Source: Verrucomicrobiota bacterium (GTDB taxonomy: Bacteria; Verrucomicrobiota; Verrucomicrobiia; Chthoniobacterales; SZAS-18). From it: DNA of 45,838 bases. Position numbers and translations under genes: made by a program. Within the stretch, counting starts at the first letter, position 1. Each line of letters opens with the position of its first letter. Below the pieces are notes generated by a model, which was not told the origin of the DNA, did no database searches, and saw only the letters and a list, made by a program, of their open reading frames with translations. This document shows positions 1 to 45,838 of this stretch, in pieces. The stretch is taken from assembly GCA_025353105.1 (NCBI GenBank), contig JANXRG010000065.1, forward strand, positions 1-45,838, given 5' to 3'.

Positions 1-1
1 C

Positions 2-343
2 ACTCAGATTGGCATCATCGCCAGCTCCCGTTGCCAGCTGATTGGAAACACTTCTGATTCAAACCATTTCGGACTTGAGGTGACGGGCGACAATAACCAG
101 GTCGACGGGAACAGTTGCACGATGGACCCCGCCCTAAACGCGACCGACGGTTATCGCGGATTCTACATCCGGGGCACCAATAACTGGGTCGTCCGCAACA
201 CGGCCCGCGGTTCATTTGCGGGGACCTTGATCGATCAGGGCTTCGTCTTTGATGATTCGTCCGTGAATGCCGTCGGCCCGATCGTGCGGACGAGTGGCGG
301 CACCATCAGCACGACGTCCCCGTGGGCAAATTTCAGGCATTGA
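2..343 (+). CDS. C-terminal end of a right-handed parallel beta-helix protein (5' truncated)
   Basis: The frame is open from the first base of the window and ends at TGA 341-343, so only about 113 C-terminal residues are present. The visible part has the asparagine- and glycine-rich turns of a parallel beta-helix, with rungs such as [25 protein letters not shown] and [11 protein letters not shown] spaced about 20-25 residues apart, and ends in a polar tail (TTSPWANF). Proteins of this kind are usually secreted or surface proteins, sometimes carbohydrate-active or adhesive; nothing here shows which. No start, signal peptide or catalytic residue can be seen because the gene begins outside the window. 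The following gene starts about 107 bp downstream on the same strand. Confidence 0.6.
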
Positions 344-450
344 TCGGGATCGCATCCCTGTCGCCGTACCCCACCCTGGAACGGCGCAGAGCGATTGATT
401 CCACCGACAAATCCGGTTGCGCGGCGGGGTTGAGTCGCTACATCACCCAA

Positions 451-1734
451 ATGCAATTCCGTCCTCTCTTCCTGGCGTTGGGCGCGGTTCTGGCGGTCAC
501 CGCCACCGCCCAGGCCCGCACCTTGATTCACGCCGGCACGTTGATTGATGGCGTTCGCGCGGAGTCCCAAAAGAACGTGACGATCGTCGTCGACGGCGAG
601 CGCGTCGTCGAAGTCGTGTCCGGATTCCAGGCGGCGGGCGCGGGGGACACGCTCATCGATTTGAAGACGTCCACGGTGATGCCCGGCTTGATGGACATGC
701 ATACGCATCTGTCGAGTGAGTTTTCCCCCCAGTCCTATTCCGAGCGATTTTACGTCAACACGCCCGAAGCGACGCTGCGCGCCGCGATGTTCGCGAAAAA
801 GACCTTGATGGCCGGGTTTACGACGGTGCGAGACCTCGGCGATTCGGGCGGCATCACGGTGGGGCTGCGCGAAGCGATCAAGAAGGGTTGGGTTCAAGGG
901 CCGCGGATTTACACGGCGGGCAAATCGATCGCCACAACCGGTGGCCACGCGGATCCGACCAATGGATTGGTTCCCAAGTATCAGGGTGACCCCGGGCCCT
1001 CAGAGGGCGTCGTCAATGGCCCCGACGAGGCGCGCAAGGCGGTGAGGCAGCGTTACAAGGACGGCAGCGACCTCATCAAGATCACCGCCACCGGTGGCGT
1101 GCTAAGTCTGGCCAGCAGCGCGGAGAATCCCCAGTTCACCGATGCGGAATTGAAGGCGATCGTCGAAACGGCGCGGGATTACGGTTTCAGGGTCGCGGCG
1201 CATGCGCACGGGGCCGAGGGCATGAAACGCGCGATTCGTGCGGGCGTGAATTCCATCGAGCACGGCACGTTCATGGACGACGAGGCGATGGATTTGATGA
1301 TCAAGAATGGCACGTGGTACGTGCCGACGATCATCGCCGGAAAATGGGTTACGGAAAAAGCGAAGATCGACGGATTCTTCCCCACCATCGTCCGACCGAA
1401 GGCGGCGGCGGTGGGGCCGAAGATCCAGGCGACGTTTGCGAAGGCTTACAAGGCGGGCGTGAAAGTCGCCTTTGGCACGGACACCGGCGTGTCGGCGCAC
1501 GGGGACAACGCCAAGGAATTCGCTTACATGGTCGAGGCCGGCATGCCACCGATGGCTGCCATCCAGTCGGCGACGATATCGGCGGCGACCCTGCTTGGGG
1601 TCGAAAAGGATTTTGGCAGCGTGGAGAAGGGGAAGTTCGCCGACCTCGTCGCGGTCGATGGCGATCCGCTCAAGGACATCACGTTGCTGCAGAAGATCGC
1701 CTTCGTGATGAAGGGTGGCGCGGTGCAGAAATAG
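451..1734 (+). CDS. Secreted metal-dependent amidohydrolase (imidazolonepropionase-like family)
   Basis: A 427-residue protein of the amidohydrolase superfamily (COG1228 type). The ATG at 451 gives a clear signal peptide ([20 protein letters not shown], likely cleaved after AQA at residue 22), so it was chosen over an upstream non-ATG start in the same frame that would bury the signal. Metal-ligand motifs are present in order: HTH at residues 84-86 (MDMHTHL), a lysine in [11 protein letters not shown] suited to carbamylation, AHAHG, EHGTF and the aspartate in FGTDTGV. The C-terminal segment [16 protein letters not shown] is the usual small beta-domain return. Relatives act on Xaa-Pro dipeptides, other N-acylated compounds or ring amides; the substrate cannot be read from sequence. 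Only 18 bp separate it from the tatD-type gene, so they may be cotranscribed. Confidence 0.88.
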
Positions 1735-1752
1735 CGCGGAGAATCCGGCGGA

Positions 1753-2541
1753 ATGCTGATCGACACGCACGCGCATCTGGATTTCCCGGAGTTTGCGGAG
1801 GACCTCGACGAGGTCGTCGCGCGGGCGCGCGACGCGGGGGTCACGCGGATAATTTCCATCGGGACGGGTCTCGAGACGAGCGCGCGGGCCATCGCGCTGG
1901 CGGAGCGTTTTCCGGGCGTGGTGTACGCGGCGGTGGGCGTGCATCCAAATCATGTCCACGAGGAACGGCCGGATTTTACCGGACCGTTGCGCGAACTGGC
2001 GAGCCATCCTGGCGTCGTTGCCATTGGCGAGATCGGCGTCGACCAGTACCGCTTGCCGGAGGAAGGTTCCGCGCGGCAAATCATGATGGCGCGGCAGACC
2101 GAAGCGTTTCGCTTGCAACTCGAGCTCGCGGTGGAGCTCGGACTGAACGTCGTGATTCACCAGCGCGACGCCTGGGAGGCGACCCTTAGAGGGATCCGAC
2201 CATTCACCGGAAGGGTGCGGGGAGTGTGGCATTGTTTCGGCGGCTCACCGGCGCAGATGCAGGAGGTAATCGGACTTGGGCATCTCGTTTCGTTTACCGG
2301 AATCGTGACCTTTAAGAATGCGCCGGTGGTGCGCGAATCGGCCCACGAGGTGCCGGCGGATCGCTACATGGTCGAGACGGACTGCCCGTATTTGGCACCG
2401 GTGCCGTATCGCGGAAAGCGGTGCGAGCCGGCGTATACCCGGCTCGTGGCCGAATGCATCGCGGCCGAGCGCGCGGTGAGCCTTGAGCACCTCGCTGCGG
2501 AAACGACGCGCACGGCGGAAGCGTTTTTCCGCTTCTCGTAG
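1753..2541 (+). CDS. TatD family hydrolase
   Basis: A 262-residue TatD/YcfH-type metal-dependent hydrolase, the usual length for the family. The signature DTHAHLDF lies at residues 4-11, giving the first metal histidines (H6, H8). Further family motifs are IGEIGVDQYR (metal glutamate), VIHQRDAW, VWHCFGGS and ETDCPYLAPVPYRGKRCEP near the C-terminus. TatD proteins are cytoplasmic nucleases with 3'-5' exonuclease or AP-endonuclease activity in characterised members; some clade members act as D-aminoacyl-tRNA deacylases. The ATG at 1753 is preceded by a weak GGCGGA. It follows the amidohydrolase closely and converges on the regulator gene that ends at 2713. Confidence 0.92.
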   Translation: MLIDTHAHLDFPEFAEDLDEVVARARDAGVTRIISIGTGLETSARAIALAERFPGVVYAAVGVHPNHVHEERPDFTGPLRELASHPGVVAIGEIGVDQYRLPEEGSARQIMMARQTEAFRLQLELAVELGLNVVIHQRDAWEATLRGIRPFTGRVRGVWHCFGGSPAQMQEVIGLGHLVSFTGIVTFKNAPVVRESAHEVPADRYMVETDCPYLAPVPYRGKRCEPAYTRLVAECIAAERAVSLEHLAAETTRTAEAFFRFS

Positions 2542-2590
2542 CGCGGGCATCTTGCCCGTGGAGCTTCTGCATGAAGCCTGCTCGGGGCAA
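2536..2590. repeat. Short dispersed repeat of the GCGGGCATCTTGCCCGTG type at a convergent junction
   Basis: Directly after the TatD stop the sequence GCGCGGGCATCTTGCCCGTG is followed by GAGCTTCTGCATGAAGC. Each contains a small hairpin (GGGCA-TCT-TGCCC and GCTTC-TGCAT-GAAGC). Read on the minus strand it translates to HGQDARAT, and in another frame to TGKMPAL, which I know as translated traces of a very common intergenic repeat in Verrucomicrobiota and other PVC genomes. The rest of the 171-bp gap up to 2713 shows no gene. Confidence 0.5.
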
Positions 2591-2712
2591 ATGTTCATCC
2601 GGCGTTGAATTGGATTCGCCCGTGGCAAATGCGGTTGCCGGTTCCAGTTTGGAATTGACTCGCTGGGCTTCAACCGTCGCAACACCACGGACAAGTTGCC
2701 CGGGTCGAAAAT

Positions 2713-4290
2713 TCAGCCGCGCACACGCTCGATCAAATCGCGCAGGGCCTGATTCTGGCGTGTGCGTTCCTCGTCGCGCCGGAGAATGCGGGGCTCGGCC
2801 GCGCGCACTTCGCAATCGGTGATCGCGCAGCGTTCACACGTGTCGCCGACCAACTTGTCGGGAATCGACGGGTCGGCCCAGAAGCGCACTTTTCCCTTGA
2901 AGGCGTCAGTCATCGCGAAGCCCAGCGTGACGCACACGTTCACCCCCCCGCGCAATCCGCTCGAGGTTGCCATCGACAGGCTGAAATATTCGTTATCGGT
3001 GCCCGGAAACTTGGAGCGCTGCGCGCCGGCGAGGACCGGGACTTCACCCTTCGTGGTCTTTGGCCTCCGGGCGAGTTCTTCGAGCAGGCGCATCGTCACC
3101 CAGCGCCGGCAATAGTGCTCGTTCACGCCGATGCTGTGCGTGCTGTGCATGCGGGTGAAGTGCAGCTCCTTCGCCGGACGGAAGCGTCCCGTGTCCGCGT
3201 AGTGCTCGAACCGCAAAAAATACATCTGCCCAAGGCCGAAGAAGCGCGGGAGCAACTGCGAGAGACGATGGAAAAACATTTCCGGCGTCGCGCCGAAACG
3301 CACCGGCAGCTCGCGCAGGGCCTCCGGCTCCCATTTCCTTTTCGCGAGAAAGGGTCCGAGCGCGTCGCAGATGAGAGACTGATCCAGCAGCAGCGCCCCG
3401 GCGAAATACGATGCGCGCTGGTGATTGAGGTGTTGGTCGAAGGTCGCCGTCTCGTCGGGCGAGGCGGTGGCCATGCGTGCCTCGAGTGCCAGGTAGCGGT
3501 AGCCAATCTCGCGGGCGAATACGAACGCCTTCTGCATCGGCTCGAGTGCGGGATTGAGCAGCAGGCGGTTTTTGGTGCCGGCCACGAAGATTGATCGCTG
3601 GCTCCGCAGATCGGCCTCCCGGCCGAGGGTGACTTCGTCGATTTCGTAGCCGTGCTCGCGCACGAGGAACTGCTCCAGCTTCGCGACGAAATCCGCCCGA
3701 TGCGCGCCGGCGTTGCGCAGCCACTTGTGATCCTTGCGAAACGTCTCCGCCGCCTTCTCGAGGTCGGGGAAATAATTATTGTTCATCTCGAGGTACGAGC
3801 GCATCGCGGTGAGCAGCAAGTGCTCCACGCGCATGTCGTAGCGGCGAATGATTTTTTGAATCGTGTCAATCAGCGCGCTGAATCGATCGGGCGCGCCCGA
3901 CATCATTTCCATCAGCCCGGAGGAGCTGACGCCGAAAATCTCAAACGGGAAATTCTGCAGCGCGCCGGTCTTCAGCATCTTCTCGAGAGACGTCATGTTC
4001 GCGCCGAGGTGCAGCGAGACGAGGTCCTCGTAGGTCACACCGAGTGCCTCGGCGAGGGCGAAGATCTTCTCGGGCTTGGGGTACTTCTTGCCCTTCTCGA
4101 TCTCGTTGAGGTAGGAAACGGACAGGCCGGAGAGCGCCGCGAGTTTCTTCAGGGGAAATTTGTTCTCGCGGCGGAGCTGGCTCAGCTTCAACCCGAGGAT
4201 AAATTTCAGGTTCTGGCCCTTGCCGCCAGGGGCAGGGGGCGGTGCAGCCAAGGGAATCTCGGGTTCGGCGGTGGGCGCGAGGGACGGCAT
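2713..4290 (-). CDS. RamB/ScfR-like XRE-family transcriptional regulator of glyoxylate/short-chain acyl metabolism
   Basis: A 525-residue regulator with an N-terminal Cro/C1-type helix-turn-helix ([20 protein letters not shown] to [12 protein letters not shown], about residues 30-90), a long central region of the IrrE/ImmA-like fold, and a C-terminal DUF2083-like part with a cysteine cluster (CERCAITDC). The metallopeptidase HExxH expected in active ImmA is degenerate here ([10 protein letters not shown]), as in RamB-type regulators. RamB of Corynebacterium controls aceA and acetate genes; ScfR relatives sense short-chain acyl-CoA. Its gene is divergent from isocitrate lyase, with 255 bp between them, supporting the same role. 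The ATG at 4290 was chosen; a GTG at 4365 would add 25 residues without family character. No strong ribosome site was seen for either start. Confidence 0.82.
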
Positions 4291-4380
4291 GATTACGCCA
4301 AATCTAGGGTCGACGTTCTCTGGCCTCCAGTGGAATTTTCGCTCCCCGCGAATGCTCGTACCCACTCAAAAAGCAGAAAA

Positions 4381-4414
4381 ACAGCGAAAAAGAAAGAAAC
4401 AGCGAAAATTCGCT
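4381..4414. promoter_or_regulatory. Candidate operator between the RamB-like regulator and isocitrate lyase
   Basis: Two identical decamers ACAGCGAAAA lie at 4381-4390 and 4399-4408, 18 bp apart start to start. The second is part of a perfect 14-bp dyad AGCGAAAATTCGCT at 4401-4414 (arms AGCGAA/TTCGCT). The site is in the divergent gap between regulator and aceA, about 130 bp upstream of the aceA start. A repeated A-rich half-site plus dyad is what an autoregulating HTH regulator would use; the link to this protein is inference. Confidence 0.45.
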
Positions 4415-4545
4415 ATACATCGGAAATCCGCTGGCTATTCTCGGCACGAAAGCGGGGCCGTCGGACGCAAAATGATGACCATCCTTTTGCGTTCCACGCA
4501 CCGCCCGAATCAAATCCCGAATCCAAATCCGAAATCCGCAATGCC

Positions 4546-5817
4546 ATGAACGCCACCGAAAAAATTCAAGCCACTTGGGACACCGACCCGCGCTGGTCGG
4601 GCATCCGCCGCAACTATTCGCCCGCCGACGTCGAGAAGCTCCGCGGGTCGGTCCAAATCGACCACACGCTGGCGCGCTTGGGCGCGGAGCGGCTGTGGGA
4701 ACTCCTCAACACCGAGGACTACGTGCACGCCCTCGGCGCGCTGACCGGCAATCAGGCCGTGCAGCAGGTGAAGGCCGGGCTCAAGGCAATCTATCTCTCG
4801 GGCTGGCAGGTCGCGGCCGATGCGAATCTCGCCGGTGAAATGTATCCCGACCAAAGCCTCTACCCCGCGAACAGCGTGCCGAGCGTCGTGAAGCGCATCA
4901 ACAACGCGCTCACCCGGGCCGACCAGATTTCCCACAGCGAGGGCGACGACTCCATTCATTGGTTCGCGCCCATCGTGGCGGACGCGGAAGCCGGCTTCGG
5001 TGGTCCGCTGAATGCCTTCGAAATGATGAAGGCGATGATCGAGGCGGGCGCCGCCGGCGTGCACTTCGAGGATCAGCTCTCCAGCGAAAAGAAGTGCGGG
5101 CACATGGGCGGCAAGGTGCTCGTGCCCACGTCGCAGTTCCTCCGCACCCTCGCGGGCGCGCGCCTCGCGGCCGATGTCCTCGATGTGCCGACGCTTGTCG
5201 TGGCCCGCACCGACGCGCTCGGCGCGAAGCTGCTGACGAGCGACGTCGACGAAGTGGATCGTCCGTTTTGCACGGGCGAGCGCACGCCGGAAGGATTCTT
5301 CCGACTGGTGGAAGGCGAAGGTCTCGCGATGGCGCGCGGTCTGGCCTACGCGCCGTACGCGGATCTCATTTGGTGCGAAACCGGCAAGCCGGATCTCGCA
5401 TTCGCCCAGCGTTTCGCCGACGCGATTCACGCGAAGTTCCCGGGCAAGCCACTCGCCTACAACTGCTCGCCTTCCTACAACTGGAAGAAGCACCTCGACG
5501 ATGCGACCATCGCGAAGTTCCAGCAGGAGCTCGGCAAGATGGGCTACAAATATCAGTTCATCACGCTCGCGGGTTTCCACTCGCTGAACTACAGCATGTT
5601 CCAGCTTGCGAACGGTTATCGCGATCGCGGCATGGCGGCGTACTCGGAATTGCAGGAAGCCGAGTTCCGCGCGGAAAAGCACGGTTACACCGCCACCAAG
5701 CACCAGCGCGAAGTGGGCACCGGCTACTTCGATCTGGTGAGCACCGTCATCAGCGCCGGGGAAGCCTCGACCCTTGCCCTCGTCGGCTCGACCGAGGAAG
5801 AACAATTCCACGGTTGA
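4546..5817 (+). CDS. aceA: Isocitrate lyase
   Basis: A 423-residue isocitrate lyase (EC 4.1.3.1), which cleaves isocitrate to glyoxylate and succinate in the glyoxylate shunt, letting the cell grow on acetyl-CoA-yielding substrates. The catalytic signature [14 protein letters not shown] is present with the active cysteine at residue 184; other family stretches are [40 protein letters not shown] and [15 protein letters not shown]. Length fits the bacterial short form. The frame is open far upstream, but [20 protein letters not shown] at 4546 is the conserved beginning. It is divergent from a RamB-like regulator and ends just before a strong terminator. Malate synthase is not in the window. Confidence 0.97.
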
Positions 5818-5849
5818 TCCGCGACTTCGCCATCAGAATTCAATCCACG

Positions 5850-5886
5850 AACGCCGTCAGCCGCAAGCTGGCGGCGTTTGTTTTTT
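5850..5886 (+). terminator. Rho-independent terminator of aceA
   Basis: AACGCCGTCAGC (5850-5861), loop CGCAA, then GCTGGCGGCGTT (5867-5878): a 12-bp stem with one T-G wobble, followed by TGTTTTTT (5879-5886). It lies 32 bp after the aceA stop. Confidence 0.88.
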
Positions 5887-6070
5887 AACCACAGATTAAC
5901 GCAGATTAGAAATCATCGGAAGGAACCACGAATCGGAGAACACGAATTTACAAGAATGAAATGAGGCCAGGACTTTCGACCGCTCTTCAAATTCGTGTTC
6001 CTTCGTGTCAATTCGTGGTTCCCGCCGTTTGTTCCAAGATAATCTGCGAAAATCTGCGTTAATTTGCGGC
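5887..6070. repeat. Long imperfect inverted repeat (AACCACAGATTAACGCAGAT family)
   Basis: The convergent gap 5818-6151 holds no gene. After the terminator the left arm starts AACCACAGATTAACGCAGATT (5887 on), followed by AACCACGAATCGGAGAACACGA. The right arm carries the complements in mirrored order: AATTCGTGTTCCTTCGTGTC, AATTCGTGGTT, then AATCTGCGTTAATTTGCGG ending near 6069. The arms therefore pair over most of about 180 bp. Sequences of this wording recur between genes in many Verrucomicrobiota and other environmental genomes; their role is not known to me. 6071-6151 shows nothing recognisable. Confidence 0.7.
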
Positions 6071-6151
6071 ATCGTGCTCCCGCGCGATACACCGCGACCC
6101 ATCGCGGCCTGACCGGCTGTTTCGCGCCGCCACCGCGTCGCTCGGCTGTAG

Positions 6152-7297
6152 TTAGAAAAATCGTGTTGGTGTGAAGAGCGAGAGGTCGTGGCGGGTGGCG
6201 CCGGCCGTGGCCAGGTCGGCGAGGATTTCACCGACGACGCTGCAGAACTTGAACCCGTGGCCGCTGAAGCCGCACGCGACCTGCACCTGCGCATGGCGCG
6301 GATGCGTGCTGATCACGAAATGCGCGTCCGGCGTCATTGTGTAAAGGCACGTCGTCGCCTTGACGAGGGGACCGTCCAGCGCCGGTAGAAAATCGCGCAA
6401 GACGGCGCGAAGATTGGTTTCGTCCGCGTCGCGGATGGAACGATCGATCGTTTCCGCCGTGCAGACTTCCTGATTCGATTGGTCGTGAAAGGCGATCTTC
6501 ACGCCGCCTTCACTGCCGTCGACCGCGGGAAACCCGTAGATGGATGTCCGGGCGTCGATCTGACGGATCCAAATCGGAAAGCGGTCGGGTTGGAATGATT
6601 CGATGCCCGCCGGCGACTTGAACCAGCAGAGAACCTGTCGGGTGATCTTCAGGGGAATCCCGAGATCGGCGAGGACGTCCGGCGCCCAGGGGCCGGGCGT
6701 GATCACGAGCTGGTCGGCGTGATACGCGGCGCGAGAGGTCGTCACGGTGACTCCGCCGCCTTCATTAGCGCTCCAGGACGTGACGGCCTCTTCAAAATGC
6801 AATTCCGCTCCGGCTCGGGTGGCGACGGCGAGATGTGCGGCGACACTGGGTTCGCACAACACGTAGCCCCCGGCGCTTTCGAAAACTCCCACGGTGTCGT
6901 CCGAAACTTGGAAGGGCGGGAAGCGCCGGCGAATCTCTCTGGCGTTGAGCGTTTCATGCGGCAGACGGTGCTCGCGCGCGCTGCGAAGAGTACCGGTGAT
7001 GACCTCGGATTCGGCCGTTCCGAGCATGAGGCCGCCATTCAGATGCAGCAGCGTTTGGCCGGACCGCGTTTCGAGATCGCGCCAGAGCGCATAGGCGCGG
7101 AGAAGCAGGGGAACGTAGGACGGATGCTCGAAGTAGGATTGCCGGATGACGCGGGTGGCGCCGTGGCTGGCACCGTGATGGTGCGGGGACGTGAATCGCT
7201 CGAGCCCCAGAACGCGCCGACCCCGACTGGCGAGATGCGCCGCCGCGGCGCTGCCCATCCCGCCAAGGCCGAGGATGATTACGTCGTGGGATTTCAT
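6152..7297 (-). CDS. Monomeric sarcosine oxidase / N-methyl-L-tryptophan oxidase-type FAD enzyme
   Basis: A 381-residue FAD-dependent amine oxidase of the MSOX/SolA family, oxidising N-methyl amino acids with release of formaldehyde and H2O2. The N-terminal dinucleotide-binding motif is VIILGLGGMGSAAAAHLASR, followed by the conserved GASHGATRVIRQSYFEHP. Near the C-terminus TTCLYTMTPDAHF places a cysteine (C317) where MSOX attaches FAD covalently (C315 there), and CGFSGHGFKFCSVVGE is the family flavin-contact loop. The ATG at 7297 starts MKSHDVIILG; a longer frame upstream runs into inverted-repeat DNA and was rejected. Exact substrate (sarcosine, N-methyltryptophan, pipecolate) cannot be told. 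Pipecolate would fit the lysine genes downstream, but that is speculation. Confidence 0.9.
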   Translation of the reverse strand: MKSHDVIILGLGGMGSAAAAHLASRGRRVLGLERFTSPHHHGASHGATRVIRQSYFEHPSYVPLLLRAYALWRDLETRSGQTLLHLNGGLMLGTAESEVITGTLRSAREHRLPHETLNAREIRRRFPPFQVSDDTVGVFESAGGYVLCEPSVAAHLAVATRAGAELHFEEAVTSWSANEGGGVTVTTSRAAYHADQLVITPGPWAPDVLADLGIPLKITRQVLCWFKSPAGIESFQPDRFPIWIRQIDARTSIYGFPAVDGSEGGVKIAFHDQSNQEVCTAETIDRSIRDADETNLRAVLRDFLPALDGPLVKATTCLYTMTPDAHFVISTHPRHAQVQVACGFSGHGFKFCSVVGEILADLATAGATRHDLSLFTPTRFF

Positions 7298-7351
7298 GGT
7301 GGTCTCGACGCGACGTTGGAGTCCGGGGCAACGTGCGTGTGTCCGGTAACG

Positions 7352-7476
7352 AAATGACCAAATTTTCCAAATTACCAGATTTTCCTGAATGGATAAATGG
7401 GGGGAGTCAAAGTGTGGCCCGATGCTCGTTCCGTCAGTCCAAAAATTCGTCAATTTGGAAAATTTGGTAATTTTGT
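7352..7476. repeat. AT-rich long inverted repeat in a divergent gap
   Basis: CCAAATTTTCCAAATT (7358-7373) is exactly complementary in reverse to AATTTGGAAAATTTGG (7452-7467), and the match continues imperfectly on both sides, giving arms of about 32-36 bp around a 57-bp GC-rich spacer. It sits between the divergent sarcosine-oxidase-like and DUF2891 genes (7298-7534), where promoters would be expected, and is much AT-richer than the surroundings. No other feature is visible in that gap. Confidence 0.7.
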
Positions 7477-7534
7477 GAAGAAACCCGCGGACGTCGCATT
7501 CGCGATCGGCGCGCTTTCCGGCTTACATTGCCTC

Positions 7535-8545
7535 ATGTCCATCGCGCTTGATTCCGGCCTCGCCGACACGTTCGCGCGCATCGCGCTCGGACATCTCACC
7601 CGCGAATACCCGAACAAGCTCGATCACGTCCTGAACGACGTTGGTGACGTGCAGGCGCCACACCAACTGCACCCCATTTTCTACGGGAGTTTCGACTGGC
7701 ATTCGTGTGTGCATGGCTACTGGCTGCTGGTGCGCGTGGCGAAGCGCTTTCCCGAACTGCCGGTCGTGGACGAGATTCGCCTGACGATGGATCGGCATTT
7801 CACGGAGTCGGCGGTCGCGGGCGAGATCGCATACCTGCTGGAGCCCTCGCGCCAGACCTTCGAGCGTCCGTACGGCTGGGCCTGGCTGTTGAAGCTCGCG
7901 GCCGAGCTGGCCGATTGGGATCATCCGGACGGCCGGCGCTGGAGCGCAGTGCTGGCGCCACTGGCGGATGTCTTTGCCGAGTGGTTTCTCGAATTCCTGC
8001 CGAAGGCGACGTATCCGGTCCGCGCCGGCACGCACGCGAACAGCGCGTTCTCGCTGGCCCTCGCGCTCGACTACGCCCGCGCCGTGCCCGATGGCGCCCT
8101 CGATGGGCTCATCCGGGAGAAGGCGCAAGCGTGGTTTGGCGGGGACGCCGATTGTCCGGCGTGGGAACCGGGCGGGGAGGACTTCCTGTCGCCCGCATTG
8201 ATGGAGGCCGAGTTGATGCGGCGGGTTCTGCCGGCAGATGAATTTGTTGCGTGGCTCGATCGCTTTTTGCCGCAGCTCGTGGAGCGTCGACCGGCGACGC
8301 TGTTTTCGCCGGCGCAGGTGAGCGATCGCACGGACGGGAAAATTGCGCATCTCGATGGTTTAAACTTCAGCCGCGCATGGTGCTGGCGTTCGATCGTCCG
8401 GGCGTTGCCCGCAGGTGATCCGCGCGGGCCGCTCGCGGAGGCGGCCGCCGAGGCGCACGTGAAAACCACGATTCGCGAGATCAGCAGCGACTACATGGGG
8501 GAGCACTGGCTCGCGACGTTTGCAATGCTGGCGCTGGAGGCGTGA
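7535..8545 (+). CDS. DUF2891 family protein
   Basis: A 336-residue protein of the DUF2891 family. The conserved stretch HPIFYGSFDWHSCVHGYWLL (about residues 48-67), the tract YGWAWLLKLAAELADW, and the later HANSAFSLALALDYAR and SRAWCWRSIV are recognisable family blocks rich in histidine and tryptophan. The repeated helical hairpins suggest an alpha/alpha toroid as in glycoside-processing enzymes, but no function has been shown that I know of. The ATG at 7535 gives MSIALDSGLADTFARIALGH; the upstream extension lies in the inverted repeat. No signal peptide is seen. It precedes the lysine operon by about 157 bp with a palindromic repeat in between, so it is probably a separate unit. Confidence 0.82.
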   Translation: MSIALDSGLADTFARIALGHLTREYPNKLDHVLNDVGDVQAPHQLHPIFYGSFDWHSCVHGYWLLVRVAKRFPELPVVDEIRLTMDRHFTESAVAGEIAYLLEPSRQTFERPYGWAWLLKLAAELADWDHPDGRRWSAVLAPLADVFAEWFLEFLPKATYPVRAGTHANSAFSLALALDYARAVPDGALDGLIREKAQAWFGGDADCPAWEPGGEDFLSPALMEAELMRRVLPADEFVAWLDRFLPQLVERRPATLFSPAQVSDRTDGKIAHLDGLNFSRAWCWRSIVRALPAGDPRGPLAEAAAEAHVKTTIREISSDYMGEHWLATFAMLALEA

Positions 8546-8560
8546 CGGCGGCGTGACGAT

Positions 8561-8660
8561 GGTGGAACTCGATCTCCGAGCGCGTTGGCAAAATTGAGTG
8601 CAGCCCGCGCCCGCGGGCTGACAATCCCTTTGGCATCGCGCCCGGAGGGTCCGATCCACC
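8561..8660. repeat. Three-part palindromic element, copy A
   Basis: A 100-bp element bounded by GGTGGA and TCCACC. It reads inward as GGTGGAACTCGATCTCCGAG, then CGCGTTGGC, a central strong dyad GCAGCCCGCG/CCCGCGGGCTG, and closing GCGCCCGGAGGGTCCGATCC. Related copies lie at 13523-13619 and 30049-30149. It lies between the DUF2891 gene and the lysine operon. Confidence 0.72.
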
Positions 8661-8691
8661 TTTCCCGGTGGCGAGTGTGGGTGCGCTGGGC

Positions 8692-8697
8692 TAGAAT
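8692..8697 (+). promoter_or_regulatory. Possible -10 element for the lysine operon, implying a leaderless or near-leaderless transcript
   Basis: TAGAAT lies only 5 bp before the ATG at 8703. A transcript started 6-8 bases downstream of such a -10 box would begin at or near the start codon. No ribosome binding site is present. There is no convincing -35 box, so this is weak. Confidence 0.25.
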
Positions 8698-8702
8698 CGC
8701 GT

Positions 8703-10058
8703 ATGTTTCAACCCCGTAGTAACCCCCGCTGCGTGGTGAGCGAACTGGAGAAGCACATCCTCGTGGATGGCTTCCAGATCGTCATCGACCTCGAGAAGAG
8801 CCGCGGCTGCCGGATCCATGATTCGGTGACCGGTCGCGACCTTGTCGATCTCTATGGCTTTTTCGGCTCACTGCCGGTGGGATTCAATCATCCCCACTTC
8901 GACGATCCGGACGTCCAGCGTGACTTGCTGCTTTCCGCGCGGGTCAAGGTCGCGAACTCGGATGTCTACACCGCTCTCTACGCCGAGTTCGTGCACACGC
9001 TCGCGCGCGTCGCGAGCCTGCCGCCGATGGAGCGGTGGTTCTTCATCGACGGTGGCGCGCTCGCCGTCGAGAACGCGCTCAAGGCGGCGATGGACTGGAA
9101 AGTACGCAAGAATCTCGCGGCTGGGCGCGGCGAACGCGGCACGCACATTCTCCACTTCGAACACGCGTTCCACGGGCGCACGGGCTACACGATGAGCCTG
9201 ACGAACACGGACCCGAAGAAGACGATGTACTTCGCGAAGTTTCCGTGGCCGCGGGTGAGCACACCGTTCATTGATTTCTCGCTGCCCGAGGACGAGCGCG
9301 AGACCGACGTCATCCGCCGCGAGAAAATCAGCGAGGCGCAAATCATGAAAGTCGTGGCCGAGCAGGGGCACGACCTCGCCGCGATCCTCATCGAGCCGAT
9401 CCAGGGCGAGGGTGGGGACAATCATTTCCGCGCCGAGTGGCTGCAGAACCTGCGGCGGATTTGCGACGAGAACGAGATGCTCCTCATCTTTGACGAGGTG
9501 CAGACCGGGCTCTGCGCCACGGGCAAGAACTGGGCGTGCGAACACTTCGGCGTGCGGCCCGACCTGCTGGCGTTCGGCAAGAAGGTGCAGACGTGCGGCG
9601 TGATGGCGGGTCCGCGCCTCGACGAGGTGAAGGACAACTGCTTCCGCATGTCGAGCCGCATCAATTCGACTTGGGGCGGCAACCTCACCGACATGGTCCG
9701 CTCGACGCATTACCTGCAGATCATCGAGCAGGAGCGCCTGGTGGAGAACGCGGCGCGCATCGGCACGCTCTTCCTGGACGAGCTGGGTCGCGTCGCGGCC
9801 GACGAACCGGCGATTACCGCCGTGCGCGGCCGCGGCACGTGGATCGCGTTCGACCTGCCGAGCCACGCGGCGCGCGAGGAATTCTATCGAGGTCTCTACG
9901 ATCACGGCGTGCTCGGGATCCGGAGCGGCGATCGCTCCATCCGCTTCCGCCCGGTGCTCAACATCACCGACGACATTGTCCACGAAGCCGTTGATCGCAT
10001 CGCAAAAACCTGCCGCGATCTGCGGCGTGATCACGCGGCCACCCTGATCCCCGTATGA
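8703..10058 (+). CDS. lat: L-lysine 6-transaminase
   Basis: A 451-residue class III PLP aminotransferase matching lysine 6-aminotransferase (EC 2.6.1.36), which moves the epsilon-amino group of lysine to 2-oxoglutarate, giving 2-aminoadipate 6-semialdehyde (cyclising to piperideine-6-carboxylate). Family features include FFGSLPVGFNHP, FFIDGGALAVENALKAAMDW, FEHAFHGRTGYTMSLTNTDP, LIEPIQGEGGDNHF, LLIFDEVQTGLCATG (PLP aspartate) and LLAFGKKVQTCGVMAGPR with the Schiff-base lysine at K293 or K294. The NSTWGGN and VRGRGTWIAFDLP blocks separate LAT from ordinary GABA/ornithine aminotransferases. Its last codons overlap the next gene by ATGA, so the two are translationally coupled and form a two-step pathway. 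Confidence 0.93.
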   Translation: MFQPRSNPRCVVSELEKHILVDGFQIVIDLEKSRGCRIHDSVTGRDLVDLYGFFGSLPVGFNHPHFDDPDVQRDLLLSARVKVANSDVYTALYAEFVHTLARVASLPPMERWFFIDGGALAVENALKAAMDWKVRKNLAAGRGERGTHILHFEHAFHGRTGYTMSLTNTDPKKTMYFAKFPWPRVSTPFIDFSLPEDERETDVIRREKISEAQIMKVVAEQGHDLAAILIEPIQGEGGDNHFRAEWLQNLRRICDENEMLLIFDEVQTGLCATGKNWACEHFGVRPDLLAFGKKVQTCGVMAGPRLDEVKDNCFRMSSRINSTWGGNLTDMVRSTHYLQIIEQERLVENAARIGTLFLDELGRVAADEPAITAVRGRGTWIAFDLPSHAAREEFYRGLYDHGVLGIRSGDRSIRFRPVLNITDDIVHEAVDRIAKTCRDLRRDHAATLIPV

Positions 10059-11566
10059 ACGCCGTCCTTTCCAAGCTGGGCCTCAAAGCGGCCAATCCGG
10101 GTGTGTTCGACGGGACGTGGCGCGGACGCGGTGAAGTCATCGAGTCCGTCTCGCCGATCGACGGCAAGCGTCTCGCGACCGTGCGCGGCGGCTCGACGGA
10201 GGATTACAATTCCGCGGTCTCACACGCGCAGGACGCCTTCAAGAAGTGGCGCTCCGTGCCCGCACCCGTGCGTGGCGAGACGATTCGCCGGCTCGGCAGT
10301 GCGCTGCGTGCCGCGAAGTCGCAGCTCTCGATGCTCGTCTCGCTGGAAAACGGAAAGATCATCGCCGAGGGCGAGGGGGAAGTGCAGGAGATGATCGACA
10401 TCTGCGATTTCGCGGTCGGTCTTTCACGCCAGCTCTACGGTCTCACGATTCAATCGGAGCGCGCCCAGCACCGCCTGATGGAGCAATGGCATCCGCTCGG
10501 CGTCATCGGCGTGATCAGCGCTTTTAATTTTCCCGTGGCCGTTTGGGCCTGGAATGCCGCTCTCGCCGCGGTGTGTGGCGACTCGACGGTTTGGAAGCCG
10601 TCGGAGAAGACGCCGCTGACCTCGCTCGCGGTCACGCGCATCGCCGAACGAGTGTGCCGCGAAACCGGTGTCGATCCGGCCATTTTCACGCTCGTCAATG
10701 GCGGCGGCGTGGCGGTCGGCCAGCCGCTTGCGGCCGATCGACGGGTGCCCCTCCTCTCCGCGACCGGTTCATGTGCGATGGGTCGCAAGGTGTCGCAGAC
10801 CGTGGCGGCGCGCCTCGGGCGCAGCCTGCTCGAACTGGGCGGCAACAACGCGCTGATCGTGACTCCTTCTGCCAATCTGGACATGGCGTTGCCGGCCATT
10901 GTGTTTGGCGCGGTGGGTACGGCCGGCCAACGATGCACCAGCACGCGGCGCGTGATTGTGCATGAGTCGATCGCCAAGAAACTGTTCGCGCGGCTTCTCA
11001 AGGCCTATGCATCCGTCCGCATCGGCAATCCGCTCGACCGCGCGACGCTGATGGGTCCGCTGATCGACGTGGGCGCGGTCGAGCGCGTGCTTGAGTCGAA
11101 GGAGCGCGTGGTGAAGGAGGGCGGCCGGATTCTCTATGGCGGTGACCGGCTCCGGCGTCCGGGCGGCTGCTACATGACTCCGTGCCTGGCGGAGGCGGGC
11201 AATGATTTCGACGTCGTGCGCCATGAAACCTTTGGCCCGCTGCTCTACGTCATGACGTACCGGAAGTTCCCACAGGCGGTCGCGATGCAGAACGCGGTTC
11301 CGCAGGGATTGAGCTCCGCGATCTTCACGAATGACTTCCGCGAGGCAGAGGAATTTGTGAGCGGTACCGGCAGCGATTGCGGGCTGGCGAACATCAACGC
11401 GGGCACGAGCGGCGCCGAAATCGGCGGCGCGTTCGGCGGCGAGAAGGAGACGGGCGGCGGCCGCGAGAGCGGGTCCGACGCGTGGAAGAATTACATGCGC
11501 CGACAGACGAATACGGTGAATTTCTCCAAGGAAATGCCACTGGCTCAGGGAATCTCCTTCGGCTGA
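10055..11566 (+). CDS. amaB: Aldehyde dehydrogenase of the ALDH7 type, probable L-aminoadipate-semialdehyde dehydrogenase
   Basis: A 503-residue NAD(P)-dependent aldehyde dehydrogenase closest in style to ALDH7A1/antiquitin and AmaB, which oxidise 2-aminoadipate 6-semialdehyde to 2-aminoadipate. Motifs: VISAFNFPVAVWAWNAALA, VWKPSEKTPL, LLELGGNNALIV with the general-base glutamate, GTAGQRCTSTRR with the catalytic cysteine C294, and HETFGPLLYV. The ATG overlaps the lysine transaminase stop (ATGA), so product and substrate of the pair match: lysine to aminoadipate. The next step (aminoadipate transaminase) is not visible nearby. ALDH7 assignment is from motif style; the coupling with LAT makes the substrate assignment strong. 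Confidence 0.9.
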   Translation: MNAVLSKLGLKAANPGVFDGTWRGRGEVIESVSPIDGKRLATVRGGSTEDYNSAVSHAQDAFKKWRSVPAPVRGETIRRLGSALRAAKSQLSMLVSLENGKIIAEGEGEVQEMIDICDFAVGLSRQLYGLTIQSERAQHRLMEQWHPLGVIGVISAFNFPVAVWAWNAALAAVCGDSTVWKPSEKTPLTSLAVTRIAERVCRETGVDPAIFTLVNGGGVAVGQPLAADRRVPLLSATGSCAMGRKVSQTVAARLGRSLLELGGNNALIVTPSANLDMALPAIVFGAVGTAGQRCTSTRRVIVHESIAKKLFARLLKAYASVRIGNPLDRATLMGPLIDVGAVERVLESKERVVKEGGRILYGGDRLRRPGGCYMTPCLAEAGNDFDVVRHETFGPLLYVMTYRKFPQAVAMQNAVPQGLSSAIFTNDFREAEEFVSGTGSDCGLANINAGTSGAEIGGAFGGEKETGGGRESGSDAWKNYMRRQTNTVNFSKEMPLAQGISFG

Positions 11567-11583
11567 GCGGACGCTCAGCCAAA

Positions 11584-11731
11584 GGAAACTCGAAGTTCGA
11601 AACTCGAAACTCGAAGGAAGTTCAAAAGTTAAAGACTGAAAGTGTAAGGCTGCGACGGAGCTTCGGCGTTCTAGTTGGAACTTCAGCCTTTGAGTTTTCT
11701 TCGAGTTTCGAAATTCGAGTTTCGAGTTTCC
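11584..11731. repeat. Long inverted repeat built of AACTCGAA words at a convergent junction
   Basis: The left arm GGAAACTCGAAGTTCGAAAC TCGAAACTCGAAGG and the right arm TTCGAGTTTCGAAATTCGAG TTTCGAGTTTCC are mirrored complements with a few mismatches, so the 148-bp tract can fold into one long hairpin. Inside each arm the word AACTCGAA is itself repeated in tandem. The remainder of the 184-bp convergent gap shows no gene. Confidence 0.75.
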
Positions 11732-11750
11732 CGTTAGCGGCTGGCGGCCG

Positions 11751-12194
11751 CTAGCGGGCCAGCTTCTGGTGCGAATCAAAATTCTCGTCCTCGGCGACGG
11801 AAATTTCCCAGAGGCGCTCGAGCAGCGCGCCGTAGCGTGATCCATCCCGGGCGGTGCGCTGGCGTTCGATAATCGAAGAGAGCAGGCTTTCGATCGACTG
11901 TTTCCGGGCTTCATACGCCGCGGCGGAGAAAGGGACCTTGCTCACTGCGACGACCTGATCCTCCAGCGGCTGATAGGCGCAGTTGTCCTGTTCGCGGAGA
12001 AATCGCTCGATCCATTCCTCCGAGTGGACCTTCGTGGAGACGAACGCGCGCTTTTCGAGCTCGGCGAGACGCCGGCAATGACCGAGGACTTGGTCCGCGA
12101 GCAACTTGCGCGCGCTCCAGGCCTTTTCACGGATAAACAACTTTTCGAGTCGCGCGATCTCATTCTCCAACGTCTTGACCTCTTGGGCACTCAT
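11751..12194 (-). CDS. Small coiled-coil protein of unknown function
   Basis: A 147-residue protein that I do not recognise as a named family. It begins MSAQEVKTLENEIARLEKLF and is highly charged and helical throughout, with heptad-like leucines in the first 60 residues (coiled coil likely) and later segments WIERFLREQDNCAYQPLEDQ and IESLLSSIIERQRTARDGSR. No signal peptide, membrane segment or catalytic motif is visible. The ATG at 12194 was preferred; an ATG at 12203 would add three residues. It is divergent from the YebC-type gene, with 117 bp between them, and converges on the lysine operon. Confidence 0.65.
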   Translation of the reverse strand: MSAQEVKTLENEIARLEKLFIREKAWSARKLLADQVLGHCRRLAELEKRAFVSTKVHSEEWIERFLREQDNCAYQPLEDQVVAVSKVPFSAAAYEARKQSIESLLSSIIERQRTARDGSRYGALLERLWEISVAEDENFDSHQKLAR

Positions 12195-12311
12195 CGGGCG
12201 CATCGTAGCGGGCGCGCGCATTCTGACAAGGGTCTCACCTGCCGATTGTGGCGAAGATTTTCGCGGCTGGCACTTGCCCGATCCGAAAACCAAGCAACAA
12301 TGCGGTCCCCC

Positions 12312-13043
12312 ATGGGTCGCCAATGGCTCCAGGCAAAACGTGACGTCGCCAACCTGAAGAAGGGCCAGGCGGTCAACAAGCTTGTGAAGGAGGTGATGGT
12401 CGCCGCCAAGCTGGGCGGTGCCGATGTCGCCTCCAACGCCCGGCTCGCCGCCGCCGTGGAAAAGGCGCGCCGGCAGAGCGTCACCCGCGACGTCATCGAA
12501 CGCGCGATCAAGAAAGGCGCTGGATTGACCGACGACAAGATGACCCTCGAGCTGGTCACGTTCGAGGGTTATACGCCGCATAAGATTCCCGTGATCGTCG
12601 AGGTGCTGACCGACAACAACAACCGCAGCGCCCCGGAGATTCGCGTGCTATTCAAGAGAGGCCACCTGGGCGCAGCTGGTTCGAATCGCTTCCTCTTTGA
12701 TCACTTCGGGCTCGTCGAGGCACATCACGCCGACGTGAATGCCGACCTCGAGGTCGCTGCGATCGAGGCGGGTGCGCAGGATGTGTCACCGCTCACGCAC
12801 GCGGAAAACGACGACATCCCGGCCGATCGCGCGGGGGCACGCTTCGTCACCGCCCGACCCGATTTGCACGCGGTTTCGCAGTGGTTGTCGCAGCACGGCT
12901 GGACCGTAACGACGAGTGAGCTCGGCTTCGTGGCCAAAATGTTTCCCGAACTCAGCGATGAGCAGCGCGCCGAGGTGGGCGAGTTCCTGCACGGGATTGA
13001 CGAGCACGACGATGTGCACCGCGTCTGGGCGGCGATGAAGTGA
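12312..13043 (+). CDS. YebC/PmpR (TACO1) family protein
   Basis: A 243-residue YebC-family protein, the usual size. The first domain starts MGRQWLQAKRDVANLKKGQA and includes NARLAAAVEKARRQSVTRDVIERAIKKG; the second and third include VIVEVLTDNNNRSAPEIRVLFKRGHLGAAG and the C-terminal FPELSDEQRAEVGEFLHGID. Family members have been described as DNA-binding regulators (PmpR) and more recently as translation factors helping ribosomes through polyproline stretches; I would not choose between these from sequence. The start MGRQW at 12312 matches the conserved MGR opening better than an in-frame ATG at 12300. Confidence 0.9.
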   Translation: MGRQWLQAKRDVANLKKGQAVNKLVKEVMVAAKLGGADVASNARLAAAVEKARRQSVTRDVIERAIKKGAGLTDDKMTLELVTFEGYTPHKIPVIVEVLTDNNNRSAPEIRVLFKRGHLGAAGSNRFLFDHFGLVEAHHADVNADLEVAAIEAGAQDVSPLTHAENDDIPADRAGARFVTARPDLHAVSQWLSQHGWTVTTSELGFVAKMFPELSDEQRAEVGEFLHGIDEHDDVHRVWAAMK

Positions 13044-13522
13044 CCTGAAAAGAAACAAGGAGGAGGGAGGAAGGAAGAAGATGGCGCCGCGCTGGGCACG
13101 GCGTCCGCATCGTCGCGGACAGGGCTGGGATCGCGCTCGCATTCGGTGTGGCGGCCGAAAGTTTGGGGCGACCGGGGACGGTCTGCCCTACCTTTGCCAT
13201 CGCGTCGGGACGACGCGAACTACCGGATCGCCCACCCCTCGATCGGGTCGGAACAAACGTGGTTCGGTTCCGTGTGCGCCCGACGCCAGCGGCGTCGGGT
13301 CTGCCAGCCCAAGGGTTGCCGCAACGCTGGGTCTCCAGTCCGAAATCGAATCGAACCGCAACGCGGTTCTTTCCTGCCGGTCGGTCTCGCGCGCGACGTG
13401 CGCGGACAAGGCGATAACCGCGTTGCGGTTGGAACAATGGACGCCCAATAACCCGGGGTTGCGCCAACCCCGGGCTGGCAGTCGCAGCCCACTTAGGGGT
13501 TGGGAGAAATAGCGCAGCCCTT
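13044..13522. repeat. Mosaic of palindromic intergenic repeats
   Basis: This stretch in the convergent gap 13044-13629 has no gene I can support. An inverted repeat spans 13302-13480: left arm TGCCAGCCCAAGGGTTGCCG CAACGCTGGG, right arm AACCCGGGGTTGCGCCAACC CCGGGCTGGCA. Nested inside are AACCGCAACGCGGTT (about 13347) and its counterpart AACCGCGTTGCGGTT (about 13418). Left of it are short dyads such as CGACGCCAGCGGCGTCG. The many short open frames across it on both strands are what palindromic GC-rich DNA gives. Confidence 0.6.
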
Positions 13523-13619
13523 GGTGGAACGCGATCTCCGAGCGCGTTGGCAATGGATTTGGCAGCCCGCGGGCGCGGGCTGCATCGGTTTCTGCCAACG
13601 CGCAACGGTGCGTTCCACC
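13523..13619. repeat. Three-part palindromic element, copy B
   Basis: A 97-bp element with the best symmetry of the three copies: GGTGGAACGC at the left end and GCGTTCCACC at the right; GCGCGTTGGCA and TGCCAACGCGC inside these; and a central dyad GCAGCCCGC-GGGC-GCGGGCTGC. This would fold as a cruciform with a long outer stem and a strong inner hairpin. It is 10 bp beyond the stop of the acyl-CoA oxidase-like gene. Confidence 0.78.
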
Positions 13620-13629
13620 AAAACTTCAT

Positions 13630-15588
13630 CTATCGCAGCGCTATCGGCGCCGCGAGGCACTCGTCGGGAATGCCGAAAGAGTTGACGAGCGCGACGGCCA
13701 TGGGCCGCAGATCGGCGCAGAGTTGGTCGACCTCGCGGCCGATCGCCTTGCTCTTGCGCGGCTGCAGATAGCTGTATTCCAAATACCAGCCGCGGTGCCT
13801 CTCGATCTGCACGAGTGCAAACAGATCCATCAAGTCCTTGAGCACCGCCCGCACTTGCTTGTCGCTGCAATTCGTCACCGCGGCGGCGAACTGTTCGAGG
13901 ATCACGCGTTCGACGCTCGCCTGCGCCAGCACGCCAAGCCGGATTTGGCAGCTCAGAAACGTGGCGTAGGCGTCCGCCCCCTCGCTTGCGAGGCGACGCA
14001 TGCGCTTGGCGGTGCCCAGGAGGATGCGCTGTTCGCGATATCGGAAAGCCGCCAGATGGAAGTCCGTGTCGCGCAGATGCGCCTTGTCGATCTTTAACGT
14101 CGAAATCGGGTTGAGCTCGACGAATTTGGTCGAGGTCTGCTCGCCGAAAAACTGCAGCAAATCGAGTTTGCTCATGCCCTTGAACTTGGCGCGCAGATCG
14201 GTCAGCAGATTCTTCGCGAGCAGTTGCAGCAGCACGGTGTTGTCGCCTTCGAAGGTCGTGAAGATGTCGGTATCTGCCTTGAGCGCGGCGAAGCGATTGA
14301 CCGCGAGATAGCCCTCGCCGCCGCAGGCCTCGCGGCAGGTCTGGATCGTGTTCGTGGTGTTCCATGTGCTCCAGGCCTTGAGCCCGGCGGCGAGCGATTC
14401 CAGCGCGCGCGTGTCCGCTTCCTTCCTCTTCGGCGCGGCGTAGACGCGCACGAGATGCTGCAGCGCGAAATGCAATCCGTACGCATTGGCGAGCAACGGC
14501 ATCAGCCGCCGCTGGTGGCTCGGGTAATCAAAGAGCAGCGTCTCCGCCTCCTGCTTCGGGCCGGAGAACTGGCGGCGACGGCCGGCGTAGCGCACCGCGA
14601 TCGCGAGGGCGGATTTCGCGGCATTGTTGCCGCTTGAAGCGATGCTGATGCGACCCCCGACCAGCGTTCCGAGCATCGTGAAGAAGCGCGCGCCGGGATT
14701 CTTGATTGGGGATGAGTACTCGCCCTCGGGACTGACCGAGGCAAAGCGATCCAGCATGTCCTCGCGGGGGATGCGCACCTGGTCGAACCAGATCTTGCCG
14801 TTGTCGACGCCGTTGAGGCCCAGCTTCTGTCCGTTGTCCTCGATCCGGACGCCGGGCAGCAGAAAACCCTCCGCTGAACGCAACGGAACGACGAAGGCGT
14901 GGACGCCGTGGCGATCTTCGCCAACGATCAACTGCGCGAAAACGGTCGCCGCTCGCCCGTGCACCGCGGCGTTTCCGATGTAGCTCTTCCCGGCGGCAGG
15001 CGAGGGGGAATGGATGATGAATTCGCGCGGGGATACGTCGTAGGTCGCGGTGGTCTCGATGTCCTTCACGTTCGAGCCGTGCCCGATTTCCGTCATGGCA
15101 AAGCACCCGGGTAGGGCCAAGGTGCCGCAGGGCAGGAGATACTTTCGGTGGTGATGCTCGGTGCCGAGCTGTTGCAGGCTCCCGCCGAAGAGTCCGAATT
15201 GCACGCCGAACTTGATGACCAGGCTCAGGTCGTGAAATGCCAGCGTCTCGAACGCCGCGAGAAACTTTTCCGTGTCTCCCTCGCCGCCCGCGGCGGCCGG
15301 ATAGCCGATCCTGGCGATGCCTTCGCGCGCCAGCTCAAGGCACCAATGAAAGACCTTCTCGCGATATTCCGCGGTGTCGGTGCCCGTGTAGTAACGAAAG
15401 TGCGGCTGCCGCAGGATCTGCTTTACGCGATCGCGCATCGGCTTTTGTTCGCCGTCGAGCAGGGCCTGGAGGGTCTCGATCGAGAACGGTGGCGGCTCGG
15501 TGATGATTTTCGGGTACGCCACGGGGCGCGAGTCAGCGATGGATTTGAGCGAGCTGGCGGGCGGGGTCGAAACAGGGGCGGTGCTCAT
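13630..15588 (-). CDS. Acyl-CoA oxidase-like acyl-CoA dehydrogenase
   Basis: A 652-residue flavoprotein with acyl-CoA oxidase architecture rather than that of a 380-residue dehydrogenase or an 814-residue FadE. Motifs: RIGYPAAAGGEGDTEKF, LPGCFAMTEIGHGSNVKDIE (FAD/substrate block), GQKLGLNGVDNGKIWFDQVR, SIASSGNNAAKSALAIAVRY, then EACGGEGYLAVNRF and TTFEGDNTVLLQLLAKNLL near residues 410-450, followed by a C-terminal helical domain of about 200 residues. It should catalyse the first beta-oxidation step (acyl-CoA to 2-enoyl-CoA). Whether electrons go to O2 or to an electron-transfer flavoprotein is not readable. It is the last gene of a thiolase-fadJ-oxidase operon, 47 bp after fadJ. Confidence 0.9.
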   Translation of the reverse strand: MSTAPVSTPPASSLKSIADSRPVAYPKIITEPPPFSIETLQALLDGEQKPMRDRVKQILRQPHFRYYTGTDTAEYREKVFHWCLELAREGIARIGYPAAAGGEGDTEKFLAAFETLAFHDLSLVIKFGVQFGLFGGSLQQLGTEHHHRKYLLPCGTLALPGCFAMTEIGHGSNVKDIETTATYDVSPREFIIHSPSPAAGKSYIGNAAVHGRAATVFAQLIVGEDRHGVHAFVVPLRSAEGFLLPGVRIEDNGQKLGLNGVDNGKIWFDQVRIPREDMLDRFASVSPEGEYSSPIKNPGARFFTMLGTLVGGRISIASSGNNAAKSALAIAVRYAGRRRQFSGPKQEAETLLFDYPSHQRRLMPLLANAYGLHFALQHLVRVYAAPKRKEADTRALESLAAGLKAWSTWNTTNTIQTCREACGGEGYLAVNRFAALKADTDIFTTFEGDNTVLLQLLAKNLLTDLRAKFKGMSKLDLLQFFGEQTSTKFVELNPISTLKIDKAHLRDTDFHLAAFRYREQRILLGTAKRMRRLASEGADAYATFLSCQIRLGVLAQASVERVILEQFAAAVTNCSDKQVRAVLKDLMDLFALVQIERHRGWYLEYSYLQPRKSKAIGREVDQLCADLRPMAVALVNSFGIPDECLAAPIALR

Positions 15589-15635
15589 GGATTGAAGGGT
15601 AGGTGCGGCGGGTCGAAAGTTGCGGGGTCAGCGGG

Positions 15636-17750
15636 TCAGGGGTAGAAGCGTCGGCCCCCGGCGGCCATGGATTGGAGTCGGGCGCTCGGCCGGAATGATT
15701 CGCCGAAGCGTCCGGCCAGCGACTCGAGATCCGCGACGATCTTCGCGGCGCCGAGCGAATCGGCGTAGCGCAGCGGACCGCCGCGAAAGGGCGCCCAGCC
15801 GGAGCCCATGATCATGCCGAAGTCCACGTCCTCGGGCGCCTCGACGACGTTTTCCTCCAACACGCGCGCGGCCTCGTTGATCATCGGCAGAATGAGCCGG
15901 TCGAGAAACAGCTTCGCGTCCGCCGGCCGGCGCGCCGCGACGCCGGGGAGACGTTCGACGTCGGCATTGAGCGTCGGCTTGCCTTTGCCGGCATGAACGT
16001 AGAAACCCTGGCCGGATTTCTTCCCGAACCATTTCCGCGCGATCATCTCGTCCATCGCGGGCACCGGCCTGCCCTGCGGAGTGGTCAGGCGCGCGGCCAG
16101 ATCCGTCGCAACGTGCCGGCCGACATCGAGGCCGACCTCGTCGATGAGACGCAACGGACCCATCGGCATGCCGAACCGCTCGAGTGCGTTGTCGATGTCG
16201 GCGACCGCATAGCCCTCTTGAAACAGTCGACCGGCTTCGCTGAGATAGGGCGTGAGGATGCGATTTACGAGGAAGCCCGGACGATCGCGCACGATGACGG
16301 GCAGCTTGCCGATGCCCTTGACGAAGCGCAGCGCGGTCTCCAGCGCGAGCGCGCTGGTGCGGTCACCTCGCACGATCTCGACGAGTTGCATGCGATGCAC
16401 CGGGTTGAAGAAATGGATACCCACTACGCGGCTGGGATCGGGCAGCGCGCCGGCGATGGCATCGATCGAAAGCGCCGAGGTGTTCGTGGCGAGGGCGACG
16501 TCCGCGGCGGTCGCCGCCTCGAGCCCGCGAAAGATCTGCTGCTTCAAGTCAAGCCGCTCGACGGCAGCCTCGATGACAAGGTCCACGCGTCTGAGCGGCA
16601 CGTCCCCGGCCACGGGCACAATGCGGTCCAGCGCGGCGCGCGCCTCGGTCCCGGTGAAGCGCCGGCGCTGCACGCCGTCGCGGAACAATTTCCGAATCGA
16701 CTGCATCCCGATCGCGAGCGGCTCGGCGGCGATATCCTTGAGCAACACCGACGTGCCGCGCGCGGCGAGCCATTGGGCGATGCCCGCGCCCATCACGCCG
16801 GCCCCGACAACGGCCACGCGCTCGATTTTACGCGGCGCCTCCGCGGGCGCGATGAGGTCGGCGGGCAGGCGGGTTTTCTTGGAGCGCTCCTGCAGCAGGA
16901 AGATGCCGATGAGATGACGCGCCACGTCGCCCGTGGCGAGTTCGGCGAACGCTTTCTTCTCAAGCGCGAAGCCCTGTTCCACGGTGCCGCGCAGCGCCGC
17001 GATGACGACTTCGAGGGCCTTGAGCGGGGCGGGATAATGGCCGCCCGTTTTAGCGAGGACATTGGCGCGCGCCTGCCGGGCGATGAACGCGGCAGCGGGC
17101 GGCAGATTCATGAGTTGGGGCGGCAGGGATCCGCGCTTGCCGCGAATGACCTGTTTTTCGGCGAGCTCCCGGAGCGATTCCCTCGGGCCGACCGCATCGA
17201 CGAGTCCGGCCTTGAGCGCGGGGACCGCGGCGAGCTGCTTGTTGCCGAGGATGACCTCGAGCGCCCTGGGCAGTCCGATCAACCGTGGCAGGATCGTGCT
17301 GCCGCCCCAACCCGGGAGAATGCCGATCTGCACTTCGGGCAGGCCAATCTTCGTCTCGCGCGAGGTGGACGCGACCCGGTAGTCGCATGCGAGCGTGATC
17401 TCACATCCACCGCCGAGCGCGAGGCCGTGGATGGCCGCGACCGACGGAACGGGCAGCATCGTGATGCGGCGGAAGGTCTGCTGGCCCGTCTCGATCAGCC
17501 GTTCGAGTTTTTCCATCGATGGATCCTTCGTGAATCCGATCAGGTCCGCGCCCGCGAGGAAGATTTTCGGTTTCGCGCTGCAGAAGATCACGCCCTTGAT
17601 CTCGCGCGCCTCAGGCGAGGCAAGAAAATCGAGATGGGCGTTGAGTTCCGCGAAGGTCGCCTCGTCGAATATGTTCGCCACGGAATCGGGGCGATCGAAC
17701 GTCAGGACGCAGACGTGGGACGCCGTGACTTCGCGATGCAGATTGGCCAT
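15636..17750 (-). CDS. fadJ: Bifunctional enoyl-CoA hydratase / 3-hydroxyacyl-CoA dehydrogenase (FadJ/FadB alpha subunit)
   Basis: A 704-residue fusion carrying steps two and three of beta-oxidation. The N-terminal crotonase domain has the oxyanion and catalytic block AIHGLALGGGCEITLACDYR (E117) and KIGLPEVQIGILPGWGG (E139). After about residue 310 comes the NAD-binding dehydrogenase domain VAVVGAGVMGAGIAQWLAAR, with ATNTSALSI, VVGIHFFNPVHRMQLVEIVR (catalytic histidine) and VIVRDRPGFLVNRIL, then the C-terminal 6PGDH-like repeats. The ATG at 17750 begins MANLHREVTASHVCVLTFDR; an upstream frame overlapping the thiolase gene was rejected. Gap to thiolase is 79 bp. FadJ versus FadB cannot be fixed; gene order (thiolase first) is as in many fadI-fadJ pairs. 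Confidence 0.93.
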   Translation of the reverse strand: MANLHREVTASHVCVLTFDRPDSVANIFDEATFAELNAHLDFLASPEAREIKGVIFCSAKPKIFLAGADLIGFTKDPSMEKLERLIETGQQTFRRITMLPVPSVAAIHGLALGGGCEITLACDYRVASTSRETKIGLPEVQIGILPGWGGSTILPRLIGLPRALEVILGNKQLAAVPALKAGLVDAVGPRESLRELAEKQVIRGKRGSLPPQLMNLPPAAAFIARQARANVLAKTGGHYPAPLKALEVVIAALRGTVEQGFALEKKAFAELATGDVARHLIGIFLLQERSKKTRLPADLIAPAEAPRKIERVAVVGAGVMGAGIAQWLAARGTSVLLKDIAAEPLAIGMQSIRKLFRDGVQRRRFTGTEARAALDRIVPVAGDVPLRRVDLVIEAAVERLDLKQQIFRGLEAATAADVALATNTSALSIDAIAGALPDPSRVVGIHFFNPVHRMQLVEIVRGDRTSALALETALRFVKGIGKLPVIVRDRPGFLVNRILTPYLSEAGRLFQEGYAVADIDNALERFGMPMGPLRLIDEVGLDVGRHVATDLAARLTTPQGRPVPAMDEMIARKWFGKKSGQGFYVHAGKGKPTLNADVERLPGVAARRPADAKLFLDRLILPMINEAARVLEENVVEAPEDVDFGMIMGSGWAPFRGGPLRYADSLGAAKIVADLESLAGRFGESFRPSARLQSMAAGGRRFYP

Positions 17751-17829
17751 GGGGAGTCGGACAGGCGGTTGGGGGACGACGTTGGAAGATCTCGATGCCG
17801 CGCGCGTGGGCCGGTGGCGGGGGAGAAAA

Positions 17830-19125
17830 CTACGCCGTCTCAACCCAGAGCGCGCCGCCCTGGCCGCCGCCCACGCACAACGAGACCAACGCGCGTTTCG
17901 CCTTCCGGCGATGCAATTCTTTGAGCGCGGTGAGCACGAGGCGCGCACCGGTGGAGCCGACCGGGTGGCCGAGCGCGACCGCGCCTCCGTTCACATTCAG
18001 GATCTCGTCGGGGATGTCACCGAGCGCGGATTCGCGGCCGAGGTGCTGTCGGCAAAAATCATCGGAACGCGCCGCGCGCTGGCAGCCGATCACCTGCGCC
18101 GCGAAGGCTTCGTTGATCTCGATGAGGTCGGCATCCTTGATCCCGAGTCCGAATTTTTTCTGCGCGGCCTGGATCGCAAACACCGGTCCGAGACCCATGC
18201 GTGACGGATCGCAGCCGGCGTACGCGTACGCGACCAATTTCCCCAGCGGTTGCAGGCCGGATTCCTTCAGACCCTTTTCGTTCATCACGAGCAGCGCGAC
18301 CGCGCCATCGGTGATTTGCGAGGCGTTGCCGGCGGTGACCGTGCCCGTGTCCCTTTCGAAAACGGGTTTCAGCTTGGCGAGCGCGGCCATCGTCTGGTTT
18401 TCGCGCGGGCCGTTGTCATCCTGCATCACGGCCGGCGCGCCGGGCTTGCCGGCGGGCAGCAGGACCGGGACGATTTCCTCGCGCAACCGCTCGCGGGCGG
18501 CGATGGCGCGCTGGTGCGAACGAAGCGAAAATTGATCCTGCTCTTCGCGGGTGATGCCGAAATCGCGCGCCACGTTTTCGGCCGTCTCGCCCATGTTCAA
18601 CCCGCAGACCGGATCCGTGAGTCCGAGTTGGAGCCCGATGATCGGGGAAAAATCGGCGGGTCGAAAATTCAGCATCGCGGAGACGCGGTTCCCGAGACCC
18701 TTGGCGCGCGCGAGCGTGCCGAATTTCTTCGCGGCGGAGTCGCGATAAAGCAGGGGCACTTGCGACATGCTTTCCGCGCCGCCCGCGAGAAACACGTCGC
18801 CCCGGCCGGCGATGATTTTCTCGGCCGCCTGCGTGACGGCTTCAAATCCGCTCGCGCAATTCCGGTGCACGGTAACGGCGGGCACGTGCTGCGGGATGCC
18901 CGAACGAAGGGCAATCACGCGCGCGACGTTTGCGGATTCCGCCGGTTGGGCGACGCAACCGAAGATGACTTCCTCAATGCGCGCGGGGTCGAATCCGGTT
19001 CGCGCCAGCAACTCGACGGTGGCCAGTCGGCCGAGTTCGTCCGCCGCCATTCCGGCGAACAGCGTTCCCATCTTGGAGTACGGCGTGCGGACGCCGGCGA
19101 CGATGTAGAGCGGCTCTCGGAGCAT
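17830..19125 (-). CDS. fadI: Acetyl-CoA acyltransferase (3-ketoacyl-CoA thiolase)
   Basis: A 431-residue thiolase of the degradative long type, cleaving 3-ketoacyl-CoA with CoA. The catalytic residues are in place: acyl-accepting cysteine C90 in VHRNCASGFEAV, histidine H387 in GGAVALGHPVGSTGARL and the second cysteine C417 in SLCVGGGQGGALWVE. The N-terminus PLYIVAGVRTPYSKMGTLFA is typical. It is the first gene of the minus-strand beta-oxidation operon and is divergent from the FadL-type porin, 302 bp away. FadI is favoured over FadA by length, but this is a modest argument. Confidence 0.92.
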   Translation of the reverse strand: MLREPLYIVAGVRTPYSKMGTLFAGMAADELGRLATVELLARTGFDPARIEEVIFGCVAQPAESANVARVIALRSGIPQHVPAVTVHRNCASGFEAVTQAAEKIIAGRGDVFLAGGAESMSQVPLLYRDSAAKKFGTLARAKGLGNRVSAMLNFRPADFSPIIGLQLGLTDPVCGLNMGETAENVARDFGITREEQDQFSLRSHQRAIAARERLREEIVPVLLPAGKPGAPAVMQDDNGPRENQTMAALAKLKPVFERDTGTVTAGNASQITDGAVALLVMNEKGLKESGLQPLGKLVAYAYAGCDPSRMGLGPVFAIQAAQKKFGLGIKDADLIEINEAFAAQVIGCQRAARSDDFCRQHLGRESALGDIPDEILNVNGGAVALGHPVGSTGARLVLTALKELHRRKAKRALVSLCVGGGQGGALWVETA

Positions 19126-19427
19126 GAGGGAAGAGGGGAAGCGGGATTGTTAAGGACGTTAATCATTTCTTAGCACAGGACCAATCTGTCGCCCAGTGCA
19201 AATCGGTTTGCGAAGCGACGCGACGGCGGCGACCGCGTGGAAGAAATGGCGAAAAAGCCGTGACGCAGACTTGACTTGACGGGTTGCATCCCTCATTACG
19301 GGCCATCCCACCTCGGTTGGCCCCCAAGTCTCCCCGGACGACGGCCACCCGGAACCTTTAACCTTTGCGGTTCGTGCTCGCCCTGCTCGGGCGCACCCGA
19401 TCCGTATCCCACAGCAAACACGCCCCA
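19126..19427. promoter_or_regulatory. Divergent fad intergenic region with a 14-bp dyad
   Basis: This 302-bp gap between thiolase and the FadL-type gene must hold promoters for both. At 19198-19211 lies GCAAATCGGTTTGC, a dyad with arms GCAAA/TTTGC and a 4-bp centre, a plausible operator for a fatty-acid-responsive regulator. TTGACT at about 19272 with a weak CATTAC 17 bp later could be a plus-strand promoter. No gene is seen in the gap. Confidence 0.3.
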
Positions 19428-21050
19428 ATGAAAAACCGTTCTCTCCAATGCCTCAGCGCTTTTGGCGTCGCGAGTCTTCTCGTCGCGGCTGCGCCCTCGG
19501 CGCGCGCTTCCTCCTTCAGTCTGTTCGGCGACCAAAGCGTCACAAACTCGGGGATCGCGGGCGCAGGCGGCGCGGCGGTCGCGTACGACGCGTCGACCAT
19601 CTTCTACAATCCGGCTGGCATGAGCTTTCTGGACAGCAAGCTTACGATTACCAACGGAGTCAGCTATATCGTGCCGAGTATTCAGTTTAGCAATAACGGT
19701 TCCGTGACCGCTCCGGGCTCGCCCTTGCAACAGCCCACGACCGGGGGAAGTACGGGGCCCGTCTCCTCGAACAACGCGGGTTTCTTCAATTCGAGCGTCC
19801 CGCAGTTCTATGTCGCCTACAAGGTCAACGATCGTCTGTCCTTCGGCGTCGGCGTCAATGCCCCGTTTGGTCTTGAGACCGATTACAACGAGACTTCCGT
19901 CCTGCGCTACAATGCGACGAATTCACGCATCACGAACGTGAATATCAACCCGTCCGTTTCATTCAAGATTCTCGACAACCTCTCGATTGGCGCCGGGTTC
20001 AACGCCGGGTACACACAAGCCGGACTGAGCAGCGCGATCGATTTCGGTCTCATTAACGCCCAGTTCGCAAGTGGCGTGCAGGCCGGCATTTTGAATAACG
20101 CGGCACTTCCCGCCGGCCTCCGTCCCACGATCGCCAGAGCGGCGGTGGGCGCGACGGCCGTTACGATCGGTGGCGTCACACCTCAAGTGCGGGATGGCTT
20201 TGTCCGCTTTGGCGGCGAGGGATGGGGTTACGGCTGGAACGTCGGACTCCTCTACGAGCCGATTAAGGGCACACGGCTTGGCCTGGCGTTCCGCTCGAAT
20301 CTGAACACCACGATCGACGGTCACTCGCGCTTCACCAACGTCCCGGCCTACTCGGGCCTGACCACGCCGGTGACCAACGCGGTCGTCGCTGCGCTGACCC
20401 CGATCGTCGGCGTACCCACCGCGACGGTGATTGGCACCTCCGTAGGCACCTCAGTCGGCGCGAGCGGGACCGGGCTGAACCAACGCTTCATCACCAATCG
20501 CCCAATCAGCGCCGGGGTCGATCTACCGATGTCGGCCTCGGGCTCCTTCGTGCAAAAGGTCACGCCGGCCTTCAGCGTTTTGGGTGACGTGACGTGGATC
20601 CGTTGGAGCAGCATCCAACAGATCGCGATCATTTACAACGACCTCCCGGCTCTTAGCCCGACGCCGCTGGCCCTCAACTACAAGAACGCCTTCCGCTATT
20701 CGCTGGGTGCGACATACGAGACGGGTCCGGCGCTTTTCCGGCTCGGTTTGGCCTACGACAACACTCCCGTCGAGAGCCGCGTCACCCGCACCCCGAGGCT
20801 GCCAGACAGTGACCGCATCACGATCGGCGCCGGCCTCAGTTTCAAGGTCGGCCCTTCGATGAACATTGATCTCGCCTACGACCATCTGTTCTTCCAGGCG
20901 TCAAACATCAGCAACTCAGACAACGCGGGCCACGTGGCGATCGGCAAGTACAACACGCACGCCGATATTTTCAGCGCCGGTGGCACGATCCGGTACGGCC
21001 GCACGATGGCGGTTAAACGTCCGGAGCCGAAGACGGTCTACACGAAGTAG
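19428..21050 (+). CDS. OmpP1/FadL family outer-membrane transporter for long-chain fatty acids or other hydrophobics
   Basis: A 540-residue outer-membrane beta-barrel. The signal peptide MKNRSLQCLSAFGVASLLVA is followed by a likely cut after ARA at residue 27. The mature N-terminus SSFSLFGDQSVTNSGIAGAG and YDASTIFYNPAGMSFL is the FadL hatch with the conserved NPAG motif. Later strands such as GVGVNAPFGLETDY, LGLAFRSNLNTTIDGHSRF and the C-terminal DLAYDHLFFQ are family-like. A Gly/Thr/Val-rich insertion around residues 310-350 makes it longer than E. coli FadL (446). It is divergent from the beta-oxidation operon and followed by its own terminator, supporting a role in uptake of fatty acids or alkanes. 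Confidence 0.9.
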   Translation: MKNRSLQCLSAFGVASLLVAAAPSARASSFSLFGDQSVTNSGIAGAGGAAVAYDASTIFYNPAGMSFLDSKLTITNGVSYIVPSIQFSNNGSVTAPGSPLQQPTTGGSTGPVSSNNAGFFNSSVPQFYVAYKVNDRLSFGVGVNAPFGLETDYNETSVLRYNATNSRITNVNINPSVSFKILDNLSIGAGFNAGYTQAGLSSAIDFGLINAQFASGVQAGILNNAALPAGLRPTIARAAVGATAVTIGGVTPQVRDGFVRFGGEGWGYGWNVGLLYEPIKGTRLGLAFRSNLNTTIDGHSRFTNVPAYSGLTTPVTNAVVAALTPIVGVPTATVIGTSVGTSVGASGTGLNQRFITNRPISAGVDLPMSASGSFVQKVTPAFSVLGDVTWIRWSSIQQIAIIYNDLPALSPTPLALNYKNAFRYSLGATYETGPALFRLGLAYDNTPVESRVTRTPRLPDSDRITIGAGLSFKVGPSMNIDLAYDHLFFQASNISNSDNAGHVAIGKYNTHADIFSAGGTIRYGRTMAVKRPEPKTVYTK

Positions 21051-21066
21051 TTCGCAAATCCCCCCC

Positions 21067-21117
21067 ACCGCCCGCTGAACCTGCGTTGCTAAACGCGGGC
21101 CGGCGGGCGGTTTTTTT
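21067..21117 (+). terminator. Rho-independent terminator of the FadL-type gene
   Basis: ACCGCCCGC (21067-21075) pairs with GCGGGCGGT (21103-21111), the T tract covering 21111-21117. The loop of 27 bases contains a second small hairpin (GCGTTGCTAAACGC). Confidence 0.82.
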
Positions 21118-21236
21118 CGGGAGGCACGGGAGGGGGGACGGTTTACCGCCACGTTGCTGCCAATCCATCGGCCCCCTCGATTCGCACTAGGCGGACGGTC
21201 GACTGTGGCTATGTTTTGAGAGTCGCCCCCCTGGTC

Positions 21237-22715
21237 ATGTCGGCCATTACCAACCCCGCCCCCCAAACGGAACGCAATCCGGCGTCGACCGAGCGATCGG
21301 TTCCGCCGGTGATCGGCTGGCGTGAACTCTTTGATCGTCAGCGCGCCCATCATCCCACGGTGCGGGTGACGACCGCGGCTCAGCGAATCGAAAAACTGCG
21401 GCACTTTCACGACGCCCTGCTCGCGCGCCGCGCCGAAGTCATCGAGGCGGTGCGCGCGGATTTCCTCCGCCCCATCGCGGAAGTGGATCTCGCGGAATCA
21501 GCGATCGTCCTCCTCGAACTGCGACACACGATGCGCCATCTCCGGCGCTGGATGCGACCGCGGCGCGTTTCCACGCCGCTGAGCATTATGGGGACGAGCA
21601 GCGAGGTCAGGGCGGAACCGCGGGGCGTCACGCTGATCCTTTCGCCGTGGAATTATCCCGTGCAACTGGCTTTCCTGCCGCTGGTCTCCGCGATCGCGGC
21701 CGGAAATTGCGCCGTGTTGAAGCCCTCGGAATTCACGCCGAATTCCTCGGCGTGGATGCGCCGCTTTCTCGCGGACCTTTTTCCACCGGACGAGATCGCC
21801 GTGGCCGAGGGCGATGCCACGGTGGCCACGGAACTCTTGAAGCTTCCGTTCGACCACATCTTTTTCACCGGCAGTCCGGCAGTCGGAAAAGTCATCATGC
21901 GGGCGGCCGCGGAACACCTCGCCTCGGTCACGCTTGAGCTGGGTGGAAAGTCGCCCACGATCGTGGACGAAACCGCCAACCTGGACGAGGCCGCGACTAA
22001 AATCGTCTGGGGCAAATTCACGAACGCGGGCCAGACCTGCATCGCGCCGGACTATGTGTTGGTCGACGAGCGCGTGCGGGAGCCGCTCACGGCCGCTTTG
22101 CGGAAACGCATCGCGGAATCATTCGGCGACGACCCGGCCCGGCTGGCGGCCTCGCCCGATTTCGGACGGGTCGTAAATGCGCGGCACCATCAGCGCCTAC
22201 GCAAGCTCGTGGACGACGCGGTCGGCGGCGGCGCGATCCTACTCGCCGGTGGCGAGGGGGAGGGTTCCTCGAATTACCTGGCGCCGACACTCGTCGGGAA
22301 CATCGGCCGGGAATCCCTCCTGCTGCGCGACGAAATTTTCGGTCCCGTTCTACCCATCGTTTCGTATCACACGATTGAGGAAGCGCTCGCGTTTATCAAC
22401 GCGCGGGAAAAACCGCTGGTGCTTTATATCTTCAGCCGCAGCGCGTCGAACGTCGAAACGATTCTCCACCAGACCAGCGCCGGCGGCACGTGCATTAACG
22501 AGACGCTGCTGCATTATTTCAACGCGAATCTCCCTTTTGGCGGGGCGGGGAACAGCGGCGTTGGCCGGGCGCACGGACACGCCGGATTCCTTTCGTTTTC
22601 CAACGAACGCTCGGTGTTGCGTCGGGCCTTCCCCAATCCGCTGGTCCGCTTCCTTTATCCACCGTTTGGACGGGGCATGCAGTGGCTGGTGAATCTGCTC
22701 GCGAAATACCTCTAG
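21237..22715 (+). CDS. Class 3 (ALDH3-like) aldehyde dehydrogenase
   Basis: A 492-residue aldehyde dehydrogenase of the fatty-aldehyde class. Motifs: LILSPWNYPVQLAFLPLVSA, CAVLKPSEFTPNSS, FFTGSPAVGKVIM, VTLELGGKSPTIVDETANLD with the general base, and KFTNAGQTCIAPDYVLV with catalytic C268. The late block INETLLHYFNANLPFGGAGNSGVGRAHG is diagnostic for ALDH3, and the hydrophobic C-terminus (FLYPPFGRGMQWLVNLLAKYL) resembles a membrane-associating tail. ATG 21237 was chosen over a TTG at 21216. It sits between the FadL-type porin and a GMC alcohol dehydrogenase, so it probably oxidises long-chain aldehydes to acids that enter the beta-oxidation operon. Confidence 0.92.
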   Translation: MSAITNPAPQTERNPASTERSVPPVIGWRELFDRQRAHHPTVRVTTAAQRIEKLRHFHDALLARRAEVIEAVRADFLRPIAEVDLAESAIVLLELRHTMRHLRRWMRPRRVSTPLSIMGTSSEVRAEPRGVTLILSPWNYPVQLAFLPLVSAIAAGNCAVLKPSEFTPNSSAWMRRFLADLFPPDEIAVAEGDATVATELLKLPFDHIFFTGSPAVGKVIMRAAAEHLASVTLELGGKSPTIVDETANLDEAATKIVWGKFTNAGQTCIAPDYVLVDERVREPLTAALRKRIAESFGDDPARLAASPDFGRVVNARHHQRLRKLVDDAVGGGAILLAGGEGEGSSNYLAPTLVGNIGRESLLLRDEIFGPVLPIVSYHTIEEALAFINAREKPLVLYIFSRSASNVETILHQTSAGGTCINETLLHYFNANLPFGGAGNSGVGRAHGHAGFLSFSNERSVLRRAFPNPLVRFLYPPFGRGMQWLVNLLAKYL

Positions 22716-22761
22716 GCGGGCAGCGCGCGCGACGGGTGGCACGGCGGGGGACTTCGCAATT

Positions 22762-24372
22762 GTGACATTCGACTACATCATCATCGGCGCCGGCTCAGCG
22801 GGCTGCGTGCTCGCCAACCGCTTGAGCGCGGGCGCGGATGTCCGCGTGCTCCTGCTCGAGGCGGGTGGCCGGGACTGGCGGCCGGAGATCAAGATCCCGG
22901 CGGCATTTTCGCACTTGTTCAAGACGGCCGTCGATTGGAATTACGAGACTGAACCGCAGCCGGGCTGCAGCGATCGCCGCATGTATTGGCCGCGCGGCCG
23001 CGTGCTCGGCGGCAGTTCGTCGATCAATGCGATGATTTACATGCGCGGGCATCGCGCGGATTACGACGGCTGGGCGGCGCGGGGCAACCCGGGCTGGTCG
23101 TACGCGGATCTCCTGCCGTATTTCAAACGCAGCGAGGACAACCAGCGCGGCGCCTGCAACGAATTTCACGCCACGGGTGGACCGCAGCATGTCATCGATC
23201 TGCCGGACCCGAATGCGATGAGTGCCGCCTTCATCGGCGGATTCGAGAGCATCGGGGTGTCCCTCACGACGGATTTCAACGGCGCGGAACAGGATGGCGT
23301 GGGGATCAATCAGGCGACGATGCGCGGGGCACGCCGCTGGAGTGCGGCCGACGCCTACCTACGGCCGGCTATGCGGCGGGCCAATTTGGTGATCAGAACC
23401 CACGCACAGAGCACGCGTATCCTGTTCGAGTCCGGACGCGCGCGCGGCGTCCAGTTCCGCGCGCGGGGAAAGCTGGAAACCGCGCGGGCCGGGCGTGAGG
23501 TGATCCTGTGCGGCGGTGCGATCAACTCGCCCCAGTTGCTCATGCTTTCCGGTATCGGTCCGGCCGCGGAGCTGCGCGGACACGGCATCGACGTGGTGCA
23601 GGATCTCCCCGGGGTGGGTGGAAACCTCCAGGACCACCTCGTCTGCGGTGTGATCGTGGGCGTGAATCATCGCGACACCCTTGGGAGCGCGGAGTCGTTC
23701 GGGAGCGTGGCGAAATATTTTCTTCGGGGCAAAGGCCCGCTCGCCTCCAACGTCGCGGAGATGTGCGCCTTCGTGCGCACGCGGCCGGATTTAGGGGCGG
23801 CGGATTTGCAGTTCCACATGGCGCCTGGCTATTTCAACAATCACGGGCTCGGTCGGGAGAAAATTCACGCGGCCAGCCTTGGTGGGACGTTACTTCAGCC
23901 CTTCAGCCACGGCCGGGTTTCCCTTCGATCGGCCAATCCTCTCGATCCGCCCCGAATCGACCCACGCTATTTGACGGACAAACGCGATCTGGTACTCCTG
24001 GTGGAGGGCTTGAAGATCGCCCGCCAAGTGTTCGCTTCTTCCGCTTGGTCGGGTATTCGTACCGCTGAAATGCTGCCCGGTCCGGGAATCACGACGGACG
24101 GGGACCTCGCCGCCTTTGTGCGCCAGTCGTGCGAGACGCTTTATCATCCGGTGGGCACGTGCGCGATGGGACCGGCTTCGGATTCGGCGGCGGTTGTCGA
24201 CGCCGAACTACGGGTGCATGGCGTGGAGGGCCTGCGGGTGATTGATGCGTCGGTGATGCCGACCGTACCACGCGGCAATACCAACGCGCCGACGATGGCC
24301 ATCGCCGAGAAGGCGGCGGCCGAGTTTTTCGGATCGCCGAAGGCTTTGGTGACGGATCGCCGCGAGGTCTGA
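22762..24372 (+). CDS. GMC family FAD-dependent alcohol dehydrogenase (AlkJ/choline dehydrogenase-like)
   Basis: A 536-residue GMC oxidoreductase. The FAD-binding N-terminus is FDYIIIGAGSAGCVLANRL; the GMC signature block follows as YWPRGRVLGGSSSINAMIYM and RGHRADYDGW. The second signature is GGAINSPQLLMLSGIGPA. The catalytic histidine lies in LYHPVGTCAMG and the C-terminal block is VIDASVMPTVPRGNTNAPTM. Choline dehydrogenase and the alkanol dehydrogenase AlkJ share this pattern; the neighbouring ALDH3 gene favours a primary (fatty) alcohol substrate, which is inference. The start is GTG at 22762, 46 bp after the aldehyde dehydrogenase stop, so the two are likely one operon. Confidence 0.9.
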   Translation: MTFDYIIIGAGSAGCVLANRLSAGADVRVLLLEAGGRDWRPEIKIPAAFSHLFKTAVDWNYETEPQPGCSDRRMYWPRGRVLGGSSSINAMIYMRGHRADYDGWAARGNPGWSYADLLPYFKRSEDNQRGACNEFHATGGPQHVIDLPDPNAMSAAFIGGFESIGVSLTTDFNGAEQDGVGINQATMRGARRWSAADAYLRPAMRRANLVIRTHAQSTRILFESGRARGVQFRARGKLETARAGREVILCGGAINSPQLLMLSGIGPAAELRGHGIDVVQDLPGVGGNLQDHLVCGVIVGVNHRDTLGSAESFGSVAKYFLRGKGPLASNVAEMCAFVRTRPDLGAADLQFHMAPGYFNNHGLGREKIHAASLGGTLLQPFSHGRVSLRSANPLDPPRIDPRYLTDKRDLVLLVEGLKIARQVFASSAWSGIRTAEMLPGPGITTDGDLAAFVRQSCETLYHPVGTCAMGPASDSAAVVDAELRVHGVEGLRVIDASVMPTVPRGNTNAPTMAIAEKAAAEFFGSPKALVTDRREV

Positions 24373-24422
24373 TTTTGTCTCGCTCTGAATCGGCACGATG
24401 CCCATATTCGCGCGACCCGCGC

Positions 24423-27173
24423 ATGGCAATGGCCACCACCACGACCACCTCGGGCGTTTCGCGTCCGCCTTCCGGCGACCAGCCGGTGCCGGAGGTTGAT
24501 CGCCGGAAGGGCGGCTATTCGCGACGGCTGTATCTCCGGCTGATCTGGATTTACATGCAGGGATCGCTGGTGGCGGTCGCGGTTTGCTTCCTCCTGTTTT
24601 ATCTCGGACTTGAGTTCACCGGCCGGCAGTGGTTCTTCTTTGCGGTTTCGATCCCGTGGGGCATGACGATCTACGTCGTGCCGGACATCTTTTTCATTCA
24701 CCGTAATTACCAGCGGATTGGGAAAGCACTGTCCGCGATCGACCGCGGCGAGGTCCCGCCGCCGGAGGACGTGTCACGCGCGATTGTCCGTGCGCTCAAC
24801 CTGCCGATGTACGCCTTTACGCGCGTGACGTTTTTTCATGGTCCCGGCGCTGCCATCGCGGGAATGATCATGACGCTGGGCGGAAATTACTTCTTCGATG
24901 GGCAGTTTCAGCCGTGGCAAATCTGGACCCTTTTCACGATCATCCTTTTCTTCGCGTCGCCGACGCACGGCATTTTTGAATTTTTCGCCGTTTCCGGCGC
25001 GGTCGCGCCCGCGCTCGAGCGTCTCTCGGCCCTGCCGGGCGGCGACATCAGCACCGACGAGCAGAAGGCCCGCCTCCGCTCGACCAGTCTTCGTCGAAAG
25101 CTCCTTTATCTGGCGGTATTCGTCACGGCCCTTCCGCTCGCTTTCTTCGCTTTGTCGATCGCCTTCAAGGTGACGCAACTCATCGGCCGGATGGGCGTGC
25201 AGCCAGCGCCCGGCCTGCTGCCAAATCTGTGGTGGTGGGTGGGGGGCGTCGTCTTCGTCTGCATGGTTGGCACGGTCATCATGGCCATCCTCACCGCGGG
25301 CGAAGTTTCGCGTTCCGCGGCGAAATTGCTCGAGGGCATGAAATGCATCGAACGGGGCGACCACAACGTTCATCTGCGCATCACGTCCACGGATGAATAC
25401 GCGGACCTCTTCCGGGGTTTCAACCTGATGACCGAGGGTCTGCGCGAGGAGGCAAAGATTCTGGGGCTCAGCCAGGATTTGATGGGGGAACTGCAGCTCG
25501 ATCCCCTGCTCGAGCGCATCATGCGCGCCAGCACGGATCTGCTGAACGCGGAGCGCAGCACGCTGTTCATCTACGATCGAAAGACGAAGGAACTCTGGAG
25601 CCGCTTCGCCGAGGGCCTCGGCCGGAAGGAAATCCGCTTTCCCTGCAACCAGGGCATCGCCGGCTCCGTCTTCACCTCCGGAAAAGCGGAAAACATCCCC
25701 GACCCCTACGCGGATTCTCGCTTCAACCAGGCCGTGGACCGGGCGACGGGTTTTCGCACGCGCTGCATTCTTGCGCTACCCGTGCTCAACAAGGCGGGCC
25801 AGCCCATCGGCGTGGTGGAGGTGCTCAACAAGCGCGGTGGGCAGTTCTCGCATCAGGACGAAAACCGGTTGCGCGCCTTTTCCGCGCAGGCCGCGATCTG
25901 TCTCGAGAACGCGCGGCTCTTCGACGAGGTGATCCAGATTCGAGACTACAACGAGAGCATTTTGCGCTCAACGAGCAACGGCATGCTCGCGCTCGACGCG
26001 AAGGGCGTGATCACTTCGGCAAATCCGTCGGCCGTGGAAATGTTCGGCGGCGGGACGATCGACGTCGCCATGCTGCTGGGCCAAAACGCGGCGGACGTCT
26101 TCCGCGAAAAGAACGCCTGGGTGGTGGCCAGCATCGAGAAGTTGGGGACCTCCGGCGATACCGATCTGAGCCCGGACGCGGATCTGCACCGGCCAAACGG
26201 CGAGGTGGCCTCCGTGAACATGACGGCGGTGCCGTTGCGCGAGGCCAATCAGAACATTGTCGGCACGCTGCTCATCTTCGAGGACCTCAGTGCCGAAAAG
26301 CGCGCGCGGACCACGATGGCGCGGTACATGAGCAAGGAAGTCGCGGATGAGCTGCTCGCCTCGGGCGGGCAGGCCCTGGAGGGTCGCGAACAGGAGATCA
26401 GCATCCTTTTTTCCGACATCTGCGGATTTACGAGCATCGCCGAGACGATCGGCCCGCGCGAGACCGTCTCAATGCTCAACGCCTATTTTGCCGAGATGGT
26501 GGAGGTAATCTTTCACCACGGCGGCATCCTGGACAAATACATCGGCGACGCCATCATGGCGCTCTTTGGTGCGCCCTTCGTCCGCCCGGGCGACGCCGAT
26601 CGAGCCCTGCTGTCCGCATGCGGCATGGCGTCGGCGTTGAAAGCCTTCAACGCGGCCCGCGCCAAGGCGGGGAGCCGGTTGATCAACATCGGCATCGGGC
26701 TCAACACCGGCCCCGCGATCCTGGGCAGCATTGGTTCGCCCAAGCGCATGGAGTACACGGCGATCGGCGACAGCGTGAATCTCGCCTCGCGACTCGAGGC
26801 GGCCACGCGGCTCTATGACGTCCAGATTCTCGTGGCCGAACCGACGATGAAATTGCTGGTCGAGAAACATCCCGTGCGCGAGATCGACCTGTTGCGCGTG
26901 AAGGGAAAGCAGCAGCCGGTGGCAGTGTTTGAAGCCCTGGGCCATCTCGCTCCGGAGGAATTAGCGGCGGCCACATCGGCGCATGCGGTGTTCGCCCAGG
27001 GCTTGGTGGGTTATCGGTCGGGTGATTTCAAGAGTGCGCTCGAGACCTTTGGCGAGTCGCTGCGGCTGAAGGCGGATGACGGTCCGAGCCGCCTCTACGT
27101 CACGCGCTGCCAGCACCACCTGGCCAATCCTCCGCCGGAATGGGATGGGGTGACCACGCTGAAAGAAAAGTAA
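24423..27173 (+). CDS. Membrane adenylate cyclase with HAMP, GAF and PAS domains
   Basis: A 916-residue class III cyclase. About six hydrophobic helices fill residues 30-310 (for example GSLVAVAVCFLLFYLGL, WTLFTIILFFASPTHGIF and WWWVGGVVFVCMVGTVIMAI), followed by a HAMP-like linker, a GAF domain (about 350-510, with FPCNQGIAGSVFTSGKAENI), a PAS-like segment (about 515-625) and the cyclase domain (about 655-840). Catalytic positions are all kept: metal aspartates D665 and D709, purine-selecting K705 and T779, transition-state N786 and R790. A Lys/Thr pair is typical of bacterial adenylate rather than guanylate cyclases. A short helical tail follows. The ATG at 24423 was chosen over an upstream TTG. 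It opens the signalling island. Confidence 0.9.
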   Translation: MAMATTTTTSGVSRPPSGDQPVPEVDRRKGGYSRRLYLRLIWIYMQGSLVAVAVCFLLFYLGLEFTGRQWFFFAVSIPWGMTIYVVPDIFFIHRNYQRIGKALSAIDRGEVPPPEDVSRAIVRALNLPMYAFTRVTFFHGPGAAIAGMIMTLGGNYFFDGQFQPWQIWTLFTIILFFASPTHGIFEFFAVSGAVAPALERLSALPGGDISTDEQKARLRSTSLRRKLLYLAVFVTALPLAFFALSIAFKVTQLIGRMGVQPAPGLLPNLWWWVGGVVFVCMVGTVIMAILTAGEVSRSAAKLLEGMKCIERGDHNVHLRITSTDEYADLFRGFNLMTEGLREEAKILGLSQDLMGELQLDPLLERIMRASTDLLNAERSTLFIYDRKTKELWSRFAEGLGRKEIRFPCNQGIAGSVFTSGKAENIPDPYADSRFNQAVDRATGFRTRCILALPVLNKAGQPIGVVEVLNKRGGQFSHQDENRLRAFSAQAAICLENARLFDEVIQIRDYNESILRSTSNGMLALDAKGVITSANPSAVEMFGGGTIDVAMLLGQNAADVFREKNAWVVASIEKLGTSGDTDLSPDADLHRPNGEVASVNMTAVPLREANQNIVGTLLIFEDLSAEKRARTTMARYMSKEVADELLASGGQALEGREQEISILFSDICGFTSIAETIGPRETVSMLNAYFAEMVEVIFHHGGILDKYIGDAIMALFGAPFVRPGDADRALLSACGMASALKAFNAARAKAGSRLINIGIGLNTGPAILGSIGSPKRMEYTAIGDSVNLASRLEAATRLYDVQILVAEPTMKLLVEKHPVREIDLLRVKGKQQPVAVFEALGHLAPEELAAATSAHAVFAQGLVGYRSGDFKSALETFGESLRLKADDGPSRLYVTRCQHHLANPPPEWDGVTTLKEK

Positions 27174-27198
27174 GTCCGTCGGTTGGCTGAAGGTCCAG

Positions 27199-27711
27199 AT
27201 GTCCATGTCCACTTCCATTGCCGGGCTTCACGCCTTTCTCTTCACGGACATCGAGGGCTCGAGCGTTCGCTGGTTGAACCATCGTGCCGCGATGGACAAG
27301 GCCGTGGCGCGGCACGATGCGCTCATCCGCCGGGTTGTGGGCGAGTATGGCGGCAAGATTTTCAAGGCGGCCGGCGACGCGTTTTATGTTTCGTTTGCCC
27401 GGCCGGCTGACGCCGCCAATGCCGCCATCGCCCTGCAACGCGCGCTCATCGCGGAAGATTTCTCCGCCGTCGATGGAATAAAAGTCCGCATGGCGGTGCA
27501 TTTCGGCAGCGCGGAAAAGCGGGGCAAGGATTTTTTCGGTCCGGCCCTGAACCGCACGGCGCGCTTGCTGGACCTCGCCCACGGCGGGCAGATTCTCGTG
27601 ACCGCCTCGGCCGCGGAGGTGATTCAGGCGGAGCGTGACGTCGGTGCGACATTCGTCAAAGTGGGTGCCAACCCGCTCGATGATCCGGCGCAGGTGGTGG
27701 ACGTTCATTAA
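27199..27711 (+). CDS. Stand-alone class III adenylate cyclase domain (head of a split cyclase-TolB-TPR gene)
   Basis: A 170-residue protein that is nothing but a cyclase homology domain. All six positions are intact: D17 (FLFTDIEGSS) and D60 for metals, K56 and D111 (GKDFFGPALNRTARLL) for adenine, N118 and R122 for the transition state. It stops at TAA 27709-27711 after DPAQVVDVH. The very next codon in the same frame begins the transmembrane and sensor part encoded by 27712-29619, so the two were almost certainly one gene. As it stands the product would be a soluble cyclase without its sensor. AAGG at 27190-27193 is a fair ribosome site for the ATG at 27199. A close paralog head is seen at 29643. 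Confidence 0.85.
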   Translation: MSMSTSIAGLHAFLFTDIEGSSVRWLNHRAAMDKAVARHDALIRRVVGEYGGKIFKAAGDAFYVSFARPADAANAAIALQRALIAEDFSAVDGIKVRMAVHFGSAEKRGKDFFGPALNRTARLLDLAHGGQILVTASAAEVIQAERDVGATFVKVGANPLDDPAQVVDVH

Positions 27712-29619
27712 TTGGTTGCCAGCGATCTGCCCCGCGATTTTCCGCCGCTGCGCCGGCCGAAAAGTCATACCATCGACGGCGCGCGGGCCGGCTCCGGCGG
27801 ATGGCGTCGCTGGATCCTGGCCGTGCTTGCCGCAGGTGTCGCGCTCGCCGCATTCGCGGCGATGCGGTGGGCCCGGCGCGGGCCCGGCCCCGCGCCTGCT
27901 GCCTCCAGTCCGGTGGCGGTTGCACCGGTGGCGCAGGAAAAAAGCGTGGCGGTGCTCCCGTTCGAAAATCTCAGCAAGGAGGAGGAGAACGCGTTTTTCA
28001 CCAACGGCATCCAGGACGAGATCCTGACCAATCTCTCGCGCATCGCCGAGTTGAAGGTGATCAGCCGATCGTCCGTGACGCAGTACAAGGCCGGGGCGCC
28101 GCGGAATTTGCGGGAAATCGCGCCGGCCCTGGGTGTCGCCTACATTCTGGAGGGCAGCGTGCAGCGAATCGGCGGCAAGGTGCGCGTGACGGCCCAGCTC
28201 ATCGACGGACGGACGGACGGCCACGTTTGGGCCGAACGCTACGACCGTGATTTGGTGGATGTATTCGGGATCCAGACCGACATCGCGGAACAAATCGCGG
28301 CCCAACTCAAGGCGCGACTTTCCCCTGCGGAAAAGGCTGCGCTTACGGAACGACCGACGCGTGATCTCGCCGCCTACGAACTTTATCTACGGGCGCAGAA
28401 TTCGGCGGGGTCGATTCTTACCTTGGGTCGAAGCCGCGAAGAAAATGCGCAGAGTATCGCCTGGTTGAATGAGGCGGTCGCGCGCGATCCGAATTTTGTC
28501 GCAGCCTGGTGTGCGCTCGCCGCGCGGCACGATATGGCCTACTTTTCGGACGATGATCGCACGCCCGCGCGGCTGGGCCTGGCCCAGGCGGCGGTGGATG
28601 CCGCCGTGCGCGCGAAGCCCGAGGCGGGCGAAACGCAACTGGCGCTCGCCCTGCATGATTATTGGGGATTCCGCGACTACTCGAGCGCTCGGCGAAGACT
28701 TGACCTGGCGCGGCGCTCGCTACCGAACAACGCCCAGATATCATTCTTCACCGGACTGATCGATCGCCGGGAGGGTCGCTGGGAGGAGTCCAACCGAAAT
28801 CTGGAGCGCGCCTTGGAGCTGGATCCGCGCAGCCAGGAAATGATGATGGAGCTGGGCGTGAACAGTTACGTGCGCCAGCGGCGTTTCAACGATGCCCGCC
28901 GCGTCGTGGAGCGCCTCGAGGCTCTCGGAGTCAATGCGCCGGCGCCGCAGGTCATGCTGATTTCGCTGGAGATTGCGCGCGCGGCGGACATGAGCGCCAT
29001 GCGGCAATTCCTCGATGCCCAGTTTGCTTTGGCGGGGAGTCCGGCGTATGCCGTGTCGTACGAAGCCCTCGAACTCGCGATGTACCAACGCGATCCAAAT
29101 GCGGCCGAGCGCGCGCTTCGGTCCCGACAAGAGGGCGCGACCAAACCCGTCTACCTCTGGGGAACGCTGTATCCCTACGAATATTTTGCCGGCGTCATTG
29201 CCCGCTTCAGAAATGACGATGTGGCCGCTCAAGCCGGTTTCGAGGCAGCCCGGACCGAAACGGCGGCACTCGTGGCGCAACAACCGGACAATTCGTCGGC
29301 GGTGTCCCTGCTGGCGGTGATCGACTCCCAGCTTGGTCGCCATGATGACGCCTTGCGCGGCGCGCGGCGGGCCTGCGAGATCGTGCCGCTCGCGAGAGAT
29401 GCCCTGGTCGGAGCGGACCTTGAAACCGCTTTGGCGGAAGTCGAGGGCCGCGCCGGTCACATGGACCACGCGGTTGAGAGGTTGAAAAGGCTGAGCGAGA
29501 TTCCCAGCGAGATCAATTATGGAGATTTGAAACTGAACCCGGCGTGGGATCCGCTCCGGCAAGACCCGCGATTTCAAACTCTGGTTGACAGGCTCGCTCC
29601 CGAGAAACCGAAACGCTGA
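27712..29619 (+). CDS. TolB-like/TPR sensor half of a split cyclase gene
   Basis: An open frame of 635 codons that continues 27199-27711 in phase after a single TAA. It can only start with TTG directly after the stop, so it may be made by reinitiation, by readthrough, or not at all. Residues 30-52 are a membrane helix (WRRWILAVLAAGVALAAFAA) followed by an arginine-rich edge. Next comes the TolB-like domain (KSVAVLPFENLSKEEENAFF, then YILEGSVQRIGGKVRVTAQL, about 75-210), then about 400 residues of TPR-like helical repeats. The end LKLNPAWDPLRQDPRFQTLV is the tail signature shared by this family. In intact paralogs the same parts follow a cyclase or kinase head; the sensor is expected in the periplasm. 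Confidence 0.7.
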   Translation: MVASDLPRDFPPLRRPKSHTIDGARAGSGGWRRWILAVLAAGVALAAFAAMRWARRGPGPAPAASSPVAVAPVAQEKSVAVLPFENLSKEEENAFFTNGIQDEILTNLSRIAELKVISRSSVTQYKAGAPRNLREIAPALGVAYILEGSVQRIGGKVRVTAQLIDGRTDGHVWAERYDRDLVDVFGIQTDIAEQIAAQLKARLSPAEKAALTERPTRDLAAYELYLRAQNSAGSILTLGRSREENAQSIAWLNEAVARDPNFVAAWCALAARHDMAYFSDDDRTPARLGLAQAAVDAAVRAKPEAGETQLALALHDYWGFRDYSSARRRLDLARRSLPNNAQISFFTGLIDRREGRWEESNRNLERALELDPRSQEMMMELGVNSYVRQRRFNDARRVVERLEALGVNAPAPQVMLISLEIARAADMSAMRQFLDAQFALAGSPAYAVSYEALELAMYQRDPNAAERALRSRQEGATKPVYLWGTLYPYEYFAGVIARFRNDDVAAQAGFEAARTETAALVAQQPDNSSAVSLLAVIDSQLGRHDDALRGARRACEIVPLARDALVGADLETALAEVEGRAGHMDHAVERLKRLSEIPSEINYGDLKLNPAWDPLRQDPRFQTLVDRLAPEKPKR

Positions 29620-29642
29620 TTGTCTGACACCTGCTCCCAGGA

Positions 29643-30017
29643 ATGGATTCGACCTCGAGATCATCCGCTGCGCTGTCCGCTTTTCTGTTCACGGACATCG
29701 AGGGCTCCAGCGTGCGCTGGCTGAACCATCGCGCCGCCATGGAGAAGGCGTCGGTTCACGCGATTTTTGGTGAGCAGGATGCCGCCCTGGAGATTGTCGC
29801 GGTCGTCACCGCGATCCCCGGGGGTCCGTCGTATGCCGATCTGGAGCTGGGCTACGCGGGGGATTCCCGGCCTGGTGATCCGCGCTTTGATGCGATGGTG
29901 GAGATGCGTGCGCCGAAGGAACCGCAGAAGTGTGTCGAAGGTCGAGTGACGAGGGTCGAGGGCCGGAAGTCGGAGGCACAGATTTGCCCTGCTCGACGGG
30001 GGATTAGGCGGAATTAA
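29643..30017 (+). pseudogene. Remnant of a cyclase-TolB-TPR gene joining head directly to tail
   Basis: A 124-codon frame whose first 36 residues (LSAFLFTDIEGSSVRWLNHR then AAMEKA) are nearly identical to the head at 27199. It then jumps straight to a typical TPR-sensor tail (GEQDAALEIVAVVTAIPGGP followed by SYADLELGYAGDSRPGDPRF). The rest of the cyclase, the membrane helix, the TolB-like domain and almost all TPRs are gone. Only one metal aspartate remains, so no cyclase activity is possible. The last 25 codons run into low-complexity and inverted-repeat DNA. The reading frame is kept across the join, so a small protein could still be made. It lies 23 bp after the split gene. Confidence 0.75.
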
Positions 30018-30206
30018 CGGAATTGGATTTGGCGGAAGCGGAGGGCAAGGTGGATCGTGACCTCCGGGCACAATGTCGAAAACAAATGCAGCCCGCGCCC
30101 GCGGGCGGCCAAACCCATTTGCCAAAGCGCCCGGAGGTCGCGTTCCACCAGTTGTCGACTCCGCCCCGTCCTATTTCCAATTCCGTAAATTCCGTTAATT
30201 CTGTCC
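30007..30206. repeat. Inverted repeat of GAATTAACGGAATT type enclosing palindromic element copy C
   Basis: The outer left arm GAATTAACGGAATTGGATTT (from 30011) is complemented in reverse by CCAATTCCGTAAATTCCGTT then AATTC (30178-30202). Between the arms sits copy C of the three-part element, so one repeat family has apparently inserted into another. It fills most of the convergent gap before the dehydrogenase gene. Confidence 0.7.
30049..30149. repeat. Three-part palindromic element, copy C
   Basis: A 101-bp element bounded by GGTGGA (30049) and TCCACC (to 30149): GGTGGATCGTGACCTCCGGG, central GCAGCCCGCGCCCGCGGGCG, then GCGCCCGGAGGTCGCGTTCC. Here the outer stem pairs GACCTCCGGGC with GCCCGGAGGTC over 11 bases. 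It is related to copies A and B by the ends and by the centre. Confidence 0.75.
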
Positions 30207-30226
30207 AAAGACTTCTTGTGTCTGCG

Positions 30227-31072
30227 CTACAGCCGCGCCGCCGCATGGGAATCGAGCGAGCCATCACCTCTTGCGATGCCCGCGTCTAGCAGGGCCGCCA
30301 CGCCGGGCATGACAAAGAGCTCAACGCCCGCGCGCTTGGCCTGCTCCAGAATGAGCCGCACATCCTTGCGCGCCATCGTCATCTCGAAACTCGCGGGCGA
30401 GAACTGACCGAGTGAAACCGAGGTTCCTCGCGCGGGAATCGACGCACCTGGATTGAACTGCTGGAAAAACGCCATCGCGTCATCTGTCGAAACATTCGAC
30501 GCCTTCGCCAGCCGGTTCACGTCCGCAAGAATTCCGGTGATCGCAATCAGCGACAAATTGCCGATGAGCTTGAAAGTGGCCGCGCGATGCGGTTCGGTGC
30601 CGACATAGCTCACGGTGCCGGTCATGGCCTGAAGATCGGACAGCAACGCGTCGTGCCGGGACTTCTCGCCGCAGATGAGCATCAACCCGGTGCCCTCCAG
30701 CGCATTGCTCGGGCCCATGAACACCGGTGCGTGCACATACGTCCGGCCTCTCGCATCCCAACGCGCGGTCCGCTCGGCAGTCGGTGTGGGCGCGGTCGTC
30801 GTGTGATCCACCATCCAGGTGGCGACCGGAATTTGATCAGCGATCGGCTCCAGCACGGCATCGACCGACGCGTCGTCGGAAAGAATGAGATGGATTCGGT
30901 CCACGTCGCGCACCGCCTCGGCGGGGGTAGTGAATGCTTTTGCGCCGTCGCTTTCGAGGGCCTGCGCTTTGTCCGCGCTCCGGTTCCAGACGCGCACCTC
31001 GTGACCATGTTTGCGCAAATTGCGCACGAAGCCGCTGCCCATCATTCCGGTCCCCAGCCAGGCGATTTTCAT
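30227..31072 (-). CDS. NAD(P)-dependent oxidoreductase of the 3-hydroxyisobutyrate dehydrogenase family
   Basis: A 281-residue beta-hydroxyacid dehydrogenase. The Rossmann motif opens the protein (MKIAWLGTGMMGSGFVRNLR), the substrate-binding region is VHAPVFMGPSNALEGTGLML, and the catalytic lysine and neighbouring asparagine lie in RAATFKLIGNLSLIA. The C-terminal helical domain is complete (FEMTMARKDVRLILEQAKRA). Substrates in the family include 3-hydroxyisobutyrate, tartronate semialdehyde, succinic semialdehyde and imines; sequence alone does not decide. The ATG at 31072 gives the canonical start. It is the only metabolic gene inside the signalling island and faces the other way, divergent from the first kinase gene by 192 bp, in which I see no clear promoter. 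Confidence 0.88.
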   Translation of the reverse strand: MKIAWLGTGMMGSGFVRNLRKHGHEVRVWNRSADKAQALESDGAKAFTTPAEAVRDVDRIHLILSDDASVDAVLEPIADQIPVATWMVDHTTTAPTPTAERTARWDARGRTYVHAPVFMGPSNALEGTGLMLICGEKSRHDALLSDLQAMTGTVSYVGTEPHRAATFKLIGNLSLIAITGILADVNRLAKASNVSTDDAMAFFQQFNPGASIPARGTSVSLGQFSPASFEMTMARKDVRLILEQAKRAGVELFVMPGVAALLDAGIARGDGSLDSHAAARL

Positions 31073-31244
31073 GCACACCAAATAACACGATTTGGACGGG
31101 CGGCGAATCGGGGCGGTGCGGAACGGAGGCGCCGGCCGGGACGGGGATGGTATTTTTCATTGGCCTAAGTCGGCTGCCCCCATCACAAAGGACAGGGCCT
31201 GAGTGCCATCGAGCAAACTAGGCTCGCCGCCCGACCGATTTCCC

Positions 31245-31264
31245 CGTAAGAGGTTAGTGCGTCC
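31245..31264 (+). promoter_or_regulatory. Leader element shared by two kinase paralogs (copy 1)
   Basis: CGTAAGAGGTTAGTGCGTCC directly precedes the kinase ATG at 31265. The second kinase gene has CGTAAGGAATTTGTGCGTCC in the same place; 16 of 20 bases agree with no gap. AGAGG here and AAGGA there could serve as ribosome sites, although 12-13 bases from the ATG is long. Confidence 0.45.
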
Positions 31265-33772
31265 ATGCCCGACGATTTCGCCTACGCTCCCTTTTCGATT
31301 GCGCGCCGCGAAGACGGCTCACGCGTTGAGCTGGGCCGCGGCGCAATGGGGATCACCTACAAGGCCACCGACACCCAACTTGGTCGAACCGTGGCGCTGA
31401 AGGTGATCAACGCGACGTACCTCGGCGATCCGATCGCGCGGCAGCGCTTCCTCGCGGAGGCGCGGGCGGCGGCTCAGTTGCAGCACGCGAATGTCGCGAG
31501 CGTCTACCACCTGCGCGCCGAAGGGGAGGACATCTTTTACGCCATGGAATTCGTGGATGGCGAAACCGTGGATGCCTACGTGAGACGTCGCGAGCCGCTG
31601 CCGTCGCGGCTCGCGCTCCGCATCATCCTGCAGGCCGCGCAGGGACTCGCCGCCGCCAACGAACGCGGCCTGATCCATCGCGACATCAAGCCGGCGAATC
31701 TGATGCTCGCGCGGGCACCCGCGCCGGCGGGCGAGGGGATCGAGCACGAGGAGGAGGATGGCCTGCTCGTGAAGGTGATCGACTTTGGCCTCGCGAAAAC
31801 GGTCGTGGCGAACGAAACCGGAGGCGGGCTGACGGGCGGTAGTGTCGTGGGCACGCCGTACTTCATGAGTCCCGAGCAAATCTCGCTCGAGAGCGGGAGC
31901 ACGCTGGATTGTCGCAGCGATATCTACAGTCTCGGCGTGACGCTCTGGTATATGCTGACGGGCCGCGCGCCATTTGAGGGCACGCAATTCCAGATCCTTA
32001 GTCAGCATCTGCAAAAGCGACCACCCTTGGAGACCTTGAGCGAGGCCGGTGTTTCCGCGGAGGTCGTGGCGCTGATCGGCTCGATGCTGGCGAAGGACCG
32101 CGAAGAACGCCCCGCGAATCATCCGGCGCTGATCGCGGCGTTGAAGAAATTGCTGCGCTTGGGCGGCACCACCACCACGAGCGCGGTAACGCGACCGGGA
32201 ACCGAAGCGCTGGAGGACGGAACCACGGTGATGCCCGTGACTTTGACGCCCGTGCGGACGCCGGCGATCCCGCCGCGCGCGTCACGCCCGTGGTGGAAGA
32301 CCGCGCTGCCCGTCGGTGTCATCGCGGTCGCCGCCGCTCTTGCGCTCTGGCGCCCATGGCACGCGAAACCGGAAGCGGCGGTGGCGGGCAACAGTAAATC
32401 CGTCGCCGTCCTGCCGTTTGTAAACATGAGCGCGGATAAGAACGACGAATATCTGAGCGATGGCATGACCGAGGAACTGCTCAACCTGCTGGCCAAGGTG
32501 AAAGGCCTGCGCGTGCCCGGACGGACGTCCTCCTTCGCCTTCAAGGGCCGCACGGAGGACGGCATCTTCCGCAAGGTCGGTGAGGAACTCCAGGTGAAGA
32601 CGGTATTGGAAGGCAGCGTACGAAAGGTCGGCGACAAGCTGCGCATCACCGCCCAGCTCATCAACGTGGCGGACGGATATCATCTTTGGTCCGAAACCTA
32701 CGATGGGGACATGAAGGACATCCTCGCGATGCAAAGCGACGTGGCCCAACGCGTGGTGCGCGCTCTGCAGGTCCAACTTGGCGTCGACGAGGTGCGGGCG
32801 CTGGCCAAGACCCCGACCCAGAATCCGGAAGCCTACCGACTCTACCTGCTGGGCCGCCACCATTTTGCCAAGTTCACGCAGGCCGGCTGGACCAACGCGA
32901 TCCGCTACTTCGAACAGGCGCTCCAGGTGGATCCCAACTACGCCCTGGCCTATTGCGGACTGGCCGACACATACGGCTGGTGCGGCGGGCAGATCTTTTC
33001 GGGGCGCGAGGCCTGGGCGAAAGAAAAGGAGCTGGCGCTCAAGGCGCTGGCGATCGACCCGAATCTTGCCGACGCGCACCTGTCGCTGGGCGTGGCCCTT
33101 TTCAGCGCGCTGGAGGATTTGCCCGCCTCGGACCGGGAGCTCGACCGCGCGCTGGAATTGAATCCCAAGCTGGCCCTGGCGTACGACCAATACGGTTGGA
33201 ACCTGATGGCATACGGACGCTACGACCAGGCGCTCGCGATGGAGCGAAAGGCGTTGGAACTGGATCCCCTGAATCCATTGTACAATGGCGACCTCGGGTA
33301 TTTTCTGCAATGGGCGCGACGGTACGACGAAGCCATCGTGCAACTGCGCAAGACCCTCGAGTTGGACGGGTATTCTGCCTTTGCCCACAACGCGTTAGGC
33401 TGGTGCTTCGTCTGGAAATCGAATTTGGCCGGCGCCGTGGTGGAGTTTCAAGAAGCCACCAAGCTGGATTATCTGCCTTTGTATCTCGGTGGGCTTGGCT
33501 ACGCCTACGCCGCGATGGATGATCGGGCCAAGGCCGAGCAGGTCCTGCGCGATTTGGACGAACTGGCGAGGAAGCAATACGTCTCACCCTCTCCGCGGGT
33601 GTCGATTTACCTGGGACTCGGCGAAAAGGCGAAGGCGCTCGATTGGCTGGAGAAGTGCTTTGCAGAGCAGGATCCCACGCTCTTCTGGATCAATGGAGAT
33701 CAGTTGTTCGACAGCCTCCGCACCGAACCGCGTTTTCAGGCGATGTTGAAGAAATCGGGCCTCAATCGATGA
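31265..33772 (+). CDS. Membrane Ser/Thr protein kinase with TolB-like and TPR sensor
   Basis: An 835-residue receptor-type Hanks kinase. The kinase domain occupies about residues 15-298: glycine loop ELGRGAMGITY (24-29), VALKVI with K46, HRDIKPANL (138-146), DFG at 173-175 and MSPEQI; it is an RD kinase with all catalytic residues. A membrane helix follows at about 344-362 (TALPVGVIAVAAALALWRPW), then a TolB-like domain (KSVAVLPFVNMSADKNDEYL, about 378-510) and about 320 residues of TPR motifs such as ALEIDPNL-type helices ending EPRFQAMLKKSGL. The topology implies cytoplasmic kinase and periplasmic sensor. Its stop overlaps the start of the next cyclase gene by ATGA. The head is about 85-90 percent identical by eye to the kinase at 37965. 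Confidence 0.92.
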   Translation: MPDDFAYAPFSIARREDGSRVELGRGAMGITYKATDTQLGRTVALKVINATYLGDPIARQRFLAEARAAAQLQHANVASVYHLRAEGEDIFYAMEFVDGETVDAYVRRREPLPSRLALRIILQAAQGLAAANERGLIHRDIKPANLMLARAPAPAGEGIEHEEEDGLLVKVIDFGLAKTVVANETGGGLTGGSVVGTPYFMSPEQISLESGSTLDCRSDIYSLGVTLWYMLTGRAPFEGTQFQILSQHLQKRPPLETLSEAGVSAEVVALIGSMLAKDREERPANHPALIAALKKLLRLGGTTTTSAVTRPGTEALEDGTTVMPVTLTPVRTPAIPPRASRPWWKTALPVGVIAVAAALALWRPWHAKPEAAVAGNSKSVAVLPFVNMSADKNDEYLSDGMTEELLNLLAKVKGLRVPGRTSSFAFKGRTEDGIFRKVGEELQVKTVLEGSVRKVGDKLRITAQLINVADGYHLWSETYDGDMKDILAMQSDVAQRVVRALQVQLGVDEVRALAKTPTQNPEAYRLYLLGRHHFAKFTQAGWTNAIRYFEQALQVDPNYALAYCGLADTYGWCGGQIFSGREAWAKEKELALKALAIDPNLADAHLSLGVALFSALEDLPASDRELDRALELNPKLALAYDQYGWNLMAYGRYDQALAMERKALELDPLNPLYNGDLGYFLQWARRYDEAIVQLRKTLELDGYSAFAHNALGWCFVWKSNLAGAVVEFQEATKLDYLPLYLGGLGYAYAAMDDRAKAEQVLRDLDELARKQYVSPSPRVSIYLGLGEKAKALDWLEKCFAEQDPTLFWINGDQLFDSLRTEPRFQAMLKKSGLNR

Positions 33773-35901
33773 GCGACGCGACCGACCAACGCAAGCTGGC
33801 CGCCATTATGTTCACCGACATGGTGGGCTACAGCGCGCTCTCGCAGCGCGACGAGGCGCTCGCGCTCGAGCTCCTCGCGGAACATCGCGGCTTATTGCGC
33901 GAGATCGTGCCGCGGCATGGCGGACGCGAGGTGAAGACGATGGGCGACGGTTTTCTCTTTGAGTTCCCGAGCGCGCTGGCCGCGGTGCAGAGCGCCCTGG
34001 AAATGCAGCGCTGCCTGCACGACCGAAACCAATCGCTGCCGGCCCGGCGACACGTGCAAATCCGGATTGGCATTCATGTCGGCGACGTGGTGGCGAGCGA
34101 CGGGGACATCCACGGCGACGGCGTGAATCTCGCCGCCCGCGTTGAACCACTGGCGGCTCCGGGAGGGGTGTGCGTGAGCCACGCCGTCTTCGAGCAGGTG
34201 CGCAACAAGGTCGACGCACGTTTCACAAGTTTGGGTGAAACCGGCCTCAAGAATATCGAACTGCCGATGCAAGTGCATCGCATGGTGATGCCATGGGAAT
34301 TCGGCGGACCCGCGACCGCCAGACGGAGCAGGCCGGCATTGATGAAGGGGGCGGCCGCGGGCGCGCTGGTGCTCTCGGGCCTGCTGCTCGCGTACTGGGG
34401 GCCGTGGCGGAAATCATCCGTCCCGCCGGCGGCCGCCGTGCCCGGCGCGGCTCCGGGTGTTGTGACCACGACGCCCGTCGATGCCAAGTCGGTCGCCGTG
34501 CTCGCCTTCACGAATCTCAGCGACGACAAACGGAACGAGTACTTCTCCGACGGCGTCAGCGAGGAATTACTCAACGTGCTGGCGAAGGTGCCAGGTTTAA
34601 AAGTCTCGGCGCGAACCTCGGCCTTTCATTTCAAAGGGAAGGACACACCCATTCCGGAGATCGCGCGGCAGCTGGGTGTGGCCTACGTGGTGGAGGGCAG
34701 CGTGCGCACAGCCGGTTCGCGCGTGCGCATCACCGCGCAGCTCATCAAGGCGTCGGACGGTTTTCACGTGTGGTCGGACAATTTCGATCGTGAGATGAAG
34801 GATGTCCTCGCCATCCAGGACGAGATCGCCGGCCTGATCGCGAAGAATCTTCAGCTCAAGCTTGGCGCCGGCAACGTCGCGGGAACGGGCACGACCAACG
34901 TCGAGGCGCTGCAGCTTTATCTGGAGGCCCGGCGGGAATGGAATTACCGCACGCGGGAGGGATTCATCCGCGCGGAGGAACTGCTGAACCGCGCGTTGCA
35001 ACTGGAGCCGAACTTCGCCCGGGCGCATGCCGCGCTGGCCGACGTGTGGATCACGGGCGCCGGCACCTTCGAATCCGATGCGGAAACTTACGGTTGGCGC
35101 AATTCCGCGACGGTGCAAAAGGCGATTGCCCGCGCCGAACTCGCCATTTCCTTGGATCCGCAGTCCGCGGAGGCGTATGCCGCGCTGGGCGGAGCGGTCG
35201 GTTACCGCAGCATCGCGGCGGGCATCCGGGCTCTCCGCCGCGCGGTGGAACTCAATCCCAACTACGCCTCCGCCCGCCAATGGCTGGGCTTGCTTCTCGC
35301 GTGCGACGGCTGGCTGGATGAGGGCCTCGCCCAGTTGCAGAAGGCCACGGAACTGGATCCACTTTCGCACCGAATCTTGGACTCCTACGCCACGGTGCTG
35401 GTGGATGCCGGGCGCGCCGGCGAGGCCTTGGTCGCCTGCGAACGGGCGCTGGCCATCCAGCCGGGGGCGATCCAGGCGACGATGGTGAAGGCGAGCGCGC
35501 TGGCGCGACTGGGGCGCACCGAGGAAGCGATTCCCTTCGCGCTCGACGCCGCCGCGAAAAAGCCGAGCTATTCGTCAGCCGCGATGCGAGTTCTGCTGGC
35601 GGCCAATCATCCGGAGCGACTGCGCAAGTTTGTGGACGGCGCGGGCGGGGGGGTCGACCCGCAGTTCCGGTTTAACAGCCGGTTGGCTTTTGGCCGTTTC
35701 GAGGAGGCGTTGACTTCGGCCAAGCTCGATGACTTCGACGTTGGACTGTCGGACGACCTGTTGTTTAACCCGTTCTACGACCCCGTGCGAAACGATCCGC
35801 GCTTCCAGAAAATCCTGGCCGACCTCGGACTCGCGGAAGCCAATGTCCGCGCCCAGGCCTGGCGCAAGGCAAACCCACCGGTGATCTCCGAGCGAAAGTG
35901 A
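33769..35901 (+). CDS. Adenylate cyclase with membrane helix, TolB-like and TPR sensor
   Basis: A 710-residue class III cyclase fused to the same sensor as the kinase upstream. Cyclase positions: D17 (FTDMVGYS) and D60 (KTMGDGFLFEF) for metals, K56 and D113 (GDIHGDGVNLAARVE) for adenine, N120 and R124. The Lys/Asp pair predicts ATP. A membrane helix lies at about 190-208 (GAAAGALVLSGLLLAYWGPW), followed by the TolB-like domain (KSVAVLAFTNLSDDKRNEYF) and TPRs, with tail DPVRNDPRFQKILADLGLAE. The ATG at 33769 overlaps the kinase stop, and the TGA at the end overlaps the GTG of the next cyclase, so three signalling proteins are translationally coupled. Confidence 0.92.
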   Translation: MSDATDQRKLAAIMFTDMVGYSALSQRDEALALELLAEHRGLLREIVPRHGGREVKTMGDGFLFEFPSALAAVQSALEMQRCLHDRNQSLPARRHVQIRIGIHVGDVVASDGDIHGDGVNLAARVEPLAAPGGVCVSHAVFEQVRNKVDARFTSLGETGLKNIELPMQVHRMVMPWEFGGPATARRSRPALMKGAAAGALVLSGLLLAYWGPWRKSSVPPAAAVPGAAPGVVTTTPVDAKSVAVLAFTNLSDDKRNEYFSDGVSEELLNVLAKVPGLKVSARTSAFHFKGKDTPIPEIARQLGVAYVVEGSVRTAGSRVRITAQLIKASDGFHVWSDNFDREMKDVLAIQDEIAGLIAKNLQLKLGAGNVAGTGTTNVEALQLYLEARREWNYRTREGFIRAEELLNRALQLEPNFARAHAALADVWITGAGTFESDAETYGWRNSATVQKAIARAELAISLDPQSAEAYAALGGAVGYRSIAAGIRALRRAVELNPNYASARQWLGLLLACDGWLDEGLAQLQKATELDPLSHRILDSYATVLVDAGRAGEALVACERALAIQPGAIQATMVKASALARLGRTEEAIPFALDAAAKKPSYSSAAMRVLLAANHPERLRKFVDGAGGGVDPQFRFNSRLAFGRFEEALTSAKLDDFDVGLSDDLLFNPFYDPVRNDPRFQKILADLGLAEANVRAQAWRKANPPVISERK

Positions 35902-37919
35902 GCGCCACGTCCGAACAACGCAAACTCGCCGCCATCATGTTTACCGACATGGTGGGCTATAGCGCGCTCACGCAGCGCGACGAGGCCCTGGCGTTGGAAT
36001 TGCTGGAAGAGCACCGCGTGGTTATTCGCGAGACCGTGTTGAGGTATGGGGGCCGAGAGGTGAAGACGATTGGCGACGGATTCCTGCTCGAATTTCCCAG
36101 CACGTTGTCGGCCATGGAGGCGGCCGTGCAAATTCAGCAAGCTCTGCACACCCGCAACGAGAATTCGCCTCACAACCGGCAGGTTCGCGTTCGTATCGGG
36201 ATCCATGTCGGCGATGTCGTCGCTCGGGATGGGGACATCCACGGCGATGGGGTGAACATCGCGGCGCGACTCGAACCGCTCGCAATGGGCGGCGGGATTT
36301 GTGTGTCGGAGGACGTCGAGCGGGCCGTTCGCAACAAACTGGCGTGTCCGCTGGCGCCGCTGGGATCCGCCGAATTGAAGAATATTGATCTGCCCGTTTC
36401 CGTCTTTCGCGTCGTTCTGCCTTGGGATTCCTCCGCGCCCTCTACCCCGCCGGTGATTGCAGCGGCCGACCCCGCTGCGCCGGCCAAGAGCGTGGCGGTG
36501 CTGGCCTTCGCGAACCTGAGCACCGACCGCGACAACGAGTATTTCTCGGACGGCATCAGCGAGGAACTCTTGAATGTGCTGGCGAAGATTCCGGAGCTGA
36601 AGGTTTCCGCCCGTACCTCGGCTTTCTTCTTCAAGGGCAAGCAGGTTCCAATTTCCGAAATCGCGAAGCAACTCGGCGTTGCCTACGTCGTCGAGGGCAG
36701 CGTCAGGAAGGCTGGCGATCGCCTGCGCATCACGGCGCAGCTGATCAATGCGGCGGACGGATTTCACCTTTGGTCCGACACCTTTGATCGCGATGCCAAG
36801 GACGTCTTCGCCGTGCAGGACGAGATCGCCGGACTCATCGCCCGGAATCTTTCGATCAAGCTGGCCGCTTCCCCAGTCGCGGCGCGGTCGGTGAATCCCG
36901 AGGCGCACCGGTTATTGCTGGAGGGCCGGTATCACCTGGCGCAACGCACCGAAGACGGGTTTACGCGGGCGGAGAAGGCGCTCGCGCGCGCCGTGGAAAT
37001 CGATCCCACCTTTGCGCCGCCGCTGGCAGCCCTCGGTGAGCTGTACGCCGTGCGTTCGCAGTTTCAGGCTTTCAGCGGCCGCGGGGCCGATCCCGTCGAT
37101 CGCGCCCGCGCCGTGGATCGGGTGAATCAGGCGATGCGGTTGGACCCGCTGCTGGCTGAGCCGTACGCGGTGATGGCGCTGTTGCTGGTCAACGACCGGC
37201 GGCTGCCGGAAGCGGAGGTATTCTTCGAAAAGACGTTCCGCCTGAACCCCAACAACGCCATCGCGCACCACTGGCGCGCGAATTTGCGTATGTTACAAGG
37301 ACGGCTCGAGGAAGGCCTGGCCGGGCTGGAAGAGGCGCTCCGACTGAATCCGCTTTCATTCATCACGGTGCATGCCTACGGCGCGTACCTCAACTATGCG
37401 GGCAAGTTTGACGAAGCGCTGTCCGTCATCGATCACTCCCTGGCTTTGCGGAGCGAGGGGCACTACGGCGCGGGCCACAGCGAGCGCGCTCTCGTCCTTT
37501 TGCGCCTCGGGCGGACCGACGAGGCCGTCGTCACCGCGCGCGGGGTGTTGCAGTCGATCGCCACGGCGATCCTGACATGGAGCGGGGGCGACGCCGTTTA
37601 TGTCCTGCGCGCGGCGGGTGTGGTAGACGAGGCCGAGCGCTTCGCGAGCGACTTGCTCGGCGCCGTGCCTCCTGCGAGCTATCTGCGGGGGTACATCCTG
37701 TGCGCGCTTGGCCGGTTCGACGAGGGGTTACCCCTGCTGGAATCCGCACCGCCGATTGCGCTGGCTCGTCTTTACCTGTTGCCGATGCTGGATCCCGCGC
37801 GCGACACGCCGCGCTTCCAGGAATGGATCGCCAAGCTGGGGGTGGCGGAGGATTACCGGCGCGCGCGCGAATCCATCGCGCGCCTGGAAGCGGAGCGGAA
37901 GGCGGCCGATTCGAGGTGA
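35898..37919 (+). CDS. Adenylate cyclase with TolB-like and TPR domains but no membrane helix
   Basis: A 673-residue paralog of the preceding gene. The cyclase head keeps D17, K56, D60, D113, N120 and R124. After the head (VFRVVLPWDSS) only about 20 proline- and alanine-rich residues (APSTPPVIAAADPAAPA) lead straight into the TolB-like domain KSVAVLAFANLSTDRDNEYF at about residue 196. The hydrophobic helix and the W-x-PWRK edge found in the other members are missing, so this one should be soluble. TPRs fill residues 335-660. Start is GTG in a GTGA overlap with the preceding stop. The TolB part shares an exactly identical stretch of DNA with the cyclase at 44803. Confidence 0.9.
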   Translation: MSATSEQRKLAAIMFTDMVGYSALTQRDEALALELLEEHRVVIRETVLRYGGREVKTIGDGFLLEFPSTLSAMEAAVQIQQALHTRNENSPHNRQVRVRIGIHVGDVVARDGDIHGDGVNIAARLEPLAMGGGICVSEDVERAVRNKLACPLAPLGSAELKNIDLPVSVFRVVLPWDSSAPSTPPVIAAADPAAPAKSVAVLAFANLSTDRDNEYFSDGISEELLNVLAKIPELKVSARTSAFFFKGKQVPISEIAKQLGVAYVVEGSVRKAGDRLRITAQLINAADGFHLWSDTFDRDAKDVFAVQDEIAGLIARNLSIKLAASPVAARSVNPEAHRLLLEGRYHLAQRTEDGFTRAEKALARAVEIDPTFAPPLAALGELYAVRSQFQAFSGRGADPVDRARAVDRVNQAMRLDPLLAEPYAVMALLLVNDRRLPEAEVFFEKTFRLNPNNAIAHHWRANLRMLQGRLEEGLAGLEEALRLNPLSFITVHAYGAYLNYAGKFDEALSVIDHSLALRSEGHYGAGHSERALVLLRLGRTDEAVVTARGVLQSIATAILTWSGGDAVYVLRAAGVVDEAERFASDLLGAVPPASYLRGYILCALGRFDEGLPLLESAPPIALARLYLLPMLDPARDTPRFQEWIAKLGVAEDYRRARESIARLEAERKAADSR

Positions 37920-37944
37920 AGGGTCGACTTCCGGCGCATTTTAT

Positions 37945-37964
37945 CGTAAGGAATTTGTGCGTCC
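37945..37964 (+). promoter_or_regulatory. Leader element shared by two kinase paralogs (copy 2)
   Basis: CGTAAGGAATTTGTGCGTCC abuts the ATG at 37965 and matches 31245-31264 at 16 of 20 positions. The similarity is non-coding and so marks a duplication that included the translation start region, or a kept regulatory site. Confidence 0.45.
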
Positions 37965-40900
37965 ATGCTTGACGATTCCGTTTATGCCCCCTTCTCAATC
38001 GCGCGCAGCGCGGACGGCACGCGCGTCGAGCTGGGGCGCGGGGCGATGGGCATCACGTACCGGGCCACCGACACGCAGCTTGGCCGGACGGTGGCTCTTA
38101 AGGTGATCAACGCGACGTATCTCGGCGATCCGATCGCGCGCCAGCGATTTCTCACCGAAGCGCGCGCTGCGGCGCAGTTGCATCATTCGAACGTGGCGGG
38201 CGTGTACCAACTACGCGCCGACGGCGAGGACATTTTCTATGCGATGGAATTCGTGGAAGGCGAAACAGTGGACGCGCACGTCCGGCGACGTGGCCCGCTG
38301 CCGTCGCGGCTCGCTCTGCGCATCATTCTGCAGGCCGCGCAGGGACTTGCTGCGGCCGATGCGCGCGGTCTGATTCATCGCGACATCAAACCGGCCAATT
38401 TGATGCTCGCGCAGGCGCCCGCGCCGGTGGGCGAGGGGATCGAGCATGAGGAGGAGGACGGCCTGCTGGTGAAGGTGATCGACTTCGGCCTGGCGAGGAG
38501 CGTGGGCGGAAATGAAACAGGCGGGGGATTGACAGGCGGCAACGTGGTGGGCACGCCATACTACATGAGTCCGGAGCAAATCTCTCCGGAGATGGGATCC
38601 ACGCTGGATTGCCGCAGCGACATCTACAGCCTCGGCGTCACACTCTGGTATTTGCTGGCGGGTCGCGCGCCGTTTGAAGGATCGCAATTCCAGATTCTCA
38701 GCCAGCACCTGCAGAAGCGTCCACCGCTTGAGCAACTAACCGACGTCGGCGTGCCAGCAGAGGTCGTCACGTTGATCGGCTCGATGCTCGCCAAGGACCG
38801 CGATGAACGGCCGGCGAACTATGCCGCCCTGATTGCCGCGCTGAAGAAGATTCTGCGAGGGGGCGGTTCCACCACGTTTGCCGCGGTGCCGCGGCGGGAG
38901 GGCGGGGACGCCACCATGGTGATGCCGTCGTCAGTAAGACCTTCCAGCAGCCAAATCGAGCCGCGGCAGATTCCGGAAAAGGTCGGCGGCAGCGGGCGTC
39001 CGACATGGCTGATCCCGGCTGCGTTGGGCGCCGCGGCGCTCGTGACGATGGCGATTTGGCAGCCGTGGCGAAGAGCGGTCCCGACGGGGGGCGACAGGCC
39101 GGCGGAATCTGCAGTGTTGAATCCGCAGGTTTCGGAGGCGCGGCGCCTGTCGGACCAGGCGCGTGCGCTGTTGATCAAGCCCGGCGGCGGGGCCACGAAA
39201 TACGACACCGCAGCGTTGTTGTGCGATCGCGCGCTCGCCTTGGATCCGACGGATGCGGACGCTTGGGCGATCGCGAGCCAGGTCGACACGAAGATGGCGT
39301 ATCATTCATTTGATCGATCGGAGAAGCGCCTCGAGAGCGCGCGCAGCAAAGCGGCCAGGGCGCTGAACCTGGCTCCGAACTCCTTCGAGGTCCGCCTCTC
39401 GCAAGCTGCCTACCTGTCCTATTTGACGGAACCGCCCATCTCCAACCAGGCCGAGCCCGTCTTGCGAGCGCTGCGCGACGAGAATCCGCGGGATTTCCGC
39501 GTCCATGATGCGCTGGGGGTGCTCCTCCGAACCCAAGGCCGTTTGGTGGAGGCGGTGGCGAGCTTTGACGATGCCGCGCAATTGCCGGGTGGAGCGGCGG
39601 GAGGATTGATTCAAAAGGCTTGGGCCCTTTACCGGCTTCGTCGCTACGCGGAATGCGAGGTGGCCCTCGACCAGTCGATCGCGATCGAGCCGCTGGCGGG
39701 CAGCATCTCACTCAAGATCTTCCTTGAACTAAGCTGGTACGGCGACCCCGACCGGGCGCTATCCACGCTGCGGAAGCTCCCGGCCTCCGAGTCGATGGAG
39801 GACGTTGGGGTCGCCGCGGCGATCCGGCTTTACACCTGGCGGCGGGAGCCGGCCGAGTTATTGAAATTGATGGCAACCGTGCCGCGGGAGTGGATCACCT
39901 GGTCGGTCTGGGGGCCGAAAGCCGCGCTCACGGGCGACGCCAACGCCGAGTTGAAGAGGCCGGCGGCGGCCCAGGCCGACTGGCAGAGCGCACTGGCGTT
40001 GATCGACCAGCGGCTGGTCGCCACGCCGAACGACCGCAACCTGCTGGAATGGAAAGCGTATGTGCTCGCCTCGCTCGGCGAAACCGGGAAGGCCGCCGAA
40101 ATGTGGGAACGTGCCCGACAAATTCCGAAAGCCAATATCGCCGTGTTCGCGATCGAACGGATTCAGCGACTGGCCTCACCGGACGCGGTCATCGACGAAC
40201 TCGAGCGACGTGCGAAAGTTGCCAGTGAATCCCTGGATCGCGGCGAGCCGGTGATCGATGGCATCATCAGCGCCGCAGACCTGCGGCTGAATCCAGCGTG
40301 GGATCAAGCGCGAGGGTTGCAGCGCTTCCAGGCCCTGCAAGCCAGGCTTGAGGCTGATCCGCGCTTCTCGCCAAAGTCAAAAGCGCCGGACGCCCGGAAC
40401 GCGTCCGCCGTCGATCCGAAATCCGTCGCGGTGATGGCGTTTGAGAATTTGAGCGACGACAAGTCGAATGAATATTTCTCCGACGGGATCAGCGAGGAAC
40501 TGCTGACCGTGCTGCAAAAAATCCCGGGCTTGCGCGTCGCCGCCCGGACCTCGGCGTTTTCGTTCAAGGGCAAGAACGCCACGGCGCGAGAGATTGGGCA
40601 GCAACTGGGCGTGGCGCAGTTGGTCGAGGGCAGTGTGCGCAAATCCGGGAGCAGCGTACGCATCGCCGCGCGACTCAGCCGCGCCGACACGGGCGAGCAG
40701 ATTTGGTCGGAGAATTACACGCGAGACTTGAAGGATGTCTTCGCGGTGCAGACGGAGATTGCGCAGACCATCCTGGAGCAGTTGCGTGGAAGGTTCGATG
40801 GCGCGCCCGGTGGCGCCGCGGTGAAGGCGCAGATTCAGTCGCAGGTGAAGGCGGCGGAGAAGGGCGGCACGAAAAGCGTGGAGGCCTACCAGCATTACCT

Positions 40901-41831
40901 GCGCGGTCGCTTTCAGGAGAACCAGTTCTCCAGCGAGGGCCTGGCCAACGCGCTCGTCTCGTACCGCAAGGCCGTGGAACTGGATCCGGGTTTTGCGCTC
41001 GGCTGGGCGGCGCTTTCGGAAACGTATTCGCTGCAGACCGGGTGGGACTCGGGCGATCAACCTTTGGAGGAGGGTTTCAAACGGGCGCGCGAGGCGGTGG
41101 ACCGCGCGGTGGCGTTGGAGCCGAATTTGGCGGAGGCGTTACTGGCGCTGGGACGCCTGCAGATCTGGCACGACTTCGATTGGCGGGGCGGAAAGGCGTC
41201 GGCGCGCCGGGCGTTGGAACTCGCCCCATCCAGCGCGCAGGGGCTGGGCTTCCTGGCTGAGTGCGAGGCCGCCGTGGGAAACGTCGAGCGGGCGCTTGAA
41301 CTCGGGCGCCAGGCGATCACGCTCGATCCGTTGAATCCGGAAATTCGCCTGAATCATGGGATTTATCTCAGCCAACGCGGCCCGTATGCCGAGGCGGCGG
41401 ACGAGTTCCGCCGAACCCTCGAGATCACGCCGAACGCCATCGGCGCGCGGGCCAACTGGAGCACCGCGGCCCTCTTGGATGGCCAAGTGGATGAGGCGGT
41501 CGCCATCGCGGAGAAGGATACCCCTGGGTGGGGCCGGGCTTATGCCTTGAGCCTCGCGTACTGGCAGCAGGGCCGCAGAGCCGAGGCGGACGCGCAATTA
41601 CGAGCACTCGAAGATTCGTTTGCGCAGGCCGCAGCCTACCAGGTCGGCGAGGTTTATGCGTATCGCGGCGAGTCAGACAAGGCCTTTGCCTGGCTTGACC
41701 GCGCGTACCAACAGCGAGACCCCGGAATCGTTTACCTGAAGCTGGATCGGCTGCTCTTGAGTTTGCACGCGGACCCGCGCTGGGCCGCGCTGATGCATCG
41801 GGCGGGTCTCGCCGACGATCGGTCGAAATGA
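37965..41831 (+). CDS. Giant Ser/Thr kinase with two successive TPR sensor halves (chimeric)
   Basis: A 1288-residue protein. The kinase head (about 15-300; K46, HRDIKPANL at 138-146, DFG 173-175) is nearly the same as that at 31265. A membrane helix follows (WLIPAALGAAALVTMAIWQP, about 348-367). Residues 380-800 are TPR-like repeats without a TolB-like domain and end in ADLRLNPAWDQARGLQRFQA, which resembles the terminal signature of sibling proteins. A second sensor then begins at about 820 with the TolB-like domain (KSVAVMAFENLSDDKSNEYF) and further TPRs to the end (LHADPRWAALMHRAGLADDR). The layout fits fusion of two family members. Kinase residues are intact. It starts 45 bp after the soluble cyclase gene. 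Confidence 0.9.
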   Translation: MLDDSVYAPFSIARSADGTRVELGRGAMGITYRATDTQLGRTVALKVINATYLGDPIARQRFLTEARAAAQLHHSNVAGVYQLRADGEDIFYAMEFVEGETVDAHVRRRGPLPSRLALRIILQAAQGLAAADARGLIHRDIKPANLMLAQAPAPVGEGIEHEEEDGLLVKVIDFGLARSVGGNETGGGLTGGNVVGTPYYMSPEQISPEMGSTLDCRSDIYSLGVTLWYLLAGRAPFEGSQFQILSQHLQKRPPLEQLTDVGVPAEVVTLIGSMLAKDRDERPANYAALIAALKKILRGGGSTTFAAVPRREGGDATMVMPSSVRPSSSQIEPRQIPEKVGGSGRPTWLIPAALGAAALVTMAIWQPWRRAVPTGGDRPAESAVLNPQVSEARRLSDQARALLIKPGGGATKYDTAALLCDRALALDPTDADAWAIASQVDTKMAYHSFDRSEKRLESARSKAARALNLAPNSFEVRLSQAAYLSYLTEPPISNQAEPVLRALRDENPRDFRVHDALGVLLRTQGRLVEAVASFDDAAQLPGGAAGGLIQKAWALYRLRRYAECEVALDQSIAIEPLAGSISLKIFLELSWYGDPDRALSTLRKLPASESMEDVGVAAAIRLYTWRREPAELLKLMATVPREWITWSVWGPKAALTGDANAELKRPAAAQADWQSALALIDQRLVATPNDRNLLEWKAYVLASLGETGKAAEMWERARQIPKANIAVFAIERIQRLASPDAVIDELERRAKVASESLDRGEPVIDGIISAADLRLNPAWDQARGLQRFQALQARLEADPRFSPKSKAPDARNASAVDPKSVAVMAFENLSDDKSNEYFSDGISEELLTVLQKIPGLRVAARTSAFSFKGKNATAREIGQQLGVAQLVEGSVRKSGSSVRIAARLSRADTGEQIWSENYTRDLKDVFAVQTEIAQTILEQLRGRFDGAPGGAAVKAQIQSQVKAAEKGGTKSVEAYQHYLRGRFQENQFSSEGLANALVSYRKAVELDPGFALGWAALSETYSLQTGWDSGDQPLEEGFKRAREAVDRAVALEPNLAEALLALGRLQIWHDFDWRGGKASARRALELAPSSAQGLGFLAECEAAVGNVERALELGRQAITLDPLNPEIRLNHGIYLSQRGPYAEAADEFRRTLEITPNAIGARANWSTAALLDGQVDEAVAIAEKDTPGWGRAYALSLAYWQQGRRAEADAQLRALEDSFAQAAAYQVGEVYAYRGESDKAFAWLDRAYQQRDPGIVYLKLDRLLLSLHADPRWAALMHRAGLADDRSK

Positions 41832-41868
41832 GACCGCGCGTTGCTACCCTCCGAATCACGAATTACTA

Positions 41869-43410
41869 ATGACCAACGATCCCAAACCACATCTCTTCAC
41901 GAAAGGCAGTCGCGTCGGTCCCTACGAGATCACGTCGCCCATCGGTGCGGGCGGCATGGGCGAGGTGTTCCGCGCGCGGGACACGCGGCTGAATCGCGAC
42001 GTGGCGGTGAAAGTGTTGCCCAGGGATTTTGGGGCGGACGGGGACCGGCTGCGGCGCTTCGAGCAGGAGGCGAAGACGCTCGCGGCCCTGAATCATTCGA
42101 ACGTGCTGACCATTCACGATACCGGGGTTCATGAAGGCGCGCCGTATCTCGTCAGTGAATTGCTCGAGGGCAAATCGCTGCGCGAGGAGATGAGCGGCGG
42201 GGCGTTGCCGGTGCGCAAGGCCACCGAGTACGCGCTGCAAATCGCGCATGGCTTGGCGGCGGCGAATGGCAAGGGAGTGATTCATCGCGACCTGAAGCCG
42301 GAAAACATTTTCGTCACCAAGGACGGACGGGTGAAGATTCTGGATTTCGGGCTGGCGAAGCAGCGCGCGCCCTTGCCCATCGGGGACGAGCGGGGCAGGC
42401 AGGAGGCAGCCACCATCCCCATCGACCCGGACGCTATCGTGAACACCACGCAGCCGGGGATGGTGCTGGGCACACCTTCCTACATGTCGCCGGAGCAGGT
42501 GCGCGGCGAACCGGCGGATCATCGCGCGGACATTTTCGCCTTCGGCTGTGTGCTTTACGAAATGCTCAGCGGCACGCGCGCGTTTCGGCGCAGGACGCCG
42601 GTCGAGAGCATGAACGCGGTGTTGAACAGCACGCCAGCGGACCTCAGCACGACGCATCCCAACATCCCGCTGGCGCTGGCGCGCATCGTCGAGCGCTGCC
42701 TGGAAAAGCAGCCGGACAACCGCTTCCAGTCGGCCAAGGACCTGGCTTTCGCGTTGGAGAATCTCTCCGACCCCACCTCGGTCTCGGCGCGCGTGCTCCA
42801 AGGGAAGGCGGCCCCGCGCTGGCTCTCGCGCGAGGGCCTGGCATGGGCGACGGCGGCGCTCCTGCTCACGCTGCTGGCTTTGGCCGGGATCAGCCTTCGC
42901 CGCCAGCCGGCGGCTGCCCAGCCGACGCTTCGCCTGTCGATCGCGCCACCGGCGGATTGCCAAGATAGTGATTTTGCACTCTCGCCAGATGGCCGGTACC
43001 TCGCGTTTACCGCGGCGTTGGCGGACAAAGTGGTGCTGATGATCCGAACACTCGCTTCGGACGAGATCCGGACCGTTCCTGATGTGAGCCGTGCGAGTGC
43101 CCTGTTTTGGTCGCCCGATAGCCGGTTCATCGGATATTACGAGAGTGCGGCGAAACTGAAGGCCGCGCCGGTGAACGGAGGTCGCCCGCGGGAGATTTGC
43201 AGCGCCCGGGGAGGCGGAGCCACCTGGAACCAGGATGGAGTGATTGTCTTCACGGAGTTCTGGGGAGGCGGGCTGTTCCGGGTGTCCGCCGGGGGCGGGG
43301 ACGTGACGCCGCTGACGACCTTGAACACGGCGGAACAGGAAGGCGTGCACCTCTGGCCACGCTTTCTCCCGGACGGCCGTCACTTCTTGTTCCTGGTCCG
43401 GCGCACGTAG
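41869..43410 (+). CDS. Ser/Thr kinase with membrane helix, ended early by an in-frame TAG (first half of a split kinase-propeller gene)
   Basis: A 513-residue Hanks kinase of a different subtype from the two TPR kinases: glycine loop IGAGGMGEVFRARD, VAVKVL, HRDLKPENIF, DFGLAK and TPSYMSPEQVRGEPADHRAD, then a membrane helix (WATAALLLTLLALAGISL, about 324-341) and the first blades of a PD40/TolB-type beta-propeller (ALSPDGRYLAF, LFWSPDSRFIGYY). It ends at TAG 43408-43410 after FLFLVRRT. The same frame continues open to 44574 with more propeller blades, so the full gene would encode about 901 residues. The kinase and membrane parts are complete, and the truncated protein might still signal. It follows the giant kinase by 37 bp. 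Confidence 0.85.
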   Translation: MTNDPKPHLFTKGSRVGPYEITSPIGAGGMGEVFRARDTRLNRDVAVKVLPRDFGADGDRLRRFEQEAKTLAALNHSNVLTIHDTGVHEGAPYLVSELLEGKSLREEMSGGALPVRKATEYALQIAHGLAAANGKGVIHRDLKPENIFVTKDGRVKILDFGLAKQRAPLPIGDERGRQEAATIPIDPDAIVNTTQPGMVLGTPSYMSPEQVRGEPADHRADIFAFGCVLYEMLSGTRAFRRRTPVESMNAVLNSTPADLSTTHPNIPLALARIVERCLEKQPDNRFQSAKDLAFALENLSDPTSVSARVLQGKAAPRWLSREGLAWATAALLLTLLALAGISLRRQPAAAQPTLRLSIAPPADCQDSDFALSPDGRYLAFTAALADKVVLMIRTLASDEIRTVPDVSRASALFWSPDSRFIGYYESAAKLKAAPVNGGRPREICSARGGGATWNQDGVIVFTEFWGGGLFRVSAGGGDVTPLTTLNTAEQEGVHLWPRFLPDGRHFLFLVRRT

Positions 43411-44574
43411 CCGGAATCCACCTTCATTTGGCTGGGGTCGACGAACACCGCCGAGCCTCGCCGGCGGTTAATCCAGGCCGACGCGCTCGTGGGCTGGGTG
43501 GATCCCGATCAAGTCTTGTTCGTTCGTGGCGGCGCGCTGCACGCCCAGACGTTCGACGCCAAGCTGCTCACCTTTGTCGGGTCGCCACGGGTGGTAGCTG
43601 ATCTGGTGGCTTTCCAATCAGAAGACTCCGTTGCGCAAGCGACCTGTTCCCGAAACGGAATCCTGGCCTACAAGGAGAAGCATTTTCCGACGGGCCATTT
43701 GACCTGGCTCGATCGCACGGGCCAGCCAGTCGGGACGGTCGGTCAACCGATGACCATCCACTCTTTCCGGCTCGCCCCGGATGAACGAACCGTTGCCGTC
43801 TCGAAATTCGATCGCCGGGCGGGCGCATGGAATTTGTGGCAAGTCGATGCTGCGAACGGGACGGAAGATCGCCTGACCTTCCTGCGCAATGCGCAGAGGC
43901 CGGTCTGGTCGCCGGATGGCTCTGAGATCATCTACGATTCCGACGAGTTCACGATGTTCAATGTGTACCGTCGGCGGGTGGACAGAACGACGCCGGAACA
44001 ACCCATCTACCGAACTGCGATGGACGACAAGCTTCCGACCGACTGGTCGAGCGACGGCCGACATCTGCTCTTCTCGCAACGCACCGAGAAGAACGCCACC
44101 GACATCTGGTTCCTTTCGCTCGAAGACCCTTCCCATCCCCAACCGTTGCTGCGGACGGAAGCAGATGAGATGAACGCCCGATTTTCCCCCGATGGCCGCT
44201 GGATCGCGTACAGCTCAAATGAGTCCGGTCGTCCCCAGGTGTATTTACAGACGTTTCCCAAAGGTGGTTCGCGCATCATCGTGTCGCGCGACGGCGGCGC
44301 TCTGCCGGTCTGGAATCCGAATGGCAAGGAACTCTTCTTCCTCGATCCGGAGCGCACGCTCCTTTCCGTGGAGATCAAGTCCGACGACTCGGGGGCGATG
44401 AAACCCGGCGCGCCCAAGCCGCTCTTTCGCCGACCCGCCAACGCCACGTCACGGATCGATAGCTACGACGTTTCGCGCGATGGCCAGCGCTTCCTCTTCG
44501 CGCTCGATGCGCCTTCGCCCGGCTCCGAAAATATCGCAGTCCTCTTGAACTGGGTGGGAGAGTCGAATCGATGA
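43411..44574 (+). pseudogene. Propeller half of the split kinase gene, after the in-frame TAG
   Basis: The frame of 41869-43410 continues without interruption from 43411 (PESTFIWLGSTNTAEPRRRL) to the TGA at 44574. It contains PD40-type blades PVWSPDGSEIIYDSD, DWSSDGRHLLFSQR, ARFSPDGRWIAYSSNESGRP, and the typical end VSRDGQRFLFALDAPSPGSE. Within it the first usable start is GTG 43489, which would give 361 residues but no signal sequence or membrane helix, so an independent periplasmic product is unlikely. Translation by readthrough of the TAG cannot be excluded. It overlaps the next remnant by ATGA. Confidence 0.7.
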
Positions 44575-44795
44575 ATCCCGGATCACTTCGGCTGCTTGGT
44601 CCCTCCGAATTACTCCCCTCGATCGGGACGGGCGGGACCGGTAAAGTCTGCCGCGTTCGGAACACGCCGCTGAGCACGCTGGCGGACAAATCAATCGCGC
44701 GGACCCGCGCCGGGCGGTGCTCCTGCAGGGCGGGACTCGCCGAAGACCCATCGAAACGAGGCGCCGCTGCACTCCGAATGACGACAGACGAATGA
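44571..44795 (+). pseudogene. Kinase remnant: glycine-loop head joined to a TPR-kinase tail
   Basis: A 74-codon frame. Its beginning (LLGPSELLPSIGTGGTGKVC then RVRNTPL) is a degenerate copy of the kinase start GPYEITSPIGAGGMGEVF at 41914; its end (CRAGLAEDPSK) matches the end of the giant kinase (HRAGLADDRSK). The following bases CTCCGAATGACGA also match CTCCGAATCACGA after that gene. Everything between, including the catalytic lysine and HRD, is missing. It is thus the kinase counterpart of the cyclase remnant at 29643. The start overlaps the previous stop (ATGA). Confidence 0.7.
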
Positions 44796-44802
44796 AGTTC
44801 GC

Positions 44803-45838
44803 ATGAGCAACGGCCTCGAACAGCGCAAGCTCGCCGCCATCATGTTCACGGACATGGTGGGCTACAGTGCGCTGTCGCAACGTAACGAGGCGCTCGCGCT
44901 GGAACTGCTCGAGGAGCACCGGGGATTATTGCGCCAGATTGTGCCGCGGCACGGCGGGCGGGAGGTGAAGACGATGGGCGACGGATTTCTCTTTGAGTTC
45001 CCGAGTGCGCTTTCCGCGGTGCAAGGAGCGGTGGAAATCCAACAGTCGCTGCACGACCGAAATCAGGCGGGCCCGCCGGAACGCCAGATCCGCGTCCGGA
45101 TCGGGATTCATGTGGGCGATGTCGTCCAGCGGGAGGGCGACATCCACGGCGACGGGGTAAACATCGCGGCGCGGCTGGAACCGCTCGCGGCGCCGGGCGG
45201 CATCTGCGTGTCCGAGGACGTGGCCCGGCCGGTTCGAAACAAATTGTCGCTTCCGCTGGCGGTGCTTCGCCACACGGAGTTGAAGCATATTGATCTTCCG
45301 GTCACGGTCTTTCGGGTGGTGATGCCATGGGAGCAGGGAGCGGCTCACGCACCCGCGCCTCCGCGCCGGGCTTCCGCGCCGTCGGCGTGGCTCGCGGTGG
45401 GTACGCTTCTGCTGGCGGTTCTGGTAGTCGCGTTCTGGCAGCCGTGGCGAAAATCCGGCACGCCAACGGTTCCCGCGACCGACGCGGCTCCCGCGCCGCC
45501 GTCCGCGGCCGCGCCCCTGCCGGCCCCCGAACACGCCGCGCCGGAGAAGAGCGTCGCGGTGCTCGCATTCGCGAATCTGAGCGACGACAAGCAAAACGAA
45601 TATTTCAGCGACGGCATCAGCGAGGAGTTGCTGAACGTCCTCGCAAAAATTCCCGGCCTCAAGGTGTCGGCGCGAACGTCGGCGTTCTTCTTCAAGGGCA
45701 AGCAGGTGCCGATTTCCGAAATCGCGAAGCAACTCGGCGTCGCGTACGTCGTCGAGGGAAGCGTCAGGAAGGCTGGCGATCGCCTGCGCATCACGGCGCA
45801 GCTGATCAATGCGGCGGACGGATTTCACCTTTGGTCCG
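44803..45838 (+). CDS. Adenylate cyclase with membrane helix and TolB-like domain (3' end outside window)
   Basis: Open from ATG 44803 to the last base, 345 codons so far, with no stop. The cyclase head (MSNGLEQRKLAAIMFTDMVG) keeps D17, K56, D60, D113, N120 and R124, so an active ATP cyclase is predicted. A membrane helix follows at about residues 203-222 (WLAVGTLLLAVLVVAFWQPW, then RKS), then an Ala/Pro linker and the TolB-like domain (KSVAVLAFANLSDDKQNEYF, VVEGSVRKAGDRLRITAQLI). By analogy with its paralogs, TPR repeats should follow beyond the window. The last 79 bases are identical to 36699-36777 in the soluble cyclase gene. It begins 8 bp after the kinase remnant. Confidence 0.9.
   Translation, partial: MSNGLEQRKLAAIMFTDMVGYSALSQRNEALALELLEEHRGLLRQIVPRHGGREVKTMGDGFLFEFPSALSAVQGAVEIQQSLHDRNQAGPPERQIRVRIGIHVGDVVQREGDIHGDGVNIAARLEPLAAPGGICVSEDVARPVRNKLSLPLAVLRHTELKHIDLPVTVFRVVMPWEQGAAHAPAPPRRASAPSAWLAVGTLLLAVLVVAFWQPWRKSGTPTVPATDAAPAPPSAAAPLPAPEHAAPEKSVAVLAFANLSDDKQNEYFSDGISEELLNVLAKIPGLKVSARTSAFFFKGKQVPISEIAKQLGVAYVVEGSVRKAGDRLRITAQLINAADGFHLWS

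Follow-up and report, generated by a model that had tools for sequence, protein, structure and literature searches.

One copy of a duplicated gene for a fused cyclase-membrane helix-TolB-like-TPR protein was probably split by a recent nonsense mutation, CAA to TAA, and is now in early decay, a reading to which we assign a probability of about 0.7. The split copy lies in a stretch of 45,838 nucleotides, analysed here as a whole (the window), which is contig C119 of a 3.72-Mb assembly. A first-pass annotation of this DNA had described a single in-frame TAA between a cyclase and a membrane part near 27700-27720, and this was confirmed. The head (27199-27711, + strand) starts with ATG, encodes a class III nucleotidyl cyclase catalytic domain of 170 residues and ends with ...DPAQVVDVH at the TAA (27709-27711, + strand). 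As had also been stated, the same frame then stays open for 635 codons, from the TTG at 27712 to a TGA at 29617-29619. This tail ORF (27712-29619, + strand) contains a linker, one hydrophobic helix, a TolB-like domain and a TPR array. Head and tail are read in the identical frame, with no further stop or frameshift across 805 codons. At the local base composition, a stop-free run of 635 codons would arise by chance with a probability of about 3e-5; it also contains TPR matches and can be aligned over its full length with a fused paralogue.

This paralogue, in the same genome (G000:C85:44506-46905, hereafter C85), is intact and encodes 802 residues in the order cyclase, transmembrane helix, TolB-like domain and TPR. 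The split copy shares 78% identity with it in the head and 50% in the tail, and has the same domain order and the same linker; the difference is that C85 is a single intact frame with CAA (Gln) where the split copy has its stop. In the codon alignment, C85 reads GTC CTG CAA TTG GTC against GTT CAT TAA TTG GTT in the window, with the TTGGT after the stop conserved. Gln also occupies the stop column in C107 and in members from other genera or phyla (G002, G014, G269 and the actinobacterial L044, L045 and L054), of which the last six have only the cyclase and linker in common with the split gene. Indeed, no other relative that was aligned or matched, cyclase-ATPase proteins of other phyla among them, has a residue other than Gln in this column. 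The alignment with a fused relative that had been proposed as a check on the residue at the stop thus named Gln, in agreement with the earlier suggestion of a C-to-T change in a Gln codon, and relatives that always carry two genes at this point were not found in the genomes searched, the intact copy being fused. One C-to-T change turning CAA into TAA is the simplest history on these alignments, and we regard the origin of the stop as close to settled. C85 also supplies one mark of a pseudogene by nonsense mutation, namely an unbroken homologue that reads a sense codon where the stop stands.

The order of events can be read from the codons directly after the stop, which encode the cyclase-family linker LVxxxLPxxFPPL; its remaining part, LVASDLPRDFPPL (27712-27750, + strand), was recognised by motif comparison and opens the tail ORF. 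The linker QLxxxxLPxxFPPL was present in cyclase-headed relatives, C85 included, but absent from all other TolB-TPR ORFs compared. Since the tail ORF opens with a cyclase linker, the cyclase and the tail were fused first and split later, and an ancestral two-gene state, a pair awaiting fusion, is ruled out. Judged by this linker and by the Gln at the site, the ancestral form is the fused one, which C85 still preserves intact. Among 388 genomes of the phylum, and within the family and genus searched, no other genome combined this type of cyclase head with a TolB-like tail. The nearest candidates for orthologues in the genus and family had at most 42% identity, and a contig scan for relatives returned distant cyclases only.

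The head was assigned to the class III cyclases by a match to Pfam Guanylate_cyc PF00211 (E 2.1e-8; 34.4 bits against a cut-off of 21.9) and to the structure of Ma1120 (E 3e-19). It resembles Ma1120-type cyclases (PDB 4wp8) in the core, over residues 12-142, and in the positions of the metal Asp, Lys and Asp, but it differs from them in deriving from an anchored multidomain protein and in ending within the last strand. Every catalytic residue had been described as kept, and all six class III positions are indeed present: D17, K56, D60, D111, N118 and R122, comprising the two metal Asp, the substrate Lys and Asp and the transition-state Asn and Arg. The Lys/Asp pair suggests that the substrate is ATP, in which case cAMP would be the product, and the genome contains 12 cNMP-binding matches. 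An AlphaFold2 model of the head (mean pLDDT 79) had an alpha/beta order compatible with the cyclase fold, a last strand at residues 164-168 and low confidence (about 57-61) for the 20 C-terminal residues. By this model, the stop falls on the final predicted beta strand, where the cyclase domain ends, not in a free linker beyond it, and the alignment suggests that the lost Gln-Leu-Val lengthens this strand in relatives.

The tail matched Pfam TPR and NCBIfam TPR_END_plus (E 1.6e-11). A putative transmembrane helix, WILAVLAAGVALAAFAAM (27811-27864, + strand), was picked by eye from the translation. The TolB-like domain of N-terminal type (27937-28326, + strand) matched TIGR02800 with an E of 2.5e-5, and this match was confined to the N-terminal part of the model and reached 23.4 bits against a cut-off of 343, far from the full score of a TolB propeller protein. 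The stretch is therefore weak by curated models and clear by its paralogues, and to call the TolB-like/TPR part a sensor is a guess.

Both halves could still be made despite the stop. The TTG adjoining it (27712-27714, + strand) had been proposed as a restart codon, and it does touch the stop (TAATTG, 0 nt), with a Shine-Dalgarno-like stretch, AGGTGGTGG (27692-27700, + strand), 11 nt before it. A second protein made by termination-reinitiation at this TTG is possible, and the gene might then have undergone functional fission, one mRNA giving a soluble cyclase and a reinitiated membrane TolB-like/TPR protein that may still pair, or a cyclase that may run free. Translational coupling is most effective at stop-start spacings of -4 to +3 nt (PMC12548453; PMC10666635), and the spacing here lies within that range. 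The duplex of AGGTGGTGG with the anti-Shine-Dalgarno sequence (-10.6 kcal/mol) beats 94% of in-gene positions and the stretch is absent from C85, but equally strong matches occur by chance at 5.8% of in-gene positions, about 1 in 17. The tail frame is intact, and other TolB-TPR proteins of the order lack the cyclase head, which indicates that the tail can stand alone. Against this, TTG is a weak start codon, the cyclase loses part of its last strand to the stop, the adjacent copy is in decay, and a conserved two-gene homologue, as expected of a coupled pair, was not found in the genomes searched. We therefore consider functional fission unlikely, and more doubtful still is its selective version, in which the stop was kept because one mRNA then yields two proteins in place of a membrane-tethered cyclase, namely a free cyclase and an envelope partner made by reinitiation.

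Occasional decoding of the TAA, frequent enough to yield the full-length protein, is far less probable. The frame and both halves are intact, and read-through has been proposed for in-frame stops in otherwise constrained bacterial genes, in which the leaky codon was TGA and not TAA (PMC7918605). Simple folds around the stop showed no recoding element. A TAA followed by T, as here, is an efficient terminator. Reassignment of TAA to Gln in this organism would suit the two frames in the window that are each broken by a stop, one of which stands at a Gln position, but the predicted genes of the window use TAA, TAG and TGA alike as ends and the gene upstream of the head terminates at a TAA, so stop usage rules it out.

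That upstream gene (24375-27173, + strand) is a separate, full HAMP-GAF-PAS-cyclase gene and a probable operon neighbour; its terminal TAA lies 25 nt before the head ATG, in another frame than the head, and the two are likely co-transcribed. Downstream of the tail lies the remnant ORF of a second copy (29643-30017, + strand), identified by blastn to C85 and by translation, with homology over 29671-29919. Here the first ~33 cyclase residues are joined in frame to the 3' end of the gene, with 2,124 bp lost internally at a junction between two GGC triplets, a 3-bp repeat. The remnant matched C85 at 91% over 78 bp and 81% over 175 bp, and is nearer to C85 than to the split copy. With the neighbouring copy shortened by 2,124 bp, the locus is shedding copies, and the loss of the greater part of that second tandem copy is our reason for placing the locus in early decay. 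The first-pass annotation had suggested that the head might act as an uncontrolled soluble cyclase. The head is cut short before its last strand is complete, and the copy next to it survives as a deletion remnant; an active or uncontrolled soluble enzyme is therefore no more likely than simple decay. Evidence against decay comes from the undamaged tail frame, and from the zero-spaced restart codon with its Shine-Dalgarno-like stretch, which also fit a working two-gene arrangement.

The locus belongs to a dense array of signalling genes (24375-45837), and the window holds 5 of the genome's 15 Guanylate_cyc matches; the genome also has about 38 strong protein kinase matches. Within the array, a gene at 37965-41831 encodes a kinase-TPR-TolB-like-TPR protein of 1288 residues that resembles two sensor tails behind one kinase. 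A Ser/Thr kinase-TM-propeller frame (41869-44574), otherwise open over 926 codons, is broken by a TAG at 43408-43410 (RRT*PESTF), where the lost residue could not be named from the relatives found, all of them too distant. Single in-frame stops were also seen in two other TolB-TPR members of this genome (G000:C116:44251-46008, TGA; G000:C19:5622-6704, TAG) and in a few TolB-TPR copies of related genomes.

An error in sequencing or assembly, or a minority allele from a strain mixture, would leave the organism with an intact fused gene. The assembly is in 121 contigs, apparent pseudogenes in assemblies are often errors (PMC11017572), and the TAG break is a second single-stop break on the same contig. 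However, the assembly is estimated at 97.6% completeness and 0.04% contamination, and the adjoining copy carries a real 2.1-kb deletion. Among consensus errors, moreover, single substitutions such as this change are less common than indels. A coding-potential test on ~318 kb from other contigs found no clear excess of in-frame breaks, in a scan so rough that standard thresholds missed both known breaks and both were forced into the list. An artefact is thus a rather small possibility, and with few similar breaks in the ~318 kb the pattern may be local to the signalling-gene array.

Constraint on the split copy was assessed against C85. The dN/dS values were 0.18 for the head, 0.16 for the TolB-like domain and 0.36 for the TPR region, each an average over a long history. 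Relative-rate counts were 11 against 8 in the head and mostly balanced in the tail, without clear acceleration of the split copy, the split being known in one genome. The low dN/dS and the lack of a clear rate excess indicate that the split copy was constrained for most of its history. Because the 805 codons contain no additional stop, a neutral age above ~2% substitutions is unlikely, assuming an indel rate of 0.1 per substitution. The nonsense mutation is accordingly placed as recent, since there is no further stop or frameshift, no acceleration relative to the paralogue, and no loss among the six catalytic residues.

In the sequence of events that we propose, a duplicated fused gene would be the starting state, and the C-to-T change would cut one copy. 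The head is probably still translated, giving a soluble protein of ~170 residues that lacks the end of its last beta strand, while the tail would be made weakly, through reinitiation at the adjoining TTG, or not at all. Cyclase output would thus be disconnected from the envelope part.

A literature search on cyclase-TolB-TPR proteins gave no useful paper. Two further groups, besides C85 and the Ma1120 type, offer close comparisons. Cyclase-ATPase proteins (L057-L060 and L084; the mycobacterial L045 and L054) share a homologous head, the linker QLxxPxLPxxFPPL and the invariant Gln, whereas their C-terminal part is of ATPase type and that of the split gene is TM-TolB-like-TPR. In bacterial pseudogenes that carry one internal stop (PMC11017572, PMC7918605), a frame otherwise under constraint has likewise taken a single nonsense change, but in the split gene the stop lies at the edge of a domain and is directly followed by a start codon. 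Taken alone, the split gene is an ordinary case of early decay of a duplicated gene. It is nevertheless a clean example of a fused signalling gene that is starting to split or die, in which one genome holds the ancestral codon, an intact sister and a more decayed sister. If the stop were kept by selection, this would be gene fission seen at its first step. The locus also offers a possible small-scale test of whether two working genes can arise where a stop is directly followed by a start codon.
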